Origin: Promicromonospora sukumoe 327MFSha3.1
GTDB taxonomy: Bacteria > Actinomycetota > Actinomycetes > Actinomycetales > Cellulomonadaceae
DNA: 64,000 nt
Assembly: GCF_000385135.1 (NCBI RefSeq)
Contig: NZ_ARQM01000014.1
Span: forward strand, 186,001 to 250,000
Reading direction: 5' to 3'
In this document: positions 1-64,000 of the stretch, piece by piece
Layout of the letters: each line of letters begins with the position of its first letter
How positions within the stretch are numbered: position 1 is the first letter of the stretch
The notes under the pieces: model-generated
Seen by the model: the letters and a program-made list of their open reading frames with translations, nothing else
What the model was told of the DNA's origin: nothing
Database searches by the model: none
Position numbers and translations under genes: made by a program

Positions 1-692
1 CCCGTCGCCAGGCCGTCCCAGACCCAGAGGTTCGCCTGCTCGTCGGCGTGGTCGGGGAACGTCGCCGCGCGGTCGGAGGTGAACACCAGCGCGTCCCCGA
101 CCCAGATCGGGTCGTAGGTTCCGGCCTCGTCGTCGGGCAGGGGACGCTCCCACTCGCCGGTGCCCCGGTCGAGCCACAGCACGGACGCCGTGCCGCCGCG
201 GTACCTCTTCCAGTAGGCGGGTGTGCGGTAGCCGGCCGAGACGAGGGCGGTCGTCCGCCCGCCGTCCGGGCCCTGGTGCTCGGCGACACCCCACGCGGCC
301 CCGTAGCGCGGGGTCTCGACGGTGCCGTCGAGGCCGACCGCGCGCACCACGGTCAGGGAGCGCTCGTGCGCGCCCGCGTTGGACGAGACGAGCACCCGGC
401 CGGCGTCGTCCCAGCCGAGCACCGTCGTGGTCGTGCCACCGAACCAGGTGAGCCGTCGCGTGGCGCCGTCGGCCAGCTCGACCACGTAGGCCTCGGGGTG
501 GCCGTCCTTGTGGGACACGTAGGCGAGACGCGTGCCGTCGGGGGAGAAGCGGGGGGACGTCGCGGGTACGTGGTCACTGGTCAGCCGCCAGGCACGGCCG
601 CCGGCGACGGGGGCGAGCCAGACGTCGTCGTCGGCCACGAACGCGACCTGGTCACCGTGGATGTGTGGGTACCTGAGATAGGGCTGGGTCAC
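1..692 (-). CDS. Tricorn protease homologue (S41 family), N-terminal propeller, truncated by window edge
   Basis: The reading frame starts at a GTG (VTQPYLRYPHIHGDQVAFV) and runs off the left edge after about 230 codons, so the 3' part is missing. The visible part is the N-terminal beta-propeller of actinobacterial tricorn-type proteases: the opening YLRYPHIHGD, the blade repeats AFVADDDVWLAP and SPDGTRLAYVSHKDG, and RRLTWFGG. In the family this six-bladed propeller gates a serine protease (PDZ plus tail-specific S41 domain) that degrades peptides released by the proteasome; the catalytic part is not visible here. It diverges from the ABC-transporter operon to its right. The family call is firm from these motifs; that the C-terminal protease is intact is only assumed. 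Confidence 0.85.
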   Translation of the reverse strand, partial: MTQPYLRYPHIHGDQVAFVADDDVWLAPVAGGRAWRLTSDHVPATSPRFSPDGTRLAYVSHKDGHPEAYVVELADGATRRLTWFGGTTTTVLGWDDAGRVLVSSNAGAHERSLTVVRAVGLDGTVETPRYGAAWGVAEHQGPDGGRTTALVSAGYRTPAYWKRYRGGTASVLWLDRGTGEWERPLPDDEAGTYDPIWVGDALVFTSDRAATFPDHADEQANLWVWDGLAT

Positions 693-1071
693 CGCCTCAA
701 CGTACTCGCGGCACCCCGGCGCGGTCACCGGAAATCGCTGAGGGCGAGGACCATGCGGACGCATCCAGTCCGGTCCCGTCCACATCTTGGTCTCATATCA
801 TGGAACGCTGTGGTGCCCGAGTTGCATCATCCGGTTCTATGGGGTTCATCGGCATTGCCTGACAAAAGATGACGGAACGCCCCATGGGAGAGGAAAGCCG
901 GATGACGTCACGACGCGCCACGACGACTCCCTCCGTCCCCTGGTCCTGCCGAATGCGGCAGTGCACCGGCATGTGACGCTCCCTTCGAGCCTGCCGCCCG
1001 GACCGGTCCGGGCCTTGTCGGTGCACAGCGACAGCCCTTCCGCACGGACCGATCGCAACGGATGGAAACCC
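693..1071. promoter_or_regulatory. Divergent intergenic region upstream of the ssu-type operon
   Basis: This 379-base stretch separates the tricorn homologue from the ABC ATPase. Open frames cross it on both strands but none looks like a gene. It holds an 18-bp perfect palindrome (listed separately) and a short hairpin TGCCG-AATG-CGGCA near 950. I see no actinobacterial SAM-riboswitch core and no convincing -35/-10 pair. It should contain both divergent promoters. Confidence 0.45.
996..1013. promoter_or_regulatory. 18-bp perfect palindrome upstream of ABC ATPase
   Basis: GCCCGGACCGGTCCGGGC is a perfect dyad about 60 bases before the chosen ATG. It could be an operator for a dimeric regulator or an mRNA hairpin in the leader. 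The sequence does not decide which, and with such GC content chance is not negligible. Confidence 0.4.
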
Positions 1072-1998
1072 ATGGTTCCCACAGCCCCGTCCACAGCTTT
1101 GTCCACAGCTACGCCGACAGACCGGGCGGGTGAGCAGGACGCCGCCGCGTCCCCGGCGCTCCCCGTCCGGCTCGATGCCGTCGCGCGGACCTTCGCGGTG
1201 CCCGGCCGGCCCCGCGGCCGAGCGCAGGGGCCTGCGCCCCACGCGGGCACCACCGTGCTCCGGGACGTCGACCTCGAGGTCGCGCCGGGCGAGATCGTGG
1301 CCGTGCTCGGCCCGTCCGGCTGCGGTAAGTCGACCCTGCTGCGCCAGGTCAGCGGCCTGGACGCGCCCACGTCGGGCAGCGTCACGATCGGCGGCGCACC
1401 CGTGGTCGGGGCCGACCCGCGCACCGCCGTCGCCTTCCAGGAGCCGCGCCTGCTGCCCTGGCGCACGCTCACGCAGAACGTGGTGCTCGGCCTCCCGCCG
1501 GGCACCGCGAAGGACGCCGGCCGGGAGCGAGTGGCCCGGCTGCTCGACCTGGTCGGGCTGGCGGCGTCGGCCGGGCTGCGGCCCCGCCAGGTGTCGGGCG
1601 GCATGGCGCAGCGCGCCTCGCTCGCCCGGGCGCTGGCCCGCAACCCCGGGGTGCTGCTGCTCGACGAGCCGTTCGGTGCGCTCGACGCGCTGACCCGGCT
1701 GCGCATGCAGGACCTCCTGCTCGACGTCCACGCGGCCCAGCCCGCGACGATCCTGCTGGTCACGCACGACGTCGAGGAGGCGCTCTACCTCGCCGACCGC
1801 GTGGTGCTGCTGCGCACGGTCGCGGACGGCGCCGCCGCGTCCGACGGCGGGCCGCTCGCCGACGCCGGCCCGGCGAGCATCGCGCGGATCGTGGACGTGC
1901 CGGGCGACCGGCCCCGCGACCGCGCCTCGCGCGACCTGGCCGAGCTCCGCGCGGAGCTGCTCGACGGCCTCGGCGTGCCGACGCACCACGACCGCTGA
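1072..1998 (+). CDS. ssuB: ABC transporter ATP-binding protein, nitrate/sulfonate/taurine type
   Basis: 308 aa from ATG 1072; the open frame extends upstream to 787 but that part has no family similarity. Walker A GPSGCGKST lies near residue 79, the Q-loop in AFQEPRLLPW, the signature VSGGMAQR near 174, Walker B VLLLDEPFGALD near 194 and the H-loop VTHD after it. Together these are typical of SsuB/TauB/NrtD ATPases, which power uptake of sulfonates or related anions at the inner face of the membrane. It is the first gene of an operon with the binding lipoprotein (114 bases downstream) and the permease. Residues 1-50 are Pro/Ala/Thr-rich and longer than in most homologues, so a later start is possible. 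TTGTCCACA at 1099 is a DnaA-box-like word inside the gene. Confidence 0.85.
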   Translation: MVPTAPSTALSTATPTDRAGEQDAAASPALPVRLDAVARTFAVPGRPRGRAQGPAPHAGTTVLRDVDLEVAPGEIVAVLGPSGCGKSTLLRQVSGLDAPTSGSVTIGGAPVVGADPRTAVAFQEPRLLPWRTLTQNVVLGLPPGTAKDAGRERVARLLDLVGLAASAGLRPRQVSGGMAQRASLARALARNPGVLLLDEPFGALDALTRLRMQDLLLDVHAAQPATILLVTHDVEEALYLADRVVLLRTVADGAAASDGGPLADAGPASIARIVDVPGDRPRDRASRDLAELRAELLDGLGVPTHHDR

Positions 1999-2112
1999 AC
2001 CCAGGCCCCGGCCCTGAGCTCGGCCCTGAACCCCGAGTCCCGGAACCGGGCTCACCGAACCGACAGACCCCCAGCCCGCCGGCCGCCGTCGGGCAGCGAG
2101 AGGAAAGAACCC

Positions 2113-3141
2113 ATGCGTAACCGTAGGCACACCGTTCTGGCGTCCGGCCTGGCCCTCGTCTCGGCGATGGCGATGAGCGGCTGCGTGGCCGGCGAGGGCT
2201 CGGCCGCCGCCGGCGGGAGCGAGGGCGCGGGGGAGTGGAGCACCGACACCCTGAACATCGACTTCGCCACGTACAACCCGCTCAGCCTCGTGGTCCGCGA
2301 GCAGGGCTGGCTGGAGGAGGAGCTCGACGGCGTCGAGGTCACCTGGGTGCAGTCGGACGGCTCGAACACCGCGAACGAGAACCTGCGGGCGGAGGCGATC
2401 GACTTCGGCTCCACGGCGGGCTCGGCGGCGCTCCTGGCGCGGGCGAACGGCTCGCCCATCCGCACGGTCGACATCTACAGCCAGCCGGAGTGGTCGGCGA
2501 TCGTGGTCGCGGGCGACTCGAAGATCGAGGACGTCGCCGACCTGGAGGGCGCGTCGATCGCGGCCACCAAGGGCACCGACCCGTACTTCTTCCTGCTGCA
2601 GACCCTCGACGAGGCGGGCATCCCGCTCAGCGAGGTCGAGGTGCAGAACCTGCAGCACGCCGACGGCCGCGCCGCGCTCGACAACGGGTCCGTCGACGCG
2701 TGGTCGGGCCTCGACCCGATCATGGCGGCCGCCGAGGCGGAGGCGGGCGACAAGCTGATCTACCGCAACATCGACTTCAACACCTACGGGTTCCTCAACG
2801 CGCGCGAGGAGTTCGTGGACGAGCACCCGGACGTCACGCAGGCCGTCGTGGACGCCTACGAGCAGGCCCGCGCCTGGGCCCTGGAGAACCCCGAGGAGCT
2901 GTCCGCGCTGCTCGCGGAGGTCGCCTCGATCGACCCCGAGGTCGCGTCCACGGTGATCGAGGAGCGCACCGTGCTCGACCTCGACCCGGTGCCCGGCGAC
3001 AAGCAGCGCGACGTGCTGGAGGTCGTGGGCCCGATCTTCGTCGAGTCGGGCGACGTGGCCGCGCAGGAGAACGTCGACAGCGCGCTCGACCAGCTCTTCG
3101 CGCCCGAGTTCGCGCAGGAGGCGGTGGCCTCGGATGGCTGA
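2113..3141 (+). CDS. ssuA: ABC transporter substrate-binding lipoprotein, SsuA/TauA family
   Basis: 342 aa with a lipoprotein signal: basic MRNRRH, a hydrophobic run, and a lipobox-like AMSGC with the acylated Cys near residue 24. The mature part has SsuA/NMT1 features: NIDFATYNPLSLVVREQGWLE at the start, the AIDFGSTAGSAALLARANG stretch, and the ligand-lobe motif ADLEGASIAATKGTDP. It would capture an aliphatic sulfonate or a related anion outside the membrane and pass it to the adjoining permease. AGAGGAAAG about 10 bases upstream is a good ribosome binding site. Its end overlaps the permease start by 8 bases. Substrate identity cannot be read from sequence, and no SsuD-type monooxygenase lies nearby. 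Confidence 0.85.
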   Translation: MRNRRHTVLASGLALVSAMAMSGCVAGEGSAAAGGSEGAGEWSTDTLNIDFATYNPLSLVVREQGWLEEELDGVEVTWVQSDGSNTANENLRAEAIDFGSTAGSAALLARANGSPIRTVDIYSQPEWSAIVVAGDSKIEDVADLEGASIAATKGTDPYFFLLQTLDEAGIPLSEVEVQNLQHADGRAALDNGSVDAWSGLDPIMAAAEAEAGDKLIYRNIDFNTYGFLNAREEFVDEHPDVTQAVVDAYEQARAWALENPEELSALLAEVASIDPEVASTVIEERTVLDLDPVPGDKQRDVLEVVGPIFVESGDVAAQENVDSALDQLFAPEFAQEAVASDG

Positions 3142-4039
3142 CCAGCAGGGCGAGGCAGGTCCCGTTCCCACGGTGGTGGTGCCGAACACCGAGCCGGGGC
3201 GTGCCCTGCCCGCCCGGGGTGCGTTCGGCGGCAGCACGCGCGGCTCCGCCGCCGCCGGGGACCTGACCCGTCGCGGTGGGGCCACGACCGGTCGTGCGGG
3301 CCGGGTGCTCCTCGGCCTGCTCGTGCCGCTGGTCCTCCTCGGGTTGTGGTGGGGCACGACGGCGGCCGGCCTGGTCCCGCCGTACCAGCTCCCCGGCCCG
3401 GTGGCCGTGTGGGACGCCGCCGTCGACCTGGTCGAGCGCGGGCAGCTCTGGCACCACGTGGCGATCTCGACGCAGCGCGTGCTGATCGGGTTCGCGCTGG
3501 GCGCCGCCGCGGGTCTCGCCGTCGGCTCCCTGGTGGGGCTGTCCAAGCTCGGTGACCTGCTGCTCGCGCCCACGCTCGGCGCGATCCGCGCCGTGCCCTC
3601 GCTCGCCTGGGTGCCGCTGCTGATCCTGTGGCTCAAGATCGGCGAGGAGTCCAAGATCATGCTCATCGCGATCGGCGCGTTCTTCCCCGTCTACACGACG
3701 ATCGCGGCGGCCCTGCGGCACGTCGACCCCCACCTGGTCGAGGCGGGGCGGGCCTTCGGGCTGCGCGGGCTGCGGCTCCTGACGACGGTGCAGCTCCCCG
3801 CGGTGCTGCCCTCGCTGGTGGCCGGGCTCCGGCTGGCGCTCGCGCAGTCGTGGCTGTTCCTCGTGGCCGCCGAGCTCATCGCGTCGTCGATGGGCCTCGG
3901 GTTCCTGCTCAACGACTCCCAGCAGAACGGGCGCGTGGACCGCATCCTGCTGGCGATCGTGCTGCTCGCCGTGCTGGGCAAGCTCACGGACGCGTTGATC
4001 GGGCTGGCCGAGCGCCGCCTGCTGCGGCGGTGGGCATGA
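3134..4039 (+). CDS. ssuC: ABC transporter permease, SsuC/TauC family
   Basis: 301 aa. After a Gly/Ala/Arg-rich 55-residue cytoplasmic N-terminus come about six membrane segments, starting with VLLGLLVPLVLLGLWWG. The coupling-loop EAA motif is EAGRAFGLRGLRLLTTVQLPAVLPSLVAG, as in SsuC/TauC/NrtB permeases of the BPD_transp_1 family. It overlaps the lipoprotein gene by 8 bases and its stop overlaps the next start (ATGA), so the genes are translationally coupled. With the ATPase and lipoprotein it makes a complete importer. Confidence 0.88.
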   Translation: MADQQGEAGPVPTVVVPNTEPGRALPARGAFGGSTRGSAAAGDLTRRGGATTGRAGRVLLGLLVPLVLLGLWWGTTAAGLVPPYQLPGPVAVWDAAVDLVERGQLWHHVAISTQRVLIGFALGAAAGLAVGSLVGLSKLGDLLLAPTLGAIRAVPSLAWVPLLILWLKIGEESKIMLIAIGAFFPVYTTIAAALRHVDPHLVEAGRAFGLRGLRLLTTVQLPAVLPSLVAGLRLALAQSWLFLVAAELIASSMGLGFLLNDSQQNGRVDRILLAIVLLAVLGKLTDALIGLAERRLLRRWA

Positions 4040-6039
4040 CGGCGGGTGGGACGACGGCGCCGCGCGTCACCGCCCCGAACGTCACCGCGGAGGCGTACGA
4101 CCGTGCCGCGGCCGACCCGGTCGCGTTCTGGGAGGAGGCGGCCCGCCGCCTCGACTGGGCGACGCCGTGGCACACCGCGCACACCTGGTCCCCGCCGGTG
4201 CCGCAGGACGGCGACCCCGAAGGCCTGACCGTTCCCGAGGCCGCCTGGTTCGTGGGCGGCCGGCTGAACGTCGCCGCGAACTGCGTGGACCGGCACGTCA
4301 CCGCGGGCCTCGGCGCCAAGCCCGCCCTGCACTGGGAGGGCGAGAACGGCGACCGCACCTCGGTCACGTACGCCGACCTGCAGCGCCGCGTCGCGCAGGC
4401 CGCCCACGCGCTGACCGCCCTCGGCGTCGGGCCGGGCGACCGCGTGGTGATCTACCTGCCGGTGCTCGTGGAGACCGTGGTGATCGCCCTGGCCTGCGCG
4501 CGCATCGGCGCCGTGCACAGCCTGGTGTTCGGCGGGTTCAGCGCCGAGGCGCTGCGGTTCCGCCTCGCGGACACCGGGGCCAAGCTGCTGGTCACCACCG
4601 ACGGGCAGTACCGCCGCGGCGTCGCGACGTCGGTCAAGGCGACCGCCGACGAGGCCGTGGCCGGGCTGGACCACGTGGAGCACGTGCTGGTGATCCGCCG
4701 CACCGGCTCCGACGTGACCTGGACGGACCGGGACGTCTGGTGGCACGACGCCGTCGACACGGCGCCCGAGGTGCACGACGCGCAGGCGTTCGACACCGAG
4801 CACCCGCTCTTCATCATCTACACCAGCGGCACCACGGGTAAGCCCAAGGGGCTTGTCCACACCTCCGGTGGATATCTCACGCACGCGAGCTGGGCCCACT
4901 GGGCGCACTTCGACGCGCGGCCAGACGACGTGCACTGGTGCACCGCCGACCTGGCCTGGGTCACGGCGCACACCTACGAGATCTACGGCCCGCTCTCCAA
5001 CGGCCTCACGCAGGTGATCTACGAGGGCACGCCGGACACGCCCTCGCGCGAGCGGCACCTGGAGATCATCGAGCGGTACGGCGTCACCGTGTACTACACG
5101 GCGCCCACGCTGATCCGGACCTTCATGACCTGGTTCGGCGACACGCTGCCGGCGGGGCACGACCTGTCCTCCTTGCGCCTGCTCGGCACGGTCGGCGAGG
5201 CGATCAACCCCGCCGCCTGGGAGTGGTTCCGCGCGACGTTCGGGCGCGGCGAGCTGCCCGTGATCGACACCTGGTGGCAGTCCGAGACGGGTGCCGCCAT
5301 GGTGGCCCCGCTCCCGTACGTGACGCCGCTGGTCCCCGGCTCCGCGACCCGGGCCCTGCCCGGCATCGAGGTGGCCGTGGTGGACGACGACGGTCGGCGC
5401 CTCGGCCCCGGCGAGCCCGGCATCCTCGTGGTGACGAGGCCGTGGCCGGGCATGGCGCGCACCGTCTGGCGCGACCCGGCGCGCTACCGCGACGCGTACT
5501 GGCGCAGGTTCGCGGGCCAGGGTCCCGCGGGCGCGTACTACGTGGCCGGCGACGGCGCGCTGCTGGACGAGCAGGGCAACGTGCACCTGCTGGGCCGGCT
5601 CGACGACGTCGTGAACGTCTCCGGGCACCGGCTGTCCACCATCGAGATCGAGTCCGCGCTGGTGGCGCACCCCACGGTCGGCGAGGCCGGCGTCGCGGGC
5701 GTGCCGGACGCCGTCACCGGGCAGGCCGTGGCGGCGTTCGTGGTGCTGTCGGGCGTAGGTTGGGCGGGCACGGCGTCGCCGCAGGAGGCGGACGCCGGGG
5801 CTGCCGCGCTCCGGTCGCAGGTGGCACGCGAGATCGGGCCGGTGGCCAAGCCGCGGCACGTGATCGTGGTGCCCGAGCTGCCGAAGACGCGGTCGGGCAA
5901 GATCATGCGGCGCCTCCTGGCGCAGCTGTGGCAGGGCGAGGAACTGGGCGACGTCACGTCGCTGCAGAACCCGTGGGCCGTCGACGACATCCGCGAGGTC
6001 CTGGCAGCAGGAGTCGCGGAGAGGAAGGCAGGACGATGA
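4036..6039 (+). CDS. Acetyl-CoA synthetase-like acyl-CoA ligase
   Basis: 667 aa, AMP-forming ligase of the ANL superfamily. The AMP-binding A3 motif YTSGTTGKPKG is near residue 261. The Acs-like substrate/CoA region reads ADLAWVTAHTYEIYGPL and DTWWQSETG; the Trp there fits a short acyl substrate. The hinge motif is GRLDDVVNVSGHRLS. KTRSGKIMRR near 616 carries the lysine that is acetylated in Acs enzymes. The start at 4036 lies in an ATGA overlap with the permease, which excludes the longer upstream frame. Placed between a sulfonate-type importer and O-acetylhomoserine sulfhydrylase, it may re-activate the acetate that the latter releases (inference). Propionate or another short acid remains possible as substrate. 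Confidence 0.85.
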   Translation: MTAGGTTAPRVTAPNVTAEAYDRAAADPVAFWEEAARRLDWATPWHTAHTWSPPVPQDGDPEGLTVPEAAWFVGGRLNVAANCVDRHVTAGLGAKPALHWEGENGDRTSVTYADLQRRVAQAAHALTALGVGPGDRVVIYLPVLVETVVIALACARIGAVHSLVFGGFSAEALRFRLADTGAKLLVTTDGQYRRGVATSVKATADEAVAGLDHVEHVLVIRRTGSDVTWTDRDVWWHDAVDTAPEVHDAQAFDTEHPLFIIYTSGTTGKPKGLVHTSGGYLTHASWAHWAHFDARPDDVHWCTADLAWVTAHTYEIYGPLSNGLTQVIYEGTPDTPSRERHLEIIERYGVTVYYTAPTLIRTFMTWFGDTLPAGHDLSSLRLLGTVGEAINPAAWEWFRATFGRGELPVIDTWWQSETGAAMVAPLPYVTPLVPGSATRALPGIEVAVVDDDGRRLGPGEPGILVVTRPWPGMARTVWRDPARYRDAYWRRFAGQGPAGAYYVAGDGALLDEQGNVHLLGRLDDVVNVSGHRLSTIEIESALVAHPTVGEAGVAGVPDAVTGQAVAAFVVLSGVGWAGTASPQEADAGAAALRSQVAREIGPVAKPRHVIVVPELPKTRSGKIMRRLLAQLWQGEELGDVTSLQNPWAVDDIREVLAAGVAERKAGR

Positions 6040-7358
6040 CCGAGCACACCTTCGGGTTCCGCACGCGGGCCCTCCACGCGGGGGGCATCCCCGACGCGGC
6101 GACCGGGGCACGGGCGGTGCCGATCTACCAGACCACGTCGTTCGTGTTCCAGGACACCGACGACGCCGCGAACCTGTTCGCGCTGCAGAAGTACGGCAAC
6201 ATCTACTCGCGCATCGGCAACCCCACGGTCGCGGCGCTCGAGGAGCGCATCGCGTCGCTGGAGGGCGGCATCGGCGCGGTCGCGACGGCGTCCGGCATGT
6301 CGGCGGAGTTCATCACGTTCGCCGCGCTCGTCGGGGCGGGCGACCACGTGGTCGCGTCCGCGCAGCTCTACGGCGGCACGGTGACGCAGCTCGACGTGAC
6401 GCTGCGCCGGTTCGGCGTCGAGACCACGTTCGTGCCCGGCACCGACCCCGCCGACTACGCCGCGGCGATCACGCCCGAGACCAAGGTGCTGTACACCGAG
6501 GTCGTCGCCAACCCGTCGGGCGAGGTCGCCGACCTGGAGGGGCTCGCCGAGGTGGCCCACGCCGCCGGCATCCCCCTGGTGGTGGACGCGACGCTCGCGA
6601 CGCCGTATCTGGTGCGGCCCATCGAGCACGGCGCCGACATCGTGATCCACTCCGTGACCAAGTTCCTCGGCGGGCACGGCACCACGCTCGGCGGTGTCGT
6701 CGTCGAGTCCGGGCGGTTCGACTGGGGCAACGGCAAGTTCCCGCAGATGACCGAGCCCGTGCCGTCCTACGGCGACGTGCGCTGGTGGGGCAACTTCGGC
6801 GAGTACGGCTTCCTCACCAAGCTCCGCTCCGAGCAGCTCCGCGACATCGGCCCCGCGCTCTCGGCGCAGTCGGCCTTCCAGCTCCTGCAGGGCATCGAGA
6901 CCCTGCCGCACCGCCTGGACGCGCACCTCGCGAACGCCCGCGCCGTGGCCGAGTGGCTCGACTCCGACCCGCGCGTCTCCTACGTGCTCTGGGCCGGCCT
7001 GCCGTCGCACCCGCACCACGAGCGGGCGCAGAAGTACCTGCCGCTGGGGCCGGGCTCGGTCTTCGCGTTCGGCCTCCAGGTCCCCGAGAACAGCGGCGTG
7101 CTGCTCGACGGGCGCGAGGCCGGCCGCCTGTTCATCGAGTCGCTCCAGCTCGCCTCCCACCTCGCGAACGTCGGCGACGCGCGCACCCTGGTGATCCACC
7201 CGGCGTCGACCACGCACCAGCAGCTCTCCGCCGACCAGCTCGAGGCGGCGGGCGTGCCCGAGGACCTCATCCGCATCTCGGTCGGCCTGGAGGACGTCGA
7301 GGACATCCTCTGGGACCTCGACCAGGCACTGACCAAGGCGACGGGAGCGACCCGATGA
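6036..7358 (+). CDS. metY: O-acetylhomoserine sulfhydrylase
   Basis: 440 aa PLP enzyme of the Cys/Met metabolism family. The N-terminus GFRTRALHAGGIPDAATGARAVPIYQTTSF, the YSRIGNPT motif and the HSVTKFLGGHG stretch (PLP lysine near residue 209) are those of MetY rather than cystathionine gamma-synthase, and the length also fits MetY. It makes homocysteine and acetate from O-acetylhomoserine and sulfide, a direct-sulfhydrylation route to methionine. The start lies in an ATGA overlap with the ligase gene, with GAGAGGAAGG just upstream. The stop overlaps the CoA-binding gene. In this operon it links sulfur uptake to methionine synthesis. Confidence 0.92.
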   Translation: MTEHTFGFRTRALHAGGIPDAATGARAVPIYQTTSFVFQDTDDAANLFALQKYGNIYSRIGNPTVAALEERIASLEGGIGAVATASGMSAEFITFAALVGAGDHVVASAQLYGGTVTQLDVTLRRFGVETTFVPGTDPADYAAAITPETKVLYTEVVANPSGEVADLEGLAEVAHAAGIPLVVDATLATPYLVRPIEHGADIVIHSVTKFLGGHGTTLGGVVVESGRFDWGNGKFPQMTEPVPSYGDVRWWGNFGEYGFLTKLRSEQLRDIGPALSAQSAFQLLQGIETLPHRLDAHLANARAVAEWLDSDPRVSYVLWAGLPSHPHHERAQKYLPLGPGSVFAFGLQVPENSGVLLDGREAGRLFIESLQLASHLANVGDARTLVIHPASTTHQQLSADQLEAAGVPEDLIRISVGLEDVEDILWDLDQALTKATGATR

Positions 7359-7846
7359 GCGAGACCACCCGGACCTGGCAGGGCCCGAGCGCCCCCGAGC
7401 GCCTGCGGATCCTGCGCTCCACGAAGTCGATCGCGATCGTCGGGGCGTCGGCGAACCAGGCACGCGCCAGCTACTTCGTGGCGACCTACCTGCTGTCCTC
7501 GTCCCCGTACGACGTGTACTTCGTGAACCCGCGGGCCACCGAGATCCTGGGGCACCCGGTGTACCCGAGCCTCGCGGACCTGCCCGTGGTGCCCGACCTC
7601 GTCGACGTCTTCCGGCGGCACGAGGACCTGCCGACCGTGCTGGACGAGACCATCGCCGTGGGCGCGAAGACCCTCTGGCTGCAGCTCGGCTCGTGGCACG
7701 AGGACGTCGCCCGCAAGGCGGAGGCCGCGGGGCTGAACGTCGTGATGGACCGCTGCGTCAAGATCGAGCACGCGCGGTTCCACGGCGGGCTGCACCTGGC
7801 CGGGTTCGACACGGGCGTGATCAGCTCCCGCCGGGCGGACCGGTAG
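7355..7846 (+). CDS. CoA-binding domain protein (YccU-like)
   Basis: 163 aa, a single Rossmann-type CoA-binding domain. The nucleotide loop SIAIVGASANQARAS starts near residue 25, followed by YDVYFVNPRATEILGHPVYPSL and the late motif AGLNVVMDRCVKIEHARF, all standard for small YccU-like proteins. Their biochemical role is poorly known; they resemble the CoA-binding lobe of succinyl-CoA synthetase without its catalytic parts. ATGA overlap with metY puts it at the end of the operon. A role with the acyl-CoA ligase or in sensing CoA/persulfide status is conceivable but not shown. A strong hairpin follows. Confidence 0.85.
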   Translation: MSETTRTWQGPSAPERLRILRSTKSIAIVGASANQARASYFVATYLLSSSPYDVYFVNPRATEILGHPVYPSLADLPVVPDLVDVFRRHEDLPTVLDETIAVGAKTLWLQLGSWHEDVARKAEAAGLNVVMDRCVKIEHARFHGGLHLAGFDTGVISSRRADR

Positions 7847-7862
7847 GCCCGGCGCCGGTGCC

Positions 7863-7888
7863 GGGCCCGGGCCTTCGGGCCCGGGTCC
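7863..7888. terminator. Hairpin with TTCG tetraloop after the ssu-met operon
   Basis: An 11-bp stem (one G-T pair) closes on a TTCG tetraloop, an unusually stable RNA hairpin, 16 bases after the operon's last stop and just before the next promoter. There is no T-tract. Confidence 0.7.
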
Positions 7889-7898
7889 CGGCCCGGGC

Positions 7899-7904
7899 TA
7901 GAGT
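7899..7904 (+). promoter_or_regulatory. Leaderless-type -10 element TAGAGT
   Basis: TAGAGT ends 9 bases before ATG 7914, with no ribosome binding site between. This suggests transcription starts at or next to the start codon. Confidence 0.5.
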
Positions 7905-7913
7905 CGGTCCACG

Positions 7914-8540
7914 ATGAGCACACGAGTGGAGCCGGTCAGCGCGGAGCTCCTCGTCGAACGGGTGGCCGACGCCGTGCTCGCCTGCCCGGGCGGTGCCGAC
8001 ACCCCGGTCCGCCTGCTCGTCGACGGGCACCCGTCCACCCACCCCGACCGGCTCGCCGACGCGCTCGTCGCGCCCCTGGAGACGGCCGGCCGGCGCGTCG
8101 CCCGGGTCCGGGTCGCGGACTTCCTGCGCTCGCGGTCCCTGCGGCTCGAACGCGGTCGCGACGACCCCGACAGCCTGCTGTACGGCTGGATCGACGTCGA
8201 GGCGCTGAACCGCGAGGTGCTGCGGCGGGTCGTGGACCGCGGCGAGTACCTGCCCAGCCTGCGCGACCCCGACACCGACCGGGCCACGCGCGCCGCCTAC
8301 GTCCCCGCCGACCCGGGCACCGTGGTCGTGCTGGACGGCGCGCTCGCGATCGCCCGCGGGCTCGACGTCGACGTCGCCGTGCACCTCGCGCTCAAGCCGG
8401 GCACGCTCCGCCGTCGGACACCCGACGAGGAGGCATGGGCCCTGCCCGCCTACGAGCGGTACGCGGCGCAGGCGGAGCGGGCAGCGGACCTGCTGGTCCG
8501 GGTCGACCACCCGGACCACCCGGCCCTGGTGCACCGCTGA
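7914..8540 (+). CDS. Uridine kinase-like protein with degenerate P-loop
   Basis: 208 aa resembling actinobacterial uridine-kinase-like NTPases: a first strand VRLLVDGH, then GRRVARVRVADFLRSRSLRLERGRDDPDSLLYGWIDVEAL, and the late GTVVVLDGALA strand (Walker-B-like position) with RRRTPDEEAWALPAYERY. Where relatives have GxxGxGKT, this protein has GHPSTHPDR, so the phosphate-binding Gly-Lys-Ser/Thr is absent. It may have lost kinase activity or act as a binding protein. It is monocistronic with its own -10 element, and its 3' end lies 7 bases from the convergent sulfotransferase gene. Confidence 0.65.
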   Translation: MSTRVEPVSAELLVERVADAVLACPGGADTPVRLLVDGHPSTHPDRLADALVAPLETAGRRVARVRVADFLRSRSLRLERGRDDPDSLLYGWIDVEALNREVLRRVVDRGEYLPSLRDPDTDRATRAAYVPADPGTVVVLDGALAIARGLDVDVAVHLALKPGTLRRRTPDEEAWALPAYERYAAQAERAADLLVRVDHPDHPALVHR

Positions 8541-8547
8541 CCGGGCG

Positions 8548-9495
8548 TCAGTCGCTCGCGGCCGACGCCGGGGCGTAGCCCCAGCACTCGCTCATCGCCC
8601 GCAGCTCGCGCGGGATCTCGTCCAGGTCCGGGAGCGTGCGCCCGGCCTGGATGCTCCCGGTGCGGATCTTGTCCCGCCAGTCGCCCAGGCCCTTGCGGAC
8701 CTCGCCGTGCTCGTGGTCGCCGTACGAGACCATGCCCGGCTCCCACGGCAGGCCGAGGAAGTCGCAGATCCGGTGGAACTCGGTCGCCGGGTCCGCGGTG
8801 ACGTCCTCGTAGCGCACCGTGAGCCCCGGGAGCCGGTGCCGCACGTCCTCCAGCGCCGTCATGTACTTCAGCGTGTGCAGGATGGCGCGGTTCATGGGCC
8901 GCCGGGCCGGGTCGGCGTCGTGCCAGGACCGGGCGATCGACGCCGGGTGGCGCAGCAGGAAGATGAACCGGGCGTCGGGCCAGCACACCGCGAACCGGTC
9001 GGCGACGAAGACGTTGCTGGGGGTCTTCTCCACGACGACCTGCTTGCCGCTGCGCAGCAGCTCGCGGTGCAGCATCCGGTCCCACAGGATGTGCTCGACG
9101 TCGGCCACGTTGTGCCCCAGGGCGTCCATCGCCTCCTGGGTGAGCCGTGTCGTGAAGTCGACGGACAGCCGCCGCACGTGCGTCTCGATGGGCGCGTGCA
9201 CCTGGGAGTGGCTGTCCAGCACGACGCGCAGCAGGGTCGACCCGGCGCGGGGCGACGAGAGCACGAAGACCGGGGCGACCAGCAGGCGGTCGGCCGCGGG
9301 GTCGGCCGGCGGGCGGACGCGGCCCCTGCCCGTCCGGCTCGTGCCGCCGCTGGACGTGCCGCCCTGGCGGGTGCCGCCCCGCCGGGCGGTGCCGTGGTTG
9401 CGGGGCACGCGCGTGACCCGCAGGCCCGCGTGCTTCTCGAGTGCCGTGCCGAACCGGCGGGCCAGCTGTGTGCCGGTCCCTCGAACCGTGAGCAT
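8548..9495 (-). CDS. Sulfotransferase family protein
   Basis: 315 aa. The PAPS-binding loop is FVLSSPRAGSTLLRVVLDSH near residue 80, and the 3'-phosphate motif is in FLLRHPASIARSW. Late motifs YEDVTADPATEFHRICDFLG and RTGSIQAGR are typical of bacterial sulfotransferase_3 proteins, which move sulfate from PAPS to an acceptor; the acceptor is unknown. The open frame extends to 9576, but the ATG at 9495 starts the conserved part. Residues 30-70 are a Gly/Arg/Thr linker with repeats such as RRGGTRQGGTSSGGTS. Its presence a few genes from a sulfonate importer may be coincidence. Confidence 0.82.
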   Translation of the reverse strand: MLTVRGTGTQLARRFGTALEKHAGLRVTRVPRNHGTARRGGTRQGGTSSGGTSRTGRGRVRPPADPAADRLLVAPVFVLSSPRAGSTLLRVVLDSHSQVHAPIETHVRRLSVDFTTRLTQEAMDALGHNVADVEHILWDRMLHRELLRSGKQVVVEKTPSNVFVADRFAVCWPDARFIFLLRHPASIARSWHDADPARRPMNRAILHTLKYMTALEDVRHRLPGLTVRYEDVTADPATEFHRICDFLGLPWEPGMVSYGDHEHGEVRKGLGDWRDKIRTGSIQAGRTLPDLDEIPRELRAMSECWGYAPASAASD

Positions 9496-9585
9496 GTCGA
9501 AAGGACTCCGTCCGGAAGTCCCCCTGCCGTCCAACACGGTGGCACGCCCTTCCCGGGCGCGCCACCGTAGCGGCACCGGCCCGGG

Positions 9586-10335
9586 CTACAGCACCAGGCA
9601 GAACGGGTGGCCCGCCGGGTCCGCGAAGACGCGGAACCCGCTGCCCTCGCCGGGCAGCCGGGCCGCGCCCAGCGCCAGCACCGCCGTCTCCCCGGCGTCC
9701 AGGTCGGGCACCCCGATGTCGAGGTGCAGCTGCTGCGGGTGGGCGGGGTCCGGCCACCGCGGCGGGTTGTAGTCCGCCACGGACTGGAAGAGCACGGGCC
9801 GGTCGCCGCCGAGCATGGCGACCCCGTCGGCGTCGTAGGTCACGGGAGCGCCCAGCACCCCGGACCAGAACGCGGCGAGCTCGGACGCGTCGGGGCAGTC
9901 GAAGGTGGGACCCATGACGGTCACGCCGTCCGACTCCTCCTTGAGGCACAGGTCGAAGGGGTGCCCCGCCAGGTCGGACAGCGTGATCCACCGCTCGTTC
10001 TCCCGCAGCACGGTGGCCCCGAGCTCCACCGCCCGGGCGCTCGCGGCGGCGAGGTCCGGCACGTACAGGTCGATGTGCGCCTGCTGCGGGTGCTCCTGCC
10101 CCGGCCACTGCGGCGGGACGTGGTCGGGCGCGAGCTGGAACGCGACGTCCCACCGGTCCGGGGTCGTGACGGTGATCCAGTCGTGGTCGGTGAACTTCAC
10201 GGCGCCGCCGGTCAGGGCCGTCCAGAACCCGGCCTCGGTGGCGAGGTCGGGCACGTCCAGGACCACGGACTTGAGCACACCCACCCCGGGTGCGGGAGCC
10301 TCTGCGGCCGGTCCGGTGGAGGTCGATTCGGTCAT
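9586..10335 (-). CDS. VOC family protein with two glyoxalase-fold domains
   Basis: 249 aa, two tandem vicinal-oxygen-chelate (glyoxalase/bleomycin-resistance fold) domains. Each has the recurring pattern seen in LKSVVLDVPDLATEAGFWTALTGG, then WP(G)QEHPQQAHIDLYVPDL or WPDPAHPQQLHLDIGVPDL, and ends AGHPFDLCL or AGHPFCLVL. These match the two-domain CFP32/VOC_6-like proteins of actinobacteria. The substrate is unknown. The ATG at 10335 follows GGTTGGG; the longer frame to 10488 runs into the DnaA-box cluster and is not conserved-looking. Confidence 0.85.
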   Translation of the reverse strand: MTESTSTGPAAEAPAPGVGVLKSVVLDVPDLATEAGFWTALTGGAVKFTDHDWITVTTPDRWDVAFQLAPDHVPPQWPGQEHPQQAHIDLYVPDLAAASARAVELGATVLRENERWITLSDLAGHPFDLCLKEESDGVTVMGPTFDCPDASELAAFWSGVLGAPVTYDADGVAMLGGDRPVLFQSVADYNPPRWPDPAHPQQLHLDIGVPDLDAGETAVLALGAARLPGEGSGFRVFADPAGHPFCLVL

Positions 10336-10426
10336 GGCCCAACCTTTCGGGAGGTGGTGGGAAGAACCTTCGGCTACCACCTTGCACCCCGCCACCGACA
10401 TTCCCCACCGGAAAAGTTGCGGAGGG

Positions 10427-10502
10427 CTGTCCACCGGGTTATCCACAGCATGCTCGCCCGTGACCCGCACCACTCCGGAGTTATCCACAGATACTGTCCA
10501 CA
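10427..10502 (+). promoter_or_regulatory. Cluster of four DnaA-box-like sites
   Basis: Within 76 bases, all in the same orientation, are CTGTCCACC (10427), TTATCCACA (10439), TTATCCACA (10481) and CTGTCCACA (10494). Two are perfect E. coli-type DnaA boxes. The other two differ from the actinobacterial TTGTCCACA by one or two bases. They sit as two close pairs, and the perfect boxes start 42 bases apart, near four helical turns. No dnaA, dnaN or AT-rich unwinding element is nearby, so this is not oriC; an initiator-titration or regulatory cluster is possible. Confidence 0.6.
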
Positions 10503-10511
10503 GGCTTGTGA

Positions 10512-11708
10512 ATGCGGTGGTCAGCCCTGGGGACGGCCGGACACACTGTCCCGGTGGAGAACACCGTCGCCCTCGCCCAGAGCGCCCTCGCCCCGACGTT
10601 CGGCGCCGTCCGGCTCACCGACCCGGTCGACCTGGGCGGCTCCGCCCGCTCCCAGGTGCTCCGCTGCCGGGTCGAGCGCGCCGGCAGCTCCGCGCCCCTC
10701 GGGGCTGGCCCGGACCTCCCGCCCACGGTGATCGTCAAGCGCTTCCTGTCCGACGCCGGCGCGTTCGTCCGCGAGACCGTCGGCCTGGACGTGTGCCCGG
10801 GCACGCCGACCCTCCTCGCCCAGGACCAGGAGCACGGCCTGATCGTCATGTCCGACCTCGGCGTGCTGCCCACGCTGGCCGACCTGCTCCTGGGGGACGA
10901 CCGCGACGCGGCCTGGGACGGGGCGCGGTCCTGGGCCCGCGCGCTCGGCCGCACGACCGGCGGCTCCCGCGCCCGGGTGGCCGAGGCGCGCAGCCGGCTG
11001 GCGGCCGCCGAGCCGTGGGACGCCGACGCCGACCTCCGCGCGGGCGTGGACCGGCTGCTCGAGGCCGTGGCCGGGGGCGACATGGGGCCGGACGCCGACG
11101 CCGGGCCCGAGGGCCACGCGGCCGCGGCCCGCAGGACCGCCGTCGAGGCCGAGCTCGCCGCGGCCCTGCACCTGCGCGCCCCCGGTGCCGCCGCCGTCGT
11201 CTCGCCCACGGACACCTGCCCCGACAACGCCGTGCTGGGCCCGGACGGCTGGCACTTCCTCGACCTGGAGGGCACCGACGTCCAGCACGCCGCGTTCGTC
11301 GCCGCCTACGGGCTGCTGCCGTTCGCGACCTGCTGGTGCGTGTTCGACCCGCCGGCCGGCCTCACGGACATGCTGCTCGCCGAGCTCACCGCCGGCCTGG
11401 CGGAGCACGCGCCGGACGTCGTCGCCGACCCCGCCTGGGACACGTCGGTACGGCAGGCGTGCGCGCTCTACCTGGTCCTCGTCACCGGCTGGCTGTGGAA
11501 GAGCACGGTCGCGGGCCGGGAGCTGGTCGGCCCGGCGGGCCGGTCGCCGTCGTACCGGCAGCTCATGGTGTCGCGCTGGCGCTGGGGCGCGCTCAACCTC
11601 CGCGCGGACCTCCCGGCGCTGGCTGCCGTGTTCGGCGACGCCGCGGCCTGGGCGCTCGACCAGTGGGGCGCCGACGTCGAGCCGACGGGCTACCGCGCCT
11701 TCCGCTGA
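10512..11708 (+). CDS. Aminoglycoside phosphotransferase-like kinase-fold protein
   Basis: 398 aa with the layout of APH/choline-kinase-fold enzymes. The N-lobe strand PTVIVKRFLSD contains the ATP-contacting lysine. Further on, SPTDTCPDNAVL takes the place of the catalytic HGDxxxxN loop, and HFLDLEGTDVQHAAFVAAY of the metal-binding DxD/DxE loop. The replacement of HGD by PTD is notable. The ATG at 10512 has AGG 7 bases upstream; GTG 10554 (VENTVALAQ) is an alternative. It overlaps the 3' end of the convergent ArsC-fusion gene by 19 bases. Substrate unknown. Confidence 0.65.
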   Translation: MRWSALGTAGHTVPVENTVALAQSALAPTFGAVRLTDPVDLGGSARSQVLRCRVERAGSSAPLGAGPDLPPTVIVKRFLSDAGAFVRETVGLDVCPGTPTLLAQDQEHGLIVMSDLGVLPTLADLLLGDDRDAAWDGARSWARALGRTTGGSRARVAEARSRLAAAEPWDADADLRAGVDRLLEAVAGGDMGPDADAGPEGHAAAARRTAVEAELAAALHLRAPGAAAVVSPTDTCPDNAVLGPDGWHFLDLEGTDVQHAAFVAAYGLLPFATCWCVFDPPAGLTDMLLAELTAGLAEHAPDVVADPAWDTSVRQACALYLVLVTGWLWKSTVAGRELVGPAGRSPSYRQLMVSRWRWGALNLRADLPALAAVFGDAAAWALDQWGADVEPTGYRAFR

Positions 11709-12841
11709 CCCCGGCCGCCGAGGGCGGTCGTGACCGCGGTCCACGGCCGGGTCAGGCGCGGCAGCCAGCCCCGCTGGTGTCCGGCGGCCGCCACGGTCCC
11801 GACGGCGGCCACCGGGCCGCCCGCCCCGGCCGGCAGGCTGGGCACGGCGGACCCCGCGGGCAGCTCCGGCAGCGCCGTGCGCGCCGGGTCGTCCGCGGCG
11901 TCGATCTCGGCGATGAGAGCCTGCACGCGCGCCGTGACGTCGTCGACGATCCGCTCGACCTCCTCGATCGGCCGGCCAGCGGGGTCGTCCAGGGGCCAGT
12001 CGAGGTAGCGGCGTCCCGGGAACACGGGACACGTGTCGCCGCAGCCCATGGTCACGATCACGCCGGAGCTCCGCACGATGTCGTCCGTGAGCTCGCGCGG
12101 GAACTCGATGAGCCCGTCGAGCCCGCGCCGGGCCAGGACGGTCTCCGTCATCTGGTCGGGCTCCGAGACCGGCCGGGTGCCCGCGGTGCGCACCCGGATG
12201 CGGTCGCCCGCGAGGCGGCGGGTCACGGCGGCGGCGATCTGGGACCGGCCGGTGTTGTGGACGCAGACGAACAGCACGTCGCGCGGCGAGCCGTGCGTCA
12301 CCTCGGTCATGGCGGCCAGCCGGTCCGTCGCGAGCCAGGCGGTCAGGGCGGGCAGCTGCGCGGAGGTCCGCACCTGCTTGACCAGCGCGGCGTAGCACTC
12401 GCGGACCAGGCGGTCCACGGTCCCGGCGCCCGCGTTGGCGGCGAACGTCGCGGCGAGGGTGTCGACCAGCCGGTCGAGCAGCGCCTCGTGGTCGTGCACG
12501 TCGAGCGCCGGCTCGCCGAGGAACCGCGGGGCGGCGAGCGCGGCCGTGCCGTAGCGCGCGATCCCGCGCGAGGAGACGCGGTACAGCGCCGCGTCCGACG
12601 CCTCCGGCCCGACGACGGCGACCAGCCCCACCGAGACCAGAGCCTCGAGGTCCTGCTCCACGTCCGCGACGGCGAGGGCCTGGGCCACGAGGTCGGCCGG
12701 CTCGCCGGCCGCGCCGTCCGGCACCAGCCCGGCGGCGGTGGAGCGGCCCGCCGGGTGCGTGAGCAGGCGCGCCAGCAGGCGCAACCGCTCGGGGTTCGCC
12801 ATCGTGAGTCGTTGTGCTGAGCGCAGCTCGTCCGGGGTCAT
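11690..12841 (-). CDS. ArsR-like/three-helix-bundle/ArsC arsenate reductase fusion
   Basis: 383 aa with three parts. Residues 1-100 resemble a winged-helix regulator (ANPERLRLLARLLTHPAG, then LVSVGLVAV and YRVSSRGIARYG). Residues 115-175 are the three-helix bundle (HEALLDRLVDTLAATFA...ECYAALVKQ) found ahead of actinobacterial ArsC. From 188 on is a low-molecular-weight phosphatase/ArsC domain with CVHNTGRS (CX5R, Cys193), MGCGDTCPVFPG (Cys267 and Cys271) and the acid Asp281 in YLDWPLDDP. The cysteine pattern favours arsenate reduction. A Pro/Ala tail follows. No arsenite exporter is adjacent. GGGAG lies about 9 bases before the ATG. Confidence 0.78.
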   Translation of the reverse strand: MTPDELRSAQRLTMANPERLRLLARLLTHPAGRSTAAGLVPDGAAGEPADLVAQALAVADVEQDLEALVSVGLVAVVGPEASDAALYRVSSRGIARYGTAALAAPRFLGEPALDVHDHEALLDRLVDTLAATFAANAGAGTVDRLVRECYAALVKQVRTSAQLPALTAWLATDRLAAMTEVTHGSPRDVLFVCVHNTGRSQIAAAVTRRLAGDRIRVRTAGTRPVSEPDQMTETVLARRGLDGLIEFPRELTDDIVRSSGVIVTMGCGDTCPVFPGRRYLDWPLDDPAGRPIEEVERIVDDVTARVQALIAEIDAADDPARTALPELPAGSAVPSLPAGAGGPVAAVGTVAAAGHQRGWLPRLTRPWTAVTTALGGRGQRKAR

Positions 12842-12889
12842 CGGTCTCTCCCTGGCCTACGGCGGTGTGGCCGAGTGCCAGGAGCGAGG

Positions 12890-14254
12890 CTACCCCGCTG
12901 CCCTGGACCTCGGCGGCCGCACGGTGGGAACGTCACCCACGATCGGCACCGGCCGCCGGTGGAACGGGAACCCGTACCGCGTGACGAGGCCGGCGAGCGT
13001 CGTGACCCGGTTGCGCGGTCCGATCAGCGACATGATGTGCACGAACAGCCACACGATCCACGCCAGGCCCTTGGTGATCCGCAGCGGGCGGCCCCCGGGC
13101 AGGTTGATCTCGGCGATCGCGGCGCGACGGCCGATGACCGCCATCGTGCCCTTGTCGACGTAGTGCAGGTCCTGCAGGGGCTCGCCGTCGATCAGGGCGC
13201 GGATGTTGCGGCCCGCGACGAGGCCGCCCTGGATCGCGGGCTGCGCGAGCTGGGGCAGGTCGGCGGGCGAGATCGCGATGTCGCCCGCGGCGAAGACACC
13301 CGGCAGGCCCTCGACCTGCATGTCGTCACCGATCCGGATGCGGCCGCTCTCGTTCTGCGGGAGGCCCCACTTCGCCACTTCGTCGTGCACGCTCACCCCG
13401 GCGGACCAGACGGTGAGGTCGGCGTGGATGCGCGTCCCGTCGGTGAGCACCACGGCCTCGCGCTCGACGGACGCGACCCCGGCGCCCAGGTGCAGCGAGA
13501 CGCCGCGGTGCCGCAGCTCCTGGGTCGCGTAGGCGCGCAGCTTGGGCGCGAACGACTTGAGGATCTCGCCGCCGCGCTGCACCACCTTGACCTCGAACGC
13601 GTCGCCGTGGATCTCCGGGTAGGCGGGCGCGAGGCCGGCCGTGCGCAGCTCGGCGAGCGCGCCCGCGACCTCCACCCCGGTGGCGCCGCCGCCCACGACG
13701 ACGACGCGCAGCCCGTCGTCGGCCCGCTTCGACTTCGCGGCCTTCTCCAGGCGGATGAAGAGGTTGTCGCGGATCCGCATGGCCTGCGAGCGCGTGTACA
13801 TCGGGAACGAGTGCTCCTTGGCGCCCGGCGTCCCGAAGAAGTTCGCCGTGACGCCCGCCGTGACGACCAGGTAGTCGTAGCTGATCCAGTGGTCGTTGAG
13901 CAGGCGGATCTTCTTCGCGGCGTGGTCGGCCTCCACCAGGTGCTCGTGCACCACGTGCACGTTCTTCTGCTTGAGCCGCAGGCCGCGCAGGAAGTAGGTG
14001 ACGTCGCCCGGGTTCAGGCCGCCGGTCGCCACCTGGTACAGCAGCGGCTGGAACGTGTTGTAGACGCGGCGGTCGATCAGCGTGATGCGCACGGGCGCGT
14101 CCTTGAGCGCCCGGACCGTGGCCATCCCGGCGAACCCGCCGCCCACCACCACCACGTGCGGCAGCGGCTCGGGGTGCTCGCTCATGGTCTTCTCGAGGCC
14201 GTAGTCCTCGTCGTCCTCGGGTGCTTGCACGGGGGTGTGTGCAGATTCGGTCAC
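12890..14254 (-). CDS. ndh: Type II NADH:quinone oxidoreductase
   Basis: 454 aa. Two Rossmann motifs, VVVGGGFAGM near residue 36 (FAD) and VVVVGGGATGVEVAGAL near 205 (NADH), and the FAD-binding GVFAAGDIA make this NDH-2, which passes electrons from NADH to quinone at the membrane without pumping protons. The C-terminal stretch GLAWIVWLFVHIMSLIGPRNR is the membrane-association segment of this family. GTG 14254 is chosen because GAGACT lies 7 bases before it, matching the leaderless pattern. ATG 14185 (MSEHPEPL) is the alternative. It diverges from the amino-acid permease over 40 bases. Confidence 0.9.
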   Translation of the reverse strand: MTESAHTPVQAPEDDEDYGLEKTMSEHPEPLPHVVVVGGGFAGMATVRALKDAPVRITLIDRRVYNTFQPLLYQVATGGLNPGDVTYFLRGLRLKQKNVHVVHEHLVEADHAAKKIRLLNDHWISYDYLVVTAGVTANFFGTPGAKEHSFPMYTRSQAMRIRDNLFIRLEKAAKSKRADDGLRVVVVGGGATGVEVAGALAELRTAGLAPAYPEIHGDAFEVKVVQRGGEILKSFAPKLRAYATQELRHRGVSLHLGAGVASVEREAVVLTDGTRIHADLTVWSAGVSVHDEVAKWGLPQNESGRIRIGDDMQVEGLPGVFAAGDIAISPADLPQLAQPAIQGGLVAGRNIRALIDGEPLQDLHYVDKGTMAVIGRRAAIAEINLPGGRPLRITKGLAWIVWLFVHIMSLIGPRNRVTTLAGLVTRYGFPFHRRPVPIVGDVPTVRPPRSRAAG

Positions 14255-14280
14255 GAGCACGAGTCTCTCACCGCCCGGGT

Positions 14281-14286
14281 TACCGT
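14281..14286 (+). promoter_or_regulatory. Leaderless-type -10 element TACCGT
   Basis: TACCGT ends 8 bases before GTG 14295. The divergent ndh start has GAGACT at the same kind of distance on the other strand, so both promoters share about 40 bases. Confidence 0.5.
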
Positions 14287-14294
14287 GGTCGGTC

Positions 14295-15716
14295 GTGAGC
14301 ACCACCGAACACCAGACCGACCCCGCCGGCCGCCCCGAGCGGCTGGCCCACGGCCTGCGCACCCGCCACCTGACCATGATGGGCCTGGGGTCCGCGATCG
14401 GCGCCGGACTGTTCCTCGGCTCGGGCCTCGGCATCGCCGCCGCGGGTCCCGCCGTCCTGGTCAGCTACGCCATCGCGGGCGCGATCGTCGTGCTGGTCAT
14501 GCGGATGCTCGCCGAGATGGCCTCCGCGCTCCCGTCGAGCGGCTCGTTCTCCGTCTACGCGGAGGCCGCGCTCGGCCGCTGGGCCGGGTTCCTGCTGGGC
14601 TGGCTGTACTGGTTCACCATCGTCATGGTGCTCGGCGTCGAGGTGACGGGTGTGGCCGGGATCGTGCACGGCTGGTGGCCCGCGGTGCCGCAGTGGGCGG
14701 TCGCAGCCGCCGTCGTCGCCGTGTTCGGCGCGATCAACCTCGTGGGCGTGCGCCAGTTCGGCGAGGCCGAGTTCTGGTTCGCCACCGTGAAGGTGCTCGC
14801 GATCGTCGGCTTCCTGGTGCTCGGCGTGCTGATCGTCGTCGGCGTGGTGCCCGTGAGCGGCAGCGTCCTGGGGGAGTGGGCGCAGTACGGCGGGTTCGCC
14901 CCGGCGGGCCTGCCCGGCATCGCCGCAGGCCTGCTCACCGTCGTCTTCGCGTTCGGCGGCATCGAGATCGTCACCATCGCGGCCGCCGAGGCGCGCGACC
15001 CGCAGTCGGCCGTCGCGAGCGCGACCCGGACCATCCTGTGGCGCATCCTGTTCTTCTACGTGGGTTCGGTCGCGATCATGGTCGCCCTCATCCCGTGGAC
15101 CGACGCCGCCCGGCTGGAGTCGCCGTTCGTCTCCGTGCTCCAGATGGCCGGGTTCGACGGCGCCGCGAGGCTCATGGAGGTCGTCGTGGTGCTCGCGCTG
15201 CTGAGCGCGTTCAACGCCAACGTCTACGCGACCTCCCGCATGCTGTTCTCGCTCGGCGGCCGCGGTGACGCCCCCGCGCTCGCGACCCGGGTCTCCCGCC
15301 GCGACGTCCCGTGGGTCGCGGTGCTGGTGTCGGTGTTCTTCGGCGTCGTCGCCGTGCTGCTCAACTACCTGCTGCCCGAGTCGCTGCTCGGGGTGCTGCT
15401 CAACGCCGTCGGCTCGGCGCTGCTGGTGGTCTGGATCCTCGTGGTGGTCTCGCAGCTCCGGCTGCGCCCGCGCCTGGAGGCCGCCGCGGCCGAGCGCGGC
15501 GAGACCCTGCGGCTGCGCGCCTGGGGCTACCCGTGGCTCTCGTGGGTCACGCTCGTGGCGCTCGTCGTGGTGGTGGGCCTCATGCTGTCCGACGCCGCCG
15601 CCCGCCCGCAGATCGCCGCGACCGCCGGCCTGGTCGTGGTGATCCTGGTGGTCTACGTGATCGCGCGGGCGCTGCGCCGCGTCCCGGCCGAGCCGGCGGC
15701 GTCCGGCCGGCGGTAG
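14295..15716 (+). CDS. APC superfamily amino-acid permease
   Basis: 473 aa with about 12 membrane segments. The opening RTRHLTMMGLGSAIGAGLFLGSG is the consensus of the amino-acid transporter family (GABA, aromatic and asparagine permeases). AFGGIEIVTIAAAEARDPQSAV carries the conserved motif of segment 6, and SAFNANVYATSRMLFSL that of segment 8. It would import an amino acid with protons; specificity is not readable. GTG 14295 is favoured over the longer frame because of the upstream -10 element. A bulged hairpin follows the stop. Confidence 0.88.
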   Translation: MSTTEHQTDPAGRPERLAHGLRTRHLTMMGLGSAIGAGLFLGSGLGIAAAGPAVLVSYAIAGAIVVLVMRMLAEMASALPSSGSFSVYAEAALGRWAGFLLGWLYWFTIVMVLGVEVTGVAGIVHGWWPAVPQWAVAAAVVAVFGAINLVGVRQFGEAEFWFATVKVLAIVGFLVLGVLIVVGVVPVSGSVLGEWAQYGGFAPAGLPGIAAGLLTVVFAFGGIEIVTIAAAEARDPQSAVASATRTILWRILFFYVGSVAIMVALIPWTDAARLESPFVSVLQMAGFDGAARLMEVVVVLALLSAFNANVYATSRMLFSLGGRGDAPALATRVSRRDVPWVAVLVSVFFGVVAVLLNYLLPESLLGVLLNAVGSALLVVWILVVVSQLRLRPRLEAAAAERGETLRLRAWGYPWLSWVTLVALVVVVGLMLSDAAARPQIAATAGLVVVILVVYVIARALRRVPAEPAASGRR

Positions 15717-15734
15717 CCGTTCAGCAGACCGTCA

Positions 15735-15782
15735 TCGGGGGTCCACCCGCTGGTCGGGCGGTCGCCAGCGGGCCCCCCGATC
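15735..15782. terminator. Bulged 8+8-bp hairpin after the amino-acid permease
   Basis: ATCGGGGG and CCCGCTGG pair with CCAGCGGG and CCCCCGAT around an 11-base loop, with a four-against-one internal bulge. It lies 18 bases after the permease stop and ends 9 bases before the next start. Confidence 0.55.
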
Positions 15783-15791
15783 GTCGTCGAC

Positions 15792-16976
15792 ATGACCGAG
15801 CAGACCACCGGCGGCGTCGACCGCCGGACGTTCCTGTCCCTCAGCAGCCTCGGCGCGGCCGGCGTCGCGACCACGGCGGCCGTCGCCGGCGCGGCCCCGG
15901 CCGACGCCGTGGAGCTGGCCCGGCACCCACAGCGGGGCCTGCGGTTCGGGCGCGACGGCAAGTTCAAGATCGTCCAGTTCAACGACACCCAGGACGACGA
16001 GAAGATCGACCGCCGCACCCTCGAGCTGATGCGCGCGGTGCTCGACGACGAGCGCCCCGACGTCGTGATCCTCAACGGCGACAACATCACCGGCGGCTGC
16101 GACACCCCGCTGGAGATGCGTCAGGCCATGAACAACGTGGTGCAGCCGATGGAGGAGCGGGCCGTCCCGTGGGCGATCACGTTCGGCAACCACGACGAGG
16201 ACTCGACGCCGAACAGCGGCCTCGACGAGGCCGACATGCTGGCCTTCTACCGCTCCTACCGCTACAACGTGAACGGCCCGACGGCGCGCGGCGTCACCGG
16301 GCAGGGCAACTCGAACCTGCTGATCGAGGGCACGAACGGCCGCCCGGCGTTCAACCTGTGGCTGCTCGACTCGGGCCGGTACGCGCCCGAGACCCTGTCC
16401 GGCCAGGACTTCGACGGCTACCCCCACTGGGACTGGCTGCGCATGGACCAGGTCAAGTGGTACTACGACACGTCGGTGCAGATCGAGCGCAAGGCCGGGT
16501 ACGTGGTGCCGGCCCTCATGTTCATCCACATCCCGCTGTGGGAGTACCGGTTCATGTGGTTCGGCTCGGTCGACGGGCGCACCGACGCCGACCACGAGCG
16601 CGGCAGGGCGCGGCACCGCATCGACGGCGAGCGCAACGAGGACGAGTGCCCGGGGCCGTTCAACTCCGGCATGTTCTCGGCGATCCAGCACCGGGGCGAC
16701 GTCCGCGGCGTGTTCTGCGGCCACGACCACGTGAACACCTACTCGGGTGACTACTACGGCGTGCTGCTCGGGTACGCGGGCAACACCGGGTTCGGCACGT
16801 ACGGCCTGGGCGGCGCCGAGCGCAACCGGCTGCGCGGCGCGCGCGTCTACGACCTCGACGAGTCGGTCGACGGCGTGCTGGCCGGCACCCGGATGCGGTT
16901 CGCCGGCGAGTTCGGCATCGACCTGACCGCCGACGACCAGTGGATCGAGCCGCTCCCGCTGCCCCGGGGCAAGTAG
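15792..16976 (+). CDS. Tat-exported metallophosphoesterase
   Basis: 394 aa. The N-terminus has a Tat signal (DRRTFLSLSS, then an Ala-rich hydrophobic region ending near ADAVEL). The calcineurin-like phosphoesterase motifs follow in order: KIVQFNDTQDD, VILNGDN, ITFGNHDED and, near the end, VFCGHDHVN. The first motif has Gln where many family members have the DxH histidine, as in some Dcr2-like actinobacterial proteins, which may change the metal site. It acts outside the membrane on a phosphoester, perhaps for phosphate salvage. The gene stands alone and ends in a 48-bp perfect palindrome. Confidence 0.85.
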   Translation: MTEQTTGGVDRRTFLSLSSLGAAGVATTAAVAGAAPADAVELARHPQRGLRFGRDGKFKIVQFNDTQDDEKIDRRTLELMRAVLDDERPDVVILNGDNITGGCDTPLEMRQAMNNVVQPMEERAVPWAITFGNHDEDSTPNSGLDEADMLAFYRSYRYNVNGPTARGVTGQGNSNLLIEGTNGRPAFNLWLLDSGRYAPETLSGQDFDGYPHWDWLRMDQVKWYYDTSVQIERKAGYVVPALMFIHIPLWEYRFMWFGSVDGRTDADHERGRARHRIDGERNEDECPGPFNSGMFSAIQHRGDVRGVFCGHDHVNTYSGDYYGVLLGYAGNTGFGTYGLGGAERNRLRGARVYDLDESVDGVLAGTRMRFAGEFGIDLTADDQWIEPLPLPRGK

Positions 16977-16980
16977 CCGC

Positions 16981-17028
16981 ACGTGTCAGACGTACAGGTC
17001 ACCCGGGTGACCTGTACGTCTGACACGT
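16981..17028. terminator. 48-bp perfect palindrome, GTGTCAGAC family, copy 1
   Basis: A perfect 48-bp inverted repeat starts 4 bases after the metallophosphoesterase stop. Each arm reads ACGTGTCAGACGTACAGG and then TCACCC, with no loop. Related copies are at 24805 and 38689. There is no T-tract. The position fits a terminator; the shared sequence suggests a dispersed palindromic repeat. Confidence 0.8.
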
Positions 17029-17062
17029 CGGAGGGGTGTTTCCCGGATGAGAAAATGACCAT

Positions 17063-17779
17063 ATGGCTGAGCTCCTCGCGGTCTGTCGCGTGTACGTCCT
17101 GCATCCCGATCCCGGCACCGTGGGCGTCACGGCCATCGACAAGCGTCCGGTGGAGGGGCGGGTCAAGGTGCGGCCGTACGGCCTGTACGCGGACGTGCAG
17201 GCCGACCGGGCCAACCACGGCGGCCTCGACCAGGCGGTCTACGCCTATGCGCAGGAGGACGCCGACTACTGGGGCGCCGAGCTGGACCGCGAGATCACGC
17301 CCGGGCTCTTCGGCGAGAACCTGCGGGTCAGCGGCCTGGACGTGAACGGCGCGGTGATCGGCGAGCACTGGCGGATCGGCTCGGCCCTGCTGGAGGTCAC
17401 GCAGCCCCGCACCCCCTGCCAGACCTTCGGCCGCCGACTCGGCGAGCAGCGCTGGGTGCGCCGGTTCACGCAGGCCAACCGCACGGGCGCGTACCTGCGT
17501 GTGGTCGAGAACGGCGACCTCGGCGCGGGCGACACCGTCGAGGTGGTGCACCACCCCCTGCACGGCGTGACCGTCGCGGACTGGTTCGGCGCGCAGTACG
17601 GCCTGGCGCGCGCGGCGCGGGACGCCGCCGGCTCCGACGGCGCGGACACCCCGGCCGCCGAGAGCCTGGAGGAGCTCGCGCAGCGCCTGCTGAACGCGCA
17701 CGCCGCGGGCGAGCTCCGGCTCAGCGTCGACATGCACCGCCGCAGCGAGCAGGCCGCGGCGCGCGCCGTCGTCGACTGA
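17063..17779 (+). CDS. MOSC domain protein (YiiM-like)
   Basis: 238 aa. The MOSC core is visible: VRPYGLYADVQADRANHGGLDQAVYAY, then ITPGLFGENLRVSGLDVNGAVIGEHWRIG, and the signature QPRTPCQTFGRR whose Cys carries sulfur/molybdenum-related chemistry in the family. The C-terminal helical region (SLEELAQRLLNAHAAGELRLS) is as in YiiM, a 6-hydroxylaminopurine-resistance type protein. It is likely a soluble molybdenum-cofactor-dependent reductase or cofactor carrier. It stands alone between two palindromic terminators. Confidence 0.85.
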   Translation: MAELLAVCRVYVLHPDPGTVGVTAIDKRPVEGRVKVRPYGLYADVQADRANHGGLDQAVYAYAQEDADYWGAELDREITPGLFGENLRVSGLDVNGAVIGEHWRIGSALLEVTQPRTPCQTFGRRLGEQRWVRRFTQANRTGAYLRVVENGDLGAGDTVEVVHHPLHGVTVADWFGAQYGLARAARDAAGSDGADTPAAESLEELAQRLLNAHAAGELRLSVDMHRRSEQAAARAVVD

Positions 17780-17825
17780 CGGGTACCGCCCCGGCTCGCC
17801 TGCTTCTTCCTCCGGGGTAAGCCAT

Positions 17826-17888
17826 GCGCAGCCGGGTGGGTAACGCTGGCGTAGCACTGCTACCTCTCCGTTACCCACCCAGCCGCGC
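17826..17888. terminator. Long convergent hairpin with inner hairpin
   Basis: 20-bp arms (17826-17845 and 17869-17888, two mismatches) enclose a second small hairpin GTAGCA-C-TGCTAC at 17851. It lies between the convergent MOSC and DUF6194 genes and could end both transcripts. Confidence 0.75.
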
Positions 17889-17905
17889 AAGCGTTCCCCC
17901 GGACC

Positions 17906-18430
17906 TCACGCGCGACGCTCGAAGCGGGCCCGTGCGGCGTCGTGCGCGTCCCGCAGGAGAGCGAGCACGGTCTCGCCGGTCGCGGGCCCGGGATTGACGA
18001 CGGCGATCCAGCCGGCCGCCCCGTACACCGGGTGCGGCAGGACGACGTCGGCGGCGTCGGGCGGCGTGGCCGGCCCGACCTCCGCGGCCTGCCGCTCGAC
18101 GGCGCCGGGTCCGACGGCGCTGGGCTCGACGGCGCCGGTGAGCTCCGCCGCCCGCGCCCGGCCGACGTGGACGTTGACCCGCCAGCGCCCCGCGGGATCC
18201 AGGTTCGAGGTGGCGTCGTCCGGGTAGTTCTTGGTGACGATGGTCCCGTACGGCTGCACGTTCCGCGGCATCTCACCGTCCGGGGCGTAGTAGAAGAATG
18301 CGTCGCCCCAGGCCAGCTCGGGAACCGTGGGGTCGCCGGCGTCCGGGGCTACGACGAGCGCGCCGTCGAGGTCACGCACCGCCGCGATGATCTGGTCGAT
18401 GGTCGGGCCGGTACTCTGCGAGAGGTCCAT
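17906..18430 (-). CDS. DUF6194 family protein
   Basis: 174 aa soluble protein. The family pattern is TIDQIIAAVRDLDGALVV, then ELAWGDAFFYYAPDGEMP, YGTIVTKNYPDDATSNLDPAGRWRVNV, and the end ADVVLPHPVYGAAGWIAVVNPG. Function is unknown; the fold is thought to resemble MmcQ/YjbR-like DNA-binding domains, which is not certain. The middle (residues 105-130) has an Ala/Val/Gly-rich insert (GAVEPSAVGPGAVE). GATGCT lies 6 bases before the ATG on the minus strand, so a leaderless mRNA is likely. It shares a 42-base divergent region with a MerR regulator that may control it. Confidence 0.8.
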   Translation of the reverse strand: MDLSQSTGPTIDQIIAAVRDLDGALVVAPDAGDPTVPELAWGDAFFYYAPDGEMPRNVQPYGTIVTKNYPDDATSNLDPAGRWRVNVHVGRARAAELTGAVEPSAVGPGAVERQAAEVGPATPPDAADVVLPHPVYGAAGWIAVVNPGPATGETVLALLRDAHDAARARFERRA

Positions 18431-18434
18431 GGTT

Positions 18435-18457
18435 CAAGCATCACCTTCAAGTGCTTG
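18435..18457. promoter_or_regulatory. Inverted repeat CAAGCA-N11-TGCTTG, candidate MerR operator
   Basis: The 42 bases between the divergent DUF6194 and MerR genes hold CAAGCA and TGCTTG spaced by 11, plus a TTCAAG direct repeat. A dyad between closely spaced divergent starts next to a MerR gene fits an autoregulatory operator. Confidence 0.5.
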
Positions 18458-18472
18458 TGTGGGGTTGAGCGA

Positions 18473-19303
18473 ATGACACCCGAGGTCTCCCGGCCGCTGC
18501 GCACGGCCGACGTCGCGCGGGAGTCCGGCTGGTCCGTGCAGCAGGTCCGGGACCTGGAGCGGCTGGGCGTCATCCCGCCCGCCACCCGGGCCGCGAACGG
18601 CTACCGGTCGTACGCCCCGGTGCACGTCCAGGCACTGCGGGCGTACCGCGGGCTGGCGAGCGCGGCGGGTCCGGTCGACGCGCGCCGCCTGCTCGCCGAG
18701 GCGCTCACCGGGAGCGTGGCCGACGCCGCCGCCGCGGTCGGTGCTGTGCACGTCCGGCTGGCCCGGGACCGCGACGAGGCCCTCCGGGCGCGGGAGGCGC
18801 TCGGCGCCATCCAGCGCGAGGCGACCGAGCGCGAGGCGACCGAGGACGGGGTGACCAAGGGTGAGGCGATCGAGGTCGAGCGGACCGGGGCGGCCCGGGC
18901 GGGCCGCCCCGCGCCGGCCGACCCGGCATCGGCCGATCCCGCCGACGTCCTCACGATCACGCAGCTCGCCGCCGCCCTCGGGGTGCGCACGTCCACGCTC
19001 CGGTTCTGGGAGCAGGAGGGACTCGTGGCGCCGGAGCGCGTGACGTCGCTGCGTGCCCGGCAGTACGGGCCGGCCGCCGTCAACGAGGCGCGCATCGTGG
19101 CGGCGCTGCGCGCCAGCGGTTACGGCGTCCCTGCCGTCCGCGACGTCGTCGCGATGCTGCGCCGCCTCCCGGGCGTGGACGAGGGGATCGCCCGGGCCGG
19201 GCAGATCCTGGACCGCCGGCTCGACCAGATCGCGGCCCGCACGGTCGCCCTGCTGCGCGCGGGCACGGACCTGGCCGACCTCGTCACCTCGCGGGGTGCA
19301 TGA
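18473..19303 (+). CDS. MerR family regulator with two HTH domains
   Basis: 276 aa with two MerR-type DNA-binding segments. The first, near residues 8-55, is RTADVARESGWSVQQVRDLERLGVIPP followed by NGYRSYAP. The second, near 158-215, is LTITQLAAALGVRTSTLRFWEQEGLVAPER followed by LRARQYGPAAVNEARIVAALR. A Glu/Thr-rich linker with a short repeat (REATEREATEDGVTKGEA) joins them. Ordinary MerR proteins have one HTH and a dimerisation coil, so two fused HTH units could let one chain cover a full dyad. The ATG at 18473 has only a weak site (GGGGTTGAG) upstream. No Cys effector site is apparent. Confidence 0.82.
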   Translation: MTPEVSRPLRTADVARESGWSVQQVRDLERLGVIPPATRAANGYRSYAPVHVQALRAYRGLASAAGPVDARRLLAEALTGSVADAAAAVGAVHVRLARDRDEALRAREALGAIQREATEREATEDGVTKGEAIEVERTGAARAGRPAPADPASADPADVLTITQLAAALGVRTSTLRFWEQEGLVAPERVTSLRARQYGPAAVNEARIVAALRASGYGVPAVRDVVAMLRRLPGVDEGIARAGQILDRRLDQIAARTVALLRAGTDLADLVTSRGA

Positions 19304-19338
19304 GCGAGGCCCTCGGGCCGCCCGGGCGGCGTCTCCTT

Positions 19339-19394
19339 CGAAGCCTAAGTTTCTCCGCTCTGAGCCGCGTCAAAGCGAAGAAACTTAGGCCTCG
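19339..19394. terminator. 21-bp-arm hairpin after the MerR gene
   Basis: Arms 19339-19359 and 19374-19394 (CCTAAGTTTCT core, two mismatches) enclose a 14-base loop. It is notably more AT-rich than its surroundings and lies 35 bases after the MerR stop. Confidence 0.7.
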
Positions 19395-19488
19395 TGGGGA
19401 AGTGTCCGCGGGCAGATCGGGCAGATCGGACGCCACGCAGCGATCAGCAACCCGCCGCCCGCGCTCCGCGCTCCACGCTCCGCGCTCC

Positions 19489-19552
19489 GCGGTGAACGTA
19501 GGGTTCGTCGCCCCGAGAGCCGCTTTGGAGCGACGAACCCTACGTTCGCCGC
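19489..19552. terminator. 23-bp-arm hairpin in the MerR/PH-domain convergent gap
   Basis: Arms 19489-19511 and 19530-19552 pair with one G-T wobble around an 18-base loop. Just upstream is a CGCTCC-type direct repeat, and GAGCGTAGGGTCGGTCGCTC near 19577 echoes the arm. The 320-base gap from 19304 to 19623 contains these two hairpins and no gene that I can see. Confidence 0.7.
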
Positions 19553-19623
19553 AGGCCGCACTCGCGGCGGGTGCACCGAGCGTAGGGTCGGTCGCTCCAC
19601 ACGGGGCCGTGCGCGCAGCGGGG

Positions 19624-20115
19624 TCAGTCGTCGCTGAGCTGCTGGCCCTGGCGCACCAGGTCCTGCAGGGTGCGCTGCACCTGCTCGACGTCGGGCACGT
19701 CGTCGAGCACCATGCCCGGCTGGTCGGTGCCGTCGGAGATCACGAGGGTGCCGCAGCCGAAGATCCGGTCGCTGAGCTGCTTCTCGAACGTGACGTTGTT
19801 GATCCGGTACAGCGGGATGTCGCGGCCGGTCTGCGTCAGGATGCCGGTGCGCAGCGCGACCCGCTGGTTGGTGATGATGTAGCGGGTGGTGCGCCAGCGC
19901 AGGAACGGACCCGCGGACGCGACCAGGCCGAGCACCACGAGGAGCGCCGTCGCGACCCACAGCACGATCGGGTCGATCGGCAGCGGCAGCACCCACATCG
20001 CGATCAGCACGGCGATCAGCAGCAGGAGCAGCAGGATCGGCTTGACGACCTTCTTCGGGTGAGTGCGGAGCTGCATCACGATGGTCTCGCCTTCGGCGAG
20101 GTGCTCTTCCCTCAT
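19624..20115 (-). CDS. PH domain-containing membrane protein
   Basis: 163 aa. A short cytoplasmic start (MREEHLAEGETIVMQLRTHPKK) leads into two membrane segments (ILLLLLLIAVLIAMWVLPL and IVLWVATALLVVLGLVA). A bacterial PH domain follows: RWRTTRYIITNQRVALRTGILTQTGRDIPLYRINNVTFEKQ and GTLVISDGTDQPGMVLDDVPDVEQVQ. Such bPH_2 proteins are common in actinobacteria; their function is not established. CAGTAT lies 7 bases before the ATG, so it probably has its own promoter although the phosphatase gene is just upstream on the same strand. Confidence 0.88.
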   Translation of the reverse strand: MREEHLAEGETIVMQLRTHPKKVVKPILLLLLLIAVLIAMWVLPLPIDPIVLWVATALLVVLGLVASAGPFLRWRTTRYIITNQRVALRTGILTQTGRDIPLYRINNVTFEKQLSDRIFGCGTLVISDGTDQPGMVLDDVPDVEQVQRTLQDLVRQGQQLSDD

Positions 20116-20148
20116 GCCGCGAATACTGCCTTACTGGGCCAATTGGAT

Positions 20149-20802
20149 CTACTGTGCGGCAAGGTTCCATCCCTCGATGGTGCGCAGGCCGTGCCCGTAC
20201 CCCAGCAGGCAGACGGCGGCGGTGCCCAGCTCGAACCGGGCGCCGAGCCGCGGGTCGACGCCGAGCCACACCGTGGCGAGCACCCGCAGCAGGTGCCCGT
20301 GCGCGACCAGCAGCACGTGGCCGCCGGTCAGCGACTGCTCCGCCCGCGCGATCACCCGCGCGGCGCGCACGGCGACCTGGTCCAGCGTCTCGCCGGGACG
20401 CCCGTCGCCGTGGTCGGCCGACGGCGGCAGCACCCGCACGCCGTCCTCGAAGATCTGGAAGTCGCGGCCCAGCAGCTCGGACACGTCGCGCGAGGTACGG
20501 CCGTCGACGGGCCCGTAGTCCCACTCGGCCAGGTCCTCGTCGACGACGGCGCCGGGGTGGCCCACGATCTCCGCCGTCCGCCGCGCGCGCTCGCGCGGGG
20601 ACGTGAGGACGGCCGCGAACTCGTAGTCGGCGAGCGTCGCGCCGGCGGACCGGGCCTGGCGTTCGCCGTCCTCCGTGAGCGGCAGGTCGGTGCGTCCGGT
20701 GTGCTGGCCGCTCGCGCTCCACTCGGTCTGCCCGTGCCGGAGCAGCACGAGCTGCGGTTCGCTCGGGGGCCGCAGGGCCGGCGGCATCGTCTCGTCGGGC
20801 AT
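20149..20802 (-). CDS. Histidine phosphatase family protein
   Basis: 217 aa. The motif VLLRHGQTEWSASGQHTGRTDLPLT carries the catalytic RHG histidine. The other core residues appear in LTSPRERARRTAE, in LAEWDYGPVDGRT, and in VLLVAHGHLLRVLA with the second histidine. It matches phosphoglycerate-mutase-like broad phosphatases; the substrate is unknown. The long upstream frame to 21492 is a shadow of the AraC gene. GATGCT lies 6 bases before the ATG at 20802, again leaderless in appearance. Confidence 0.88.
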   Translation of the reverse strand: MPDETMPPALRPPSEPQLVLLRHGQTEWSASGQHTGRTDLPLTEDGERQARSAGATLADYEFAAVLTSPRERARRTAEIVGHPGAVVDEDLAEWDYGPVDGRTSRDVSELLGRDFQIFEDGVRVLPPSADHGDGRPGETLDQVAVRAARVIARAEQSLTGGHVLLVAHGHLLRVLATVWLGVDPRLGARFELGTAAVCLLGYGHGLRTIEGWNLAAQ

Positions 20803-20958
20803 GGGACGAGCATCCTGCGTCCGGGGGCCCTGCGCACCCCTGGCGACCGGCGTGGCGGCATGATCGGTAAAGGAACACCCCCTGACCTGCTCAAACACGC
20901 CACGGACAACACGCCGGGCCGACACCCCCGATCCTGGTGCGTGCCGGGTGCCGCGCCC

Positions 20959-20964
20959 TACTGT
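20959..20964 (+). promoter_or_regulatory. Leaderless-type -10 element TACTGT
   Basis: TACTGT ends 7 bases before GTG 20972, which decides the start of the AraC-family gene. Confidence 0.5.
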
Positions 20965-20971
20965 GGGGCCC

Positions 20972-21964
20972 GTGAGCCGTGCCACCCCGGCGTCGCGCGG
21001 CGCCGTCGACCGCTTCTCCACGCGAGGCGTGCCCGCGGCCCGGCGGATCGAGCTGTGGGAGGAGCACAACGCCGACGCCCTGGTGGCGCTCCGGTGCCGC
21101 ATGCTCGAGGAGGAGGCGCTGGAGGCGTCCGAGGCGAACCTGCAGCTCGACCGGCTGCACCTGGCGCACGTCGAGGCCAGCCCGCACGCCGTCGAGCGCA
21201 CGGCCCGCACGGTCCGCACCCGGCCCACGGAGTCCGTGGCCCTGTACTTCACGCTCCGGGGCGAGGCGTACTTCCACCACGACGACGGCGTCCGCCGGCT
21301 GCGCCCGGGCCAGCTCCTGGTGTGCGACGCCGACCGGCCGTTCCTGCGCGGGTTCTCCCAGGGGCTGGAGGAGCTCGCGATGAAGGTCCCGTACGACGTG
21401 TTCCGGTCCGCGGGCGGCACCATGCCGCGCCCCGCCCGGGTGATCGACTTCGGCACCCCCGGCGCGGACCCGAACCCGGACCCGAACGCCAACCCCTACG
21501 CCGCGGCCCTCGCCGAGCTCGTCGCGCGCGCCGTCGGGCCCGACGGCGACGGTGTGGCCGACGAGGACGCCGCGCTCGACCTGGTGACGGCGGCGCTGGC
21601 CGAGCCCGAGGCGTCACAGGCCGCGGGCGCGCACTTCGCCGCGGCCGAGCGGTACGTGCGGCAGTGGCTGCGCGACCCGACGATGTCGGCGCGCCGGATC
21701 GCCGACGCGATCGGCCTCAGCGAGCGGCAGCTCTCCCGCGTGCTCGCGGAGCACGGCACGAGCGTGCCGCGGCTGATCGCCCGGCGGCGCGTGGAGATGG
21801 CGAGCCGCATGCTGCGCATGCCGTCGTACGCGGAGCAGACCGTCGAGGCGATCGGCCTGCGCTGCGGGTTCTCGTCGGCCGCGCAGTTCTCCCGCGTGTT
21901 CCGGGAGCAGTCGGGCATGTCGCCGTCGGAGGCCCGGCGGTACGCCCTCGCAGCCAGGGCTTGA
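20972..21964 (+). CDS. AraC family transcriptional regulator
   Basis: 330 aa. The N-terminal two thirds is an AraC_binding_2-like cupin region (TESVALYFTLRGEAYFHHDDGVRRLRPGQLLVCDADRPF). The C-terminal 100 residues are the paired HTH domain: MSARRIADAIGLSERQLSRVLAEHG and TVEAIGLRCGFSSAAQFSRVFREQSGMSPSEAR. GTG 20972 is chosen over the upstream GTG 20948 because of the TACTGT element. The gene is 65 bases upstream of the aromatic hydroxylase and co-directional, so it is the likely regulator of the following catabolic and uptake genes, perhaps sensing a phenolic compound (inference). Confidence 0.88.
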   Translation: MSRATPASRGAVDRFSTRGVPAARRIELWEEHNADALVALRCRMLEEEALEASEANLQLDRLHLAHVEASPHAVERTARTVRTRPTESVALYFTLRGEAYFHHDDGVRRLRPGQLLVCDADRPFLRGFSQGLEELAMKVPYDVFRSAGGTMPRPARVIDFGTPGADPNPDPNANPYAAALAELVARAVGPDGDGVADEDAALDLVTAALAEPEASQAAGAHFAAAERYVRQWLRDPTMSARRIADAIGLSERQLSRVLAEHGTSVPRLIARRRVEMASRMLRMPSYAEQTVEAIGLRCGFSSAAQFSRVFREQSGMSPSEARRYALAARA

Positions 21965-22028
21965 TACTTTCCGCCGACATTCATGGTCAGCCCTTTTCCC
22001 AGGTCGGGGCGCACGGCACCCTGTGCGC

Positions 22029-23870
22029 ATGCCTGAGTTCGACGACGGTCAGACCGAGACCGCACTGCCCAGCCACGCCGCGACCGGCCCGACCCCGGAG
22101 GCCGCCGACGTCGTCGTCGAGACCGACGTGCTGGTCGTGGGTTCCGGCCCGGCGGGCGCGTCGGCGGCCCTGTTCCTGTCCAGCCTCGGTGTCAGCACGA
22201 TCATGATCACCAAGTACCGCTGGACGGCGAACACGCCCCGCGCGCACATCACCAACCAGCGCACCATGGAGATCTTCCGCGACCTGGGCATCGAGGACCA
22301 GGTGCTCGCGGACGCGACGCCGCACGAGCTGGTCGGCGACACGGTGTTCTGCACGACGATCGCGGGCGAGGAGATCGGCCGCATCCTCACCTGGGAGACG
22401 CACCCCGCCCGCGAGGCGGACGCGCGGCTCGCCTCGCCGTCGCTCACGGTGGACATCCCGCAGACCTACCTCGAGCCGATCCTGGTGAAGAACGCCTCCC
22501 AGCGGGGCGCCCAGTCACGGTTCTCCACGGAGTACCTGGGCCACACGCAGGACGCCGACGGCGTCAGCACGCGCGTGCTCGACCGTGTCACCGGCACCGA
22601 GTACACGATCCGCTCGAAGTACCTGATCGGCGGCGACGGCGCCCGCTCCCAGGTGGCGGCCGACATCGGCCTGCCCATGGAGGGCGCGATGGACATCGCC
22701 GGCTCCATGAACATCACGTTCAAGGCCGACCTCACGCATCTCGTGGGGCACCGCCCGTCCGTCCTGTACTGGGTGCTGCAGCCCGGGTCCGACGTCGGCG
22801 GCATCGGCGCGGGCCTGGTGCGCATGGTGCGGCCGTGGAACGAGTGGCTCATCGTCTGGGGTTACGACATCGCGGGCGAGCCGCCGCAGCTCGACGACGC
22901 CGCGGCCGCGGAGATCGTGCGCCAGCTCGTGGGCGTCGACGACCTGGACGTCGAGATCACGGGCTACTCGCTGTGGGGCAACAACCAGATGTACGCCACG
23001 CACCTCCAGCAGGGCCGCGTCTTCTGTGCGGGCGACGCCGTGCACCGGCACCCGCCGAGCAACGGCCTCGGGTCCAACACGTCGGTCCAGGACTCCTACA
23101 ACCTGGCCTGGAAGATCGCCGCCGTGCTGAACGGCCAGGCGGCGCCGTCGCTGCTGGACACGTACTCGGCCGAGCGCGCCCCCGTCGCCGAGCAGATCGT
23201 GCTGCGCGCCAACAAGTCGGGCGGCGAGTTCCGGTTCATGGAGGTGCTCGGAGTCCTCGACGCCGAGACGCCGGAGGCGATGCAGGCCGCGATCGACGAG
23301 CGCAAGGCGAACACCCCCGCGGGTGCCGCCAAGCGCGCCGCGCTCGTGGAGGCCATGGACCTCAAGCACTACGAGTTCAACGCGCACGGCGTGGACATGG
23401 GCCAGTTCTACGAGTCGGCCGCGATCGTGCCCGACGGGTCGCCGAGGCCCGTGGACGAGCGCGACGACCCCGAGCTCTACTACAAGCAGTCCACGGTGCC
23501 AGGCGCGCGGTTCCCGCACGTCTGGGTCGCCGACGTGCACGGCCACAAGCGCTCGACGCACGACCTGGTCCCGTACGGCCAGTTCACGCTGGTCACGGGC
23601 ATCGCGGGCGAGGCGTGGGCCGACGCCGCGGCGAAGGTCGCGGACGAGCTGGGCGTGCCGCTGGAGGCCGTCGTCATCGGGCCGGGCCGCGACGTCATCG
23701 ACACCTACTACGACTGGGCCCGGATGCGGGGCGTCGAGGAGTCGGGTGCGATCCTCGTGCGTCCTGACTCCCACGTCGCGTGGCGCGCGCAGACCCTGGC
23801 CGACGACCCGGCCGGGGCACTGGGCGACGCGCTGCGGTCGGTCCTCGGCCGGGGCGGGCAGCATGGCTGA
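22029..23870 (+). CDS. FAD-dependent phenol-type monooxygenase (TfdB-like)
   Basis: 613 aa class A flavin hydroxylase. FAD motif [17 protein letters not shown] begins near residue 34, the DG motif is in [13 protein letters not shown], and the GD motif region is [32 protein letters not shown] near 333. The C-terminal thioredoxin-like domain is present ([16 protein letters not shown]). Closest in pattern are 2,4-dichlorophenol and related phenol hydroxylases. The dioxygenase gene overlaps its end by 8 bases. A partner making hydroxyquinol by ortho-hydroxylation of resorcinol or a similar phenol is the natural reading, but the substrate is inferred. A GCGCAC/GTGCGC hairpin lies against the ATG. 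Confidence 0.88.
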
Positions 23871-24744
23871 GCCCGACGCCGAGCAGTCCGCCCGCGAGCA
23901 GGAGCTGGTCGAGCGGGTCGCGGCGTCGTTCGCGGGTGCGGACGACGAGCGCCTGGCGACGGTCATGCAGTCGCTGACCCGGCACCTGCACGCGTTCCTG
24001 CGCGAGGTGCGGCTCACCGAGGACGAGTGGAACCAGGGCATCGCGTTCCTCACCGCCGCCGGGCACATCACCGACGACAAGCGGCAGGAGTTCATCCTGC
24101 TGTCCGACGTGCTGGGCGCCTCCATGCAGACCATCGCGATCAACAACGTGGCCCACGCGGACGCGACGGAGGCCACGGTGTTCGGCCCGTTCTTCGTGGA
24201 CGACGCACCGCGGATCGAGAACGGCGGCGACATCGCGGGCGGCGCGACCGGCCAGCCCTGCTGGGTGGAGGGTACGGTCACCGACACCGCGGGCAACCGC
24301 GTGCCGGGCGCGCGCATCGAGGTGTGGGAGGCGGACGAGGACGGCTTCTACGACGTCCAGTACGGCGACGACCGCACCTCCGGCCGCGCGCACCTCTTCA
24401 CCGACGACGACGGCGGCTACCGCTTCTGGGGCGTCACGCCCACGCCGTACCCGATCCCGCACGACGGACCGGTCGGCGCCCTGCTCGCGGCGTCCGGCCG
24501 CTCGCCCATGCGGGCCGCGCACCTGCACTTCATGGTGACGGCGCCCGGGCTGCGCACGCTGGTGACCCACATCTTCGTGCGCGGTGACGAGCTGCTGGCG
24601 TCGGACTCCGTGTTCGGCGTCAAGGACTCGCTCGTCATGGACTTCGAGGAGCTGCCGGCGGGCACCCCGGCACCCGGCGACCGCGCGGTCGAGGGCCCAT
24701 GGTCCCGCACCCGCTTCGACGTAGTCCTGGCCCCGGCCGACTGA
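23863..24744 (+). CDS. Hydroxyquinol 1,2-dioxygenase (intradiol)
   Basis: 293 aa. The N-terminal helical linker domain ([35 protein letters not shown]) and the beta-sandwich catalytic domain are both present. The four Fe(III) ligands are visible at Tyr163 (DGFYDVQY), Tyr196 ([12 protein letters not shown]), His220 and His222 (AAHLHF). The [10 protein letters not shown] and [12 protein letters not shown] motifs are those of hydroxyquinol rather than catechol dioxygenases. It opens hydroxyquinol to maleylacetate. The start overlaps the monooxygenase gene. Maleylacetate reductase, the next step, is not in the window. Confidence 0.9.
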
Positions 24745-24804
24745 CAGCACGACCGCACCACCGGAACCACCAGCACCAAGCACCACCGGCAAGCCGCAAT
24801 CCCG

Positions 24805-24846
24805 TGTCAGACCCACAGTTCCCTCCAGGGACCTGTGGGTCTGACA
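24805..24846. terminator. Imperfect palindrome, GTGTCAGAC family, copy 2
   Basis: TGTCAGACCCACAG and CTGTGGGTCTGACA pair around a changed centre (TTCCCT against AGGGAC, one mismatch). The arms equal those of the copy at 38689. It lies between the dioxygenase and the ABC binding-protein gene, on the same strand, and could limit read-through into the transporter operon. Confidence 0.75.
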
Positions 24847-24881
24847 ACCAGAGGCTCGACGACAGACTTGGAGTGACGACG

Positions 24882-26192
24882 ATGGTTCGCAACGGACGGT
24901 CCCTGAACGTGCGCGCGGCGGTGGCCTGGGCCTCGACGGCCGCGCTGGCCGGCGCCCTGACGGGCTGCGGCGACGTCGGGGGCGGCTCGGTCGGCGGTGG
25001 CGGTGGGGACGACGACGTCCTGAAGATCGGGTTCGTCTCCACCGAGACGGGCTCGTCGGCGCCGTTCGGCGAGGCCAACACCTACGTGATCGAGTCCATG
25101 GAGCAGTGGTTCGCCGAGCACCCGGTGACCGTCGACGGCGCCGAGCTGTCGGTCGAGATCGTCGTGAAGGACTCGCAGTCCGACTCCGCCCGCGCCGGCG
25201 AGGTGGCGGCCGAGCTGATCAACAGCGACGGCGTCGACCTGGTGCTCACGTCGTCCACGCCGGACATCACCAACCCCGTCTCGGAGCAGTGCGAGGCCAA
25301 CTCGGTCCCCTGCATCTCGACGGTCGCGCCGTGGCAGCCCTTCGCGATCCGCGACGGCGACCAGCCCGCCGACCTCAAGTACAGCTACCACGCGTTCTGG
25401 GGCCTGGAGGACGTGTCCGCGGTCTACGCGGACATGTGGGGCCAGGTCGAGAACAACGGCAAGGCCGCCGGCCTGTTCCCGAACGACCCGGACGGGCAGG
25501 CGTGGAGCGCGAACTTCCCCGCGCTCACCGAGGACACCGGCGTCACGATCGACGACCCCGGCCTGTACCCGAACGGCACGCAGGACTTCTCGGCGCAGCT
25601 CTCCGCGTTCGAGGGCCACGACATCCTGGTCGGTGTGCCGATCCCGCCGGACTTCACCACGTTCTGGCAGCAGGCCGGCCAGCAGGGCTACCAGCCCAAG
25701 GTCGCCACGATCGGCAAGGCGCTGCTGTTCCCGTCGTCGGTCGAGGCGCTGGGCAACGCGGGCGACGGCCTCACCTCCGAGGTCTGGTGGCACCCGACCG
25801 CGCCGTTCACCTCGTCGCTGACCGGGCAGACCGCCCAGGAGCTGGCCGACCAGTACGAGACCGACACGGGCAAGCAGTGGACGCAGCCGCTCGGCTTCGC
25901 CGAGGCCCTGTTCGAGATCACCGTCGCGGCCGTCCAGGAGGCCGGCTCCACCGATCCGGACGCGATCACCGGGGCCCTGTCCACGCTGGAGGTCTCGACC
26001 GTGGTGGGCGACATCGCCTGGGGCGCCGACGACAGCGTGCCGCCCTACGTGGCCAAGACCCCGCTCGTGGGCGGTCAGTGGCGCCTGGACGAGGGCGCGG
26101 ACGAGGGCACCCACCCCTACGAGCTCGTCGTGGTCTCCAACACGCTTGCCCCGGAGATCCCGACGGGCGGCGAGGTCGAGCCGCTCCGGTGA
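24882..26192 (+). CDS. Branched-chain-type ABC substrate-binding lipoprotein
   Basis: 436 aa. A lipoprotein signal ends in LAGALTGCGD, with the Cys near residue 27 and a Gly-rich spacer after it. The rest is a Peripla_BP_6 (LivK/urea-amide type) receptor: DVLKIGFVSTETGSSAPFGEANTYVIESMEQWF, VVKDSQSDSARAGEVAAELI and VDLVLTSSTPDITNPVSEQCE. GGAG 9 bases before the ATG supports this start. It opens a five-gene importer operon behind aromatic-ring genes, so a phenolic or other aromatic substrate is more likely than an amino acid (inference). Confidence 0.87.
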   Translation: MVRNGRSLNVRAAVAWASTAALAGALTGCGDVGGGSVGGGGGDDDVLKIGFVSTETGSSAPFGEANTYVIESMEQWFAEHPVTVDGAELSVEIVVKDSQSDSARAGEVAAELINSDGVDLVLTSSTPDITNPVSEQCEANSVPCISTVAPWQPFAIRDGDQPADLKYSYHAFWGLEDVSAVYADMWGQVENNGKAAGLFPNDPDGQAWSANFPALTEDTGVTIDDPGLYPNGTQDFSAQLSAFEGHDILVGVPIPPDFTTFWQQAGQQGYQPKVATIGKALLFPSSVEALGNAGDGLTSEVWWHPTAPFTSSLTGQTAQELADQYETDTGKQWTQPLGFAEALFEITVAAVQEAGSTDPDAITGALSTLEVSTVVGDIAWGADDSVPPYVAKTPLVGGQWRLDEGADEGTHPYELVVVSNTLAPEIPTGGEVEPLR

Positions 26193-26938
26193 CCGTGCCC
26201 CTGCTCCAGGTGGCCGGCGTCGCCAAGCGCTTCGGCCGGGTGGTCACCGCCCGCGACGTGTCGTTCGAGGTGTCGGCCGGCGAGGCCCTGGGCCTCGTCG
26301 GGCCGAACGGCGCCGGCAAGACCACCCTGCTCGACATCGTGGCGGGCACCCGGCGGGCCGACGCCGGGTCGGTGGTGCTGGACGGCCAGGACCTGACGAG
26401 GCTCGGCGCCGCCGCGCGCGCCGACCTGGGCGTCGCCCGCTCGTACCAGGTGCCACGCCCCTTCGCCGGGCTGACCGTGTACGAGAACGTGCTGGTCGGG
26501 GCCTCCTTCGCCGGACGACGGCACGGCGGCGACACCCGCGACCGGGCCTGGCACGCGCTCGAGGTGACCGGCCTCGCCGGGGCGGCCGACACGCCGTCGG
26601 GCAGCCTGCGCCTGCTGGACCGCAAACGGCTGGAGGTGGCGCGGGCGCTCGCGACCGGACCACGCCTGCTCCTGCTGGACGAGATCGCGGGCGGCCTCAC
26701 CGAGCGCGAGCTGCCGCAGGTCGTCGGCCTGGTACGCCGGCTGCGGGACGACGGCGTCGCCGTGGTCTGGATCGAGCACGTGCTGCACGCGCTGCTCGAC
26801 GTCGTCGACCGGCTGCTGTGCCTCGCCGCCGGCGAGGTGATCGCCCAGGGCGACCCGCACGAGGTGATCCGCAGCCCCGAGGTGGTCGAGGTGTACCTGG
26901 GCTCCACCGTCGACTCCGTCCCCGGGGAGTCGGCATGA
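26189..26938 (+). CDS. livG: ABC transporter ATPase, LivG type
   Basis: 249 aa. Walker A GPNGAGKTT near residue 38, a LivG-style signature replacement SLRLLDRKRLEVARALA, Walker B LLLLDEIAGGL, and the terminal VIRSPEVVEVYLG that LivG proteins share. The GTG start overlaps the lipoprotein stop (GTGA). It pairs with the following LivF-like ATPase. The gene symbol reflects the family only, not a branched-chain amino-acid substrate. Confidence 0.88.
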   Translation: MTVPLLQVAGVAKRFGRVVTARDVSFEVSAGEALGLVGPNGAGKTTLLDIVAGTRRADAGSVVLDGQDLTRLGAAARADLGVARSYQVPRPFAGLTVYENVLVGASFAGRRHGGDTRDRAWHALEVTGLAGAADTPSGSLRLLDRKRLEVARALATGPRLLLLDEIAGGLTERELPQVVGLVRRLRDDGVAVVWIEHVLHALLDVVDRLLCLAAGEVIAQGDPHEVIRSPEVVEVYLGSTVDSVPGESA

Positions 26939-27660
26939 GCGTCCTGGAGGTCACGGGCCTGGAGGTCCGCTACGGCGACCTGCTCGCGGTCGACGGCGTC
27001 GGGCTCACCCTGGCCGAGGGGGAGACCCTCGCCGTGCTCGGCGCCAACGGCGCCGGCAAGTCGACGCTGCTGGCGGCCCTCGCCGGCACGCACCTGCCCG
27101 CGGCGGGCACCGTGCTGCTCGACGGCGCCGCGGTCACCGGGATGCCCGCGCACCGGCGGGTGCGGCGCGGTGTCGCGCTCGTGCCCGAGGGGCGGCGCCT
27201 CTTCGGCTCGCTCACCGTCGAGGAGAACCTGCTCATGGGCCGGTACCCGAGGCGACCCGGGCCGTGGGACCTGCGCGCCGTGTACGACGTGTTCCCGCAC
27301 GTCGCCGAGATGCGGGACCGGCGCGCCGCCGTGCTCTCGGGCGGCCAGCAGCAGGCCGTGGCGATCGGCCGGGCGCTCCTGGCCAACCCGCGCGTGCTGC
27401 TGCTCGACGAGGTCTCGCTCGGTCTCGCGCCCGCCGTCGTCACCCGGATCTACGACGCCGTGCGGCGCATCACCGCGGAGGGCACCACGGCGCTCGTCGT
27501 CGAGCAGGACCTGGACCAGGCGCTGCGCGTGGCCGACCGCGTCCAGTGCCTGCTGCGCGGCCGCACCGTGCTGGAGGCCCCGGCCGCCGGCCTGGACCGC
27601 GAGGCCGTGGCGGACGCGTACTTCGGCATCACCCCGGACCTGAGAACGCAGGAGAACTGA
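26935..27660 (+). CDS. livF: ABC transporter ATPase, LivF type
   Basis: 241 aa. Walker A GANGAGKST near residue 36, signature LSGGQQQAVAIGRAL, Walker B VLLLDEVSLGLAP and the LivF-specific LVPEGRRLFGSLTVEENLLMG. An ATGA overlap couples it to livG, and its stop overlaps the next start (TGATG). Family naming only; substrate inferred from context. Confidence 0.9.
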   Translation: MSVLEVTGLEVRYGDLLAVDGVGLTLAEGETLAVLGANGAGKSTLLAALAGTHLPAAGTVLLDGAAVTGMPAHRRVRRGVALVPEGRRLFGSLTVEENLLMGRYPRRPGPWDLRAVYDVFPHVAEMRDRRAAVLSGGQQQAVAIGRALLANPRVLLLDEVSLGLAPAVVTRIYDAVRRITAEGTTALVVEQDLDQALRVADRVQCLLRGRTVLEAPAAGLDREAVADAYFGITPDLRTQEN

Positions 27661-28577
27661 TGGACTGGCTCAACGCCGGCGTGCAGGGCGTGCTGCTCGG
27701 CGGGCAGTACGCCCTGCTGGCGTGCGGCCTGTCGCTGATCTTCGGCGTCATGCGCATCGTCAACCTGGCGCACGGCGTGCTCGCGGTGCTCGCCGCGTAC
27801 CTGTCGCTGTTCCTGGTGCAGCAGGGCCTGCCGCTCTGGCTCGCGGTCGTCGTGGTGGTGCCGGTGTTCGCCGCGCTCGGGTACGCCGTGCAGCGCGGCC
27901 TGTTCAACCCGGCGCTCGCGCAGGTGCGCGCACGCGGGGCGGGCGGGGACTCCCGGGGCGGCGGATCGCGCGGAGCGGGCGAGCTCGCACCCCTGCTGGT
28001 CTCGTTCGGCGTCGCCGTGGCGCTGACCAGCCTGCTCCAGGAGGTGTTCAGCGCGGACACCCGCAGGATCCCCACGGGCGACCTCGCCTCGGCGGGCGTA
28101 CCGCTCGGCCCGCTCTCGGTGGGCCTGCTGCCGCTGATCACCCTGGTCGTGGCCGTGGCGGTCATCGCGGGCGTCCAGCTCTTCCTGGCCCGCACCCCCA
28201 CCGGCCGCGCCATGCGCGCCGTCGCCGACGACCCCGGGGCCGCCGCGCTGACCGGCGTCGACCCGAGGCACATGTACGCCGTGGCCACCGCCGTCGCGTT
28301 CGCCACGCTGGCGCTCGCGGGCGTGTTCGTCGGCATGAGCACGCAGTTCTCGCCCGGCTACGGGGACCTCGTGCTGCTGTTCGCGTTCGAGGCCGTGATC
28401 ATCGGCGGGCTCGGCTCCCTGTGGGGCACGCTCGCGGGCGGCGTCGTGCTGGGCGTGGCGCAGACGATCGGTGCCCAGATCGACCCGCAGTCCGGGGTGC
28501 TCGCCGGGCACCTCGTCTTCCTCGCCGTGCTGGTGGTCCGGCCGGGCGGCCTGCTGCCCCGGAGCGTGCCGGCATGA
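27660..28577 (+). CDS. livH: ABC transporter permease, LivH type
   Basis: 305 aa, about eight membrane segments. It has the LivH opening GVQGVLLGGQYALLACGLSLIFGVMRIVNLAHG and the motif GRAMRAVADDPGAAALTGVD. A Gly/Arg-rich cytoplasmic insert (RARGAGGDSRGGGSRGAGE, near residues 85-105) is unusual for the family. Start and stop both overlap the neighbouring genes, as expected within one operon. Confidence 0.88.
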   Translation: MDWLNAGVQGVLLGGQYALLACGLSLIFGVMRIVNLAHGVLAVLAAYLSLFLVQQGLPLWLAVVVVVPVFAALGYAVQRGLFNPALAQVRARGAGGDSRGGGSRGAGELAPLLVSFGVAVALTSLLQEVFSADTRRIPTGDLASAGVPLGPLSVGLLPLITLVVAVAVIAGVQLFLARTPTGRAMRAVADDPGAAALTGVDPRHMYAVATAVAFATLALAGVFVGMSTQFSPGYGDLVLLFAFEAVIIGGLGSLWGTLAGGVVLGVAQTIGAQIDPQSGVLAGHLVFLAVLVVRPGGLLPRSVPA

Positions 28578-29590
28578 GCGTCCCGACCGTGCCCCCGACC
28601 GGCGCCCCGACGATCACCCGCGGCGGCCGCGGCTCCCTGATCGGCGCCGGCGGCCTGGCCCTCGTCGTCGTGCTGCTCGCAGCCGTCGTGCCCTACGTCG
28701 TGACCCTGGGCGCGCTGTCCAGCCTGGTCATGCTCTTCGCGCTCGTGATACTCGGTACCACCTGGAACCTGCTCGCCGGGTACGGCGGCATCGTGAGCGT
28801 CGGTCAGCAGGCCTACGTGGGTGTGGGTGGGTACGCGCTGATCCAGCTCGCCGACGCCGTCGGCGCCCCGCCGTGGGCCGCCGTCCTGGCGGCCGGCGTG
28901 ATCGGCGCCGCGGTCGCCCTGCCCACCAGCTACCTGGTGTTCCGCCTGGCGGGCGGCTACCTCGCCATCGGCACCTGGGTCGTGGCCGAGGTGTTTCGCC
29001 TGGTCACCATGCAGATCGACGGCCTCGGCGGCGGTAGCGGACTGTCGCTCACGGCCTTCCGCGGCACCGACCGGGTCGACCGCGTGGCCTTCGTCTACTG
29101 GTTCGCGCTGGCGCTGATGGTCGCCGTCGTGCTCGGGACCTACCTGCTGATGCGCTCCCGCGTGGGACTGGGGCTCACCGCGATCCGCGACGACCGGGTC
29201 GCGGCGGGCAGCCTCGGCGTCGCCGTCGACCGGGGCCGGCGCCTCGTCTACGTCGCGGGCTCGGCCGGCGCCGCGCTCGCGGGCGCGCTGATCGCGCTGA
29301 GCACGCTGGGCGTCACCCCGGGGTCGATCTACTCCGTGAGCTGGACGGCGGCGATGATCTTCATCGTGGTGGTCGGCGGCATCGGCACCATCGAGGGGCC
29401 GCTGGTCGGGGCCGTCGTCTACTGGGCGCTGCAGCAGGCCCTCGCGCCGCTGGGCACCTGGTACCTCGTGGTGCTCGGCGTCGTGGCCGTCGCCGTCGTG
29501 CTGCTGGCCCCGCGCGGGCTGTGGGGCCTGGTGGCGGGGCGGTTCCAGCTCTTCCCCACGACCTACCGGGTGCGGTCCGGGCGGATCTGA
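28574..29590 (+). CDS. livM: ABC transporter permease, LivM type
   Basis: 338 aa with about nine to ten membrane segments. LivM motifs are YGGIVSVGQQAYVGVGGYALIQL and GLGLTAIRDDRVAAGSLGVAVDRGRR, and the C-terminal VVGGIGTIEGPLVGAVVYWALQQALA. ATGA overlap with livH. It ends the operon; no clear hairpin follows directly, and the next gene is a 46-aa protein 133 bases on. Confidence 0.9.
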   Translation: MSVPTVPPTGAPTITRGGRGSLIGAGGLALVVVLLAAVVPYVVTLGALSSLVMLFALVILGTTWNLLAGYGGIVSVGQQAYVGVGGYALIQLADAVGAPPWAAVLAAGVIGAAVALPTSYLVFRLAGGYLAIGTWVVAEVFRLVTMQIDGLGGGSGLSLTAFRGTDRVDRVAFVYWFALALMVAVVLGTYLLMRSRVGLGLTAIRDDRVAAGSLGVAVDRGRRLVYVAGSAGAALAGALIALSTLGVTPGSIYSVSWTAAMIFIVVVGGIGTIEGPLVGAVVYWALQQALAPLGTWYLVVLGVVAVAVVLLAPRGLWGLVAGRFQLFPTTYRVRSGRI

Positions 29591-29642
29591 CGGCGCGGTG
29601 AGTCCGACGTCACAGCGACTTGGGTCGACGACGCGACTCGGT

Positions 29643-29671
29643 ATCAACGAAAATAGTTGATCCGCAGATCA
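29643..29671. promoter_or_regulatory. Two overlapping inverted repeats upstream of a 46-aa protein
   Basis: ATCAAC-N7-GTTGAT (29643-29661) overlaps TGATC-CGCA-GATCA (29658-29671). The AT-rich spacer GAAAATA stands out in this GC-rich DNA. They sit 52-80 bases before the small gene and could be an operator or part of its promoter. Confidence 0.45.
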
Positions 29672-29722
29672 GCGGGTGAGCCACGTGCAGCGTAGCCGTA
29701 AGTCTGCACCGGAGGAGGACCC

Positions 29723-29863
29723 ATGACGGACGCCGACGACGCCCAGTACCACTCCATCGCCAACCCTCGCCGGACCACGCTCGTGCATCGGAGCGTCACC
29801 GACACCTATGGGTCCCTGCACGAGGAACGCGAGACTCCGGCCGACGACGCCAGCGCAGGCTGA
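29723..29863 (+). CDS. 46-aa small hypothetical protein
   Basis: ATG 29723 is preceded by GGAGGAGG with 4-5 bases of spacing, among the strongest ribosome binding sites in the window. It opens a 46-codon frame beginning MTDADDAQYHSIANPRRTT and ending DDASAG. The product is charged, with no signal peptide, membrane segment or Cys. I do not recognise the family. Support comes from the ribosome binding site, the AT-rich region upstream and an isolated position; codon third positions are G/C-rich as in real genes here. Confidence 0.6.
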   Translation: MTDADDAQYHSIANPRRTTLVHRSVTDTYGSLHEERETPADDASAG

Positions 29864-30103
29864 GTCGAGCGGGGGCCCGCACCGAGTCCTGGTGCCCACG
29901 ACGGAGGGCCCGGTCGCACCGCCATGTCAGGCGGGCGCGGCCGGGCCTTTCGCGTTCCCGGACGTCTACGTGCCCGGGCCGGCCGCGCGCCCCGGCCGGG
30001 CCGTCCGCCATGCGAGACGAATGCCGGGTCCGCAAAGTTCACCCCCTGCCCCGAAAGGCCCTGCCGAAAGCCTGGTGAGGGGCCGCAGTTCACTTCCGAT
30101 TCA

Positions 30104-30119
30104 TGTGATCGACCTCACT
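30104..30119 (+). promoter_or_regulatory. Crp/GlxR-like binding site
   Basis: TGTGA-TCGACC-TCACT matches 9 of the 10 defined positions of the TGTGA-N6-TCACA consensus. Its centre is about 47 bases before the predicted transcription start of the promoter just downstream, a usual place for an activator. Confidence 0.6.
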
Positions 30120-30123
30120 CCCG

Positions 30124-30152
30124 TTACATTCCGGAAACAAGTCCGCTAGCCT
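30124..30152 (+). promoter_or_regulatory. Sigma70-type promoter TTACAT-N17-TAGCCT
   Basis: A -35-like TTACAT and -10-like TAGCCT are separated by exactly 17 bases, placing the start near 30159 and leaving a leader of about 225 bases before the lyase gene. Between 29864 and 30103 I see only GC-rich hairpin-forming sequence and no gene. Confidence 0.6.
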
Positions 30153-30158
30153 GGAGCG

Positions 30159-30382
30159 CGCATCCTCTCCCACAATTCGGTGAGCGGAAGCGGTACGGCA
30201 GGTTGATGCAGGCGCATGAAACACGGCGAGTTCGGCACGGTGCGCAGGCGGGCAAGGACCCGCGGCGACCGGTACGACGTGGAACAGGGAACTCGCAAGG
30301 AACCCGGCCCCGAGACGGGGTGCGGACCCAGCAGAGCACGTCCGATCACGTACGACACAAGAACTGAGTGGGGTTACCAGGG
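30159..30382 (+). promoter_or_regulatory. Long 5' leader of the lyase gene, unassigned
   Basis: About 225 bases of leader with purine-rich segments (GGAACAGGGAACTCGCAAGG). A 54-codon Arg-rich frame (MQAHETRRVRHG...) ends 15 bases before the lyase ATG. It lacks the conserved core words of the c-di-AMP ydaO riboswitch. It could be a structured regulator, an upstream reading frame, or neither. Confidence 0.35.
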
Positions 30383-31915
30383 ATGAATGGCGAATCGATT
30401 CGACACTTCACGGACGGTCGCGTTCCCGACGCCGGGATCGCGCACCTCTTCAGCGTCGAGAACCGATTCCAGGCGCGCCTCGACGTCGAGGCCGCACTAG
30501 CGCTCGCGGAGGCCGAGGTCGGTCTGATCCCGGAGCCGGCCGGTGAGACGATCGCCCGGGCCGCACAGATCGAGAAGCTGGACCTCGACCGCGTGGCGGC
30601 CGAGACGGCGTCGGCCAGCCACCCGCTGATGCCGCTCATCGAGGAGTTCGCGCGCGTGGTCGGCCGCGAGCACGGCGGCTGGGTGCACTGGGGCGCCACC
30701 ACGCAGAACATCACCCAGACGGCGGACGTGCTCGTGCTGCGCGACGCGCACCGCGCGGTCAAGGACCTGCTCGCCAAGGTGCTGCGCGGCATGTCCAAGC
30801 AGGCGGAGGCGTCGGCCGCGGTGCCGATGGCGGGCCGCACGCACAGCCAGCACGCGGTGCCGGTCACGTTCGGCTTCAAGGTCGCGGTCTGGATCGACGA
30901 GCTCGCGGCGCACACCGACCGGCTCGAGCGCCTCGAGGACCGGCTCTTCCGAGTGCTGATGGGCGGCGCCGTCGGCACGTTCGCCTCGTTCGGCCCCGCC
31001 GGGCGCGAGGTCGAGCGCCGGGTCGCCAACCACCTGGGGCTCGGCACCATGCCGGTCCCGTCGCGCGCCATCAACGACGGCATCGTCGAGCTGGTGCTCG
31101 TCCTGGGCCAGGTCGCCGGCACCGCTGGCAAGATCGGCAAGGACATCTACTCGATGATGCAGCCGGAGTTCGGCGAGGCGTTCGAGCCCATCCCCGAGGG
31201 CACGGTCGGCAGCTCGACCATGCCGCACAAGCGCAACCCGCAGCTCGCCCTCGACCTGCTGTCGATGAGCGCCCAGCTCCGCGCGCTGGCGGCGCCCGCG
31301 CTCGAGTCGATGCAGCACGACCACGAGGCCAACGGCGGCATGACCGACCTCCTGGAGTCGACGGTCTCCCGCGCCACCGTCCTGGCCGGCGACATCCTGA
31401 CCCGCCTGGACGTCATCCTCGACGGGCTGGAGCTCGACGAGCAGCGCATGCGCGCCAACCTGGCGCTGAGCGAGGGGCTCATCGGCTCGGAGTCGCTGAT
31501 GATGGAGCTGGGCGAGCGCATCGGCCGCCAGAAGGCGCACGAGGTCGTGTACGAGGTGGCGCAGGAGTCGGCCGTCGGCGACGAGCAGTTCCTCGACCTG
31601 CTGGTGCGCAACACGACGGTGAGCGCCTACTTCGACCGGGCCGAGATCTGCCGCCTGATCGACCCGCGCGCCTACCTCGGCGAGAGCATCACGATCGCGC
31701 ACGACATGGCGCAGCACGCCCGCGCCGTCGCCGACCGGCTGGAGTTCAGCGCGCGCACGGCCAAGCCGGTGCCGCTCTTCGTCCGCGACACGGCGGACGA
31801 GCCGGCCGCCGAGCCGAGCGCCGGGGACGACGTCGACGTCGTCCGCCCGGTCGACGGCACCCGGGTCGCCGCGGCCGCGCGGACCCCGGAGGAGCTCCTG
31901 CTCGTCGGCCTGTAG
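30383..31915 (+). CDS. Fumarase/aspartase superfamily lyase (adenylosuccinate lyase or PcaB-like)
   Basis: 510 aa. The superfamily signature GSSTMPHKRNPQLALDLL is near residue 278. The active-site GRTHSQHAVPVTFG and the substrate-contact region HWGATTQNITQTADVLVLR are also present. The pattern is nearer to 3-carboxymuconate cycloisomerase and unassigned class II lyases than to PurB; a clear purB is at 57886. The C-terminal 50 residues after RTAKPVPLF are an acidic/Ala-rich tail. ATG 30383 is used, with GTG 30368 in frame just upstream. The Crp-like site suggests carbon-source control. Exact reaction unknown. Confidence 0.75.
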   Translation: MNGESIRHFTDGRVPDAGIAHLFSVENRFQARLDVEAALALAEAEVGLIPEPAGETIARAAQIEKLDLDRVAAETASASHPLMPLIEEFARVVGREHGGWVHWGATTQNITQTADVLVLRDAHRAVKDLLAKVLRGMSKQAEASAAVPMAGRTHSQHAVPVTFGFKVAVWIDELAAHTDRLERLEDRLFRVLMGGAVGTFASFGPAGREVERRVANHLGLGTMPVPSRAINDGIVELVLVLGQVAGTAGKIGKDIYSMMQPEFGEAFEPIPEGTVGSSTMPHKRNPQLALDLLSMSAQLRALAAPALESMQHDHEANGGMTDLLESTVSRATVLAGDILTRLDVILDGLELDEQRMRANLALSEGLIGSESLMMELGERIGRQKAHEVVYEVAQESAVGDEQFLDLLVRNTTVSAYFDRAEICRLIDPRAYLGESITIAHDMAQHARAVADRLEFSARTAKPVPLFVRDTADEPAAEPSAGDDVDVVRPVDGTRVAAAARTPEELLLVGL

Positions 31916-31939
31916 TCCTCGCTCCTCGCGGCTGTCCGG

Positions 31940-31979
31940 CCGTCGCTCCCGGGATCCGGCAGGTCCCCGGGAGCGACGG
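31940..31979. terminator. 14-bp perfect hairpin between convergent genes
   Basis: CCGTCGCTCCCGGG pairs perfectly with CCCGGGAGCGACGG around a 12-base loop, between the lyase and the RNase H-like gene that face each other. Confidence 0.8.
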
Positions 31980-32002
31980 GCGGGCAGCCGTTCGCGTTCC
32001 CG

Positions 32003-32617
32003 CTAGAAGAGGGTGTCCGACTCCCACGTGCGCCCGGCGCCGGCCCCGGTCACGACCGGCGTCGGCCGGGTCGCTGGTGCCACGCTCTCCCGGGGCTCCC
32101 CGGTCAGGCCCGCGCCCTGCAGCTCCGCGTCGGGGATCATCCCGCCGTCGGGCACCAGCATCTCGCCGACGCCGCCGCGTCCCGCGGCCCACTCCTCGGC
32201 GGCGAACCCGGCGAGCTGGTCGACCCGCTCGTTGTAGGGGTTGCCCACGTGACCGCGCACCCAGTGGAACCGGACGGGCCCGGTGCGCTCCGTGACGGCG
32301 CGGTCGATGTCCTGCACCAGGTCGAGGTTCGGCACGGGCTCGCCGGCGGGGGAGCGCCAGCCGTTGCGCTTCCACCCCTCCGACCACTCGGACACCGACC
32401 GGACGGCGTACTGCGAGCCGGACTCCACGAGCAGCGGCTCGCTGCCGGGATGCGCGTCGATGGCGCGGAGCAGAGCTGAGAGAGCCGCGACCTGATCGTT
32501 TCCCTGGGCCGCGCCGCCCGAGTCGAACTGCCCGCCCGCGTGGTTGATCCACGCCCATCCGATCGCGCCGCCCGGCGCGGCCGACCCGTGCGTGCTGACG
32601 ATGATCACGGCGTCCAT
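32003..32617 (-). CDS. RNase HI-fold protein lacking most catalytic residues
   Basis: 204 aa. Residues 1-140 align with RNase HI without large gaps: VIIVSTHGSAAPGG, VESGSQYAVRSVSEWSEGWKRNGW, PVPNLDLVQDID and HWVRGHVGNPYNERVDQLA. Compared with the E. coli catalytic set, Asp10 is His10, Glu48 is Ala (44/45), and Asp70 is Gly67; only His123 and Asp133 remain. The fold and the duplex-binding parts look kept, but two-metal catalysis should be lost. A 60-residue Pro/Gly-rich tail follows. The ATG at 32617 excludes the longer frame. It may bind RNA/DNA hybrids without cutting, or do something else. Confidence 0.85.
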   Translation of the reverse strand: MDAVIIVSTHGSAAPGGAIGWAWINHAGGQFDSGGAAQGNDQVAALSALLRAIDAHPGSEPLLVESGSQYAVRSVSEWSEGWKRNGWRSPAGEPVPNLDLVQDIDRAVTERTGPVRFHWVRGHVGNPYNERVDQLAGFAAEEWAAGRGGVGEMLVPDGGMIPDAELQGAGLTGEPRESVAPATRPTPVVTGAGAGRTWESDTLF

Positions 32618-32747
32618 TGTGCATCCTTCTGCCCGAGAATCCGGACGCCGGGCCGGGACTGGACGGCGTTCGAGAGTTCGGCGCGGCGAAACCGTGGCCA
32701 AGGGCCAACGAAACCCATGACCGGCGATCCACAGGCATGATGGCTGT

Positions 32748-33959
32748 GTGCCACACGTACCGTCCGACCCCGACCGTCGCTCGTCCGGCAGCACACCCAC
32801 GCCCGCGCAGCGCGCGCAGGGGCTGCACCCGTCCCGCCCGCGGACCCGCGCCGACATCCGGCGCTGGCGCCGCCTGCTGGCCGACGAGCGGGCCGAGGCG
32901 GCCGTCTACCGGGACCTCGCGGGCCGGCGCACGGGCGAGGAGCGCGAGATCCTGCTCGCCCTGGCGCGCGCGGAGAAGCGGCACGAGTCGCACTGGCTGG
33001 AGCTCCTGGGGCCCGACGTCGGCGCGCCCGTGCGCGGCGACCTGCGCACCCGCGCCCTCGGGTTCCTCGCCCGCCGGTTCGGCGGCGTGTTCGTGCTGGC
33101 GCTCGCCCAGCGGGCCGAGGCGCGCTCCTCCTACGCGCACGACGCCGACGCCACCGTGACCATGGCGGCCGACGAGCAGATCCACGAGGAGGTGGTGCGC
33201 GCGCTGGCCACCCGCGGGCGCAACCGGCTGTCGGGCACGTTCCGCGCCGCGGTCTTCGGCGCCAACGACGGGCTGGTGTCCAACCTCGCGCTCGTGCTCG
33301 GCATCGGCGCCTCCGGCGTCGCGACGAGCACCGTGCTGCTCACCGGGCTCGCGGGCCTCCTGGCCGGCGCGCTCTCGATGGGCGCCGGGGAGTTCGTGTC
33401 CGTCCGCTCGCAGCGTGAGCTGCTCGAGGCGTCGTCGCCGTCCCCCTCGGCCGACGACGCCCTGCCGCACCTCGACGTCGACGCGAACGAGCTGGCGCTG
33501 GTGTACCGGGCGCGCGGCATGGGCGCCGAGGAGGCGACGGCCCGCGCCGACGCCGTGCTCGCCCGGCTCGCGGTCGCGCCGGCGGGACGCGGCCTGCTCC
33601 TGGCCGACCCGGGTCCGGCGGCCGGGGCCGATCAGGAGGCCGGGACCGCGCCCGCCGCCGAGGTGGACGACCTGGAGACGCACGGCACCGCCTGGGGCGC
33701 CGCGGTGTCGTCGTTCCTCTTCTTCGCGTCGGGCGCGGTCGTCCCGGTGCTGCCCTACCTGTTCGGGCTGGACGGGCTCGCGGCTGTGGTCGTCGCGACG
33801 ACGCTGGTCGGGATCGCGCTGCTGGTGACGGGCGCCGTCGTCGGGCTGCTGTCCGGGACCTCGCCGCTCACCCGGGCGCTGCGGCAGATCGCGATCGGCC
33901 TCGGCGCGGCGGCCGCGACGTACGTGCTCGGCCTCGTGTTCGGAGCCACCGTCGGGTGA
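32748..33959 (+). CDS. Ferritin-like domain plus VIT1/CCC1 transporter
   Basis: 403 aa. Residues 35-150 form a ferritin-like four-helix region with metal ligands in DERAEAAVYRDLA, AEKRHESHWLELL, AQRAEARSSYA and DEQIHEEVVRAL. The rest is a VIT1/CCC1 transporter: RAAVFGANDGLVSNLALVLGIG, then GAGEFVSVRSQRELLEA, and three more membrane segments at the end. Such MbfA/VIT1-like fusions move iron or manganese out of the cytoplasm. GTG 32748 follows CATGAT by 6 bases, again leaderless in style. A hairpin overlaps the stop codon. Confidence 0.87.
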   Translation: MPHVPSDPDRRSSGSTPTPAQRAQGLHPSRPRTRADIRRWRRLLADERAEAAVYRDLAGRRTGEEREILLALARAEKRHESHWLELLGPDVGAPVRGDLRTRALGFLARRFGGVFVLALAQRAEARSSYAHDADATVTMAADEQIHEEVVRALATRGRNRLSGTFRAAVFGANDGLVSNLALVLGIGASGVATSTVLLTGLAGLLAGALSMGAGEFVSVRSQRELLEASSPSPSADDALPHLDVDANELALVYRARGMGAEEATARADAVLARLAVAPAGRGLLLADPGPAAGADQEAGTAPAAEVDDLETHGTAWGAAVSSFLFFASGAVVPVLPYLFGLDGLAAVVVATTLVGIALLVTGAVVGLLSGTSPLTRALRQIAIGLGAAAATYVLGLVFGATVG

Positions 33960-33977
33960 ACCCGGAGAGTTCACCCG
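33953..33977. terminator. 9-bp hairpin overlapping the VIT1 stop
   Basis: CGGGTGAAC pairs with GTTCACCCG around a 7-base loop; the left arm contains the TGA stop. Beyond it, 34017-34145 is a relatively AT-rich stretch likely to hold the promoter of the surface-protein pair. Confidence 0.6.
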
Positions 33978-34184
33978 GTCGGTTTCGACGGCTCGCCGAT
34001 AGTGCCGGATGCCCTGAAATGACTGAGATATAGCGCCTCTTCCGACATACTCGTGTTCCCAAGCACAATATTCTCGATCCGCAAACCGCAGCCATGTTGT
34101 TGCCGAACCGCGGAACGCCCCGCAGATTAAATGTGTATGCATGTCTGCTGAGCGGCCCGTCGCGGGCCGGAGAGCTGGAGACCG

Positions 34185-35696
34185 ATGTCGAAGTACGCGC
34201 TGACGAGCTCGGGGGACCACCTCCGCCGCTTCGTCGTGCGTGCCGTCGGGACCCTCACGCTCGGCGCCGCGAGCCTCGCGCTCGGCGTCTGCCTCGCAGC
34301 GCCCTCGAACGCCGCTGACCGGCCCACTCTCGGCTCGGTGCTCGGCGACACGGTGGAGGCGACGGTCCAGACCGTCGCGCGGACCACCGGCGCGCTCGGC
34401 TCGGTCACGAGGACCGACCAGACGACCACGGACAGCAACGGGTCGGCGACGAAGCCGACCGCGCCGGGGTCCGTGACCCCCGCGCCGGAGCCGTCGGCTC
34501 CCGCGCCCGCCCCGGCGGCCCAGGCCGCCGCGGAGCAGCCCGAGCCGGCCTCTGGTGCCGCCACCGGGAAGACGGCGGACGCCGCGGCTGCGAAGCCCGC
34601 CCCCGCCCGCCCCGCGCCGTCGTCGGCCGGGAAGGTGACGGAGCCCGTCACGAAGGTCGTCGACGAGGTCGCGGCAGCGACCGGCGGCCTGCTCGACCCG
34701 GTGACCGAGCCGGTCCGGACGGCGGTGACCGAGCCCGTGGGCGCGGCCGTCACGGAGATCACGAAGAAGCCGGTGGCGCAGGTCGCCGAGGTCGTCGAGC
34801 AGGTCGCGGACCCGGTCCTGAAGCCCGTCACGGAGCAGGTCGGCGCGGCCGTCAAGCCGGTCACCGAGCCGCTCGGCGACGTGCTCGCCCCGGTGACCGG
34901 CGTGGTCGGCCAGGTCGTCACGCCGCTGGCGCCCGTGCTCGGCGCGGTCACGGAGCCGCTGGCCCCGGTGACCGGCGGCCTGCTGGCCCCCGTGGTCGGC
35001 ATCGTCTCGCCGGTGACCGACGTCGTCGGCGGCGTGACCGCCCCGGTCCTGGGCGCGCTGAAGCCGGTGACCGCTCCGGTGACGGACGCGCTGTCGCCCG
35101 TGCTGACGCCGGTCGGCGAGGCCGTCGCCCCCGTGGGCGAGGTGCTCGCCCCGGTGGTCGAGCCGCTGAGCCCCGTCGTGGAGCCGCTCGCCCCGGTCAC
35201 GGGTGTGGTGCCCGCCGGGCCGTCCACGCCGGGCGAGCCGGCGACCGTGGTCCCGACCCAGCGGGTCGAGGACCTCTCAGAGCCGACGTACCCGGGGGAG
35301 CTGCAGGCCTCCGGTGACGCCGCGGGTGTCGTGGTCTGGACCTCGGCAGGGGTCCGGCACGCGATGCTCGACCTGGTGCAGGCCCCCGCCGTCGAGGCGG
35401 CCGTCGACACCGCGCAGACGCCGGGCGCCGTGGGCGTCGTCGAGGCCGGCGCGCCCGGCCTGCTCGGTGGCGGCCTCCCGCTCGCCGCGGGCGGCTTCGT
35501 CCCCGCGGTGGCCGCGTCGGGCGCCGGCGGCGTCCTGGGCGGTGGCGCACCGCAGCTCAAGGTGCCCGGCGGCGAGCTCCTCGCGATGCTCTCCGCCCTG
35601 CTGATCTTCCGGGCGCGCACCTGGCGCGTGTCGGCCGACGAGTCGCGGGCGAAGCTCGCGAGCAGCTACACCGACATCCCCGTCTCTCCTGCCTGA
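34185..35696 (+). CDS. Secreted Val/Pro-rich repetitive surface protein
   Basis: 503 aa. A signal peptide with a basic start (RRFVVRAVG) and hydrophobic core ends near AAPSNAADR. Residues 65-150 are Pro/Ala/Thr-rich. Residues 145-350 are a degenerate repeat built on PVTEPV, PLAPVTG and APVLGAV, probably an extended rod. Near the C-terminus GGELLAMLSALLIFRARTWR is a short hydrophobic segment followed by a charged tail. No LPxTG motif is present. I do not recognise a named family. It lies 81 bases upstream of a LAxTG protein on the same strand, so both may be co-expressed wall proteins. Confidence 0.7.
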   Translation: MSKYALTSSGDHLRRFVVRAVGTLTLGAASLALGVCLAAPSNAADRPTLGSVLGDTVEATVQTVARTTGALGSVTRTDQTTTDSNGSATKPTAPGSVTPAPEPSAPAPAPAAQAAAEQPEPASGAATGKTADAAAAKPAPARPAPSSAGKVTEPVTKVVDEVAAATGGLLDPVTEPVRTAVTEPVGAAVTEITKKPVAQVAEVVEQVADPVLKPVTEQVGAAVKPVTEPLGDVLAPVTGVVGQVVTPLAPVLGAVTEPLAPVTGGLLAPVVGIVSPVTDVVGGVTAPVLGALKPVTAPVTDALSPVLTPVGEAVAPVGEVLAPVVEPLSPVVEPLAPVTGVVPAGPSTPGEPATVVPTQRVEDLSEPTYPGELQASGDAAGVVVWTSAGVRHAMLDLVQAPAVEAAVDTAQTPGAVGVVEAGAPGLLGGGLPLAAGGFVPAVAASGAGGVLGGGAPQLKVPGGELLAMLSALLIFRARTWRVSADESRAKLASSYTDIPVSPA

Positions 35697-35730
35697 CCTG
35701 GGTGGTCCGCGCACTCGTGTGCGGTACCGC

Positions 35731-35752
35731 CCGACGGCGCACGTGCCGTCGG
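35731..35752. terminator. 8-bp hairpin between the two surface-protein genes
   Basis: CCGACGGC and GCCGTCGG flank GCACGT. It could attenuate read-through or protect mRNA ends between the two genes; GGCAAGGAGAG, the next gene's ribosome binding site, follows. Confidence 0.4.
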
Positions 35753-35777
35753 CTCCACGCCAGGCAAGGAGAGATCC

Positions 35778-37031
35778 ATGGACAAGAACTTCCGACGTGC
35801 GCTGTACACGGCACTCGTGGCGGGCGGCCTCGTCGTCGTCGGCGCCACGGCGGCCCACGCCGCCGCCGGCGCCCCGCGCGACGCGGTCGCCCAGGAGGCC
35901 CCTGAGGCCACCGAAGGTGCCGCCTCGACCGGTGGTGCGTCCGTCGCGGCCGGCGTCGCGGTGGTCGACGGCGCCGTCGTCGATGGTGCCGCGGCGGTCG
36001 ACGGTGTAGCGGCCGACGGTGCTGCTGCCGACGGGGCCGCCGAGGCCGGTGTCGACGACGAGGACCTCGCCGGTGCGCTCGTGCGCGGCGACGTCGCCGG
36101 CGTCGTCGACGGGACGCTGGGTGCGGACGGTCTGGTCCACGGGATCCTCGACGGTCTCCTGCCCTCCGGTGCGGAGGAGCCGGGCAGCGAGCCCGGGACG
36201 GACGAGCCGGGCACTGACGAGCCGGGCACCGACGAGCCGGGAGCCGAGCAGCCTGGCACCGATGAGCCGGGCACCGAACCCGGCAACGACGGGCCTGACG
36301 CCGGTGAGCCGGGTCAGCCTGGTACCGATGAGCCGGGCACCGAACCCGGCACCGATGGTCCGGGCATCCTCGACCCGATCCTCGACCCCGACGACGGCGA
36401 GCCCGGCGTCGACCCCGGAACCGGCGAGTCCGGAACCGGCGAGCCCGGCTCCGAGAACCCCGGGCACCACACCCCCGGGTCCCACGGACCCGCGACCGGC
36501 GCCCCGGGCGCCGAAGGCCGCCCCGGACGGGGCGGGCTCGCGACGGGTCCGCGACCCGAGCGCGGAACAGATCTTCCCGAGGGCCTCGCCCCCGGGAGCA
36601 CGTACCCCGGCGAGCGGCCTGGCGCCGCGGCCGGTGTGCTCGGCGCGGTCGGCGTTGTCGCCGGCTCCGCGGCCGAGGCCGTCACCCCCGGCGCGGACGA
36701 TGCGCCGGAGGCCGGTTTGGACGCCGGACCGGCGTCCGAACCGGTGGCCGACGACGGCGCCCCGGACGGCGGCGTCGACATCAGCTGGGGTGACAAGGCG
36801 GTCGTCGTGCCGACGACCAACGACGGGGCGATCCTGTCGGGCGGCCTGAGCGAAGGCCTCCTCAACGGCACACCCAACGGGCTCGACGGGCAGGTGACGC
36901 CGGTGCCCGCACCGGGCGCGACCCTCGCCCAGACGGGCCCCATGATCACGGGGCAGCTCGCGCTGGTCTCGCTCCTTCTGGGGCTGGGACTCCTGGCGCT
37001 CCGTAGCCGTCGCCGTCGGATCGTGGTCTGA
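35778..37031 (+). CDS. LAxTG sortase-anchored repetitive surface protein
   Basis: 417 aa. A signal peptide ends near AAHAAAGA. Residues 45-105 are rich in VVDGA repeats. Residues 130-225 are an acidic repeat of TDEPG/TEPG units. A wall-sorting signal closes the protein: LAQTG, then a hydrophobic run (QLALVSLLLGLGLLAL) and RSRRRR. LAxTG is the recognition type of actinobacterial class E sortases. The protein is therefore expected to be covalently wall-linked, with the acidic repeat as a spacer. AAGGAGAG lies 6 bases before the ATG. Function unknown; aerial or biofilm surface roles are speculation. Confidence 0.82.
   Translation: MDKNFRRALYTALVAGGLVVVGATAAHAAAGAPRDAVAQEAPEATEGAASTGGASVAAGVAVVDGAVVDGAAAVDGVAADGAAADGAAEAGVDDEDLAGALVRGDVAGVVDGTLGADGLVHGILDGLLPSGAEEPGSEPGTDEPGTDEPGTDEPGAEQPGTDEPGTEPGNDGPDAGEPGQPGTDEPGTEPGTDGPGILDPILDPDDGEPGVDPGTGESGTGEPGSENPGHHTPGSHGPATGAPGAEGRPGRGGLATGPRPERGTDLPEGLAPGSTYPGERPGAAAGVLGAVGVVAGSAAEAVTPGADDAPEAGLDAGPASEPVADDGAPDGGVDISWGDKAVVVPTTNDGAILSGGLSEGLLNGTPNGLDGQVTPVPAPGATLAQTGPMITGQLALVSLLLGLGLLALRSRRRRIVV
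36184..36372 (+). repeat. 15-bp-period coding minisatellite (TDEPG repeat)
   Basis: Units of the type ACNGACGAGCCGGGC are repeated in tandem. A longer segment encoding TDEPGTEPG also appears twice (near 36258 and 36327). It encodes the acidic Pro/Gly spacer and is a candidate for length variation between strains. Confidence 0.75.
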
Positions 37032-37104
37032 CCACGGATCGACGGGCGACAACGGCCCGGGCGTGGTTCTGGTGACGAGCTTGTCAAGGGGCTCGTGACG
37101 AGGA

Positions 37105-37209
37105 CCGACCAGTCCGGGTCGGAAGGTTCGTAGGGTCGGGACGCCGCTGGGGGGCGTCCCGGCCCGCGGACCGCGAGTCTGGGGTCGGGGCGCCGCTGGG
37201 GGGCGCCCC
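37105..37209. terminator. Three hairpins, two of them a tandem covarying pair
   Basis: CCGACC/GGTCGG at 37105-37122 is followed by GGGACGCC/GGCGTCCC (37138-37160) and GGGGCGCC/GGCGCCCC (37187-37209). The last two lie in a 49-base tandem duplication with identical GCTGGGG loops. Their one stem difference is compensated (A-T against G-C). The 331-base gap from 37032 to 37362 holds these hairpins and the next promoter; I see no gene in it. Confidence 0.75.
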
Positions 37210-37347
37210 GGCTCACGGACCGGACGGAACAGGGCGGGAGCTCAGGGCATCGGGGGGTGACCTGGGCGCCCGCTCTGTCATGTCCGGGCACGACCGGTGC
37301 GGCGAACGTCATATGGGACGGCACTGCCCGGCCGCGTTGCCCGGGCA

Positions 37348-37353
37348 TACGAT
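37348..37353 (+). promoter_or_regulatory. Leaderless-type -10 element TACGAT
   Basis: TACGAT ends 9 bases before ATG 37363; no purine-rich ribosome binding site lies between them. Confidence 0.5.
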
Positions 37354-37362
37354 CGGACCACC

Positions 37363-38670
37363 ATGCGCAACCTGCTCGCCGACACCACCCCGCTGAAGGT
37401 GTCGGCGGACTACCGGCGCCTCTGGTTCGGGCTGTCCATCTCGAACATCGGCACGCAGGTGACCATCGTCGCGGTGGGCCTGCAGGTCTACGCCCTGACC
37501 GGGTCCACGCTCGCCGTCGGCGTCCTGGGCCTGTTCTCGCTGGTCCCGCTGGTCGCGCTCGGCCTGTACGGCGGCGCGCTCGTGGACCACTACGACCGGC
37601 GCAAGGTGTCGCTCGTGTCCTCGGCGGTGCTGTGGCTGGTCGTGGCCGCGATCGCCGCGCAGGCCTGGCTCGACGTCGAGTCGGTGGAGCTGCTGTACGG
37701 CCTGGTCGCGGTGCAGAGCGCGGCGTTCGCGATCAACAACCCCGCCCGTTCGGCGATCATCCCGCGGCTGCTGCCCAAGGAGCTCATGCCCGCGGCGAAC
37801 GCGCTGGCGTCGCTCTCGATGAACGTCGCGCTGACCGGCGGCCCGCTGGTCGGGGCGCTGCTCGTGGCCCAGCTCGGCTACGCCTGGGCGTACACGCTGG
37901 ACATGGTGCTGTTCCTGGCCGCCCTGTGGGCCGTGTTCCGGCTGCCGCCGGTGCTGCCGGAGGGGGTCGACGGCGGAGCCGGGAACGGCCGCAGCCGCGT
38001 GGGCGGCGCCGTCGGGCTGCGGTCCGTGCTGGACGGCCTGCGCTACCTCGCCACCCAGCCCAACGTGCGCACCACGTTCCTCGTCGACATCTGCGCCATG
38101 GTCCTGTCGTTCCCCCGGGTGCTGTGGCCGGCCGCCGGCGTCATCTACCTGGGCGGCGGCGAGACGACGACGGGTGTGCTCGCGGCGGCCTTCGCCGTCG
38201 GCGGCATCGTGGCGAGCGTGTTCTCCGGCGGGCTCACGCGCATGCGCAAGCAGGGGCAGATCATCGTCTGGGCGATCACGGCGTGGGGCCTCTCGATCGC
38301 CGCGTTCGGGCTGGTGCTGGTGCTGGTGGGCCGCGGCTCGCCGGACGGCGCGATCATGTGGGCCGTGGTCGCGGCCGGCATCGCGCTGGCCTTCGCGGGC
38401 GGCTCGGACAGCATCTCGTCGGTGTTCCGGCAGTCCATCCTGCAGACCGCGACCCCGGACCATATGCGCGGGCGGCTGCAGGGCGTGTTCATCGTGGTGG
38501 TGGCCGGCGGCCCGCGCCTCGGCGAGATGGTGCTCGGCGCCGAGGCGACCTGGTTCGGCGAGGGCTGGGCGGCCGTGGCCGGCGGGCTCACCTGCGTGGT
38601 GCTGCTCTGGGTGATCGTCCGGCTGACGCCGCGGTTCTGGCGCTACGACGCGCGGCACCCGGAGCCCTGA
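37363..38670 (+). CDS. MFS transporter, enterobactin-exporter (EntS)-like group
   Basis: 435 aa, 12 predicted membrane segments. It has the MFS opening DYRRLWFGLSISNIGTQVTIVAVGLQVYALTGST, loop 2-3 motif GGALVDHYDRRKV, and AFAINNPARSAIIPRLLPKELMPAANAL, a pattern of the MFS_3/EntS-type exporters. The substrate is unknown; no siderophore genes are near. The ATG at 37363 is supported by the TACGAT element. It ends at a perfect palindrome shared with the convergent flotillin gene. Confidence 0.87.
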   Translation: MRNLLADTTPLKVSADYRRLWFGLSISNIGTQVTIVAVGLQVYALTGSTLAVGVLGLFSLVPLVALGLYGGALVDHYDRRKVSLVSSAVLWLVVAAIAAQAWLDVESVELLYGLVAVQSAAFAINNPARSAIIPRLLPKELMPAANALASLSMNVALTGGPLVGALLVAQLGYAWAYTLDMVLFLAALWAVFRLPPVLPEGVDGGAGNGRSRVGGAVGLRSVLDGLRYLATQPNVRTTFLVDICAMVLSFPRVLWPAAGVIYLGGGETTTGVLAAAFAVGGIVASVFSGGLTRMRKQGQIIVWAITAWGLSIAAFGLVLVLVGRGSPDGAIMWAVVAAGIALAFAGGSDSISSVFRQSILQTATPDHMRGRLQGVFIVVVAGGPRLGEMVLGAEATWFGEGWAAVAGGLTCVVLLWVIVRLTPRFWRYDARHPEP

Positions 38671-38688
38671 CCCGCCCGCCCCCCTGAT

Positions 38689-38732
38689 GTGTCAGACCCA
38701 CAGGTCACCCGGGTGACCTGTGGGTCTGACAC
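38689..38732. terminator. 44-bp perfect palindrome, GTGTCAGAC family, copy 3
   Basis: A perfect loopless inverted repeat with arms GTGTCAGACCCACAGG plus TCACCC lies between the convergent MFS and flotillin genes. It differs from copy 1 at two arm positions, and both are compensated on the other arm. Likely a bidirectional terminator. Confidence 0.85.
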
Positions 38733-38747
38733 GTCGTGCGGGGTGGG

Positions 38748-40232
38748 TCAGTTCTTGCCGGCCGCGTCCCCGGAGCCCGCGGTGCCCGCGCCGTTCCCGT
38801 TGCCGGTGGCCGGCCCGGCCAGGCCCGAGATGAGCTGGTTGATGTCCACGCCCGTGAGCTGCTTGATGACACCCTGGCCCTCGCCGAGCACCGAGGCCAC
38901 GTTCTTGGTGATCGCGGAGGCCCCGTCGGTGGAGACCACCGTCATGCCCTGGATCGACGAGATCGGCTCGGCCGCGGCGCGCACGATGTCGGGCAGGCGC
39001 TCGATGAGCTCCTGCACCAGCGCGGCCTCGCCGTACTTGCGCAGCGCCTCGGCCTTGGCGTCGGTGGCCTTGGCCTCCGCGAGGCCCTCGGCCTCGACGG
39101 CGGCGGCCCGCGCCCGACCCTCGGCCTCGATACCGGCGGCGAGGGCCACCTGCTTGTCGCGCTCGGCCTCACCGGCGCGGCGGACCGACTCGGCCAGCGC
39201 CTCGGCGTCCTGCAGCGCGGCCGTCTTGTTCGCCTGGGCGATCGTGGTGCGCTTGAACGCCTCGGCCTCGGTGGCCGCGTTGTTGGCGTCACGACGCGCG
39301 TTTGCGCTCTGGACCTCGGCGTACGCCGTGGCCTCGGCGGGCTTGCGGACCTCGATGTCGAGGCGCTCCTGCTCCACGCGCGCCTTCTCGGCCATGGCCT
39401 CGCGCTCCTGCTGCGCCACGAGCCGGTCCTGCTCGGCCCGGGCGAGCTGGCCGGCGGCCTCTGCCTCGGCGTTCGCCTTGTCGGTCTCGGCCTTGATGGC
39501 GGCCTTCTTGAGGTCGAGCGCCTTCTGCCGCTCGGCGATCTGCTCGGCGGCCTCGATCACGGCGAACTCGGAGGCGCGGTTGGCCTCCGCCTCGGACACC
39601 TCGGCGAGCTGGCGGGCGTTGGCGGCCTCGGCGCGGCCGAGGTTCGCGAGGTAGTCCGACCCCGGCGTCGAGATGTCGGAGATGTTCAGCAGGTCGACCT
39701 GGAGGCCCTGCTCCGAGAGGTCCGTCTTGGTCGACTGCACCACGCGGTCGGACAGGCCCTTGCGGTCCGAGATGATCTGCTCGATCGTCATGTCGCCGAC
39801 GATCGACCGCAGCGAGCCCTCCAGGGACTCCTTGATGATCTCCGTGAGCAGGTGCTGCTGGGACAGGAAGCGCTGCGCGGCACGCCGCACGCCCTCCTCG
39901 TCACCGCGCACCTTGAAGTTGATCGAGGCCTTGATCGCGATCTTGATGCGGTTCTTGTCGACGCCCTCGACGGTGATGCCGATCTGCCGCTGCTCCAGGG
40001 AGATCGAGAAGCCCTGCTGCAGCACCGGCCAGACGAACGCCCGCCCGCCGACGACGACGCGCTGGCTCGCGGTCTGGGCCTCCGACTTGCCCGCGCCACG
40101 GCCCACGACGATCAGCGCCTCGTTCGGCGGTACGCGCCGGATCCGGCTCGCGACGAACGCGAGGACGAGGAAGATCGCTAGGGCGCCCGCCACGACGGCG
40201 ATGACGCCGACCAGCTGACCGTTCAGTTCCAT
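38748..40232 (-). CDS. Flotillin/SPFH family protein
   Basis: 494 aa. One N-terminal membrane segment (GVIAVVAGALAIFLVLAFVAS), then an SPFH domain (PPNEALIVVGRG, FVWPVLQQGFSISLEQRQI) and a long Ala/Glu-rich coiled coil (residues 215-400) with EAEANRASEFAVIEAAEQIAE-type heptads. A Gly/Asn-rich tail ends the protein. Flotillins scaffold membrane microdomains. The gene follows an NfeD-like gene on the same strand by 94 bases, the usual bacterial pairing. GGAGCC precedes the ATG. Confidence 0.9.
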   Translation of the reverse strand: MELNGQLVGVIAVVAGALAIFLVLAFVASRIRRVPPNEALIVVGRGAGKSEAQTASQRVVVGGRAFVWPVLQQGFSISLEQRQIGITVEGVDKNRIKIAIKASINFKVRGDEEGVRRAAQRFLSQQHLLTEIIKESLEGSLRSIVGDMTIEQIISDRKGLSDRVVQSTKTDLSEQGLQVDLLNISDISTPGSDYLANLGRAEAANARQLAEVSEAEANRASEFAVIEAAEQIAERQKALDLKKAAIKAETDKANAEAEAAGQLARAEQDRLVAQQEREAMAEKARVEQERLDIEVRKPAEATAYAEVQSANARRDANNAATEAEAFKRTTIAQANKTAALQDAEALAESVRRAGEAERDKQVALAAGIEAEGRARAAAVEAEGLAEAKATDAKAEALRKYGEAALVQELIERLPDIVRAAAEPISSIQGMTVVSTDGASAITKNVASVLGEGQGVIKQLTGVDINQLISGLAGPATGNGNGAGTAGSGDAAGKN

Positions 40233-40326
40233 GTCGGCTCCTGGGGTGTGTTGGAGCAGACCGGGCCGGCGAGCGGTCCCGGCCTGAGGTGGTCTCGGGG
40301 GAGTGGGTGCCGGCGGCGCGGGCGCC

Positions 40327-40791
40327 TCAGTGCAGTACCGGCTCGACCTTCACGCGCGCCCCGTGCTGCTCCACGACGACGATCCGCGTGCCCTGGCCGA
40401 TCGGCTCGTCGGCGAACGCGAGCCGGGTCTCCAGCTCGCTGGCGGCGTCGAGCGAGACCTCGCCGTGCCCGCGGTCGACGTCGGACGTCACGGAGCCCTG
40501 CGTGCCCACCAGCGAGGCGGGGGCGCCGTCCTCGCCGGCCTTGAGGCGCTTGATCAGCACGTTCACGAGCACGACGACCAGGACGGCGACGACGATCCCC
40601 GCCGGGTACGCGACCCACGGCTCGAGCCCCGAGGACAGCACGAGCATCCCGGTCGCACCGAACAGGAGCCCGCCGGCACCGAGCGAGGTGCCCGAGATGG
40701 CGCCGTCCAGCAGGTCGAGGAAGTCGCCGAGCAGGAGAGACGCGACGGCGAGCCCGAGCCCGAGGAGTCCGATGACGATGAAGACAAGCAT
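40327..40791 (-). CDS. NfeD-like membrane protein with OB-fold domain
   Basis: 154 aa. Two or three membrane segments (MLVFIVIGLLGLGLAVASLLLGD; LLFGATGMLVLSS; AYPAGIVVAVLVVVLVNVLI) are followed by a cytosolic OB-fold domain (ASLVGTQGSVTSDVD...GEVSLDAASELETRLAFADEPIGQGTRIVVVEQHGARVKVEPV). NfeD proteins partner flotillins. ATG 40791 is chosen because homologues begin at the first membrane segment; the frame is open to 40881. It lies immediately upstream of the flotillin gene. Confidence 0.85.
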   Translation of the reverse strand: MLVFIVIGLLGLGLAVASLLLGDFLDLLDGAISGTSLGAGGLLFGATGMLVLSSGLEPWVAYPAGIVVAVLVVVLVNVLIKRLKAGEDGAPASLVGTQGSVTSDVDRGHGEVSLDAASELETRLAFADEPIGQGTRIVVVEQHGARVKVEPVLH

Positions 40792-40907
40792 CCCGGGTCC
40801 GTTCGTGAAGATGTGAGAAGTCAGAAGTAACGTATCAGGAAGCCCATTTGTCATTTCTGGATTAAACGGGTGAAATTCCACCAGGCAGGGCTATTCGCGG
40901 GCGGTTG

Positions 40908-42125
40908 CTACGCCGCGGACTGCCGGCGCAGCGTGCGGCTGGCGGCCAGCGTCAGCAGAGCGGCGAACCAGGCCGCGGCGACGGGCACCAGGAACCCGGC
41001 GTCCGCCCCGGCGGCGTCCACGCGCAGCCCGGCCACGGACGCGCCCAGCGAGGCGCCGATGCCGATCGACGTGCCGACCCAGGTCAGGGCCTCGGTGAGC
41101 TGGTGCCGGCCCACCATGTCCTGCACCAGGCCGTTGCCCGTGATGACGGTGGGCGCGATGGCCAGCCCCGCCACGAACATCGCCGCCGCCAGCGCCCACA
41201 GCGAGTGCGCCAGGAGGAACAGGGACACGCCCGGGCCGAGGGCCGCCATGCCGATCACGAACCGCCGGACCGCGGGGCTGGTGAAGTTCCGGGCGCCGTA
41301 GACCAGCCCGGCGACCATCGAGCCCAGCGCGAACACCGCGAGCACGAGGCCGGCGGCGCCCTTGCTGCCGAGCTCCTCGGCGAACGCGACCGTGACGACC
41401 TCCATGGAGCCGAAGATCACGCCCATGGCCACGAAGACGAGCACCAGCACCGGCATGCCCGGGGTCAGGATCACGGGGCGGTGGCGCACCTCGGTGTCCG
41501 GCGCGACGACCGGCGGTTCGGTGGCGCGCTGCACCACGAACAGCAGCCCGCCCACCAGCGCGGCGATCCCGGCGACGACCAGGGCGGACGGCGCCGCCAC
41601 CGCCGTCGCGAGCGTCGTGGCCAGCACGGGCCCCACGATGAAGACCAGCTCGTCGATCGACGACTCCAGCGAGTACGCGGTGTGCAGGCGGCGCGGGTCG
41701 TCCAGTGCGTGGTTCCAGCGCGCGCGGACCATCGAGCCGTACGAGCCCTGGCTCGCGCCTGCGACCGCGGCCAGCGGCCACAGCACCCACTCGGGCGCGC
41801 CGAGCACCGCGGCGGTGATCAGGCCGCCCAGGCCGAGGACCGACACGACCAGCGCCGGGAGCAGCACGGTCCGCTGACCGCGCCGGTCCACCCAGCGCGC
41901 GATCTGCGGCGCGACGAACGCCTGCGCCAGGCCCAGCACGGCCGCTACCCGGCCCGCCATGGCGTAGCTGTCGTACAGGCCCTGCACCATGAGCACGGCG
42001 CCGATCCCGACCATGGACATCGGGAGGCGGGCCAGCGCGCCCGCCGCCGAGAACCTGAGCGCGCCCGGGGTGCGGAGCACTGCCGCGTAGGGGTTGGAGC
42101 GGGGTGAAGCGGCGGTCTCGGGCAC
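40908..42125 (-). CDS. MFS transporter
   Basis: 405 aa, 12 predicted membrane segments. The frame starts at GTG (VPETAASPRSNPYAAVLRTPGALRFSAAGALARLP) and has the motif APQIARWVDRRGQRTV in loop 2-3. Many actinobacterial MFS_1 proteins share this start; substrates are unknown. GAGACT lies 6 bases before the GTG, so it may be leaderless. It diverges from the GNAT gene. The C-terminus ends in an Arg-rich tail (LAASRTLRRQSAA). Confidence 0.83.
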   Translation of the reverse strand: MPETAASPRSNPYAAVLRTPGALRFSAAGALARLPMSMVGIGAVLMVQGLYDSYAMAGRVAAVLGLAQAFVAPQIARWVDRRGQRTVLLPALVVSVLGLGGLITAAVLGAPEWVLWPLAAVAGASQGSYGSMVRARWNHALDDPRRLHTAYSLESSIDELVFIVGPVLATTLATAVAAPSALVVAGIAALVGGLLFVVQRATEPPVVAPDTEVRHRPVILTPGMPVLVLVFVAMGVIFGSMEVVTVAFAEELGSKGAAGLVLAVFALGSMVAGLVYGARNFTSPAVRRFVIGMAALGPGVSLFLLAHSLWALAAAMFVAGLAIAPTVITGNGLVQDMVGRHQLTEALTWVGTSIGIGASLGASVAGLRVDAAGADAGFLVPVAAAWFAALLTLAASRTLRRQSAA

Positions 42126-42244
42126 GGGTCGAGTCTCGCACCCGCCACTGACACGAGCCTCGCTGACTGCCGGTGACCCGGCTCACGCGCGAGCGGGCCG
42201 GACGGGGCTGGCAAGCGGCGGGCGGGTGCCGCACGATGGGCCCC

Positions 42245-42556
42245 ATGACTGACGAATCCCAGGTGACAGTGGTCGACAATCCCGACGAGTCCCGGTTCGA
42301 GGTGCGCGTCGACGGCACCCTGGCCGGCTTCGCGGTCTACGACACGGATCCGGGCACCGTGTACTTCGTACACACCGAAGTGTTCGACGAGTACGCGGGC
42401 CAGGGGCTGGCGGGTCAGCTCGCCAAGGCAGCCCTCGGCATGGTGCGGGAGGCCGGCGACAAGATCGTGCCGCTGTGCCCGTACATCCGCGCCTACGTGC
42501 GCAAACACTCGCCGGAGTACGACGACCTGCTGCTGCAGCCGGTCTCGGAGGCGTGA
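42245..42556 (+). CDS. Small GNAT acetyltransferase (YjdJ-like)
   Basis: 103 aa, the N_acetyltransf_2/Gcn5-related type. ESRFEVRVDGTLAGFAVYDTDPGTVYFVHTEVFDEYAGQGLAGQLAKAAL holds the acetyl-CoA loop (QGLAGQL, a variant of the QxxGxG/A motif), and CPYIRAYVRKHSPEYDDLL ends the domain. Substrate unknown. CACGAT ends 7 bases before the ATG. Its stop codon is part of an inverted repeat that begins the next promoter region. Confidence 0.87.
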   Translation: MTDESQVTVVDNPDESRFEVRVDGTLAGFAVYDTDPGTVYFVHTEVFDEYAGQGLAGQLAKAALGMVREAGDKIVPLCPYIRAYVRKHSPEYDDLLLQPVSEA

Positions 42557-42596
42557 AAGTAAGTTTCACAATCTGGTTCACACTGCAAACTTCACA
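42553..42596 (+). promoter_or_regulatory. Inverted repeat plus three TTCACA direct repeats
   Basis: GTGAAA-GTAAG-TTTCAC (42553-42569) is followed by TTCACA at 42565, 42577 and 42591, spaced 12 and 14 bases. The AT-rich region leads to the glycosidase gene and may be a repressor or activator site. Confidence 0.5.
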
Positions 42597-42758
42597 TCCG
42601 GCGCGACATGTGCGAGAGTTTCTCCACGGCGTCGCCCGGTGGCATTGTTTGTCACCTCAATGTGGCCGATCGGCGCCGGCCAACTTCGCACCTAGTACAA
42701 CCACATCACTGAGCACCACGGCACCAACCCCCAGCAGCCAGCACCGGAGGTCAAGCAC

Positions 42759-44459
42759 GTGAGGCACCCCGCCCACCGTGAGGCGACAGAACTGCCCGCC
42801 TATGCGCGCACCACGTCGCTCAGGACGGCAGACCGGGCGGGGGTGATGTCGGGGATCGGCCGCCGTGAGTTCCTCACGATGGCGACGGCCGGCACCGCGG
42901 CCGCGGCGATCAGCGTGACCATCGCGGCCCTCGACCCGGCAACGGCGCTGGGCGCGACGGCCATGACCGGCAACGCGACGGCGGAGCCGTCGTCGGCCAC
43001 GAGGCTCAAGCGCGAGCTGCGCGCCATGTGGATCGCGAGCGTGGCGAACATCGACTGGCCCTCCACCAGCGGCCTCGACGCCGAGACGCAGAAGGCGGAG
43101 TTCCTGCACTGGCTCGACGTGGCCGCGGAGAACCGCCTGAACGCCGTGTTCGTTCAGGTCCGGCCCACGGCCGACGCGTTCTACGACAGCCCGTACGAGC
43201 CGTGGTCCAAGTACCTGACGGGCACGCAGGGCCAGGACCCGGGCTACGACCCCCTCGCGTTCATGGTCGAGGAGGCGCACAAGCGCAACATCGAGCTGCA
43301 CGCCTGGTTCAACCCATACCGCGTGTCGATCGACACCGACCTGTCGCAGCTCGTCCCCGAGCACCCCGCCCGGCAGCACGCCGACTGGGTCTGGGAGTAC
43401 CACGGCCGGCTCTACTTCGACCCGGGCGTCCCCGCGGCGCAGGAGCACATCAAGCAGTCGATCCTGCACGCGGTGGAGAACTACGACGTCGACGGCGTGC
43501 ACTTCGACGACTACTTCTACCCGTACCCGGTGGACGGCCACGTGCTGCCCGACATCGGCACGTACGAGCTGTACGGCGCGGGCTTCGACACGATCGAGGA
43601 CTGGCGGCGGCACAACGTCGACAGCTTCGTCGAGTCGATGAGCGTGCGGATCAAGGAGACCAAGCCCTGGGTGAAGTTCGGGATCAGCCCGTTCGGCATC
43701 TGGCGCAACGCCGACAACGACCCGCTGGGGTCCGAGACCGGCGGGCAGCAGTCGTACGACGACCTGTACGCCGACACCCGCAAGTGGGTGCTCGAGGGCT
43801 GGCTCGACTACGTCAACCCGCAGGTCTACTGGCAGATCGGGCTCGCGATCGCCGACTACGCGGCGCTCGTGCCGTGGTGGGCCGAGGTCGCCGCGCAGTC
43901 CGGCACCCAGCTCTACATCGGCGAGGCCCTGTACAAGGTGACCAGCGGGGTCTTCACGGACCCGGACGAGCTCACCAACCACCTCGACCTCTGCCGGGAG
44001 GTCAGCCGCGACGTCGGGCCGATCCACGGCAACGCCTACTACTCGGCGGTGCACGTGCCCGCCGACCCGCAGGGCGCGATGAGCAAGGTGGTCGCCGACC
44101 ACTACCAGCACCCGGCCCTCGTGCCGCCGATGCCGCACCTGCCGGCCGACCCCGTGGTCACGCCGGTGCTCGCAAAGGCGCGCCGGGTGCGCGACGGCGT
44201 CCGGCTCCACCTCACCGACATCGGCAACAAGGACGCGCGGGCGACGTCGTTCGCCGTCTACCGCACGGACGGAGCCGTCGACGCGGTGGACACGAACGAC
44301 CCCGCCAACCTCATGGGCACGTTCCGCGCCGGGTCCGGCCGCGTGCAGTCGTGGCTCGACACCACCGTGGGGCCCGGCAAGACGTACACCTACGCCGTCA
44401 CGGCGCTGGACCGGGTCTGGAACGAGACCGACCCGAGCCAGCCGCGGGTCACCGAGTAG
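42759..44459 (+). CDS. Tat-exported glycosidase-like protein (GHL10/DUF187, YngK type)
   Basis: 566 aa. The GTG start has GGAGG 9 bases upstream. A Tat signal (GRREFLTMATAG) is preceded by a 40-residue extension. The catalytic barrel begins KRELRAMWIASVANIDWPS and includes HAWFNPYRVS, DGVHFDDYFYPYP and WLDYVNPQVYWQ, diagnostic of the glycosyl-hydrolase-like 10 family. The C-terminal 110 residues (VTPVLAKARRVRDGVRLHLTDIGN...YAVTALDRVWNETDPS) look like a fibronectin type III module. Such proteins act on cell-wall or environmental glycans, probably outside the cell. It converges, 3 bases apart, with the rhodanese gene. Confidence 0.85.
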   Translation: MRHPAHREATELPAYARTTSLRTADRAGVMSGIGRREFLTMATAGTAAAAISVTIAALDPATALGATAMTGNATAEPSSATRLKRELRAMWIASVANIDWPSTSGLDAETQKAEFLHWLDVAAENRLNAVFVQVRPTADAFYDSPYEPWSKYLTGTQGQDPGYDPLAFMVEEAHKRNIELHAWFNPYRVSIDTDLSQLVPEHPARQHADWVWEYHGRLYFDPGVPAAQEHIKQSILHAVENYDVDGVHFDDYFYPYPVDGHVLPDIGTYELYGAGFDTIEDWRRHNVDSFVESMSVRIKETKPWVKFGISPFGIWRNADNDPLGSETGGQQSYDDLYADTRKWVLEGWLDYVNPQVYWQIGLAIADYAALVPWWAEVAAQSGTQLYIGEALYKVTSGVFTDPDELTNHLDLCREVSRDVGPIHGNAYYSAVHVPADPQGAMSKVVADHYQHPALVPPMPHLPADPVVTPVLAKARRVRDGVRLHLTDIGNKDARATSFAVYRTDGAVDAVDTNDPANLMGTFRAGSGRVQSWLDTTVGPGKTYTYAVTALDRVWNETDPSQPRVTE

Positions 44460-44462
44460 GCG

Positions 44463-44798
44463 TCAGCGCTCGACGGGCAGGCCGGCGCCCGCCCAGGCGA
44501 CGATGCCGCCGTCGAGGTTGGTCGCCTCGAAGCCGACCGCCTCGTTGAGCCACTGCGTGGCCCGCGCCGAGCGGCCGCCGGAGTGGCAGATGACCAGGAC
44601 CTGCGCGTCGGCGTCGAGCTCGCCGTACCGCGCGGGCAGGTCGCCCAGCGGGATGTGGACGGCGCCCGGGGCGTGGCCGGCGTCCCACTCGTCCTGCTCG
44701 CGCACGTCCAGCAGCACGGAACCGGCGGGCACGGGGGCGGACGGGTCGAGCTCGCTGGGGTGGAGCGAGGGGACTTCGGGCTGCATCGGCGGGAACAT
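44463..44798 (-). CDS. Rhodanese-like domain protein
   Basis: 111 aa single rhodanese domain: [28 protein letters not shown], then the active-site loop [16 protein letters not shown] with Cys near residue 71, and [15 protein letters not shown]. It likely transfers or carries sulfane sulfur in the cytoplasm. TAGGCT lies 6 bases before the ATG on the minus strand. It stands alone, diverging from the phosphoglucomutase gene. Confidence 0.92.
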
Positions 44799-44804
44799 GC
44801 TGCC

Positions 44805-44810
44805 AGCCTA
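44805..44810 (-). promoter_or_regulatory. Leaderless-type -10 element TAGGCT (minus strand)
   Basis: On the minus strand TAGGCT ends 6 bases before the rhodanese ATG at 44798. Confidence 0.5.
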
Positions 44811-44885
44811 CGACGGCGACGCGCGGGTGCCCGACCCGGGCGCGGGCGGCGACGGACGCGCCCGTTACCTGGCAGTATCGGAGGC

Positions 44886-46571
44886 ATGGATGCGCGTGCC
44901 GGAACCCCCGCCCAGCCCAGCGACCTGATCGACGTCGACCGGGTGGTCGGGGCGTACTACGACCTCACCCCGGATCCCGGAGACCCTGGCCAGAAGGTCG
45001 TCTTCGGCACCTCCGGTCACCGGGGGTCGAGCCTCGACCATGCCTTCAACGAGGCGCACATCGTCGCGATCACCGCTGCGATCATCGAGTACCGGCGCGG
45101 GCAGGGCACCGACGGCCCGCTGTTCATCGGCCGGGACACGCACGCGTTGTCCCAGCCGGCGTGGCAGACGGCGCTCGAGGTGCTCGCCGCGGCCGGCGTC
45201 GACGTCATGGTCGACGCGCGTGACTCCTGGACGCCCACGCCCGCCGTCAGCCAGTCGATCCTGCTGCACAACCAGACGCGGTTCGCCGCGGGCACGCCCG
45301 GCGTCGGCGCCCCCGGCTCCGGCCTCGCCGACGGCATCGTGGTGACGCCGTCACACAACCCGCCGCGCGACGGCGGGTTCAAGTACAACCCGCCGCACGG
45401 CGGGCCCGCCGACTCCGATGCGACCGGCTGGATCGCGGACCGGGCCAACGAGATCCTGCGCACCGGCGTCGGCCAGGTGGAGCGGGTTCAGCTCGACCAG
45501 GCGCTCGCCGCCGAGACCACGCACCGGCACGACTTCCTCTCCACCTACGTGGACGACCTCGCGAACGTGCTCGACCTGGAGGCGATCCGCACGTCCGGGG
45601 TGCGGATCGGGGCCGACCCGCTGGGCGGCGCGTCCGTCGAGTACTGGGGCGCGATCGCCGAGCGGTACGACCTCGACCTCACCGTCGTGAACCCGCAGGT
45701 CGACCCCCGCTGGGCGTTCATGACGCTCGACTGGGACGGCAAGATCCGCATGGACTGCAGCTCGCCGTACGCGATGGCGTCCCTGGTGCAGCGGATGACC
45801 GGCGGCGACGGCCCGGCGCCCTTCGACGTCGCGACCGGCAACGACGCGGACTCCGACCGGCACGGCATCGTGACGGCCGACGGCCTCATGAACCCCAACC
45901 ACTTCCTCGCAGTGGCGATCGAGTACCTCTACGGCGGGGCGCGCCCGGGCTGGCCCGCAGACGCCGCGATCGGCAAGACGCTCGTGTCGTCCGCGCTGAT
46001 CGACCGGGTGGCCGTCGGCCTGGACCGCCGCTTCGTGGAGGTGCCGGTCGGCTTCAAGTGGTTCGTGCCCGGCCTGCTCTCCGGCGAGGTCGGCTTCGGC
46101 GGCGAGGAGTCGGCGGGTGCGTCGTTCCTGCGCAAGGACGGCCGCGTCTGGTCGACCGACAAGGACGGCCTGCTGCTCGCGCTGCTCGCGTCGGAGATCC
46201 TGGCGACCACGGGCCGGTCGCCGTCCGAGCACCACGCCGACCTGGTCGAGCGCTACGGCCAGAGCTGGTACGCCCGCGTCGACGCCGCCGCGTCGCGCGA
46301 GGAGAAGGCCCGGCTCGGCGCGCTGTCGCCGTCCGACGTCTCGTCCACCACGCTCGCGGGGCAGGACATCACGGCCAAGCTGACCGAGGCGCCCGGCAAC
46401 GGCGCGAAGGTAGGCGGCCTCAAGGTCACGACGGCGGACGCGTGGTTCGCCGCGCGGCCCAGCGGCACCGAGGACGTGTACAAGATCTACGCGGAGTCGT
46501 TCGTCTCCGCGGAGCACCTCACCGAGGTGCAGGACGCCGCGAGGGCGCTGGTGGGCGAGGCGCTCGCCTGA
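44886..46571 (+). CDS. pgm: Phosphoglucomutase (alpha-D-glucose phosphate-specific)
   Basis: 561 aa. Motifs in order: [19 protein letters not shown] at the start; the phosphoserine loop [23 protein letters not shown] (Ser near residue 156); the metal loop [13 protein letters not shown]; the sugar loop [12 protein letters not shown]; and the phosphate site [17 protein letters not shown]. This interconverts glucose 1- and 6-phosphate for glycogen, trehalose and wall-sugar synthesis. GGAGG lies just before the ATG. Its stop abuts the stop of the convergent TetR gene with no gap. Confidence 0.95.
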
Positions 46572-47267
46572 TCAGTCCGCGGTGGTCACCAGCAGGTTGA
46601 CCAGCTGGCTCAGGACGGCGGCGCCGGGTGCGGCGTCGTCGTCCTCCTGCGTGTGGCTCGCCACGGCGGCGGCGCGGGCCGACGACTCGTAGGCGCTGAG
46701 CAGCAGGTCGACCGCGGTGCGCCGGTCCACCGTGAACCGCAGGCCGAAGTCTTCGAGGATCCGCGCGATCGCGGCGCCCAGCTCGGTGCGCAGCGTCTCC
46801 TCCTGCGCGCGGAACGGCCGCCCGACGGCGGGGTCGCGCATGGCGAGCAGCTCCAGCTCGGCCCGCATCAGCGCGCCCTGCCGGGCGTCCCCGGCGTCCG
46901 GGACCAGCACCGAGAGGATCCTGCCGATGGCGTCGGGGTTCACGGCGCCGCAGTGGACGACGTCCGGCTCCATGTTCCTGGTGACCGACTCCAGCGCGAC
47001 GAGCTCGCGGCGCATCGCCCGCTCGGAGAGCGCGAGGAACAGCTCCTCCTTGCTGCTGAAGTTCGAGTAGAAGGCGCCGCGGGTGAACCCGGCGGCCTCG
47101 CACACGGCCTCGATGGACGCGCCGTGGATGCCGTGCTGCGCGAAGACGGTGAAGGCGGCGTCGAGCAGACGCTCGCGCGTCCGTTCGCGTCGGGGGGTCA
47201 GGGCCGTGGCGAACGCGCGCTCGACGGACGACCCCGAGCCGACGTCACTGGCGGGCTCGGTGCTCAC
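46572..47267 (-). CDS. TetR family regulator of the MMPL operon
   Basis: 231 aa. The HTH is RERTRERLLDAAFTVFAQHGIHGASIEAVCEAAGFTRGAFYSNFSSKEELFLAL (residues 26-78), a clear TetR_N domain; the ligand-binding C-terminal part is variable. It starts with GTG and diverges from the MMPL transporter gene. The 125-base gap between them holds three palindromic sites, so it most likely represses both itself and the exporter, relieved by an unknown ligand. Confidence 0.88.
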   Translation of the reverse strand: MSTEPASDVGSGSSVERAFATALTPRRERTRERLLDAAFTVFAQHGIHGASIEAVCEAAGFTRGAFYSNFSSKEELFLALSERAMRRELVALESVTRNMEPDVVHCGAVNPDAIGRILSVLVPDAGDARQGALMRAELELLAMRDPAVGRPFRAQEETLRTELGAAIARILEDFGLRFTVDRRTAVDLLLSAYESSARAAAVASHTQEDDDAAPGAAVLSQLVNLLVTTAD

Positions 47268-47302
47268 AGCAACTCCTCAGGTGGCGGGTGGCCAGTCTAT
47301 CA

Positions 47303-47341
47303 ATACATTGATGTATCGGATGCACTCGTGTATCGGATACA
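47303..47341. promoter_or_regulatory. TetR operator region: three overlapping or adjacent palindromes
   Basis: ATACAT-TG-ATGTAT (47303-47316) is perfect. TGTATC-G-GATGCA (47312-47324) has one mismatch, and TGTATC-G-GATACA (47329-47341) is perfect around its centre. The latter two start 17 bases apart. This AT-rich island sits between the divergent TetR and MMPL genes. Confidence 0.75.
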
Positions 47342-47392
47342 GTGGTGCATCGAACGTCCCGTCATCGGTCCCCGCCTCGTCCAGGAGTGTGC

Positions 47393-50227
47393 GTGTCCTC
47401 CGTCCTCTACTCGCTCGGCCGCTGGGCCGTCCGCGCCCGCCGGTTCGTCGTAGCCGCCTGGGTCGTGGCACTCGTCCTCGTGGGCGGTGCGGCCGGCCTG
47501 CTGCAACAAGGTCTCGACAACCAGGTGTCCATCCCGGGCACCGAGTCCCAGGAGGCGCTCGACCGCCTGGCAGCAACATTTCCGCAGGTCAGCGGCGCTT
47601 CGGCGCAGGTGATCGTGGTCGCGCCCGAGGGCGGGACCATCAACGACGACGCGATGCGCACCGCCATCGAGGACGGCGTCGCGGACCTCGAGGACGTCTC
47701 CCAGGTCGAGGTCGTCACCTCGCCCTACGACGACCTGATGCCCGCCTCGGTCTCCGACGACGAGCGCGCCACCCTCCTGACGATCCAGCTCGACGGCGAC
47801 CAGGGCTCCATCACCGACGAGACCAAGGACGCGCTGGGCGTCGAGACGGACGCGCTGGCGCAGGCCCTGCCCGACGGCGCCGAGGCGCACCTCGGCGGCC
47901 AGCTCTTCTCCTCGAAGTTCCCCGAGATGACGCTGACCGAGGGCATCGGCCTGCTGGTCGCGCTCGTGGTGCTCGTCCTGACCCTCGGCTCGCTCGTGGC
48001 CGCCGGTCTCCCGCTGCTGAACGCGCTGCTCGGTGTCGGCGCCTCGATGGGGCTGCTGTTCGCCGCCACCGTGCTCGGTCCGATCAACTCGACCACGCCG
48101 ATGCTGGCGGTGATGCTGGGCCTGGCGGTCGGCATCGACTACGCCCTGTTCATCGTCTCCCGGCACCGCGAGCAGCTCGGCAAGGGCCTCGACGTGCACG
48201 AGTCGATCGCGCGGGCCACCGCCACGGCCGGCTCCGCCGTCGTGTTCGCGGGGCTCACGGTGATGATCGCCCTGGTCGGCCTCGGGGTCGCGGGCATCCC
48301 GTTCCTCACGATCATGGGCGTCGCGGCGGCGGTCACGGTGGGCGTCACCGTGCTGGTCTCGCTCACCCTGCTGCCCGCGCTGCTCGGCTTCGCGGGGGAG
48401 CGGCTGCGGCCCAAGCCCTCGCGCAAGGAGCGGCGCGCCGCGGCGGCCGCCGCGGCTGCGGCAGCGACCGAGTCGGACGCCGACCCCGAGGCGACCCGCC
48501 CGCGCGCGGCGGCCGTGGCCCTGCCCGAGCAGAAGCCGAACCGGTTCTTCACCGGCTGGGTGCGCGCGGTCACCAAGATCCCGGCGCTGACCGTGGTGCT
48601 CGTCATCGCCGCCATGGGCGCACTGAGCTACCCCGCCCTGGACCTCCGCCTCGCCCTGCCGGACGCCGGCGTGATGGAGCAGGACGACCCGGCGCGCATC
48701 ACCTACGACCTGGTCTCCGAGAACTTCGGCGACGGCTTCAACGGTCCGCTCATCGTCACCGGGTCCATCGTGACGAGCACCGACCCCGTGGCGCTCATGG
48801 ACCAGATCGGTGACGAGATCGCCGACCTGCCGGGCGTCGCCGACGTGCCGCTCGCGACGCCCAACGAGACCGCGGACACCGGCATCATCCAGGTGGTGCC
48901 CGAGGGCGGCCCGACCTCGGCCGAGACCGAGGCCCTGGTGCGCGAGATCCGCTCCCTGCACGGCCACTTCCTCGACGAGTACGGCGTGGACCTGTCCGTC
49001 ACCGGCTTCACCGCCGTCGGCATCGACGTGTCGGACAAGCTCGGCAACGCGCTGCTGCCGTTCGCCTTCGTGGTCGTGGGCCTCTCCCTGATCCTGCTCA
49101 CGATGGTGTTCCGCTCCATCGCGGTGCCGATCAAGGCGACGATCGGCTACCTCTTCTCGGTCGGTGCCGCGTTCGGCGTGGTCTCGCTCGTGTTCGAGCA
49201 CGGCGTCCTCGCCGAGGCGCTGAACGTGACGCGGACCGGGCCGGTGATCAGCTTCATGCCGATCGTGCTCATGGGCATCCTGTTCGGCCTCGCCATGGAC
49301 TACGAGGTGTTCCTCGTGTCCCGCATGCGCGAGGACTACGTGCACGGCGGCAGCGCCAAGCACGCCATCACCACGGGGTTCCAGGGCTCGGCCAAGGTCG
49401 TCACGGCCGCGGCGATCATCATGATCGCGGTCTTCGTGGCGTTCGTGCCGCACGGCGACATGAACCTCAAGCCCATCGCGCTCGGCCTCGCCGTGGGCGT
49501 GGCCGTGGATGCGTTCGTGGTGCGCATGGTCTTCGTCCCCGCGGTGCTCGCGCTGCTGGGCGAGAAGGCCTGGTACATGCCCAAGTGGCTCGACAAGGTG
49601 CTGCCCTCGTTCGACGTGGAGGGCGAGGGTCTGACCCGCGAGCTGTCGCTGGCCGACTGGCCCGAGCCGGGCGCCACGGACGCGGTAGCGGCCGGGGACA
49701 TGGAGGTGCACGGCCCGGCCGGCACGATCGTCGGCCCGGTGAGCGTCCGCGTGCCCGACGGCGGCACGCTGCTCGTCCGCGGCGACGCGACCGCTCCGGT
49801 CAGCGCCTTCCTCCTGGCCGTCGCCGGCCGGATCAAGGTGACCGGCGGCGTTGCCAAGACTGCTGGCCTCGTGCTGCCCGAGCGGGCCTCGTCCGTGCGG
49901 CACCGGGTCGCGGTGGTCGACTCGGCGGCCGAGGGCGGGCACCCCGCCGCGGCGGTCCGCCGGGCGCTGCGCGACAAGCCGAAGGTGCTCGTCGTGGACG
50001 CCACGGAGACCGTGGGCGACCTCGCCGCGCGTGCGGAGCTGGCGCAGGCCGTCGCCCACGCCCAGTCCGCGGGGGTCGCGGTGCTGCTCGGCTCGACCGG
50101 GTTCGCCGCGACCGACCTCGCCCAGGCGGGCACACCGGAGCTCGACGTGAGCGCCGGCGAGCGGGCCCCGGCCGGTGTCCACCTCACCCTCAACACAGAC
50201 GTGACCGAGCAGGAGGTGCGGGCATGA
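47393..50227 (+). CDS. MMPL/RND-type transporter with C-terminal degenerate ABC-like domain
   Basis: 944 aa. GTG 47393 has AGGAG 5 bases upstream. Two halves each carry an extracellular loop and about six membrane segments, with MMPL motifs GLAVGIDYALFIVSRHREQL and GILFGLAMDYEVFLVSRMRED. From about residue 760, HGPAGTIVGPVSVRVPDGGTLLVRGD, FLLAVAGRIKVTGGVAKTAGLVLPE and KVLVVDATETVGDL follow the order of an ABC ATPase. Walker A is replaced by GDATAPVSAF, and Walker B ends in DA rather than DE. This would be a proton-driven exporter of lipids or drugs. It overlaps the YhgE/Pip gene (ATGA). Confidence 0.85.
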   Translation: MSSVLYSLGRWAVRARRFVVAAWVVALVLVGGAAGLLQQGLDNQVSIPGTESQEALDRLAATFPQVSGASAQVIVVAPEGGTINDDAMRTAIEDGVADLEDVSQVEVVTSPYDDLMPASVSDDERATLLTIQLDGDQGSITDETKDALGVETDALAQALPDGAEAHLGGQLFSSKFPEMTLTEGIGLLVALVVLVLTLGSLVAAGLPLLNALLGVGASMGLLFAATVLGPINSTTPMLAVMLGLAVGIDYALFIVSRHREQLGKGLDVHESIARATATAGSAVVFAGLTVMIALVGLGVAGIPFLTIMGVAAAVTVGVTVLVSLTLLPALLGFAGERLRPKPSRKERRAAAAAAAAAATESDADPEATRPRAAAVALPEQKPNRFFTGWVRAVTKIPALTVVLVIAAMGALSYPALDLRLALPDAGVMEQDDPARITYDLVSENFGDGFNGPLIVTGSIVTSTDPVALMDQIGDEIADLPGVADVPLATPNETADTGIIQVVPEGGPTSAETEALVREIRSLHGHFLDEYGVDLSVTGFTAVGIDVSDKLGNALLPFAFVVVGLSLILLTMVFRSIAVPIKATIGYLFSVGAAFGVVSLVFEHGVLAEALNVTRTGPVISFMPIVLMGILFGLAMDYEVFLVSRMREDYVHGGSAKHAITTGFQGSAKVVTAAAIIMIAVFVAFVPHGDMNLKPIALGLAVGVAVDAFVVRMVFVPAVLALLGEKAWYMPKWLDKVLPSFDVEGEGLTRELSLADWPEPGATDAVAAGDMEVHGPAGTIVGPVSVRVPDGGTLLVRGDATAPVSAFLLAVAGRIKVTGGVAKTAGLVLPERASSVRHRVAVVDSAAEGGHPAAAVRRALRDKPKVLVVDATETVGDLAARAELAQAVAHAQSAGVAVLLGSTGFAATDLAQAGTPELDVSAGERAPAGVHLTLNTDVTEQEVRA

Positions 50228-52599
50228 CGACCGCGAACAAGTGGCTGCGGCCCGAGCCGTTCCGTAACCCGTGGCGCGCCGTGGCCGTGGCGCTCCTTCC
50301 CCTGATGATCCTGGGCCTGCTCATCTCGGCCCTGTGGAACCCGCAGGACCGGCTCGACACCGTCAAGGCCGCGATCGTGAACCTCGACGAGCCGGTCGAG
50401 GTCCAGGGCCAGACCGTGCCGCTCGGCCGCCAGCTCGCCGCGGGCCTCGTGAGCGGCGGCGAGACCGCCGACGCCGCGGCCGGTGAGGCGGCGGCCATCC
50501 CTGCCTCCGACGCGAGCTACGACTGGGAGATCTCCGACGAGGAGACCGCCGCCGCCGGCCTGGCCGACGGCACCTACGCCGCGGTCATCACGATCCCCGA
50601 GGACTTCTCGGCGGCCGCGACCTCGTTCAGCGGCGACGACCCGGACAAGGCGGAGCAGGCGACCATCGACGTCGCCACCGCCCCCGACGGCCGCGTGCTG
50701 GACGACGCCCTCGCACAGGTGGTGGCGCAGACCGCCACCGGCGTGCTCGGCAGCACCCTGACCGAGACCTACGTGGACAACGTGCTCGTCGGCTTCTCCA
50801 CCCTCTCGGAGGAGCTGGGCAAGGCCGCCGACGGCGCCTCGCAGCTCGCCGACGGCGCGAACGAGGCCGGCAAGGGCGCGCAGCAGCTGGCTGACGGTGC
50901 CGGTGAGCTGGCCGACGGCGCGACCGAGGCGGGCAAGGGCGCGCAGCAGCTCGCCGAGGGTGCCCACCAGACGTCGGACGGTGTGTCCGGGGTCGGCGCC
51001 GGGGTGTCCAGCCTGGCCGGCGGTGCCGGCCAGTGGGCCTCGGGCGCGGACCAGTGGGCGGCCGGTGCGGACCAGGCAGCGGCGGGCGTGAACCAGCTCG
51101 CGGCCGGCGCGGGGCAGTCTGCTGCCGGTGCCTCCGACCTGGCATCCGGTGCGGACGACCTCGCGACCGGTGCGAAGGGTGTCGACAAGGGGGCGAAGGC
51201 GCTCGCAGGCGGCCTCGCCGAGACCTCGGCGAAGCTTGAGGGCACTGGTGGCACCCCTGGGCCGGCCGCTGCGGCGACCCAGCTCGCCTCGGGCGCGTCC
51301 GAGGTGTCCGGCGGGGTGTCCGACCTGGTCGATGGGATGGAGCTGGCTTGTGCCACTCCTTCGCTCGACCCCCGCCTGACCGCCCTGTGCGACCAGCTGC
51401 CGGAGCTCAAGAAGCTCGAGGCGGGTTCCGAGCAGGTCGCTGGCGGTATCAGCGGTCTGGCCGGGACGCCCGGCGCTAAGCCCACGGGCCTCTACGAGCT
51501 GACCGCAGGTATCTCGGGTCTGGCTGGCGGTGGTGCCGAGCTCGCTGGTTACACCGGTCAGGTCTCCAGTGGTGCCTCGCAGCTGGCCGACGGCACGCAC
51601 CAGCTCGCCGGTGGCCTGGACGAGCTCTCGACCGGCGCCGACCAGGCGGCCGGCGGCGTGAGCGAGCTGTCCGCCGGAGCGCGTGAGCTCTCCACCGGGG
51701 CCGGCGGCATCTCGTCCGGCGCCAACCAGCTCGCGACCGGTGCCAACCAGCTCGCCGCGGGCTCCAGCCAGCTCGCCACGGGCGTGGACGGCCTGGCCGG
51801 CGGCGTCACCGAGCTCGGCTCGGGCACGAGCCAGCTCGCGACCGGCGTGGGCGGCCTGGCCGACGGTGTCGGCGAGCTGGCCGGCGGCGCGCAGGACCTG
51901 TCCGACGGACTGGGGCAGGCGACCGAGGAGATCCCGTCGTACACGGAGCAGGAGCGCAAGTCCCTGGCCTCCGTCGTGGCCGACCCGGTCGCGACCGACG
52001 GCGAGGTCACCGACCTCAACACCGGTGCCACGGGCCCGATGTTCGCGGTGCTGGCGCTCTGGCTCGGCGCCCTCGCGCTGATGATCGTGTTCCCGCCGGT
52101 GCCGCTGCGCGCCCGCGGCTCGACCCGTGGTGCGCTGCGCCTCACGCTCGGCACGTTCGTGGTCCCGGCCGCGATCGGCCTGGGCACGGGCCTCGCGACC
52201 GGCGCGATCCTGGCCGGCCTCGAGGGGCTCGGCGTCGGTGGCTGGCTCGCCACGATGGGCTTCGGTGCGCTGGTCTCGGTCGCGTTCGTCGCGGTCAACC
52301 AGGCGCTCGCGGCGGCGCTCGGGCACGTCGGGCGGGGCATCAGCCTGCTGGTCGCGGTGCTCGTCATCGCCACGGGTGTGGTGTCCACCGCGCCGAGCGT
52401 GCTGGAGGGCCTGGCCGGGTTCCTCCCGGTCGGCCCGAGCCTCGCCGGCCTGGTCCGGCTCGTCGAGCCCGGCACGGGCGGCGTCGCGATGGCGACCGCC
52501 GCGGTGGTCCTGTGGGCCGTCGCCGGGATCACGATCACGGCGCTGATGGTGGCGCGCGAGCGCACCGTCCGGGCGGCGGACCTCCTCCGCACCGCCTGA
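50224..52599 (+). CDS. YhgE/Pip family membrane protein
   Basis: 791 aa. One N-terminal membrane segment (VAVALLPLMILGLLIS) is followed by the conserved YhgE region (DTVKAAIVNLDEPVEVQGQTVPLGRQLAAGL). Residues 195-600 form a very long repetitive region with heptad-like ASQLADGA, GAQQLADGAGELADG and GANQLATGA units. Five more membrane segments complete the C-terminal Pip/ABC-2-like part. Such proteins often pair with MMPL transporters and span the wall region. Translational coupling to the MMPL gene (ATGA) supports a joint export complex. A 25-bp-stem hairpin follows. Confidence 0.88.
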   Translation: MTTANKWLRPEPFRNPWRAVAVALLPLMILGLLISALWNPQDRLDTVKAAIVNLDEPVEVQGQTVPLGRQLAAGLVSGGETADAAAGEAAAIPASDASYDWEISDEETAAAGLADGTYAAVITIPEDFSAAATSFSGDDPDKAEQATIDVATAPDGRVLDDALAQVVAQTATGVLGSTLTETYVDNVLVGFSTLSEELGKAADGASQLADGANEAGKGAQQLADGAGELADGATEAGKGAQQLAEGAHQTSDGVSGVGAGVSSLAGGAGQWASGADQWAAGADQAAAGVNQLAAGAGQSAAGASDLASGADDLATGAKGVDKGAKALAGGLAETSAKLEGTGGTPGPAAAATQLASGASEVSGGVSDLVDGMELACATPSLDPRLTALCDQLPELKKLEAGSEQVAGGISGLAGTPGAKPTGLYELTAGISGLAGGGAELAGYTGQVSSGASQLADGTHQLAGGLDELSTGADQAAGGVSELSAGARELSTGAGGISSGANQLATGANQLAAGSSQLATGVDGLAGGVTELGSGTSQLATGVGGLADGVGELAGGAQDLSDGLGQATEEIPSYTEQERKSLASVVADPVATDGEVTDLNTGATGPMFAVLALWLGALALMIVFPPVPLRARGSTRGALRLTLGTFVVPAAIGLGTGLATGAILAGLEGLGVGGWLATMGFGALVSVAFVAVNQALAAALGHVGRGISLLVAVLVIATGVVSTAPSVLEGLAGFLPVGPSLAGLVRLVEPGTGGVAMATAAVVLWAVAGITITALMVARERTVRAADLLRTA

Positions 52600-52617
52600 C
52601 CGTACAGCCGCTCCACC

Positions 52618-52671
52618 GAGTGCGGGATGGTCGCCCTTCCAGTTGGCTGGAGGGGCGACCATCCCGCACTC
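52618..52671. terminator. 25-bp-stem hairpin with 4-base loop
   Basis: Arms 52618-52642 and 52647-52671 pair fully except for one G-T wobble, around TTGG. It lies between the convergent YhgE gene and a small minus-strand gene and overlaps the latter's stop codon. Confidence 0.85.
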
Positions 52672-53044
52672 AGTCGTTCTGGACCCGGCGCAGCCGGCCG
52701 GCCGTGTCCGGCCAGGGCACGTGCGTCGGTTCCAGCGGGACCAGGGCCTTGGCCAGGAACGCGTCGCGCAGCACGATGCCGGCGGGCGAGAGCTCGCTGA
52801 TCGCCAGCTCGACGCCCGCGCCGTCGAGCAGCCAGTGCTCCGCGAGCTCGCGCAGGCCACGATCGAGCACCAGCTCCTCGGCCGCGTGGTAGTCCTGCGC
52901 GTCGCCGACGGCGTGGCCGAGGCGGTTGCGCGGGATCACGTCGGCGTAGTCGTCGGTCACGGGCTCGAGGTAACCGACGGTCTCGCCGTCCTCCCGAGTG
53001 ACCGCGAGCCAGGTGTCGACTGGGGCTGTCTCCGGCATCGTCAT
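52670..53044 (-). CDS. Hypothetical protein, 124 aa
   Basis: A soluble, acidic protein (VDTWLAVTREDGETVGYLEPVTDDYADVIPRNRLGHAVGDAQDYHAAEELVLDRGLRELAEHWLL) that I cannot place in a named family. A beta-rich first half and a helical second half are suggested. The end (VPLEPTHVPWPDTAGRLRRVQ) is typical of conserved actinobacterial proteins of unknown function. TATGGT lies 6 bases before the ATG, supporting an independent leaderless transcript. The stop lies inside the preceding hairpin's right arm. Confidence 0.7.
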   Translation of the reverse strand: MTMPETAPVDTWLAVTREDGETVGYLEPVTDDYADVIPRNRLGHAVGDAQDYHAAEELVLDRGLRELAEHWLLDGAGVELAISELSPAGIVLRDAFLAKALVPLEPTHVPWPDTAGRLRRVQND

Positions 53045-53108
53045 GGCTCGACCATAGGGTCGCCCACCGCGCTGGTGCCCGCTGTTTTCCGGCCCGGCGC
53101 GGCGGACC

Positions 53109-54485
53109 TCAGCCCAGGTCGGACTTCCGGATCAGGCCGTGCACGCCAACCGTCCGGTCGACGACCTGCGAGACCGCGAAGTCGGCCGCCGCCGAGAGGT
53201 AGGCGTAGGCCACAGCCCGGTCCAGGCCGTGGTCGTGCTCCAGGAAGTCGAGCGCGTTCACGACGGCTCGGCGCATCGCGACGTCGAGGTCGCTGAGCTG
53301 GCCGTCCACCGCGCCGTCCGGGTCGGACAGGCCGATCGGGATCCACGCGTCCCGCGTCTCGGCGAACGGGTAGGAGTACGCGACCGAGGGCGCGTCCCCG
53401 GAGCCCGGCTTGCAGACGGTGAGCCGGAACGTGCCGCGCAGGGAGCCCTCCATCGCGGTGAGCGCCACCTCGCCGTCGCCCATCGCCATGTGCGGGTCGC
53501 CGACGTAGAAGAGGGCGCCCTCCGCGCTGACCGGCAGGTAGAAGGTGGAGCCGGCACCCAGGTGGCTGATGTCGATGTTGCCGCCACCGAGCGTCGGCGG
53601 GATCGAGTTGGCCTCGGGCGCGGTGAGCGCCGTCGTCTCGGCGTAGGCCACGCCCATCATCCCGAAGAAGGTCTTGAGCGGGAACCGCACTCGCCCGCGG
53701 CCCGAACCCATGGTCGCGTGGCCGCCGCGCACCTGGGCGAACACCGACACGTTGCCGTACTCGGTCGGGACGCCGGAGCCGCGCCCGTCGGTGCCGACGG
53801 GCGGCATCACCTCGTCGAGCGTGATGCCCGCCGGGGCGCCCGCCGCAGTCCGGGCCAGCGCGCCCTTGCCGTGCCGCGACGAGACCACGCCGTAGGGCAC
53901 GCGCGGCGTCGCCTCCAGCGTCTCGATCTTCAGCACGTCGCCCGGCTCGGCCCCCTCCACGAAGACGGGCCCGGTCACGATGTGCGGCCCGTCGACGTCG
54001 AAGTCGCGCGGCGTGCGGGAGTACCCGGTGGCGATCGCGGCGGCGTCCTCCAGCACCTCGCGGCGGTGGACGCCGTGCTCGGCGAAGTACGCGACCGGGT
54101 CGCGGCCCTGGTCCTCGAGGATGCCCTCGTGGGACACGGCGTCGATGGTGACGGTCTGCCCGGAGCGCATCCGGGTCACGGCGTCGGCGTGCACCGACGG
54201 GACGTAGCCCCACAGGACGTCGTCGACGTCCGAGCGCAGGTAGACGTCGCCGCGGATGCGACCCCGGCCGGGCTGCAGGACCCCGGAGTACCGCCCCGAG
54301 CCCTGACCGGCGCCCGCGCCCCGGCTCGCTGACAGGGTCGCGCCCGCGGCCGGCACCGCCGATCCGGCGGCCAGGGCCGACCCGGCCCCGACGCCCAGCG
54401 CGGCCTGCAGGAACCGCCGTCGGCCCAGCGCCGCGACCAGGGTCTCCGCTGCGGTTCGTCCGTCTCGGTGTCCGCGAAGTGTCAC
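53109..54485 (-). CDS. Tat-exported acetamidase/formamidase family protein
   Basis: 458 aa. AAGGAG about 10 bases before the GTG start and a Tat motif (ALGRRRFLQAALGVG) define the N-terminus. The FmdA_AmdA domain shows VTIDAVSHEGILEDQG, DGPHIVTGPVFVEGAEPGDVLKIETLEATPRVPYGVVSSRHGKGAL, ANSIPPTLGGGNIDISHL, and YVGDPHMAMGDGEVALTAMEGSL. In the family this domain hydrolyses formamide or acetamide to ammonia and acid; an exported form is less usual. The next gene upstream is an M20 amidase, but a hairpin separates them, so they are probably not one operon. Confidence 0.87.
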   Translation of the reverse strand: MTLRGHRDGRTAAETLVAALGRRRFLQAALGVGAGSALAAGSAVPAAGATLSASRGAGAGQGSGRYSGVLQPGRGRIRGDVYLRSDVDDVLWGYVPSVHADAVTRMRSGQTVTIDAVSHEGILEDQGRDPVAYFAEHGVHRREVLEDAAAIATGYSRTPRDFDVDGPHIVTGPVFVEGAEPGDVLKIETLEATPRVPYGVVSSRHGKGALARTAAGAPAGITLDEVMPPVGTDGRGSGVPTEYGNVSVFAQVRGGHATMGSGRGRVRFPLKTFFGMMGVAYAETTALTAPEANSIPPTLGGGNIDISHLGAGSTFYLPVSAEGALFYVGDPHMAMGDGEVALTAMEGSLRGTFRLTVCKPGSGDAPSVAYSYPFAETRDAWIPIGLSDPDGAVDGQLSDLDVAMRRAVVNALDFLEHDHGLDRAVAYAYLSAAADFAVSQVVDRTVGVHGLIRKSDLG

Positions 54486-54605
54486 GGGTCCACGCTCCTT
54501 CGGTCTGGGGCGCGGTCGGGCACCGCGCGATCCCGACGGTAGGAAGCGGAGATTTCGCCCGGATGTGCCGGTCGTTACGAGCCGCTACGCGCTGGGCCCG
54601 GCGAT

Positions 54606-54660
54606 CGACCATGCAGCTGCTGCCAACGAGTGTCTGCGACTGGCAGCAAGTGCATGGTCG
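54606..54660. terminator. 20-bp-arm hairpin after the M20 peptidase gene
   Basis: Arms 54606-54625 and 54641-54660 pair with two mismatches (CGACCATGCA and TGCTGCCA blocks) around a 15-base loop, 56 bases past the M20 stop on the minus strand. Confidence 0.75.
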
Positions 54661-54716
54661 GCAGATCGGGGCCGGCCCGCGGCAGACCACCCCGGCCGAG
54701 CACCGGAGCCCGCCCC

Positions 54717-56078
54717 TCAGTCGAAGTAGCGCACCACGTCGACCGGACCGCCCTGCGCGGCGAACTCCTCGTGCACGGCGGCGCGCAGTCCGGCGTCGGC
54801 CAGGTAGTCCAGCGCCGTCGCCGCGAGCCCGGCGGCGCTGTCCACGGCGGCCGAGACCGCCGCGGGGGTCGCGGCGGCGGCCGCGAACTCGGCGGTGTGC
54901 AGCGCGACGTCGGGCTCGGAGACCTGCACGAGCGGGTGGATGCCCGGGACGCGGAACGAGACGTTGCCGAAGTCGGTGGACGCGGCGAGCGTCTCCGAGA
55001 GCACGCCGGCCGGCAGCGGATCGCGCCCGCGGCGCCGCTGGGCCGCGACCCAGCGGCCGGTCAGCGCCTCGTTCGTGCGCACCGGGAGGCTCGGGTGCGC
55101 GCCGTCGTCCCAGGTGATCTCCACCTCGGTGCCGGTCATCAGGGCCGCGCCGCGGGCGATGTCGTCGAGACGGCGCGAGAGGTCGCGCAGGGTGTCCGGG
55201 TACTTGGACCGCGCGTACAGGTGCACCACCGCGCGCTCGGTGATGATGCTCGGCCGGGTGCCGCCCTCGGCGATCGTCGCGTGCACCCGGTCCACGGGCG
55301 GCATCTGCTGCCGCAGCAGGCCGATGCCCTGGTACGCGAGCGTGGCGGCGTCGAGCGCGTTGCGGCCCATGTACGGCTGGGCGGAGGCGTGCGCGGGCCG
55401 GCCGGTGAAAGTCCAGGTCAGCAGACGTCGGCCGAGCCAGACCTGGTCGGCGACGTCGAGCCCGTACGGGTGCACCATGATCGCGGCGTCGATCCCCTCC
55501 AGCGCCCCGTTGCGCGCCAGCACCTCCTTGCCGGAGTGCCCCTCCTCGGCGGGCGTGCCGAGCAGCACGACGCGCCCGGCGGGCACGCGCCCGGCGGCGT
55601 CGCCTGAGGTCAGCACCCGGTGCAGCGCGAGGAACGCGCCGACGCCGGACGCCGCGATGACGTTGTGGCCGCAGGCGTGGCCGATGCCGGGCAGCGCGTC
55701 GTACTCCGCGCAGATCGCGATCGTGGGGCCGGCGGCGTCGCCGACCTCGGCCCGGAACGCCGTCGGCACCCCGTGGGCGCCCAGCTCCGCCTCGACGCCG
55801 TGCCGCGCCAGCACCTCCACGAGCGTCGCCGAGCTGCGCACCTCCTCGAACGCCGGCTCGGGGTGCTCGTGCAGCCGCCGGACGATCTCCGCGAGGTCCG
55901 GCTCGAGCTCGTCCGCCGCCCGCTCGACGGCGGCGACCAGCTCGGCGGGCGCGCCGCCGTCGGGCCGGGCACCCTCCCCGTCGCCGGGCACCGCGGCGGC
56001 CAGGGCGGCCCGCCGTCCCGCGGTCTCGGCGACCAGGTGGTCCAGATAGGCGGTGCTGGGCGGGGTGGGGCGGTTCAT
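54717..56078 (-). CDS. M20 family amidohydrolase, AbgB-like
   Basis: 453 aa. Metal-binding motifs of M20D enzymes are present: HEHPEPAFEE, ICAEYDALPGIGHACGHNVIAASGVGA, LLGTPAEEGHSGKEVL, and the late STDFGNVSFRVPGIHPLVQ. The pattern is that of aminobenzoyl-glutamate hydrolase subunit B and related N-acyl amino acid hydrolases. ATG 56078 is chosen because TACGAT ends 7 bases before it. It diverges from an AbgT-family transporter, so together they would take up and split p-aminobenzoyl-glutamate or a similar amide (inference from the E. coli abg system). Confidence 0.87.
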   Translation of the reverse strand: MNRPTPPSTAYLDHLVAETAGRRAALAAAVPGDGEGARPDGGAPAELVAAVERAADELEPDLAEIVRRLHEHPEPAFEEVRSSATLVEVLARHGVEAELGAHGVPTAFRAEVGDAAGPTIAICAEYDALPGIGHACGHNVIAASGVGAFLALHRVLTSGDAAGRVPAGRVVLLGTPAEEGHSGKEVLARNGALEGIDAAIMVHPYGLDVADQVWLGRRLLTWTFTGRPAHASAQPYMGRNALDAATLAYQGIGLLRQQMPPVDRVHATIAEGGTRPSIITERAVVHLYARSKYPDTLRDLSRRLDDIARGAALMTGTEVEITWDDGAHPSLPVRTNEALTGRWVAAQRRRGRDPLPAGVLSETLAASTDFGNVSFRVPGIHPLVQVSEPDVALHTAEFAAAAATPAAVSAAVDSAAGLAATALDYLADAGLRAAVHEEFAAQGGPVDVVRYFD

Positions 56079-56085
56079 GCGGTCC

Positions 56086-56091
56086 ATCGTA
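56086..56091 (-). promoter_or_regulatory. Leaderless-type -10 element TACGAT (minus strand)
   Basis: On the minus strand TACGAT ends 7 bases before ATG 56078 of the M20 gene. The divergent AbgT promoter lies in the following 85 bases, which are AT-richer (GGAAAAATCACCCTTTACATTACGG). Confidence 0.5.
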
Positions 56092-56175
56092 TGGAGCGCG
56101 TTACACGACGGAAAAATCACCCTTTACATTACGGCCCTAGGCTGCCCGACCACCGGAGATCCGAGGGAGACCGCT

Positions 56176-57780
56176 GTGAGCAACGCTGCTTCGCCCGTCC
56201 GACCGTCCCGCACGGACAGGTTCCTGGGTGCCGTCGAACGGCTCGGCAACCGGCTGCCCGAACCGTTCACGCTCTTCCTGATCCTGTTCCTGGTGATCGC
56301 GCTCGTCTCGACGTTCATGGCGCTCGCCGGCGTGACCGTGCAGGTCCCGGGCGCCGAGGAGGTCACAGAGATCCAGGGCCTGTTCACGCCCGAGGGCATG
56401 ACCTGGTTCACGCAGAACATCGGCGCCAACTACATCGGCTTCCCGCCCCTGCTCACGGTGCTGACCATCTGGCTCGCCGTCGGCGTCGCGGAGAAGACGG
56501 GCCTGCTCGCCGCGGGCGTCCGCGTCGTCTTCGGCTCGGCACCCCGCTGGGCGCTGCCGTACGCCGTCGGGTTCGTGGGCGTGATGGGCTCCGTCATGTC
56601 CGACAGCGCGTTCATCGTCATCCCGCCGCTCGCGGCGCTCGTGTTCCGGGCGGCGGGCCGGCACCCGGTGGCGGGTCTGCTCGGCGGCTTCGCGGCGGCC
56701 GGCGCCGGCTACTCCACGAACATCGCCGTGACCAGCCTGGACGCGCTCTTCGCCGGCATCACCACGGCGGTCACCGAGATCCTGCCGAACCCCGGCGACC
56801 CCGTGAACCCGCTGTCCAACTGGTACTTCAACGTGGTCGCGGCGGTCGTGCTGTCCGTGCTCGCCGGGTTCCTCATCGACCGGGTCCTGGAGCCGCGCCT
56901 CGTCCGCCAGGGCGTCCCCGTCGAGGAGGCGCGCCTCGCCGGCACCGTGGTGCCCGACGGCGGGACGGCGCCCGGTGCGGGTGCGCACGACGAGCCCGCC
57001 GTCACCGCCGACCTCACGGCGACCGAACGGCGCGGACTGGCGTTCGCGGTCGGCTCCCTGCTGCTGGTCGCCGCGGTGCTCACCGTCGCGTTCGTGCTGC
57101 CCGGTTCCCCGTGGCGCAACGAAGACGGCGGGTTCCTGCCCGAGTCGCCGCTGCTCGGCTCGATCACCTTCGTCATCTTCGTGCTGTTCATGGTGCCCGG
57201 CGTGGCCTACGGCGTCGTGACCCGGTCGGTGACCTCGATGAAGGACGTGCCGCGGCTGCTGGAACAGTCCGTCAAGGACATGGCGGGATTCCTGGTCCTC
57301 GCGTTCGTGCTGGGCCAGTTCATCGCGCTGTTCAACTGGTCCGGCGTGGGCCAGTGGATCGCCGTGGCGGGCGCCGAGGGCCTGGAGTCGAGCGGCCTGA
57401 CCGGCTACGGCGCGATCATCGGGTTCCTGGCGCTCGCGTCCCTGCTGAACTTGTTCATCATCTCGGGCTCGTCGCTGTGGACCATCATGGCGGCCGTGTT
57501 CGTGCCGATGTTCGCGCTCATCGGCTACGAGCCCGGGTTCGTGCAGGCCGCGTTCCGCGTGGGCGACTCCGCGACGCAGATCATCACGCCCCTGAACCCG
57601 TACATGATCGTGCTGCTCACGTTCCTGCGGCGCTGGGAGCCGAAGGCCGGCCTGGGCACCGTGATCGCCCGGCTGCTGCCGTTCACCGTGGCCTTCTGGC
57701 TGGTGTGGGCGGCGATCCTGTCCGTGTTCTTCTTCCTCGACCTGCCGATCGGGCCGGGCAACGGGATCTTCCTGGACTGA
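56176..57780 (+). CDS. AbgT family p-aminobenzoyl-glutamate-type transporter
   Basis: 534 aa. It opens RFLGAVERLGNRLPEPFTLFLILFLVIALVS, then GVAEKTGLLAAGVRVVFG, GVMGSVMSDSAFIVIPPLAALVF and the late FIISGSSLWTIMAAVFVPMFALIGYEPGF and DSATQIITPLNPYMIVLL, as in AbgT/MtrF transporters with two re-entrant hairpins. Family members import p-aminobenzoyl-glutamate or export sulfonamides. The GTG start follows GAGGGAGA. It diverges from the M20 hydrolase and ends in a long convergent hairpin with purB. Confidence 0.9.
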   Translation: MSNAASPVRPSRTDRFLGAVERLGNRLPEPFTLFLILFLVIALVSTFMALAGVTVQVPGAEEVTEIQGLFTPEGMTWFTQNIGANYIGFPPLLTVLTIWLAVGVAEKTGLLAAGVRVVFGSAPRWALPYAVGFVGVMGSVMSDSAFIVIPPLAALVFRAAGRHPVAGLLGGFAAAGAGYSTNIAVTSLDALFAGITTAVTEILPNPGDPVNPLSNWYFNVVAAVVLSVLAGFLIDRVLEPRLVRQGVPVEEARLAGTVVPDGGTAPGAGAHDEPAVTADLTATERRGLAFAVGSLLLVAAVLTVAFVLPGSPWRNEDGGFLPESPLLGSITFVIFVLFMVPGVAYGVVTRSVTSMKDVPRLLEQSVKDMAGFLVLAFVLGQFIALFNWSGVGQWIAVAGAEGLESSGLTGYGAIIGFLALASLLNLFIISGSSLWTIMAAVFVPMFALIGYEPGFVQAAFRVGDSATQIITPLNPYMIVLLTFLRRWEPKAGLGTVIARLLPFTVAFWLVWAAILSVFFFLDLPIGPGNGIFLD

Positions 57781-57796
57781 TCCACCCCGTCCACCT

Positions 57797-57875
57797 CGCC
57801 GAAACGGAACGCCCGGTCCGGTTGCGCGCGGCGCAGGGCCTCGCGCACAACCGGACCGGGCGTTCCGTCTCGGCG
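57797..57875. terminator. 28-bp-arm convergent hairpin
   Basis: Arms 57797-57824 and 57848-57875 (ACGGAACGCCCGGTCCGGTT core) pair with a single mismatch around a loop of about 23 bases, between the convergent abgT-like and purB genes. Confidence 0.85.
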
Positions 57876-57885
57876 CCGGGACCGG

Positions 57886-59367
57886 TCAGTCGAGGTAGTC
57901 CTTGACGAGCTGCTCCGCCAGGCCCGTGTACGTCGCGGGCGTCAGCGCGGCCAGGCGCGCGGCGACGTCGTCGGGCAGGCCCAGGCCCGCGACGAACTCG
58001 CGCATGCGCGCGCCGTCGACCCGCTGGCCGCGCGTCAGGTCCTTGAGGCGCTCGTACGGGTTCTCCATGCCGGGCACGCCCGCGACCGAGGCCGCGCGCA
58101 TCGCGGACTGGACGGGCTCGCCCAGCACCTCCCAGTTGGCGTCGAGGTCCTCGCGCAGCAGGGTCTCGTTCACGGCCAGGCGGTCCAGGCCGCGCGACAC
58201 GTTGTCGATCGCGAGCAGGCTGTGCCCGAACGCCGGGCCGATGTTGCGCTGCGTCGTGGAGTCGGTGAGGTCGCGCTGCAGGCGGCTCGTCACCAGCGTG
58301 GCCGAGAGCGTGTCCAGCAGCGAGCACGAGATCTCGAGGTTGGCCTCGGCGTTCTCGAACCGGATGGGGTTCACCTTGTGCGGCATCGTGGACGAGCCCG
58401 TGGCCCCGGCGACCGGGATCTGCGTGAAGAACCCGAGCGAGATGTAGGTCCACACGTCGGTCGCGAGGTTGTGCAGGATCCGGTTGAAGCGGGCGACGTC
58501 GGCGTAGACCTCGGCCTGCCAGTCGTGCGACTCGATCTGCGTGGTCAGCGGGTTCCAGTCCAGCCCGAGGCCCTCGACGAACGCCTTCGACACCGCGGGC
58601 CAGTCGGCCGACGGCACGGCGACCGTGTGCGCGCCGTAGGTGCCCGTGGCGCCGTTCAGCTTGCCCAGGAACTCGGCGCCGTCGACCCGGCGGAGCTGAC
58701 GGCGCAGGCGGTGCGCCAGCACGGCGAGCTCCTTGCCGAGGGTGGACGGCGTGGCGGGCTGGCCGTGCGTCCGCGACAGCAGCGGCGCCGCGGCGTGCTC
58801 GCGCGCCATGTCCGCGAGCTGGTCGACGACGGCGGTCGCGGCCGGCAGCCAGACCTCCCGGACCGCGCCCCGCACCATCAGCGCGTAGGACAGGTTGTTG
58901 ATGTCCTCGCTGGTGCACGCGAAGTGCACCAGCTCGCTCGCGGCGGGGAGGCTGGTCTCGCCGAGCGCCTCCGGGGCGGCCGCGATGCGGCGCTTGATGA
59001 AGTACTCGACCGCCTTGACGTCGTGCACGGTCTCGCGCTCGATCTCGGCCAGCTCGGCGATCTCGGCCGCGCCGAACGTCGCGGGGATCGCGCGCAGGTA
59101 CTCGATCTCGGCCTGCGTCAGCGTGGGCGCACCCGGGACGACGGGCGCCGCGACGCCCTCCGCGCCGTTGCACAGCGTGATCAGCCACTCCACCTCGACG
59201 TGGATGCGCTCGCGGTTCAGCGCGGCCTCGCTCAGGTGGTCCACGAGCGGGGCGACGGCCTTGCGGTACCGCCCGTCCAGGGGGCCGAGCGCGATGGCGG
59301 GGCTCACCTCCGCGAGCGTGACGCGGGCGGCGGGGCTGGGCGTGGTGGTCTCAGGCACGTGCTCCAT
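57886..59367 (-). CDS. purB: Adenylosuccinate lyase
   Basis: 493 aa, the longer E. coli-like PurB class. It has ALGPLDGRYRKAVAPLVDHLSEAALNRERIHVEVEWL, ELVHFACTSEDINNLSYALM, SRTHGQPATPSTLGKELAV and the signature GATGSSTMPHKVNPIRFENAEANLEIS. It acts twice in purine synthesis, on SAICAR and on adenylosuccinate, releasing fumarate. ATG 59367 has GGGAG very close; the in-frame GTG 59358 with GGAG upstream is an alternative. It is monocistronic. Confidence 0.94.
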   Translation of the reverse strand: MEHVPETTTPSPAARVTLAEVSPAIALGPLDGRYRKAVAPLVDHLSEAALNRERIHVEVEWLITLCNGAEGVAAPVVPGAPTLTQAEIEYLRAIPATFGAAEIAELAEIERETVHDVKAVEYFIKRRIAAAPEALGETSLPAASELVHFACTSEDINNLSYALMVRGAVREVWLPAATAVVDQLADMAREHAAAPLLSRTHGQPATPSTLGKELAVLAHRLRRQLRRVDGAEFLGKLNGATGTYGAHTVAVPSADWPAVSKAFVEGLGLDWNPLTTQIESHDWQAEVYADVARFNRILHNLATDVWTYISLGFFTQIPVAGATGSSTMPHKVNPIRFENAEANLEISCSLLDTLSATLVTSRLQRDLTDSTTQRNIGPAFGHSLLAIDNVSRGLDRLAVNETLLREDLDANWEVLGEPVQSAMRAASVAGVPGMENPYERLKDLTRGQRVDGARMREFVAGLGLPDDVAARLAALTPATYTGLAEQLVKDYLD

Positions 59368-59568
59368 TCTCCCACGGGCGCGTCCCACCGCGGCTCGTCG
59401 TCCACAGGATCGACCCGCGTGACGGCGTCCCGGCGCCGCGAGCGCGACCACAGGGGACCGTTTCAGGTGTTCGTGCACAGGCAGGCTCGGTTGCCCGACG
59501 CCGGGCCGCTCGCCCGGCCTAACGTCTCCGGAGGACATAACCGGGAGACCGAGGGAGTGCGAGCGCCG

Positions 59569-59634
59569 ATGGAGAGAGAGCGTCTGAACGGGGCACGCCT
59601 GAGTCGGGCCAGGCTGAACGGGGCCCGGCCGTGA
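59569..59634 (+). CDS. 21-aa Arg-rich leader peptide (candidate)
   Basis: ATG 59569 with GGGAG 11 bases upstream opens a 21-codon frame, MERERLNGARLSRARLNGAR plus Pro. It contains the direct repeat RLNGAR, twice, encoded by a CTGAACGGGGC repeat. Its TGA overlaps the GTG of the next gene (GTGA), so translation of the two would be coupled. It may be a regulatory leader or a chance frame. Confidence 0.45.
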   Translation: MERERLNGARLSRARLNGARP

Positions 59635-59870
59635 GCTGCGCGCCGGGTGGCGGGCCGGCTCTGGAGAGCGTGCTGCCGGGGCTCGCCCGGGCCGTGGACC
59701 TGGTGGACCGCGCGTCCGCCGGGATACGGGCCGCCGCCGAGGTCGAGTGGGCTGCTCGGGCGGCGCAGTTGTACCGGATGGCGGTCGACGACGTCGGGCG
59801 CGCCCTGGCCCGCGACCGCGTCCTGCTCGACGAGGCCCTCCTGCTGGCCCGCAGCGGGTGGGCGCGATGA
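59631..59870 (+). CDS. 79-aa helical protein, WXG100-like in size and context
   Basis: Starts with GTG inside the preceding stop and ends in an ATGA overlap with the lipase-like gene. The product is almost all helix (LESVLPGLARAVDLVDRASAGIRAAAEVEWAARAAQLYRMAVDDVGRALARDRVLLDEALLLAR). A central VEWAARAAQLYR loosely echoes the W-containing turn of ESX-type proteins, although a strict WxG is absent. It is probably a chaperone-like or co-secreted partner of the next protein (inference). Confidence 0.6.
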   Translation: MSCAPGGGPALESVLPGLARAVDLVDRASAGIRAAAEVEWAARAAQLYRMAVDDVGRALARDRVLLDEALLLARSGWAR

Positions 59871-61417
59871 CAGGGGACCCGCGGCGGCCCCAGGACACGG
59901 TCACCGTCCACGGCGGGCGCGGCACCTCGGCCGTCGAGTCGGAGTCCGTGCGGCAGGCGGCCGCGGTGCTCGCCCGCGCCGCGGACGACCTGCGGGCGGC
60001 GGCCGTGCAGTGCCTGGGGGTGAGCCGGGACCTCGTGGTCGTGCCGGGCGGGAGCTCGGCCGCGGGACCTGTCTCCGGGGCGCCCGCCTTCACGTCGCCC
60101 GCGTTCACCCCGGAAGCGCATGCCCTCGCTCCCGCGGCGCTCGCGCTGGACGAGGCGGCGCGAGCCGCGGCGCGCGGCCTCGCTGAGCGGGCCGACCTGT
60201 GCGACCTGCTCGGCTGGCGGCTGCTGCGCGCGGCCGGCCTCTACGAGGAGGCGGAGTCCACCGCGCAACGTCTGCTCGGCGGGCTGGTCACGGCAGGGAC
60301 GTTCGGACTCGGGGCGGCGGCCGGCGTACTGGGCTGGGCGGGCCTCGCGGGCCTCGGTCTCGTGGGCGGCGCGGAGGTCGCGGGCCGCCTGGCCGGGGGA
60401 GCGTTCGCCGGCGGCCTTCCCGCCGCCGTGGCGGGGTGGGCCGGAGCCGAGGCGACGCGAGGCCTGGCGCCGTACTCGGACGAGGTGTTCGCCGGGCTGG
60501 GCGGCGGCGTCGCCGTGACCCGGCCCGGGCCGGCCCAGGGGCGCCAGGGCGTGGCCGGCGGGGCCGGTGTGCTCGCGCACGTGGCCCGCGAGGTCCCCGT
60601 GCTCGGCGACGACGATGCCGGGATCCGGCTCACGCGGCTCGGCCCCGGGGACTTCGCGGGTGGCGCGCTGCCGGCGTGGTCCGGCCGCGGTGCGGCGTCG
60701 GTGCAGGAGGCGCTGGCGCGGATCGACGACCTCTACCCGGGCGCCGGCGGAGCCCCCGAGGCCACGATCGCGGTCCAGCGGGTGACGGCACCGGACGGCG
60801 CGGTGTCCTGGACGGTGCTGGTCCCCGGCACGCAGTCGGTCCTGCCCGCCGACCACCCCTGGGACGGGCGCACCGACCTCGAGCTGATGGCGGGCGAGGC
60901 CGACGGCGCCACAGCGGCGATCGAGAGCGCGCTCGCCGACTCCGGCGTAGGGCCCGACGAGCCCGTGACCCTCGTGGGCCACAGCCTCGGTGGCATCGCG
61001 GCCACGGCGCTCGTGTCACGGGCGGGCTTCGCCGAGCGGTACCGGGTGGGCGGGCTGGTCACCGCCGGTGCGCCGACCGGGCTGCTGGCCACCCCGCCCG
61101 GCGTCCCGGTGCTGCACCTGGAGACCCCGGAGGAGCTGGTCTCGCAGACTGACGGCCGCTCCGCCGCGGAGAACCCCCGTACGCGGGACCGCGTCACGGT
61201 GGTGCGGTCGCTGCGGGACTCGGCTGCCGCGGCCGACCGCACGGCGTCCGGCAGCCTGCCGCAGGCGCACGCCGTCTCGACGCACGTCCGGACCCTGGAC
61301 CTCGCCGTCGCGTCCGGCGACCCGCGGGTGACCGGAACGACCGACCGGATCGGCGCACGGCTGGACGGGCCGGCCGCGAGCACCGTGTTCTACCGCGCGG
61401 AACGGACCGGGTCGTGA
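59867..61417 (+). CDS. Alpha/beta-hydrolase (lipase-like) with helical and Gly-rich N-terminal half
   Basis: 516 aa. Residues 25-130 are helical (SESVRQAAAVLARAADDLRAAAVQ; EARALDEAARAAARGLAERADL type). Residues 140-215 are a Gly/Ala-rich hydrophobic region. The C-terminal half is an alpha/beta-hydrolase with the nucleophile elbow TLVGHSLGGIAATAL, preceded by WTVLVPGTQSVLPADHPWDGRTDLELMAG and followed by a His near QAHAVSTHVRTLD. Such proteins resemble T7SS-associated or wall-exposed lipases of actinobacteria. Coupling to the small helical protein supports a shared export or assembly path. No signal peptide is seen. Confidence 0.7.
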   Translation: MTGDPRRPQDTVTVHGGRGTSAVESESVRQAAAVLARAADDLRAAAVQCLGVSRDLVVVPGGSSAAGPVSGAPAFTSPAFTPEAHALAPAALALDEAARAAARGLAERADLCDLLGWRLLRAAGLYEEAESTAQRLLGGLVTAGTFGLGAAAGVLGWAGLAGLGLVGGAEVAGRLAGGAFAGGLPAAVAGWAGAEATRGLAPYSDEVFAGLGGGVAVTRPGPAQGRQGVAGGAGVLAHVAREVPVLGDDDAGIRLTRLGPGDFAGGALPAWSGRGAASVQEALARIDDLYPGAGGAPEATIAVQRVTAPDGAVSWTVLVPGTQSVLPADHPWDGRTDLELMAGEADGATAAIESALADSGVGPDEPVTLVGHSLGGIAATALVSRAGFAERYRVGGLVTAGAPTGLLATPPGVPVLHLETPEELVSQTDGRSAAENPRTRDRVTVVRSLRDSAAAADRTASGSLPQAHAVSTHVRTLDLAVASGDPRVTGTTDRIGARLDGPAASTVFYRAERTGS

Positions 61418-61442
61418 CCCGGAGAACCCGGGTCGAGCCCGG
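61407..61442. terminator. Two consecutive small hairpins at a convergent junction
   Basis: CCGGGT-CGTG-ACCCGG (61407-61422) overlaps the lipase stop codon and is followed by CCGGG-TCGAG-CCCGG (61428-61442), just before the stop of the holin-like gene. Confidence 0.5.
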
Positions 61443-61449
61443 AGGAGGA

Positions 61450-61857
61450 TCAGTCCGAGATCCGCTTGGGCAGCAGCGCCAGCAGGATGGTCTGCACCAC
61501 GGAGATCACGATCGCTGCCAGCACGTACCACCAGAAGCCGCCGTTGATCTCAAGGCCCCAGTTGGGGGTGTCCGAGAACCACGACTGGTTCGTGATGAGC
61601 GTGGTGATCCACAGCATCAGCGCGTTGACCAGCACCGACACCAGGCCGAGGGTCAGGATGTAGAGCGGGAGCGAGATGAGCTGGACGATCGGCTTCACGA
61701 TCATGTGGACCAGGCCGTAGACGACGGCCACCACGATCACGGCGAGAATCGTGCCGAGCGTGGTGCCGTCGCTCACGACGTCCATGTGGGAGCCGAGGAT
61801 CAGGGACGAGAGCCCGATCGCGAGTGCGGTGATGAGGATGCTGGCCACGAGCTTCAT
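61450..61857 (-). CDS. Phage holin family 4-type membrane protein
   Basis: 135 aa with four membrane segments: KLVASILITALAIGLSSLIL, TLGTILAVIVVAVVYGLVHMI, LISLPLYILTLGLVSVLVNALMLWIT and WWYVLAAIVISVVQTILLALL, ending KRISD. This is the DUF/Phage_holin_4_2 (YvlD-like) family, common in chromosomes and not itself phage evidence. ATG 61857 is chosen over the upstream in-frame start because CACGAT lies 6 bases before it. It diverges from hisC with only 14 bases between starts. Confidence 0.85.
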   Translation of the reverse strand: MKLVASILITALAIGLSSLILGSHMDVVSDGTTLGTILAVIVVAVVYGLVHMIVKPIVQLISLPLYILTLGLVSVLVNALMLWITTLITNQSWFSDTPNWGLEINGGFWWYVLAAIVISVVQTILLALLPKRISD

Positions 61858-61871
61858 CTGGTCATCGTGGC

Positions 61872-62960
61872 ATGCTGACCCTCGTGGAAGAAGCATTCGT
61901 ACCGCTCCGCGCGGCCGTGTCGGCCCTCCCCGCCTACGTTCCCGGCGCCCGTGTCACCGCCGGCTCCCAGGCCTGGAAGCTCTCGTCCAACGAGAACCCG
62001 TATCCGCCGCTGCCGTCCGTGCTGGACGCGATCGCACGCGGCGCGACCGAGGTGAACCGGTACCCCGACATGTACGCCGGCGAGCTCGTCGAGGCGCTCG
62101 CGGCCCACACGGGCGTGGCCCCGGAGAACGTCGTCGTCGGCAACGGCTCGGTCGCCGTGCTCGCGCACGTGCTGCAGGCCGTCGTCGAGCACGGGGACGA
62201 GGTCGTGTTCCCGTGGCGGTCCTTCGAGGCGTACCCGATCGCCGTGGCGGTCGCGGGCGGCAAGGCCGTCATGGTCCCCGTCGAGGGGGGCACCGGCCGG
62301 CTCGACCTGCCCGCGATGGCGGCCGCCGTCACGCCCGCGACCCGGGTGGTGCTGGTCTGCACGCCGAACAACCCGACCGGCCCTGCGGTGCACGCCGCCG
62401 AGCTGGAGACGTTCCTCGCGGCCGTGCCCCGGGACGTGCTGGTCGTCGTGGACGAGGCCTACCTGGAGTTCGTGCGCGACCCTGAGGTGCCCGACGGCGT
62501 CGACCTGCTGCGCCGGCACCCGAACGTGGTGCTGCTGCGCACCCTGTCCAAGGCCTACGGGCTGGCGGGCCTCCGCGTGGGCTACGCCGTCGCCGAGCCC
62601 CGGCTCGCGGCGGGCATCCGCGCGGTGTCGACGCCGTTCGGCGTCTCGCACCTGGCGCAGGTCGCCGCGCTGGCCTCGCTCGCACCCGCCGCGCAGGGCG
62701 AGCTGCTGGAGCGCGTCGACGCGCTGGTCACCGAGCGCACGCGCGTCACCGAGTCGCTGCGGGAGCAGGGCTGGGACCTCCCGGACACGCAGGCGAACTT
62801 CGTCTGGTTCGGCCTCGGCGAGGCGACGCTGCAGCGTGCCGCGGAGGCGAAGGAAGCGGGCGTCCTGGTGCGCCCGTTCGCGGGCGACGGACTCCGCGTG
62901 AGCATCGGCGAGACCGAGGCGAACGACGCGTTCCTCCGCGTCGCCGCGACCTGGCGCTGA
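61872..62960 (+). CDS. hisC: Histidinol-phosphate aminotransferase
   Basis: 362 aa class II PLP aminotransferase. Motifs: ALPAYVPGARV and KLSSNENPYPPLPSV at the start, VVGNGSVAVLAHVLQAVVEHGDEVV, VVLVCTPNNPTGPAV, VDEAYLEFV, and the PLP lysine in LRTLSKAYGLAGLRVGYAV (near 226). It converts imidazole-acetol phosphate to histidinol phosphate; the gene is away from other his genes, so the role could also be aromatic transamination (HisC2/Pat type). GTG 61884, with CATGCT 7 bases upstream, may be the true start. Confidence 0.88.
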   Translation: MLTLVEEAFVPLRAAVSALPAYVPGARVTAGSQAWKLSSNENPYPPLPSVLDAIARGATEVNRYPDMYAGELVEALAAHTGVAPENVVVGNGSVAVLAHVLQAVVEHGDEVVFPWRSFEAYPIAVAVAGGKAVMVPVEGGTGRLDLPAMAAAVTPATRVVLVCTPNNPTGPAVHAAELETFLAAVPRDVLVVVDEAYLEFVRDPEVPDGVDLLRRHPNVVLLRTLSKAYGLAGLRVGYAVAEPRLAAGIRAVSTPFGVSHLAQVAALASLAPAAQGELLERVDALVTERTRVTESLREQGWDLPDTQANFVWFGLGEATLQRAAEAKEAGVLVRPFAGDGLRVSIGETEANDAFLRVAATWR

Positions 62961-62968
62961 CGGACGTC

Positions 62969-63024
62969 GCTGACGGAGGCGTCGATCGGCTGAGCCGGCT
63001 CAGCCGATCAACGCGTCCGTCAGC
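62969..63024. terminator. 56-bp palindrome at convergent junction, overlapping a coding end
   Basis: Arms of 28 bases meet without a loop, with two mismatched pairs; the central 26 bp (62984-63009) is perfect. The right arm encodes the last residues and stop of the XRE regulator. It serves both hisC and that gene. Confidence 0.85.
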
Positions 63025-63899
63025 ACGCCGTCCCGGGCGGTCCAGGCGGGCGCGGCGCCCACCAGAGAGTCGAGCCGCTCCAGCCGGCGGGCCGAGTCGG
63101 CGTCGGCGGGAGTGAGCACGATGATGCGCTCGCCGCGCTCGCGGTCGAGCCACAGACCCTGGAAGACCGTGTCGAGCCTGCCGACCCGGGAGGACAGGTA
63201 GCGGCGCAGCTGTCCGGGCCGGTCGCCCCGCACGTCGTGCTCGTCCCAGTACCGCACGAACTCGGGCGAGTGCTCGCGCAGGCCGCCCAGCAGCCCGCTC
63301 CACCTCGGGTGCTGCCGGAACTCGGCCTCCCGCGCGCGCAGCCGGCCGGCGAGGTCGCGGAGCACCACCTCGGGCTCCACGAGGCTGTCGCGCCACTCCT
63401 CGTTCATGAACAGCAGCCAGGCGCAGTTCCGGTCGGCGGGATCGACCGAGTCGAGGTCGCCGAACAGGAACCGGTAGGTGCGGTTGGCCGCGACCAGGTC
63501 GTACGTAGCGGTCTGGATGGCGGCGGGGAACGGCAGCAGCCGCTCCAGCAGCGCGATGTGCTCGGGGCGCACCTCCATGAGCGGGTTCGGCGCGTCCGCC
63601 CCGGTGTCGGCGGCGCGGCCGGCCAGGATCATGAGGTGCCGCCGCTCCTCGGGACGCAGCCGGAGAGTCCGGGCGACGGCGTCGAGCACCTGGTCCGACG
63701 GGTTGGGCGCCCGCCCCTGCTCGAGCCACGTGTACCAGGTGACGCCCACCCCGGCGAGCTGCGCCACCTCCTCGCGGCGCAGCCCAGGCGTGCGACGCCG
63801 GCCGGCCTGCGGCAGCCCGACGTCGGCCGGGGTCACGCGGCCGCGGCGCTCTCGCAGGAACGCCCCCAGCGCCTTGTGGTCCGGTGCGGTACTCGTCAC
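63000..63899 (-). CDS. XRE-family regulator with MmyB-like ligand domain
   Basis: 299 aa. The N-terminal HTH is LGAFLRERRGRVTPADVGLP then RRTPGLRREEVAQLAGVGVTWYTWLEQGRAPNPSDQVLDAVARTLRL (residues 10-85). The C-terminal MmyB-like PAS-type domain has PAAIQTATYDLVAANRTYRFLFGD, ...AWLLFMNEEWRD and the closing VFQGLWLDRERGERIIVLTPAD. These regulators often control a neighbouring transporter or oxidoreductase; that neighbour would lie beyond the window's right edge. GTG 63899 (VTSTAPDH) follows GACACT by 6 bases; GTG 63920 is the alternative. Confidence 0.87.
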   Translation of the reverse strand: MTSTAPDHKALGAFLRERRGRVTPADVGLPQAGRRRTPGLRREEVAQLAGVGVTWYTWLEQGRAPNPSDQVLDAVARTLRLRPEERRHLMILAGRAADTGADAPNPLMEVRPEHIALLERLLPFPAAIQTATYDLVAANRTYRFLFGDLDSVDPADRNCAWLLFMNEEWRDSLVEPEVVLRDLAGRLRAREAEFRQHPRWSGLLGGLREHSPEFVRYWDEHDVRGDRPGQLRRYLSSRVGRLDTVFQGLWLDRERGERIIVLTPADADSARRLERLDSLVGAAPAWTARDGVLTDALIG

Positions 63900-63962
63900 C
63901 GGACCAGTGTCACCCCGCACGGTGCGGGGAACCAGGTGGTGTCAGTACCCGTATGAACAGGC

Positions 63963-63976
63963 TCCTGGTACCAGGA
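63963..63976. promoter_or_regulatory. 14-bp palindrome upstream of the XRE regulator
   Basis: TCCTGGTACCAGGA is perfect. A related half-site (CCTGGTTCC on the minus strand) lies near 63930. Both are within 80 bases of the regulator's start, as expected for an autoregulatory operator shared with a divergent gene beyond the edge. Confidence 0.5.
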
Positions 63977-64000
63977 TGCCGAACGGCGCACGGTCGGGGC

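Follow-up and report, generated by a model that had tools for sequence, protein, structure and literature searches.

A putative genus-wide pseudoenzyme in Promicromonospora, derived from RNase HI, with a retained fold, basic handle and C-terminal motif

What would a protein with the RNase H fold be doing in a cell once most of the residues that cut RNA have been replaced? This question is raised by a gene at 32003..32617 on the minus strand of the window analyzed here, a stretch of 64,000 nucleotides from a Promicromonospora genome of 6.25 Mb. An earlier annotation made from the DNA letters (the sequence-only reading) described its product as an RNase H-fold protein lacking three of the four catalytic carboxylates, and raised as possible a non-cutting role in binding RNA/DNA hybrids or as a decoy. 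Pseudoenzyme claims are easy to make and hard to prove. At this locus such a claim can be measured, since the same genomes carry an intact paralogue, neighbouring genera have intact orthologues, and a similar loss has occurred in at least one other lineage.

The open reading frame is real and runs from an ATG start (32617..32003, minus strand) through 204 amino acids and a stop codon. The RNase_H domain of Pfam was matched with an E value of 2.5e-18 (67 bits against a cut-off of 25.8), and the top PDB sequence matches were entries of E. coli RNase HI (E 1.7e-19). An AlphaFold model built from 30 aligned sequences reached a pLDDT of at least 90 in 127 of the 204 residues; among its first 15 ten-residue blocks, 12 stood at 92 or above and the rest at 81-88, and the low values fell nearly all in residues 155-204, where pLDDT was below 50. 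A Foldseek search with this model put structures of E. coli RNase HI at the top of its list (E 4e-15; TM score on the target, 0.85). The RNase H type 1 fold and family assignment of the sequence-only reading was thus borne out by Pfam, PDB sequence matches and Foldseek, and the gene is treated here as a pseudo-RNase HI gene, type A rnhA. The scores against two NCBIfam models (75 and 79 bits) were below the cut-offs of 160 and 280, as were those of the intact orthologue from Antribacter (107 and 114 bits). The fold domain itself spans residues 1-145 (32183..32617, minus strand), 115 of which were invariant among 13 Promicromonospora genomes.

In an alignment with E. coli RNase HI, the positions equivalent to E. 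coli residues 10, 48, 70, 124 and 134 read His, Ala, Gly, His and Asp, i.e., H10, A45, G67, H123 and D133 in the numbering of the window protein. The corresponding codons, all on the minus strand, lie at 32588..32590 (His10, for the catalytic Asp10), 32483..32485 (Ala45, for Glu48), 32417..32419 (Gly67, for Asp70), 32249..32251 (His123, the retained His124) and 32219..32221 (Asp133, for Asp134). Across the genus, and in E. coli numbering, His10, Ala48 and His124 were found in 13/13 genomes, site 70 carried Gly in eight and Ser in five, and site 134 carried Asp in 12 and Glu in one. The alanine at site 48 was encoded by three synonymous codons (GCT, GCA and GCG). None of the 13 Promicromonospora proteins, that of the window included, has the full Asp10-Glu48-Asp70-Asp134 set of metal ligands. 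Both the replacement of three carboxylates (D10 to H, E48 to A, D70 to G) and the survival of the late histidine and aspartate (H124, D134) are therefore as originally described. Asp10, Glu48 and Asp70 are metal ligands in the established chemistry of RNase HI; because all three are gone, two-metal hydrolysis would be expected to be lost, as had been proposed, and the type A protein of Promicromonospora is predicted to be unable to cut RNA. It is highly improbable that it still works as an RNase H of low activity, with one metal held through His124 and Asp134. These two residues are indeed kept (in 13/13 and 12/13 genomes), but established chemistry makes metal ligands of all three residues that were lost, and several PDB structures of E. 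coli RNase HI with such sites changed are titled as active-site mutants.

The surroundings of the gene were informative about its origin. It is flanked by a convergent Lyase_1/ADSL_C (purB-like) gene at 30368..31915 on the plus strand and by a divergent VIT1 family gene at 32748..33959, also on the plus strand. The order VIT-rnhA-lyase was found in 9/9 Promicromonospora loci spanning 10 kb and in Antribacter soli, where type A is intact; the tenth named locus of the genus (L029), on a contig of 3.8 kb, includes the VIT neighbour only. This shared synteny indicates that the altered gene and the intact copy of the neighbouring genus are the same gene. Type A relatives were also read from another family, f4, of the same taxonomic order (14 loci, L259-L272); the catalytic residues are present in all of them and none ends in L-F, and these proteins are 325-369 residues long and carry a different C-terminal extension (roughly 180-220 residues).

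The gap between the convergent genes holds a near-perfect hairpin (31929..31990; -54.3 kcal/mol, z -5.65), identified by folding as a possible shared terminator. The sequence-only reading had given the gene a terminator of its own; the hairpin is very stable, but it has no T-tract, lies in a gap shared with the lyase gene and could serve either gene. A terminator scan returned no site with a T-tract, and a promoter scan found nothing. The window protein matched 0 families of the PADLOC models at E 0.01, and a role as an anti-phage defence gene was rejected on this ground. Beyond the VIT1 gene lie two adjacent repeat-rich proteins with signal-like starts by eye, one at 34185-35696 (PVT/PVG repeats, no Pfam match) and the other at 35778-37031 (PGTDEPG repeats, with an apparent C-terminal membrane anchor).

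The extent of the loss was assessed by searching 221 genomes of the host's bacterial family, from which 117 type A orthologues were read. The D-E-D-H-D residues are kept in 88 of these; the remaining 29 comprise the 13 Promicromonospora copies, four from genus g15, eight from one clade of genus g9 and four single cases. Replacement of D10, E48 and D70 in 13/13 Promicromonospora genomes, with all three unchanged in the 88 intact orthologues, is beyond chance, and a strain-specific loss was rejected since the sites are replaced in every genome of the genus. Conservation of H/A/G across genera, suggested earlier as a check, was not found: other genera mostly keep D-E-D-H-D, and H/A/G is fixed only within Promicromonospora, with Gly or Ser at site 70. 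In the eight-genome g9 clade, Asp10 is kept in 8/8 and Glu48 in 4/8. The same clade (L157, L158, L161, L163, L166, L168, L169, L171) displays a graded loss that includes Asp70 to Ala, Gly or Ser, Asp134 to Gln or Arg, Arg87 to Ala and Asn100 to His. Among the single cases, milder changes were seen in L110 (G032; Asp10 to Glu) and L130 (G160; Glu48 to Asp and Asp134 to Glu), and L211 (G077) has a disrupted N-terminal part; these three were excluded from the intact column counts, and they are possibly early steps of the same loss. The fourth, L212 (G124), is divergent beyond about residue 73; it was not usable and was excluded from the intact set and from the type B comparison described below.

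The g15 copies bear on whether the active site has been rebuilt and not simply lost. His10, His123 and Asp/Glu133 of the window protein could in principle form a new two-histidine-one-carboxylate site, metal-binding or acid-base, in a pocket opened by Ala45 and Gly/Ser67, and serve in metal sensing or in another kind of nucleic-acid chemistry. His10, His124 and a carboxylate at site 134 do occur together in 13/13 Promicromonospora genomes, and Asp10 is replaced by His in 4/4 g15 genomes as well, but site 134 is Arg in g15, and no precedent for such a site was found among the matches listed from open-licence PMC papers. We consider this reading, drawn from residue patterns, to be very unlikely.

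The number of losses was examined with an rpoB tree of 30 genomes and a type A gene tree built from 54 of the 117 orthologues, among them 6 of the 13 Promicromonospora sequences. In the rpoB tree, g3, Promicromonospora and g15 were grouped (97/99), Promicromonospora and g15 by themselves with only 78/70, and the eight-genome g9 clade (100/100) was separated from Promicromonospora by intact genera. The g3 genome G033 carries a type A protein identical to that of Antribacter soli. In the gene tree, Promicromonospora, whose stem measured 0.43 changes per site, joined the g3 copies (99/95), and g15 was placed beside the g9 clade (95/93), which may be due to long-branch attraction. A clade of Promicromonospora and g15 was not rejected (p-AU 0.389), and a single clade of all altered copies was borderline (p-AU 0.070). 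The species tree gives good support for two losses, and from both trees and the p-AU values the count of losses is two to three. A protein that acquires a different role would be expected to show such a long stem and then strong constraint.

That constraint was quantified with the GY+F3X4 codon model in IQ-TREE on the 13 Promicromonospora sequences. Omega was 0.062 for the whole type A protein and 0.033 for the domain of 145 codons; the intact type B rnhA, taken from these same genomes, gave 0.037. The log-likelihood for the altered domain was -1608.1, against -1892.8 with omega fixed at 1 and kappa at 2. In g15 (four genomes), omega was 0.016 for the altered type A domain versus 0.023 for type B, and intact type A genes of three other genera gave 0.018, 0.035 and 0.018. 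In g9, the altered clade gave 0.054 for type A (eight genomes) and 0.028 for type B (seven of those eight), and 0.025 was obtained for intact type A copies from that genus (eight genomes). Thus, in Promicromonospora the altered domain is under constraint as tight as that on intact enzymes, and in the g9 clade constraint is looser; this weaker constraint was counted against a uniform story. The retention of the altered protein as strictly as an intact enzyme suggests a job other than cutting RNA. The view that the gene is not a pseudogene was confirmed: the frame is open, with no internal stop, in 13/13 genomes and omega is low, and both a broken frame and relaxed constraint were rejected. An overlapping gene was considered as a cause of the low omega; on either strand, every alternative frame is interrupted in at least one of the 13 genomes. 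This exclusion is weak evidence because open stretches of at least 80 codons occur in each frame, as is usual at high GC.

The genome of the window also carries a second rnhA with D-E-D-H-D (type B, on contig C10) and a single match to rnhB, so that the search for another intact RNase H gene, proposed with the original annotation, was answered in the affirmative. Type B is intact in 13/13 Promicromonospora genomes and in all 30 loci read. Of the 28 genomes whose type A is altered, these loci represent 26, namely 13 Promicromonospora, four g15, seven of the eight in the g9 clade, G160 and G032. At E under 1e-60, type B was present in 28/28 of the altered genomes versus 25/88 of the intact ones (Fisher p 1.5e-12, ancestry uncorrected); the real support for this association is much weaker because the altered genomes represent about six separate events at most. 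The association is what would be seen if a redundant type A gene were slowly drifting towards loss after type B had taken over, and the graded losses and higher omega of the g9 clade, the Gly/Ser drift at site 70 and the one Asp134 to Glu change in Promicromonospora point the same way. Slow decay is nevertheless a quite unlikely account overall, and for Promicromonospora it is strongly disfavoured: omega values of 0.033 and 0.016 in two altered genera are as low as those of their intact type B genes, and none of the 13 genomes has an in-frame stop.

If the protein is maintained and does not cut, the surface that it retains becomes relevant. The intact orthologues have 68 alignment columns that are invariant in at least 86/88 sequences, and 11 of these are lost in all 13 Promicromonospora copies (D10, C13, L14, N16, N44, E48, D70, C77, T92, A93 and A133). 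The losses are concentrated in the catalytic and RNA-contact groove, at 7/18 groove columns versus 4/50 elsewhere (Fisher p 0.005), which is not a clean test because the groove set, 18 columns based on RNase HI contacts, was drawn after the losses had been seen. All three altered lineages, i.e., Promicromonospora, g15 and the g9 clade, have lost N16, N44 and D70. Asn16 and Asn44 belong to the RNA-contact side of RNase HI, and they are present in 87/88 and 88/88 intact orthologues, respectively. In 13/13 Promicromonospora genomes, neither is kept: site 16 is Ala with an adjoining two-residue gap, and site 44 is Asp or Glu (Asp41 in the window protein, codon 32495..32497, minus strand). The equivalent of T43 is Asn in 11/13. 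With N16, T43 and N44 altered, affinity for hybrids may be low or absent.

The equivalents of W81, W85, K86, W90, N100, W120 and H124 are retained in 13/13 Promicromonospora genomes, and the basic handle with W81, W85 and W90, together with N100, is encoded at 32327..32386 on the minus strand. The earlier description of a conserved hybrid-binding surface thus stands for the handle side and fails for the RNA-contact side, which is eroded. In a study of a foamy-virus RT, for its RNase H domain and for human RNase H1, the phosphate pocket and the channel between the core and the basic protrusion are described as holding the DNA strand (PMC8387031). By this logic, the DNA side of the Promicromonospora protein would be kept in part and the RNA side would not.

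Beyond the fold domain, residues 146-168 (32114..32182, minus strand; around GVGEMLVPD.GMIPDAEL) form a segment in which 20/23 positions are invariant in the 13 Promicromonospora genomes. They are followed by a variable linker of low confidence, residues 169-196 (32030..32113, minus strand; pLDDT under 50, 2/28 invariant), and by the C-terminal motif W-x3-TLF (32006..32029, minus strand), recognized by sequence comparison; five of the last eight residues are invariant in the genus. An ending in L-F, L-F-D or L-W-D was found in 115/117 type A orthologues, the exceptions being L154 and the unusable L212, and an L-F/L-W tail in 26/26 altered copies counted (13 Promicromonospora, four g15, eight of the g9 clade and G160). 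The motif is not specific to the altered form since intact orthologues have it too. Among 19 loci of relatives from other families, six reached a stop codon, and one of these six (L317), from a third family (f3), ends in TLF, which suggests that the motif may be older than the host's bacterial family. QxxLF-like motifs bind the sliding clamp DnaN. In the same genome, DnaE carries QFDLF and SSB ends in DDPPF; the type A tail, xTLF(D), loosely resembles both, and neither a mimic of the SSB tail nor a canonical clamp motif fits it fully.

Altogether, these observations are best explained by a genus-wide pseudoenzyme that would have arisen from a normal RNase HI (type A rnhA). In genomes where type B supplies an intact rnhA, type A has lost three of its four metal ligands together with RNA-contact residues, and has retained the predicted fold, the basic handle and the L-F motif on a flexible tail. 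The basic handle of RNase HI borders the DNA-strand channel, and DNA or a hybrid could still be bound through it, as the tail docks the protein on a partner, which may be the sliding clamp or another protein of replication and repair or of transcription. This reading from sequence, i.e., a non-cutting adaptor or placeholder that binds DNA or hybrids and is placed on a protein partner by its tail, is given a probability of roughly 0.6. The drift between Gly and Ser at site 70 and the one genome with Glu134 were counted against it. Its main rival, less probable but deserving consideration, is that nucleic-acid binding has been lost as well and that the folded domain and C-terminal motif are now purely a scaffold for protein-protein contacts. 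RNA-contact and phosphate-pocket residues have indeed disappeared along with the catalytic ones, and the tail motif and the 146-168 segment are conserved in the genus, but a scaffold would have no need of the handle tryptophans and N100, which are kept in 13/13 genomes, although these may serve folding. The adaptor or placeholder reading points to a non-cutting role of RNase HI, which perhaps already exists in those type A enzymes that are intact and carry this tail.

By descent the protein would be classed as a pseudo-RNase HI and, judging from its residues, not as a functional RNase HI; inactive RNase HI as such is already known. No report of the Promicromonospora protein was found among the matches listed in full-text searches of open-licence PMC papers. 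Compared with bacterial RNase HI (E. coli rnhA, PF00075), it shares the fold, the handle, His124/Asp134 and the overall sequence, and differs in the replacement of Asp10, Glu48, Asp70, Asn16 and Asn44 and in its L-F tail. The connection domain of retroviral and LTR-element reverse transcriptases is also a degenerate RNase H fold, a non-catalytic module that contacts nucleic acid, but it is part of a polyprotein and has a separate origin. Dead RNases H made in the laboratory as hybrid sensors have a catalytic carboxylate changed, with the fold kept and the binding residues intact by design, whereas in Promicromonospora type A the RNA-contact side is changed too. A further natural comparison is the RNase HI of Bacillus subtilis, which PMC1950709 describes as inactive, as belonging to a group without the basic handle and as encoded in a genome with other RNases H. 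The same paper discusses that redundant RNase HI genes may become non-functional or gain new functions, a subject on which the present case bears. Both proteins are RNase HI homologues in genomes with other RNases H, the inactivity of the window protein being predicted. As that paper describes the B. subtilis group, an inactive RNase HI of its type does not fit here, since the handle is absent there, whereas Promicromonospora keeps the handle and loses the carboxylates.
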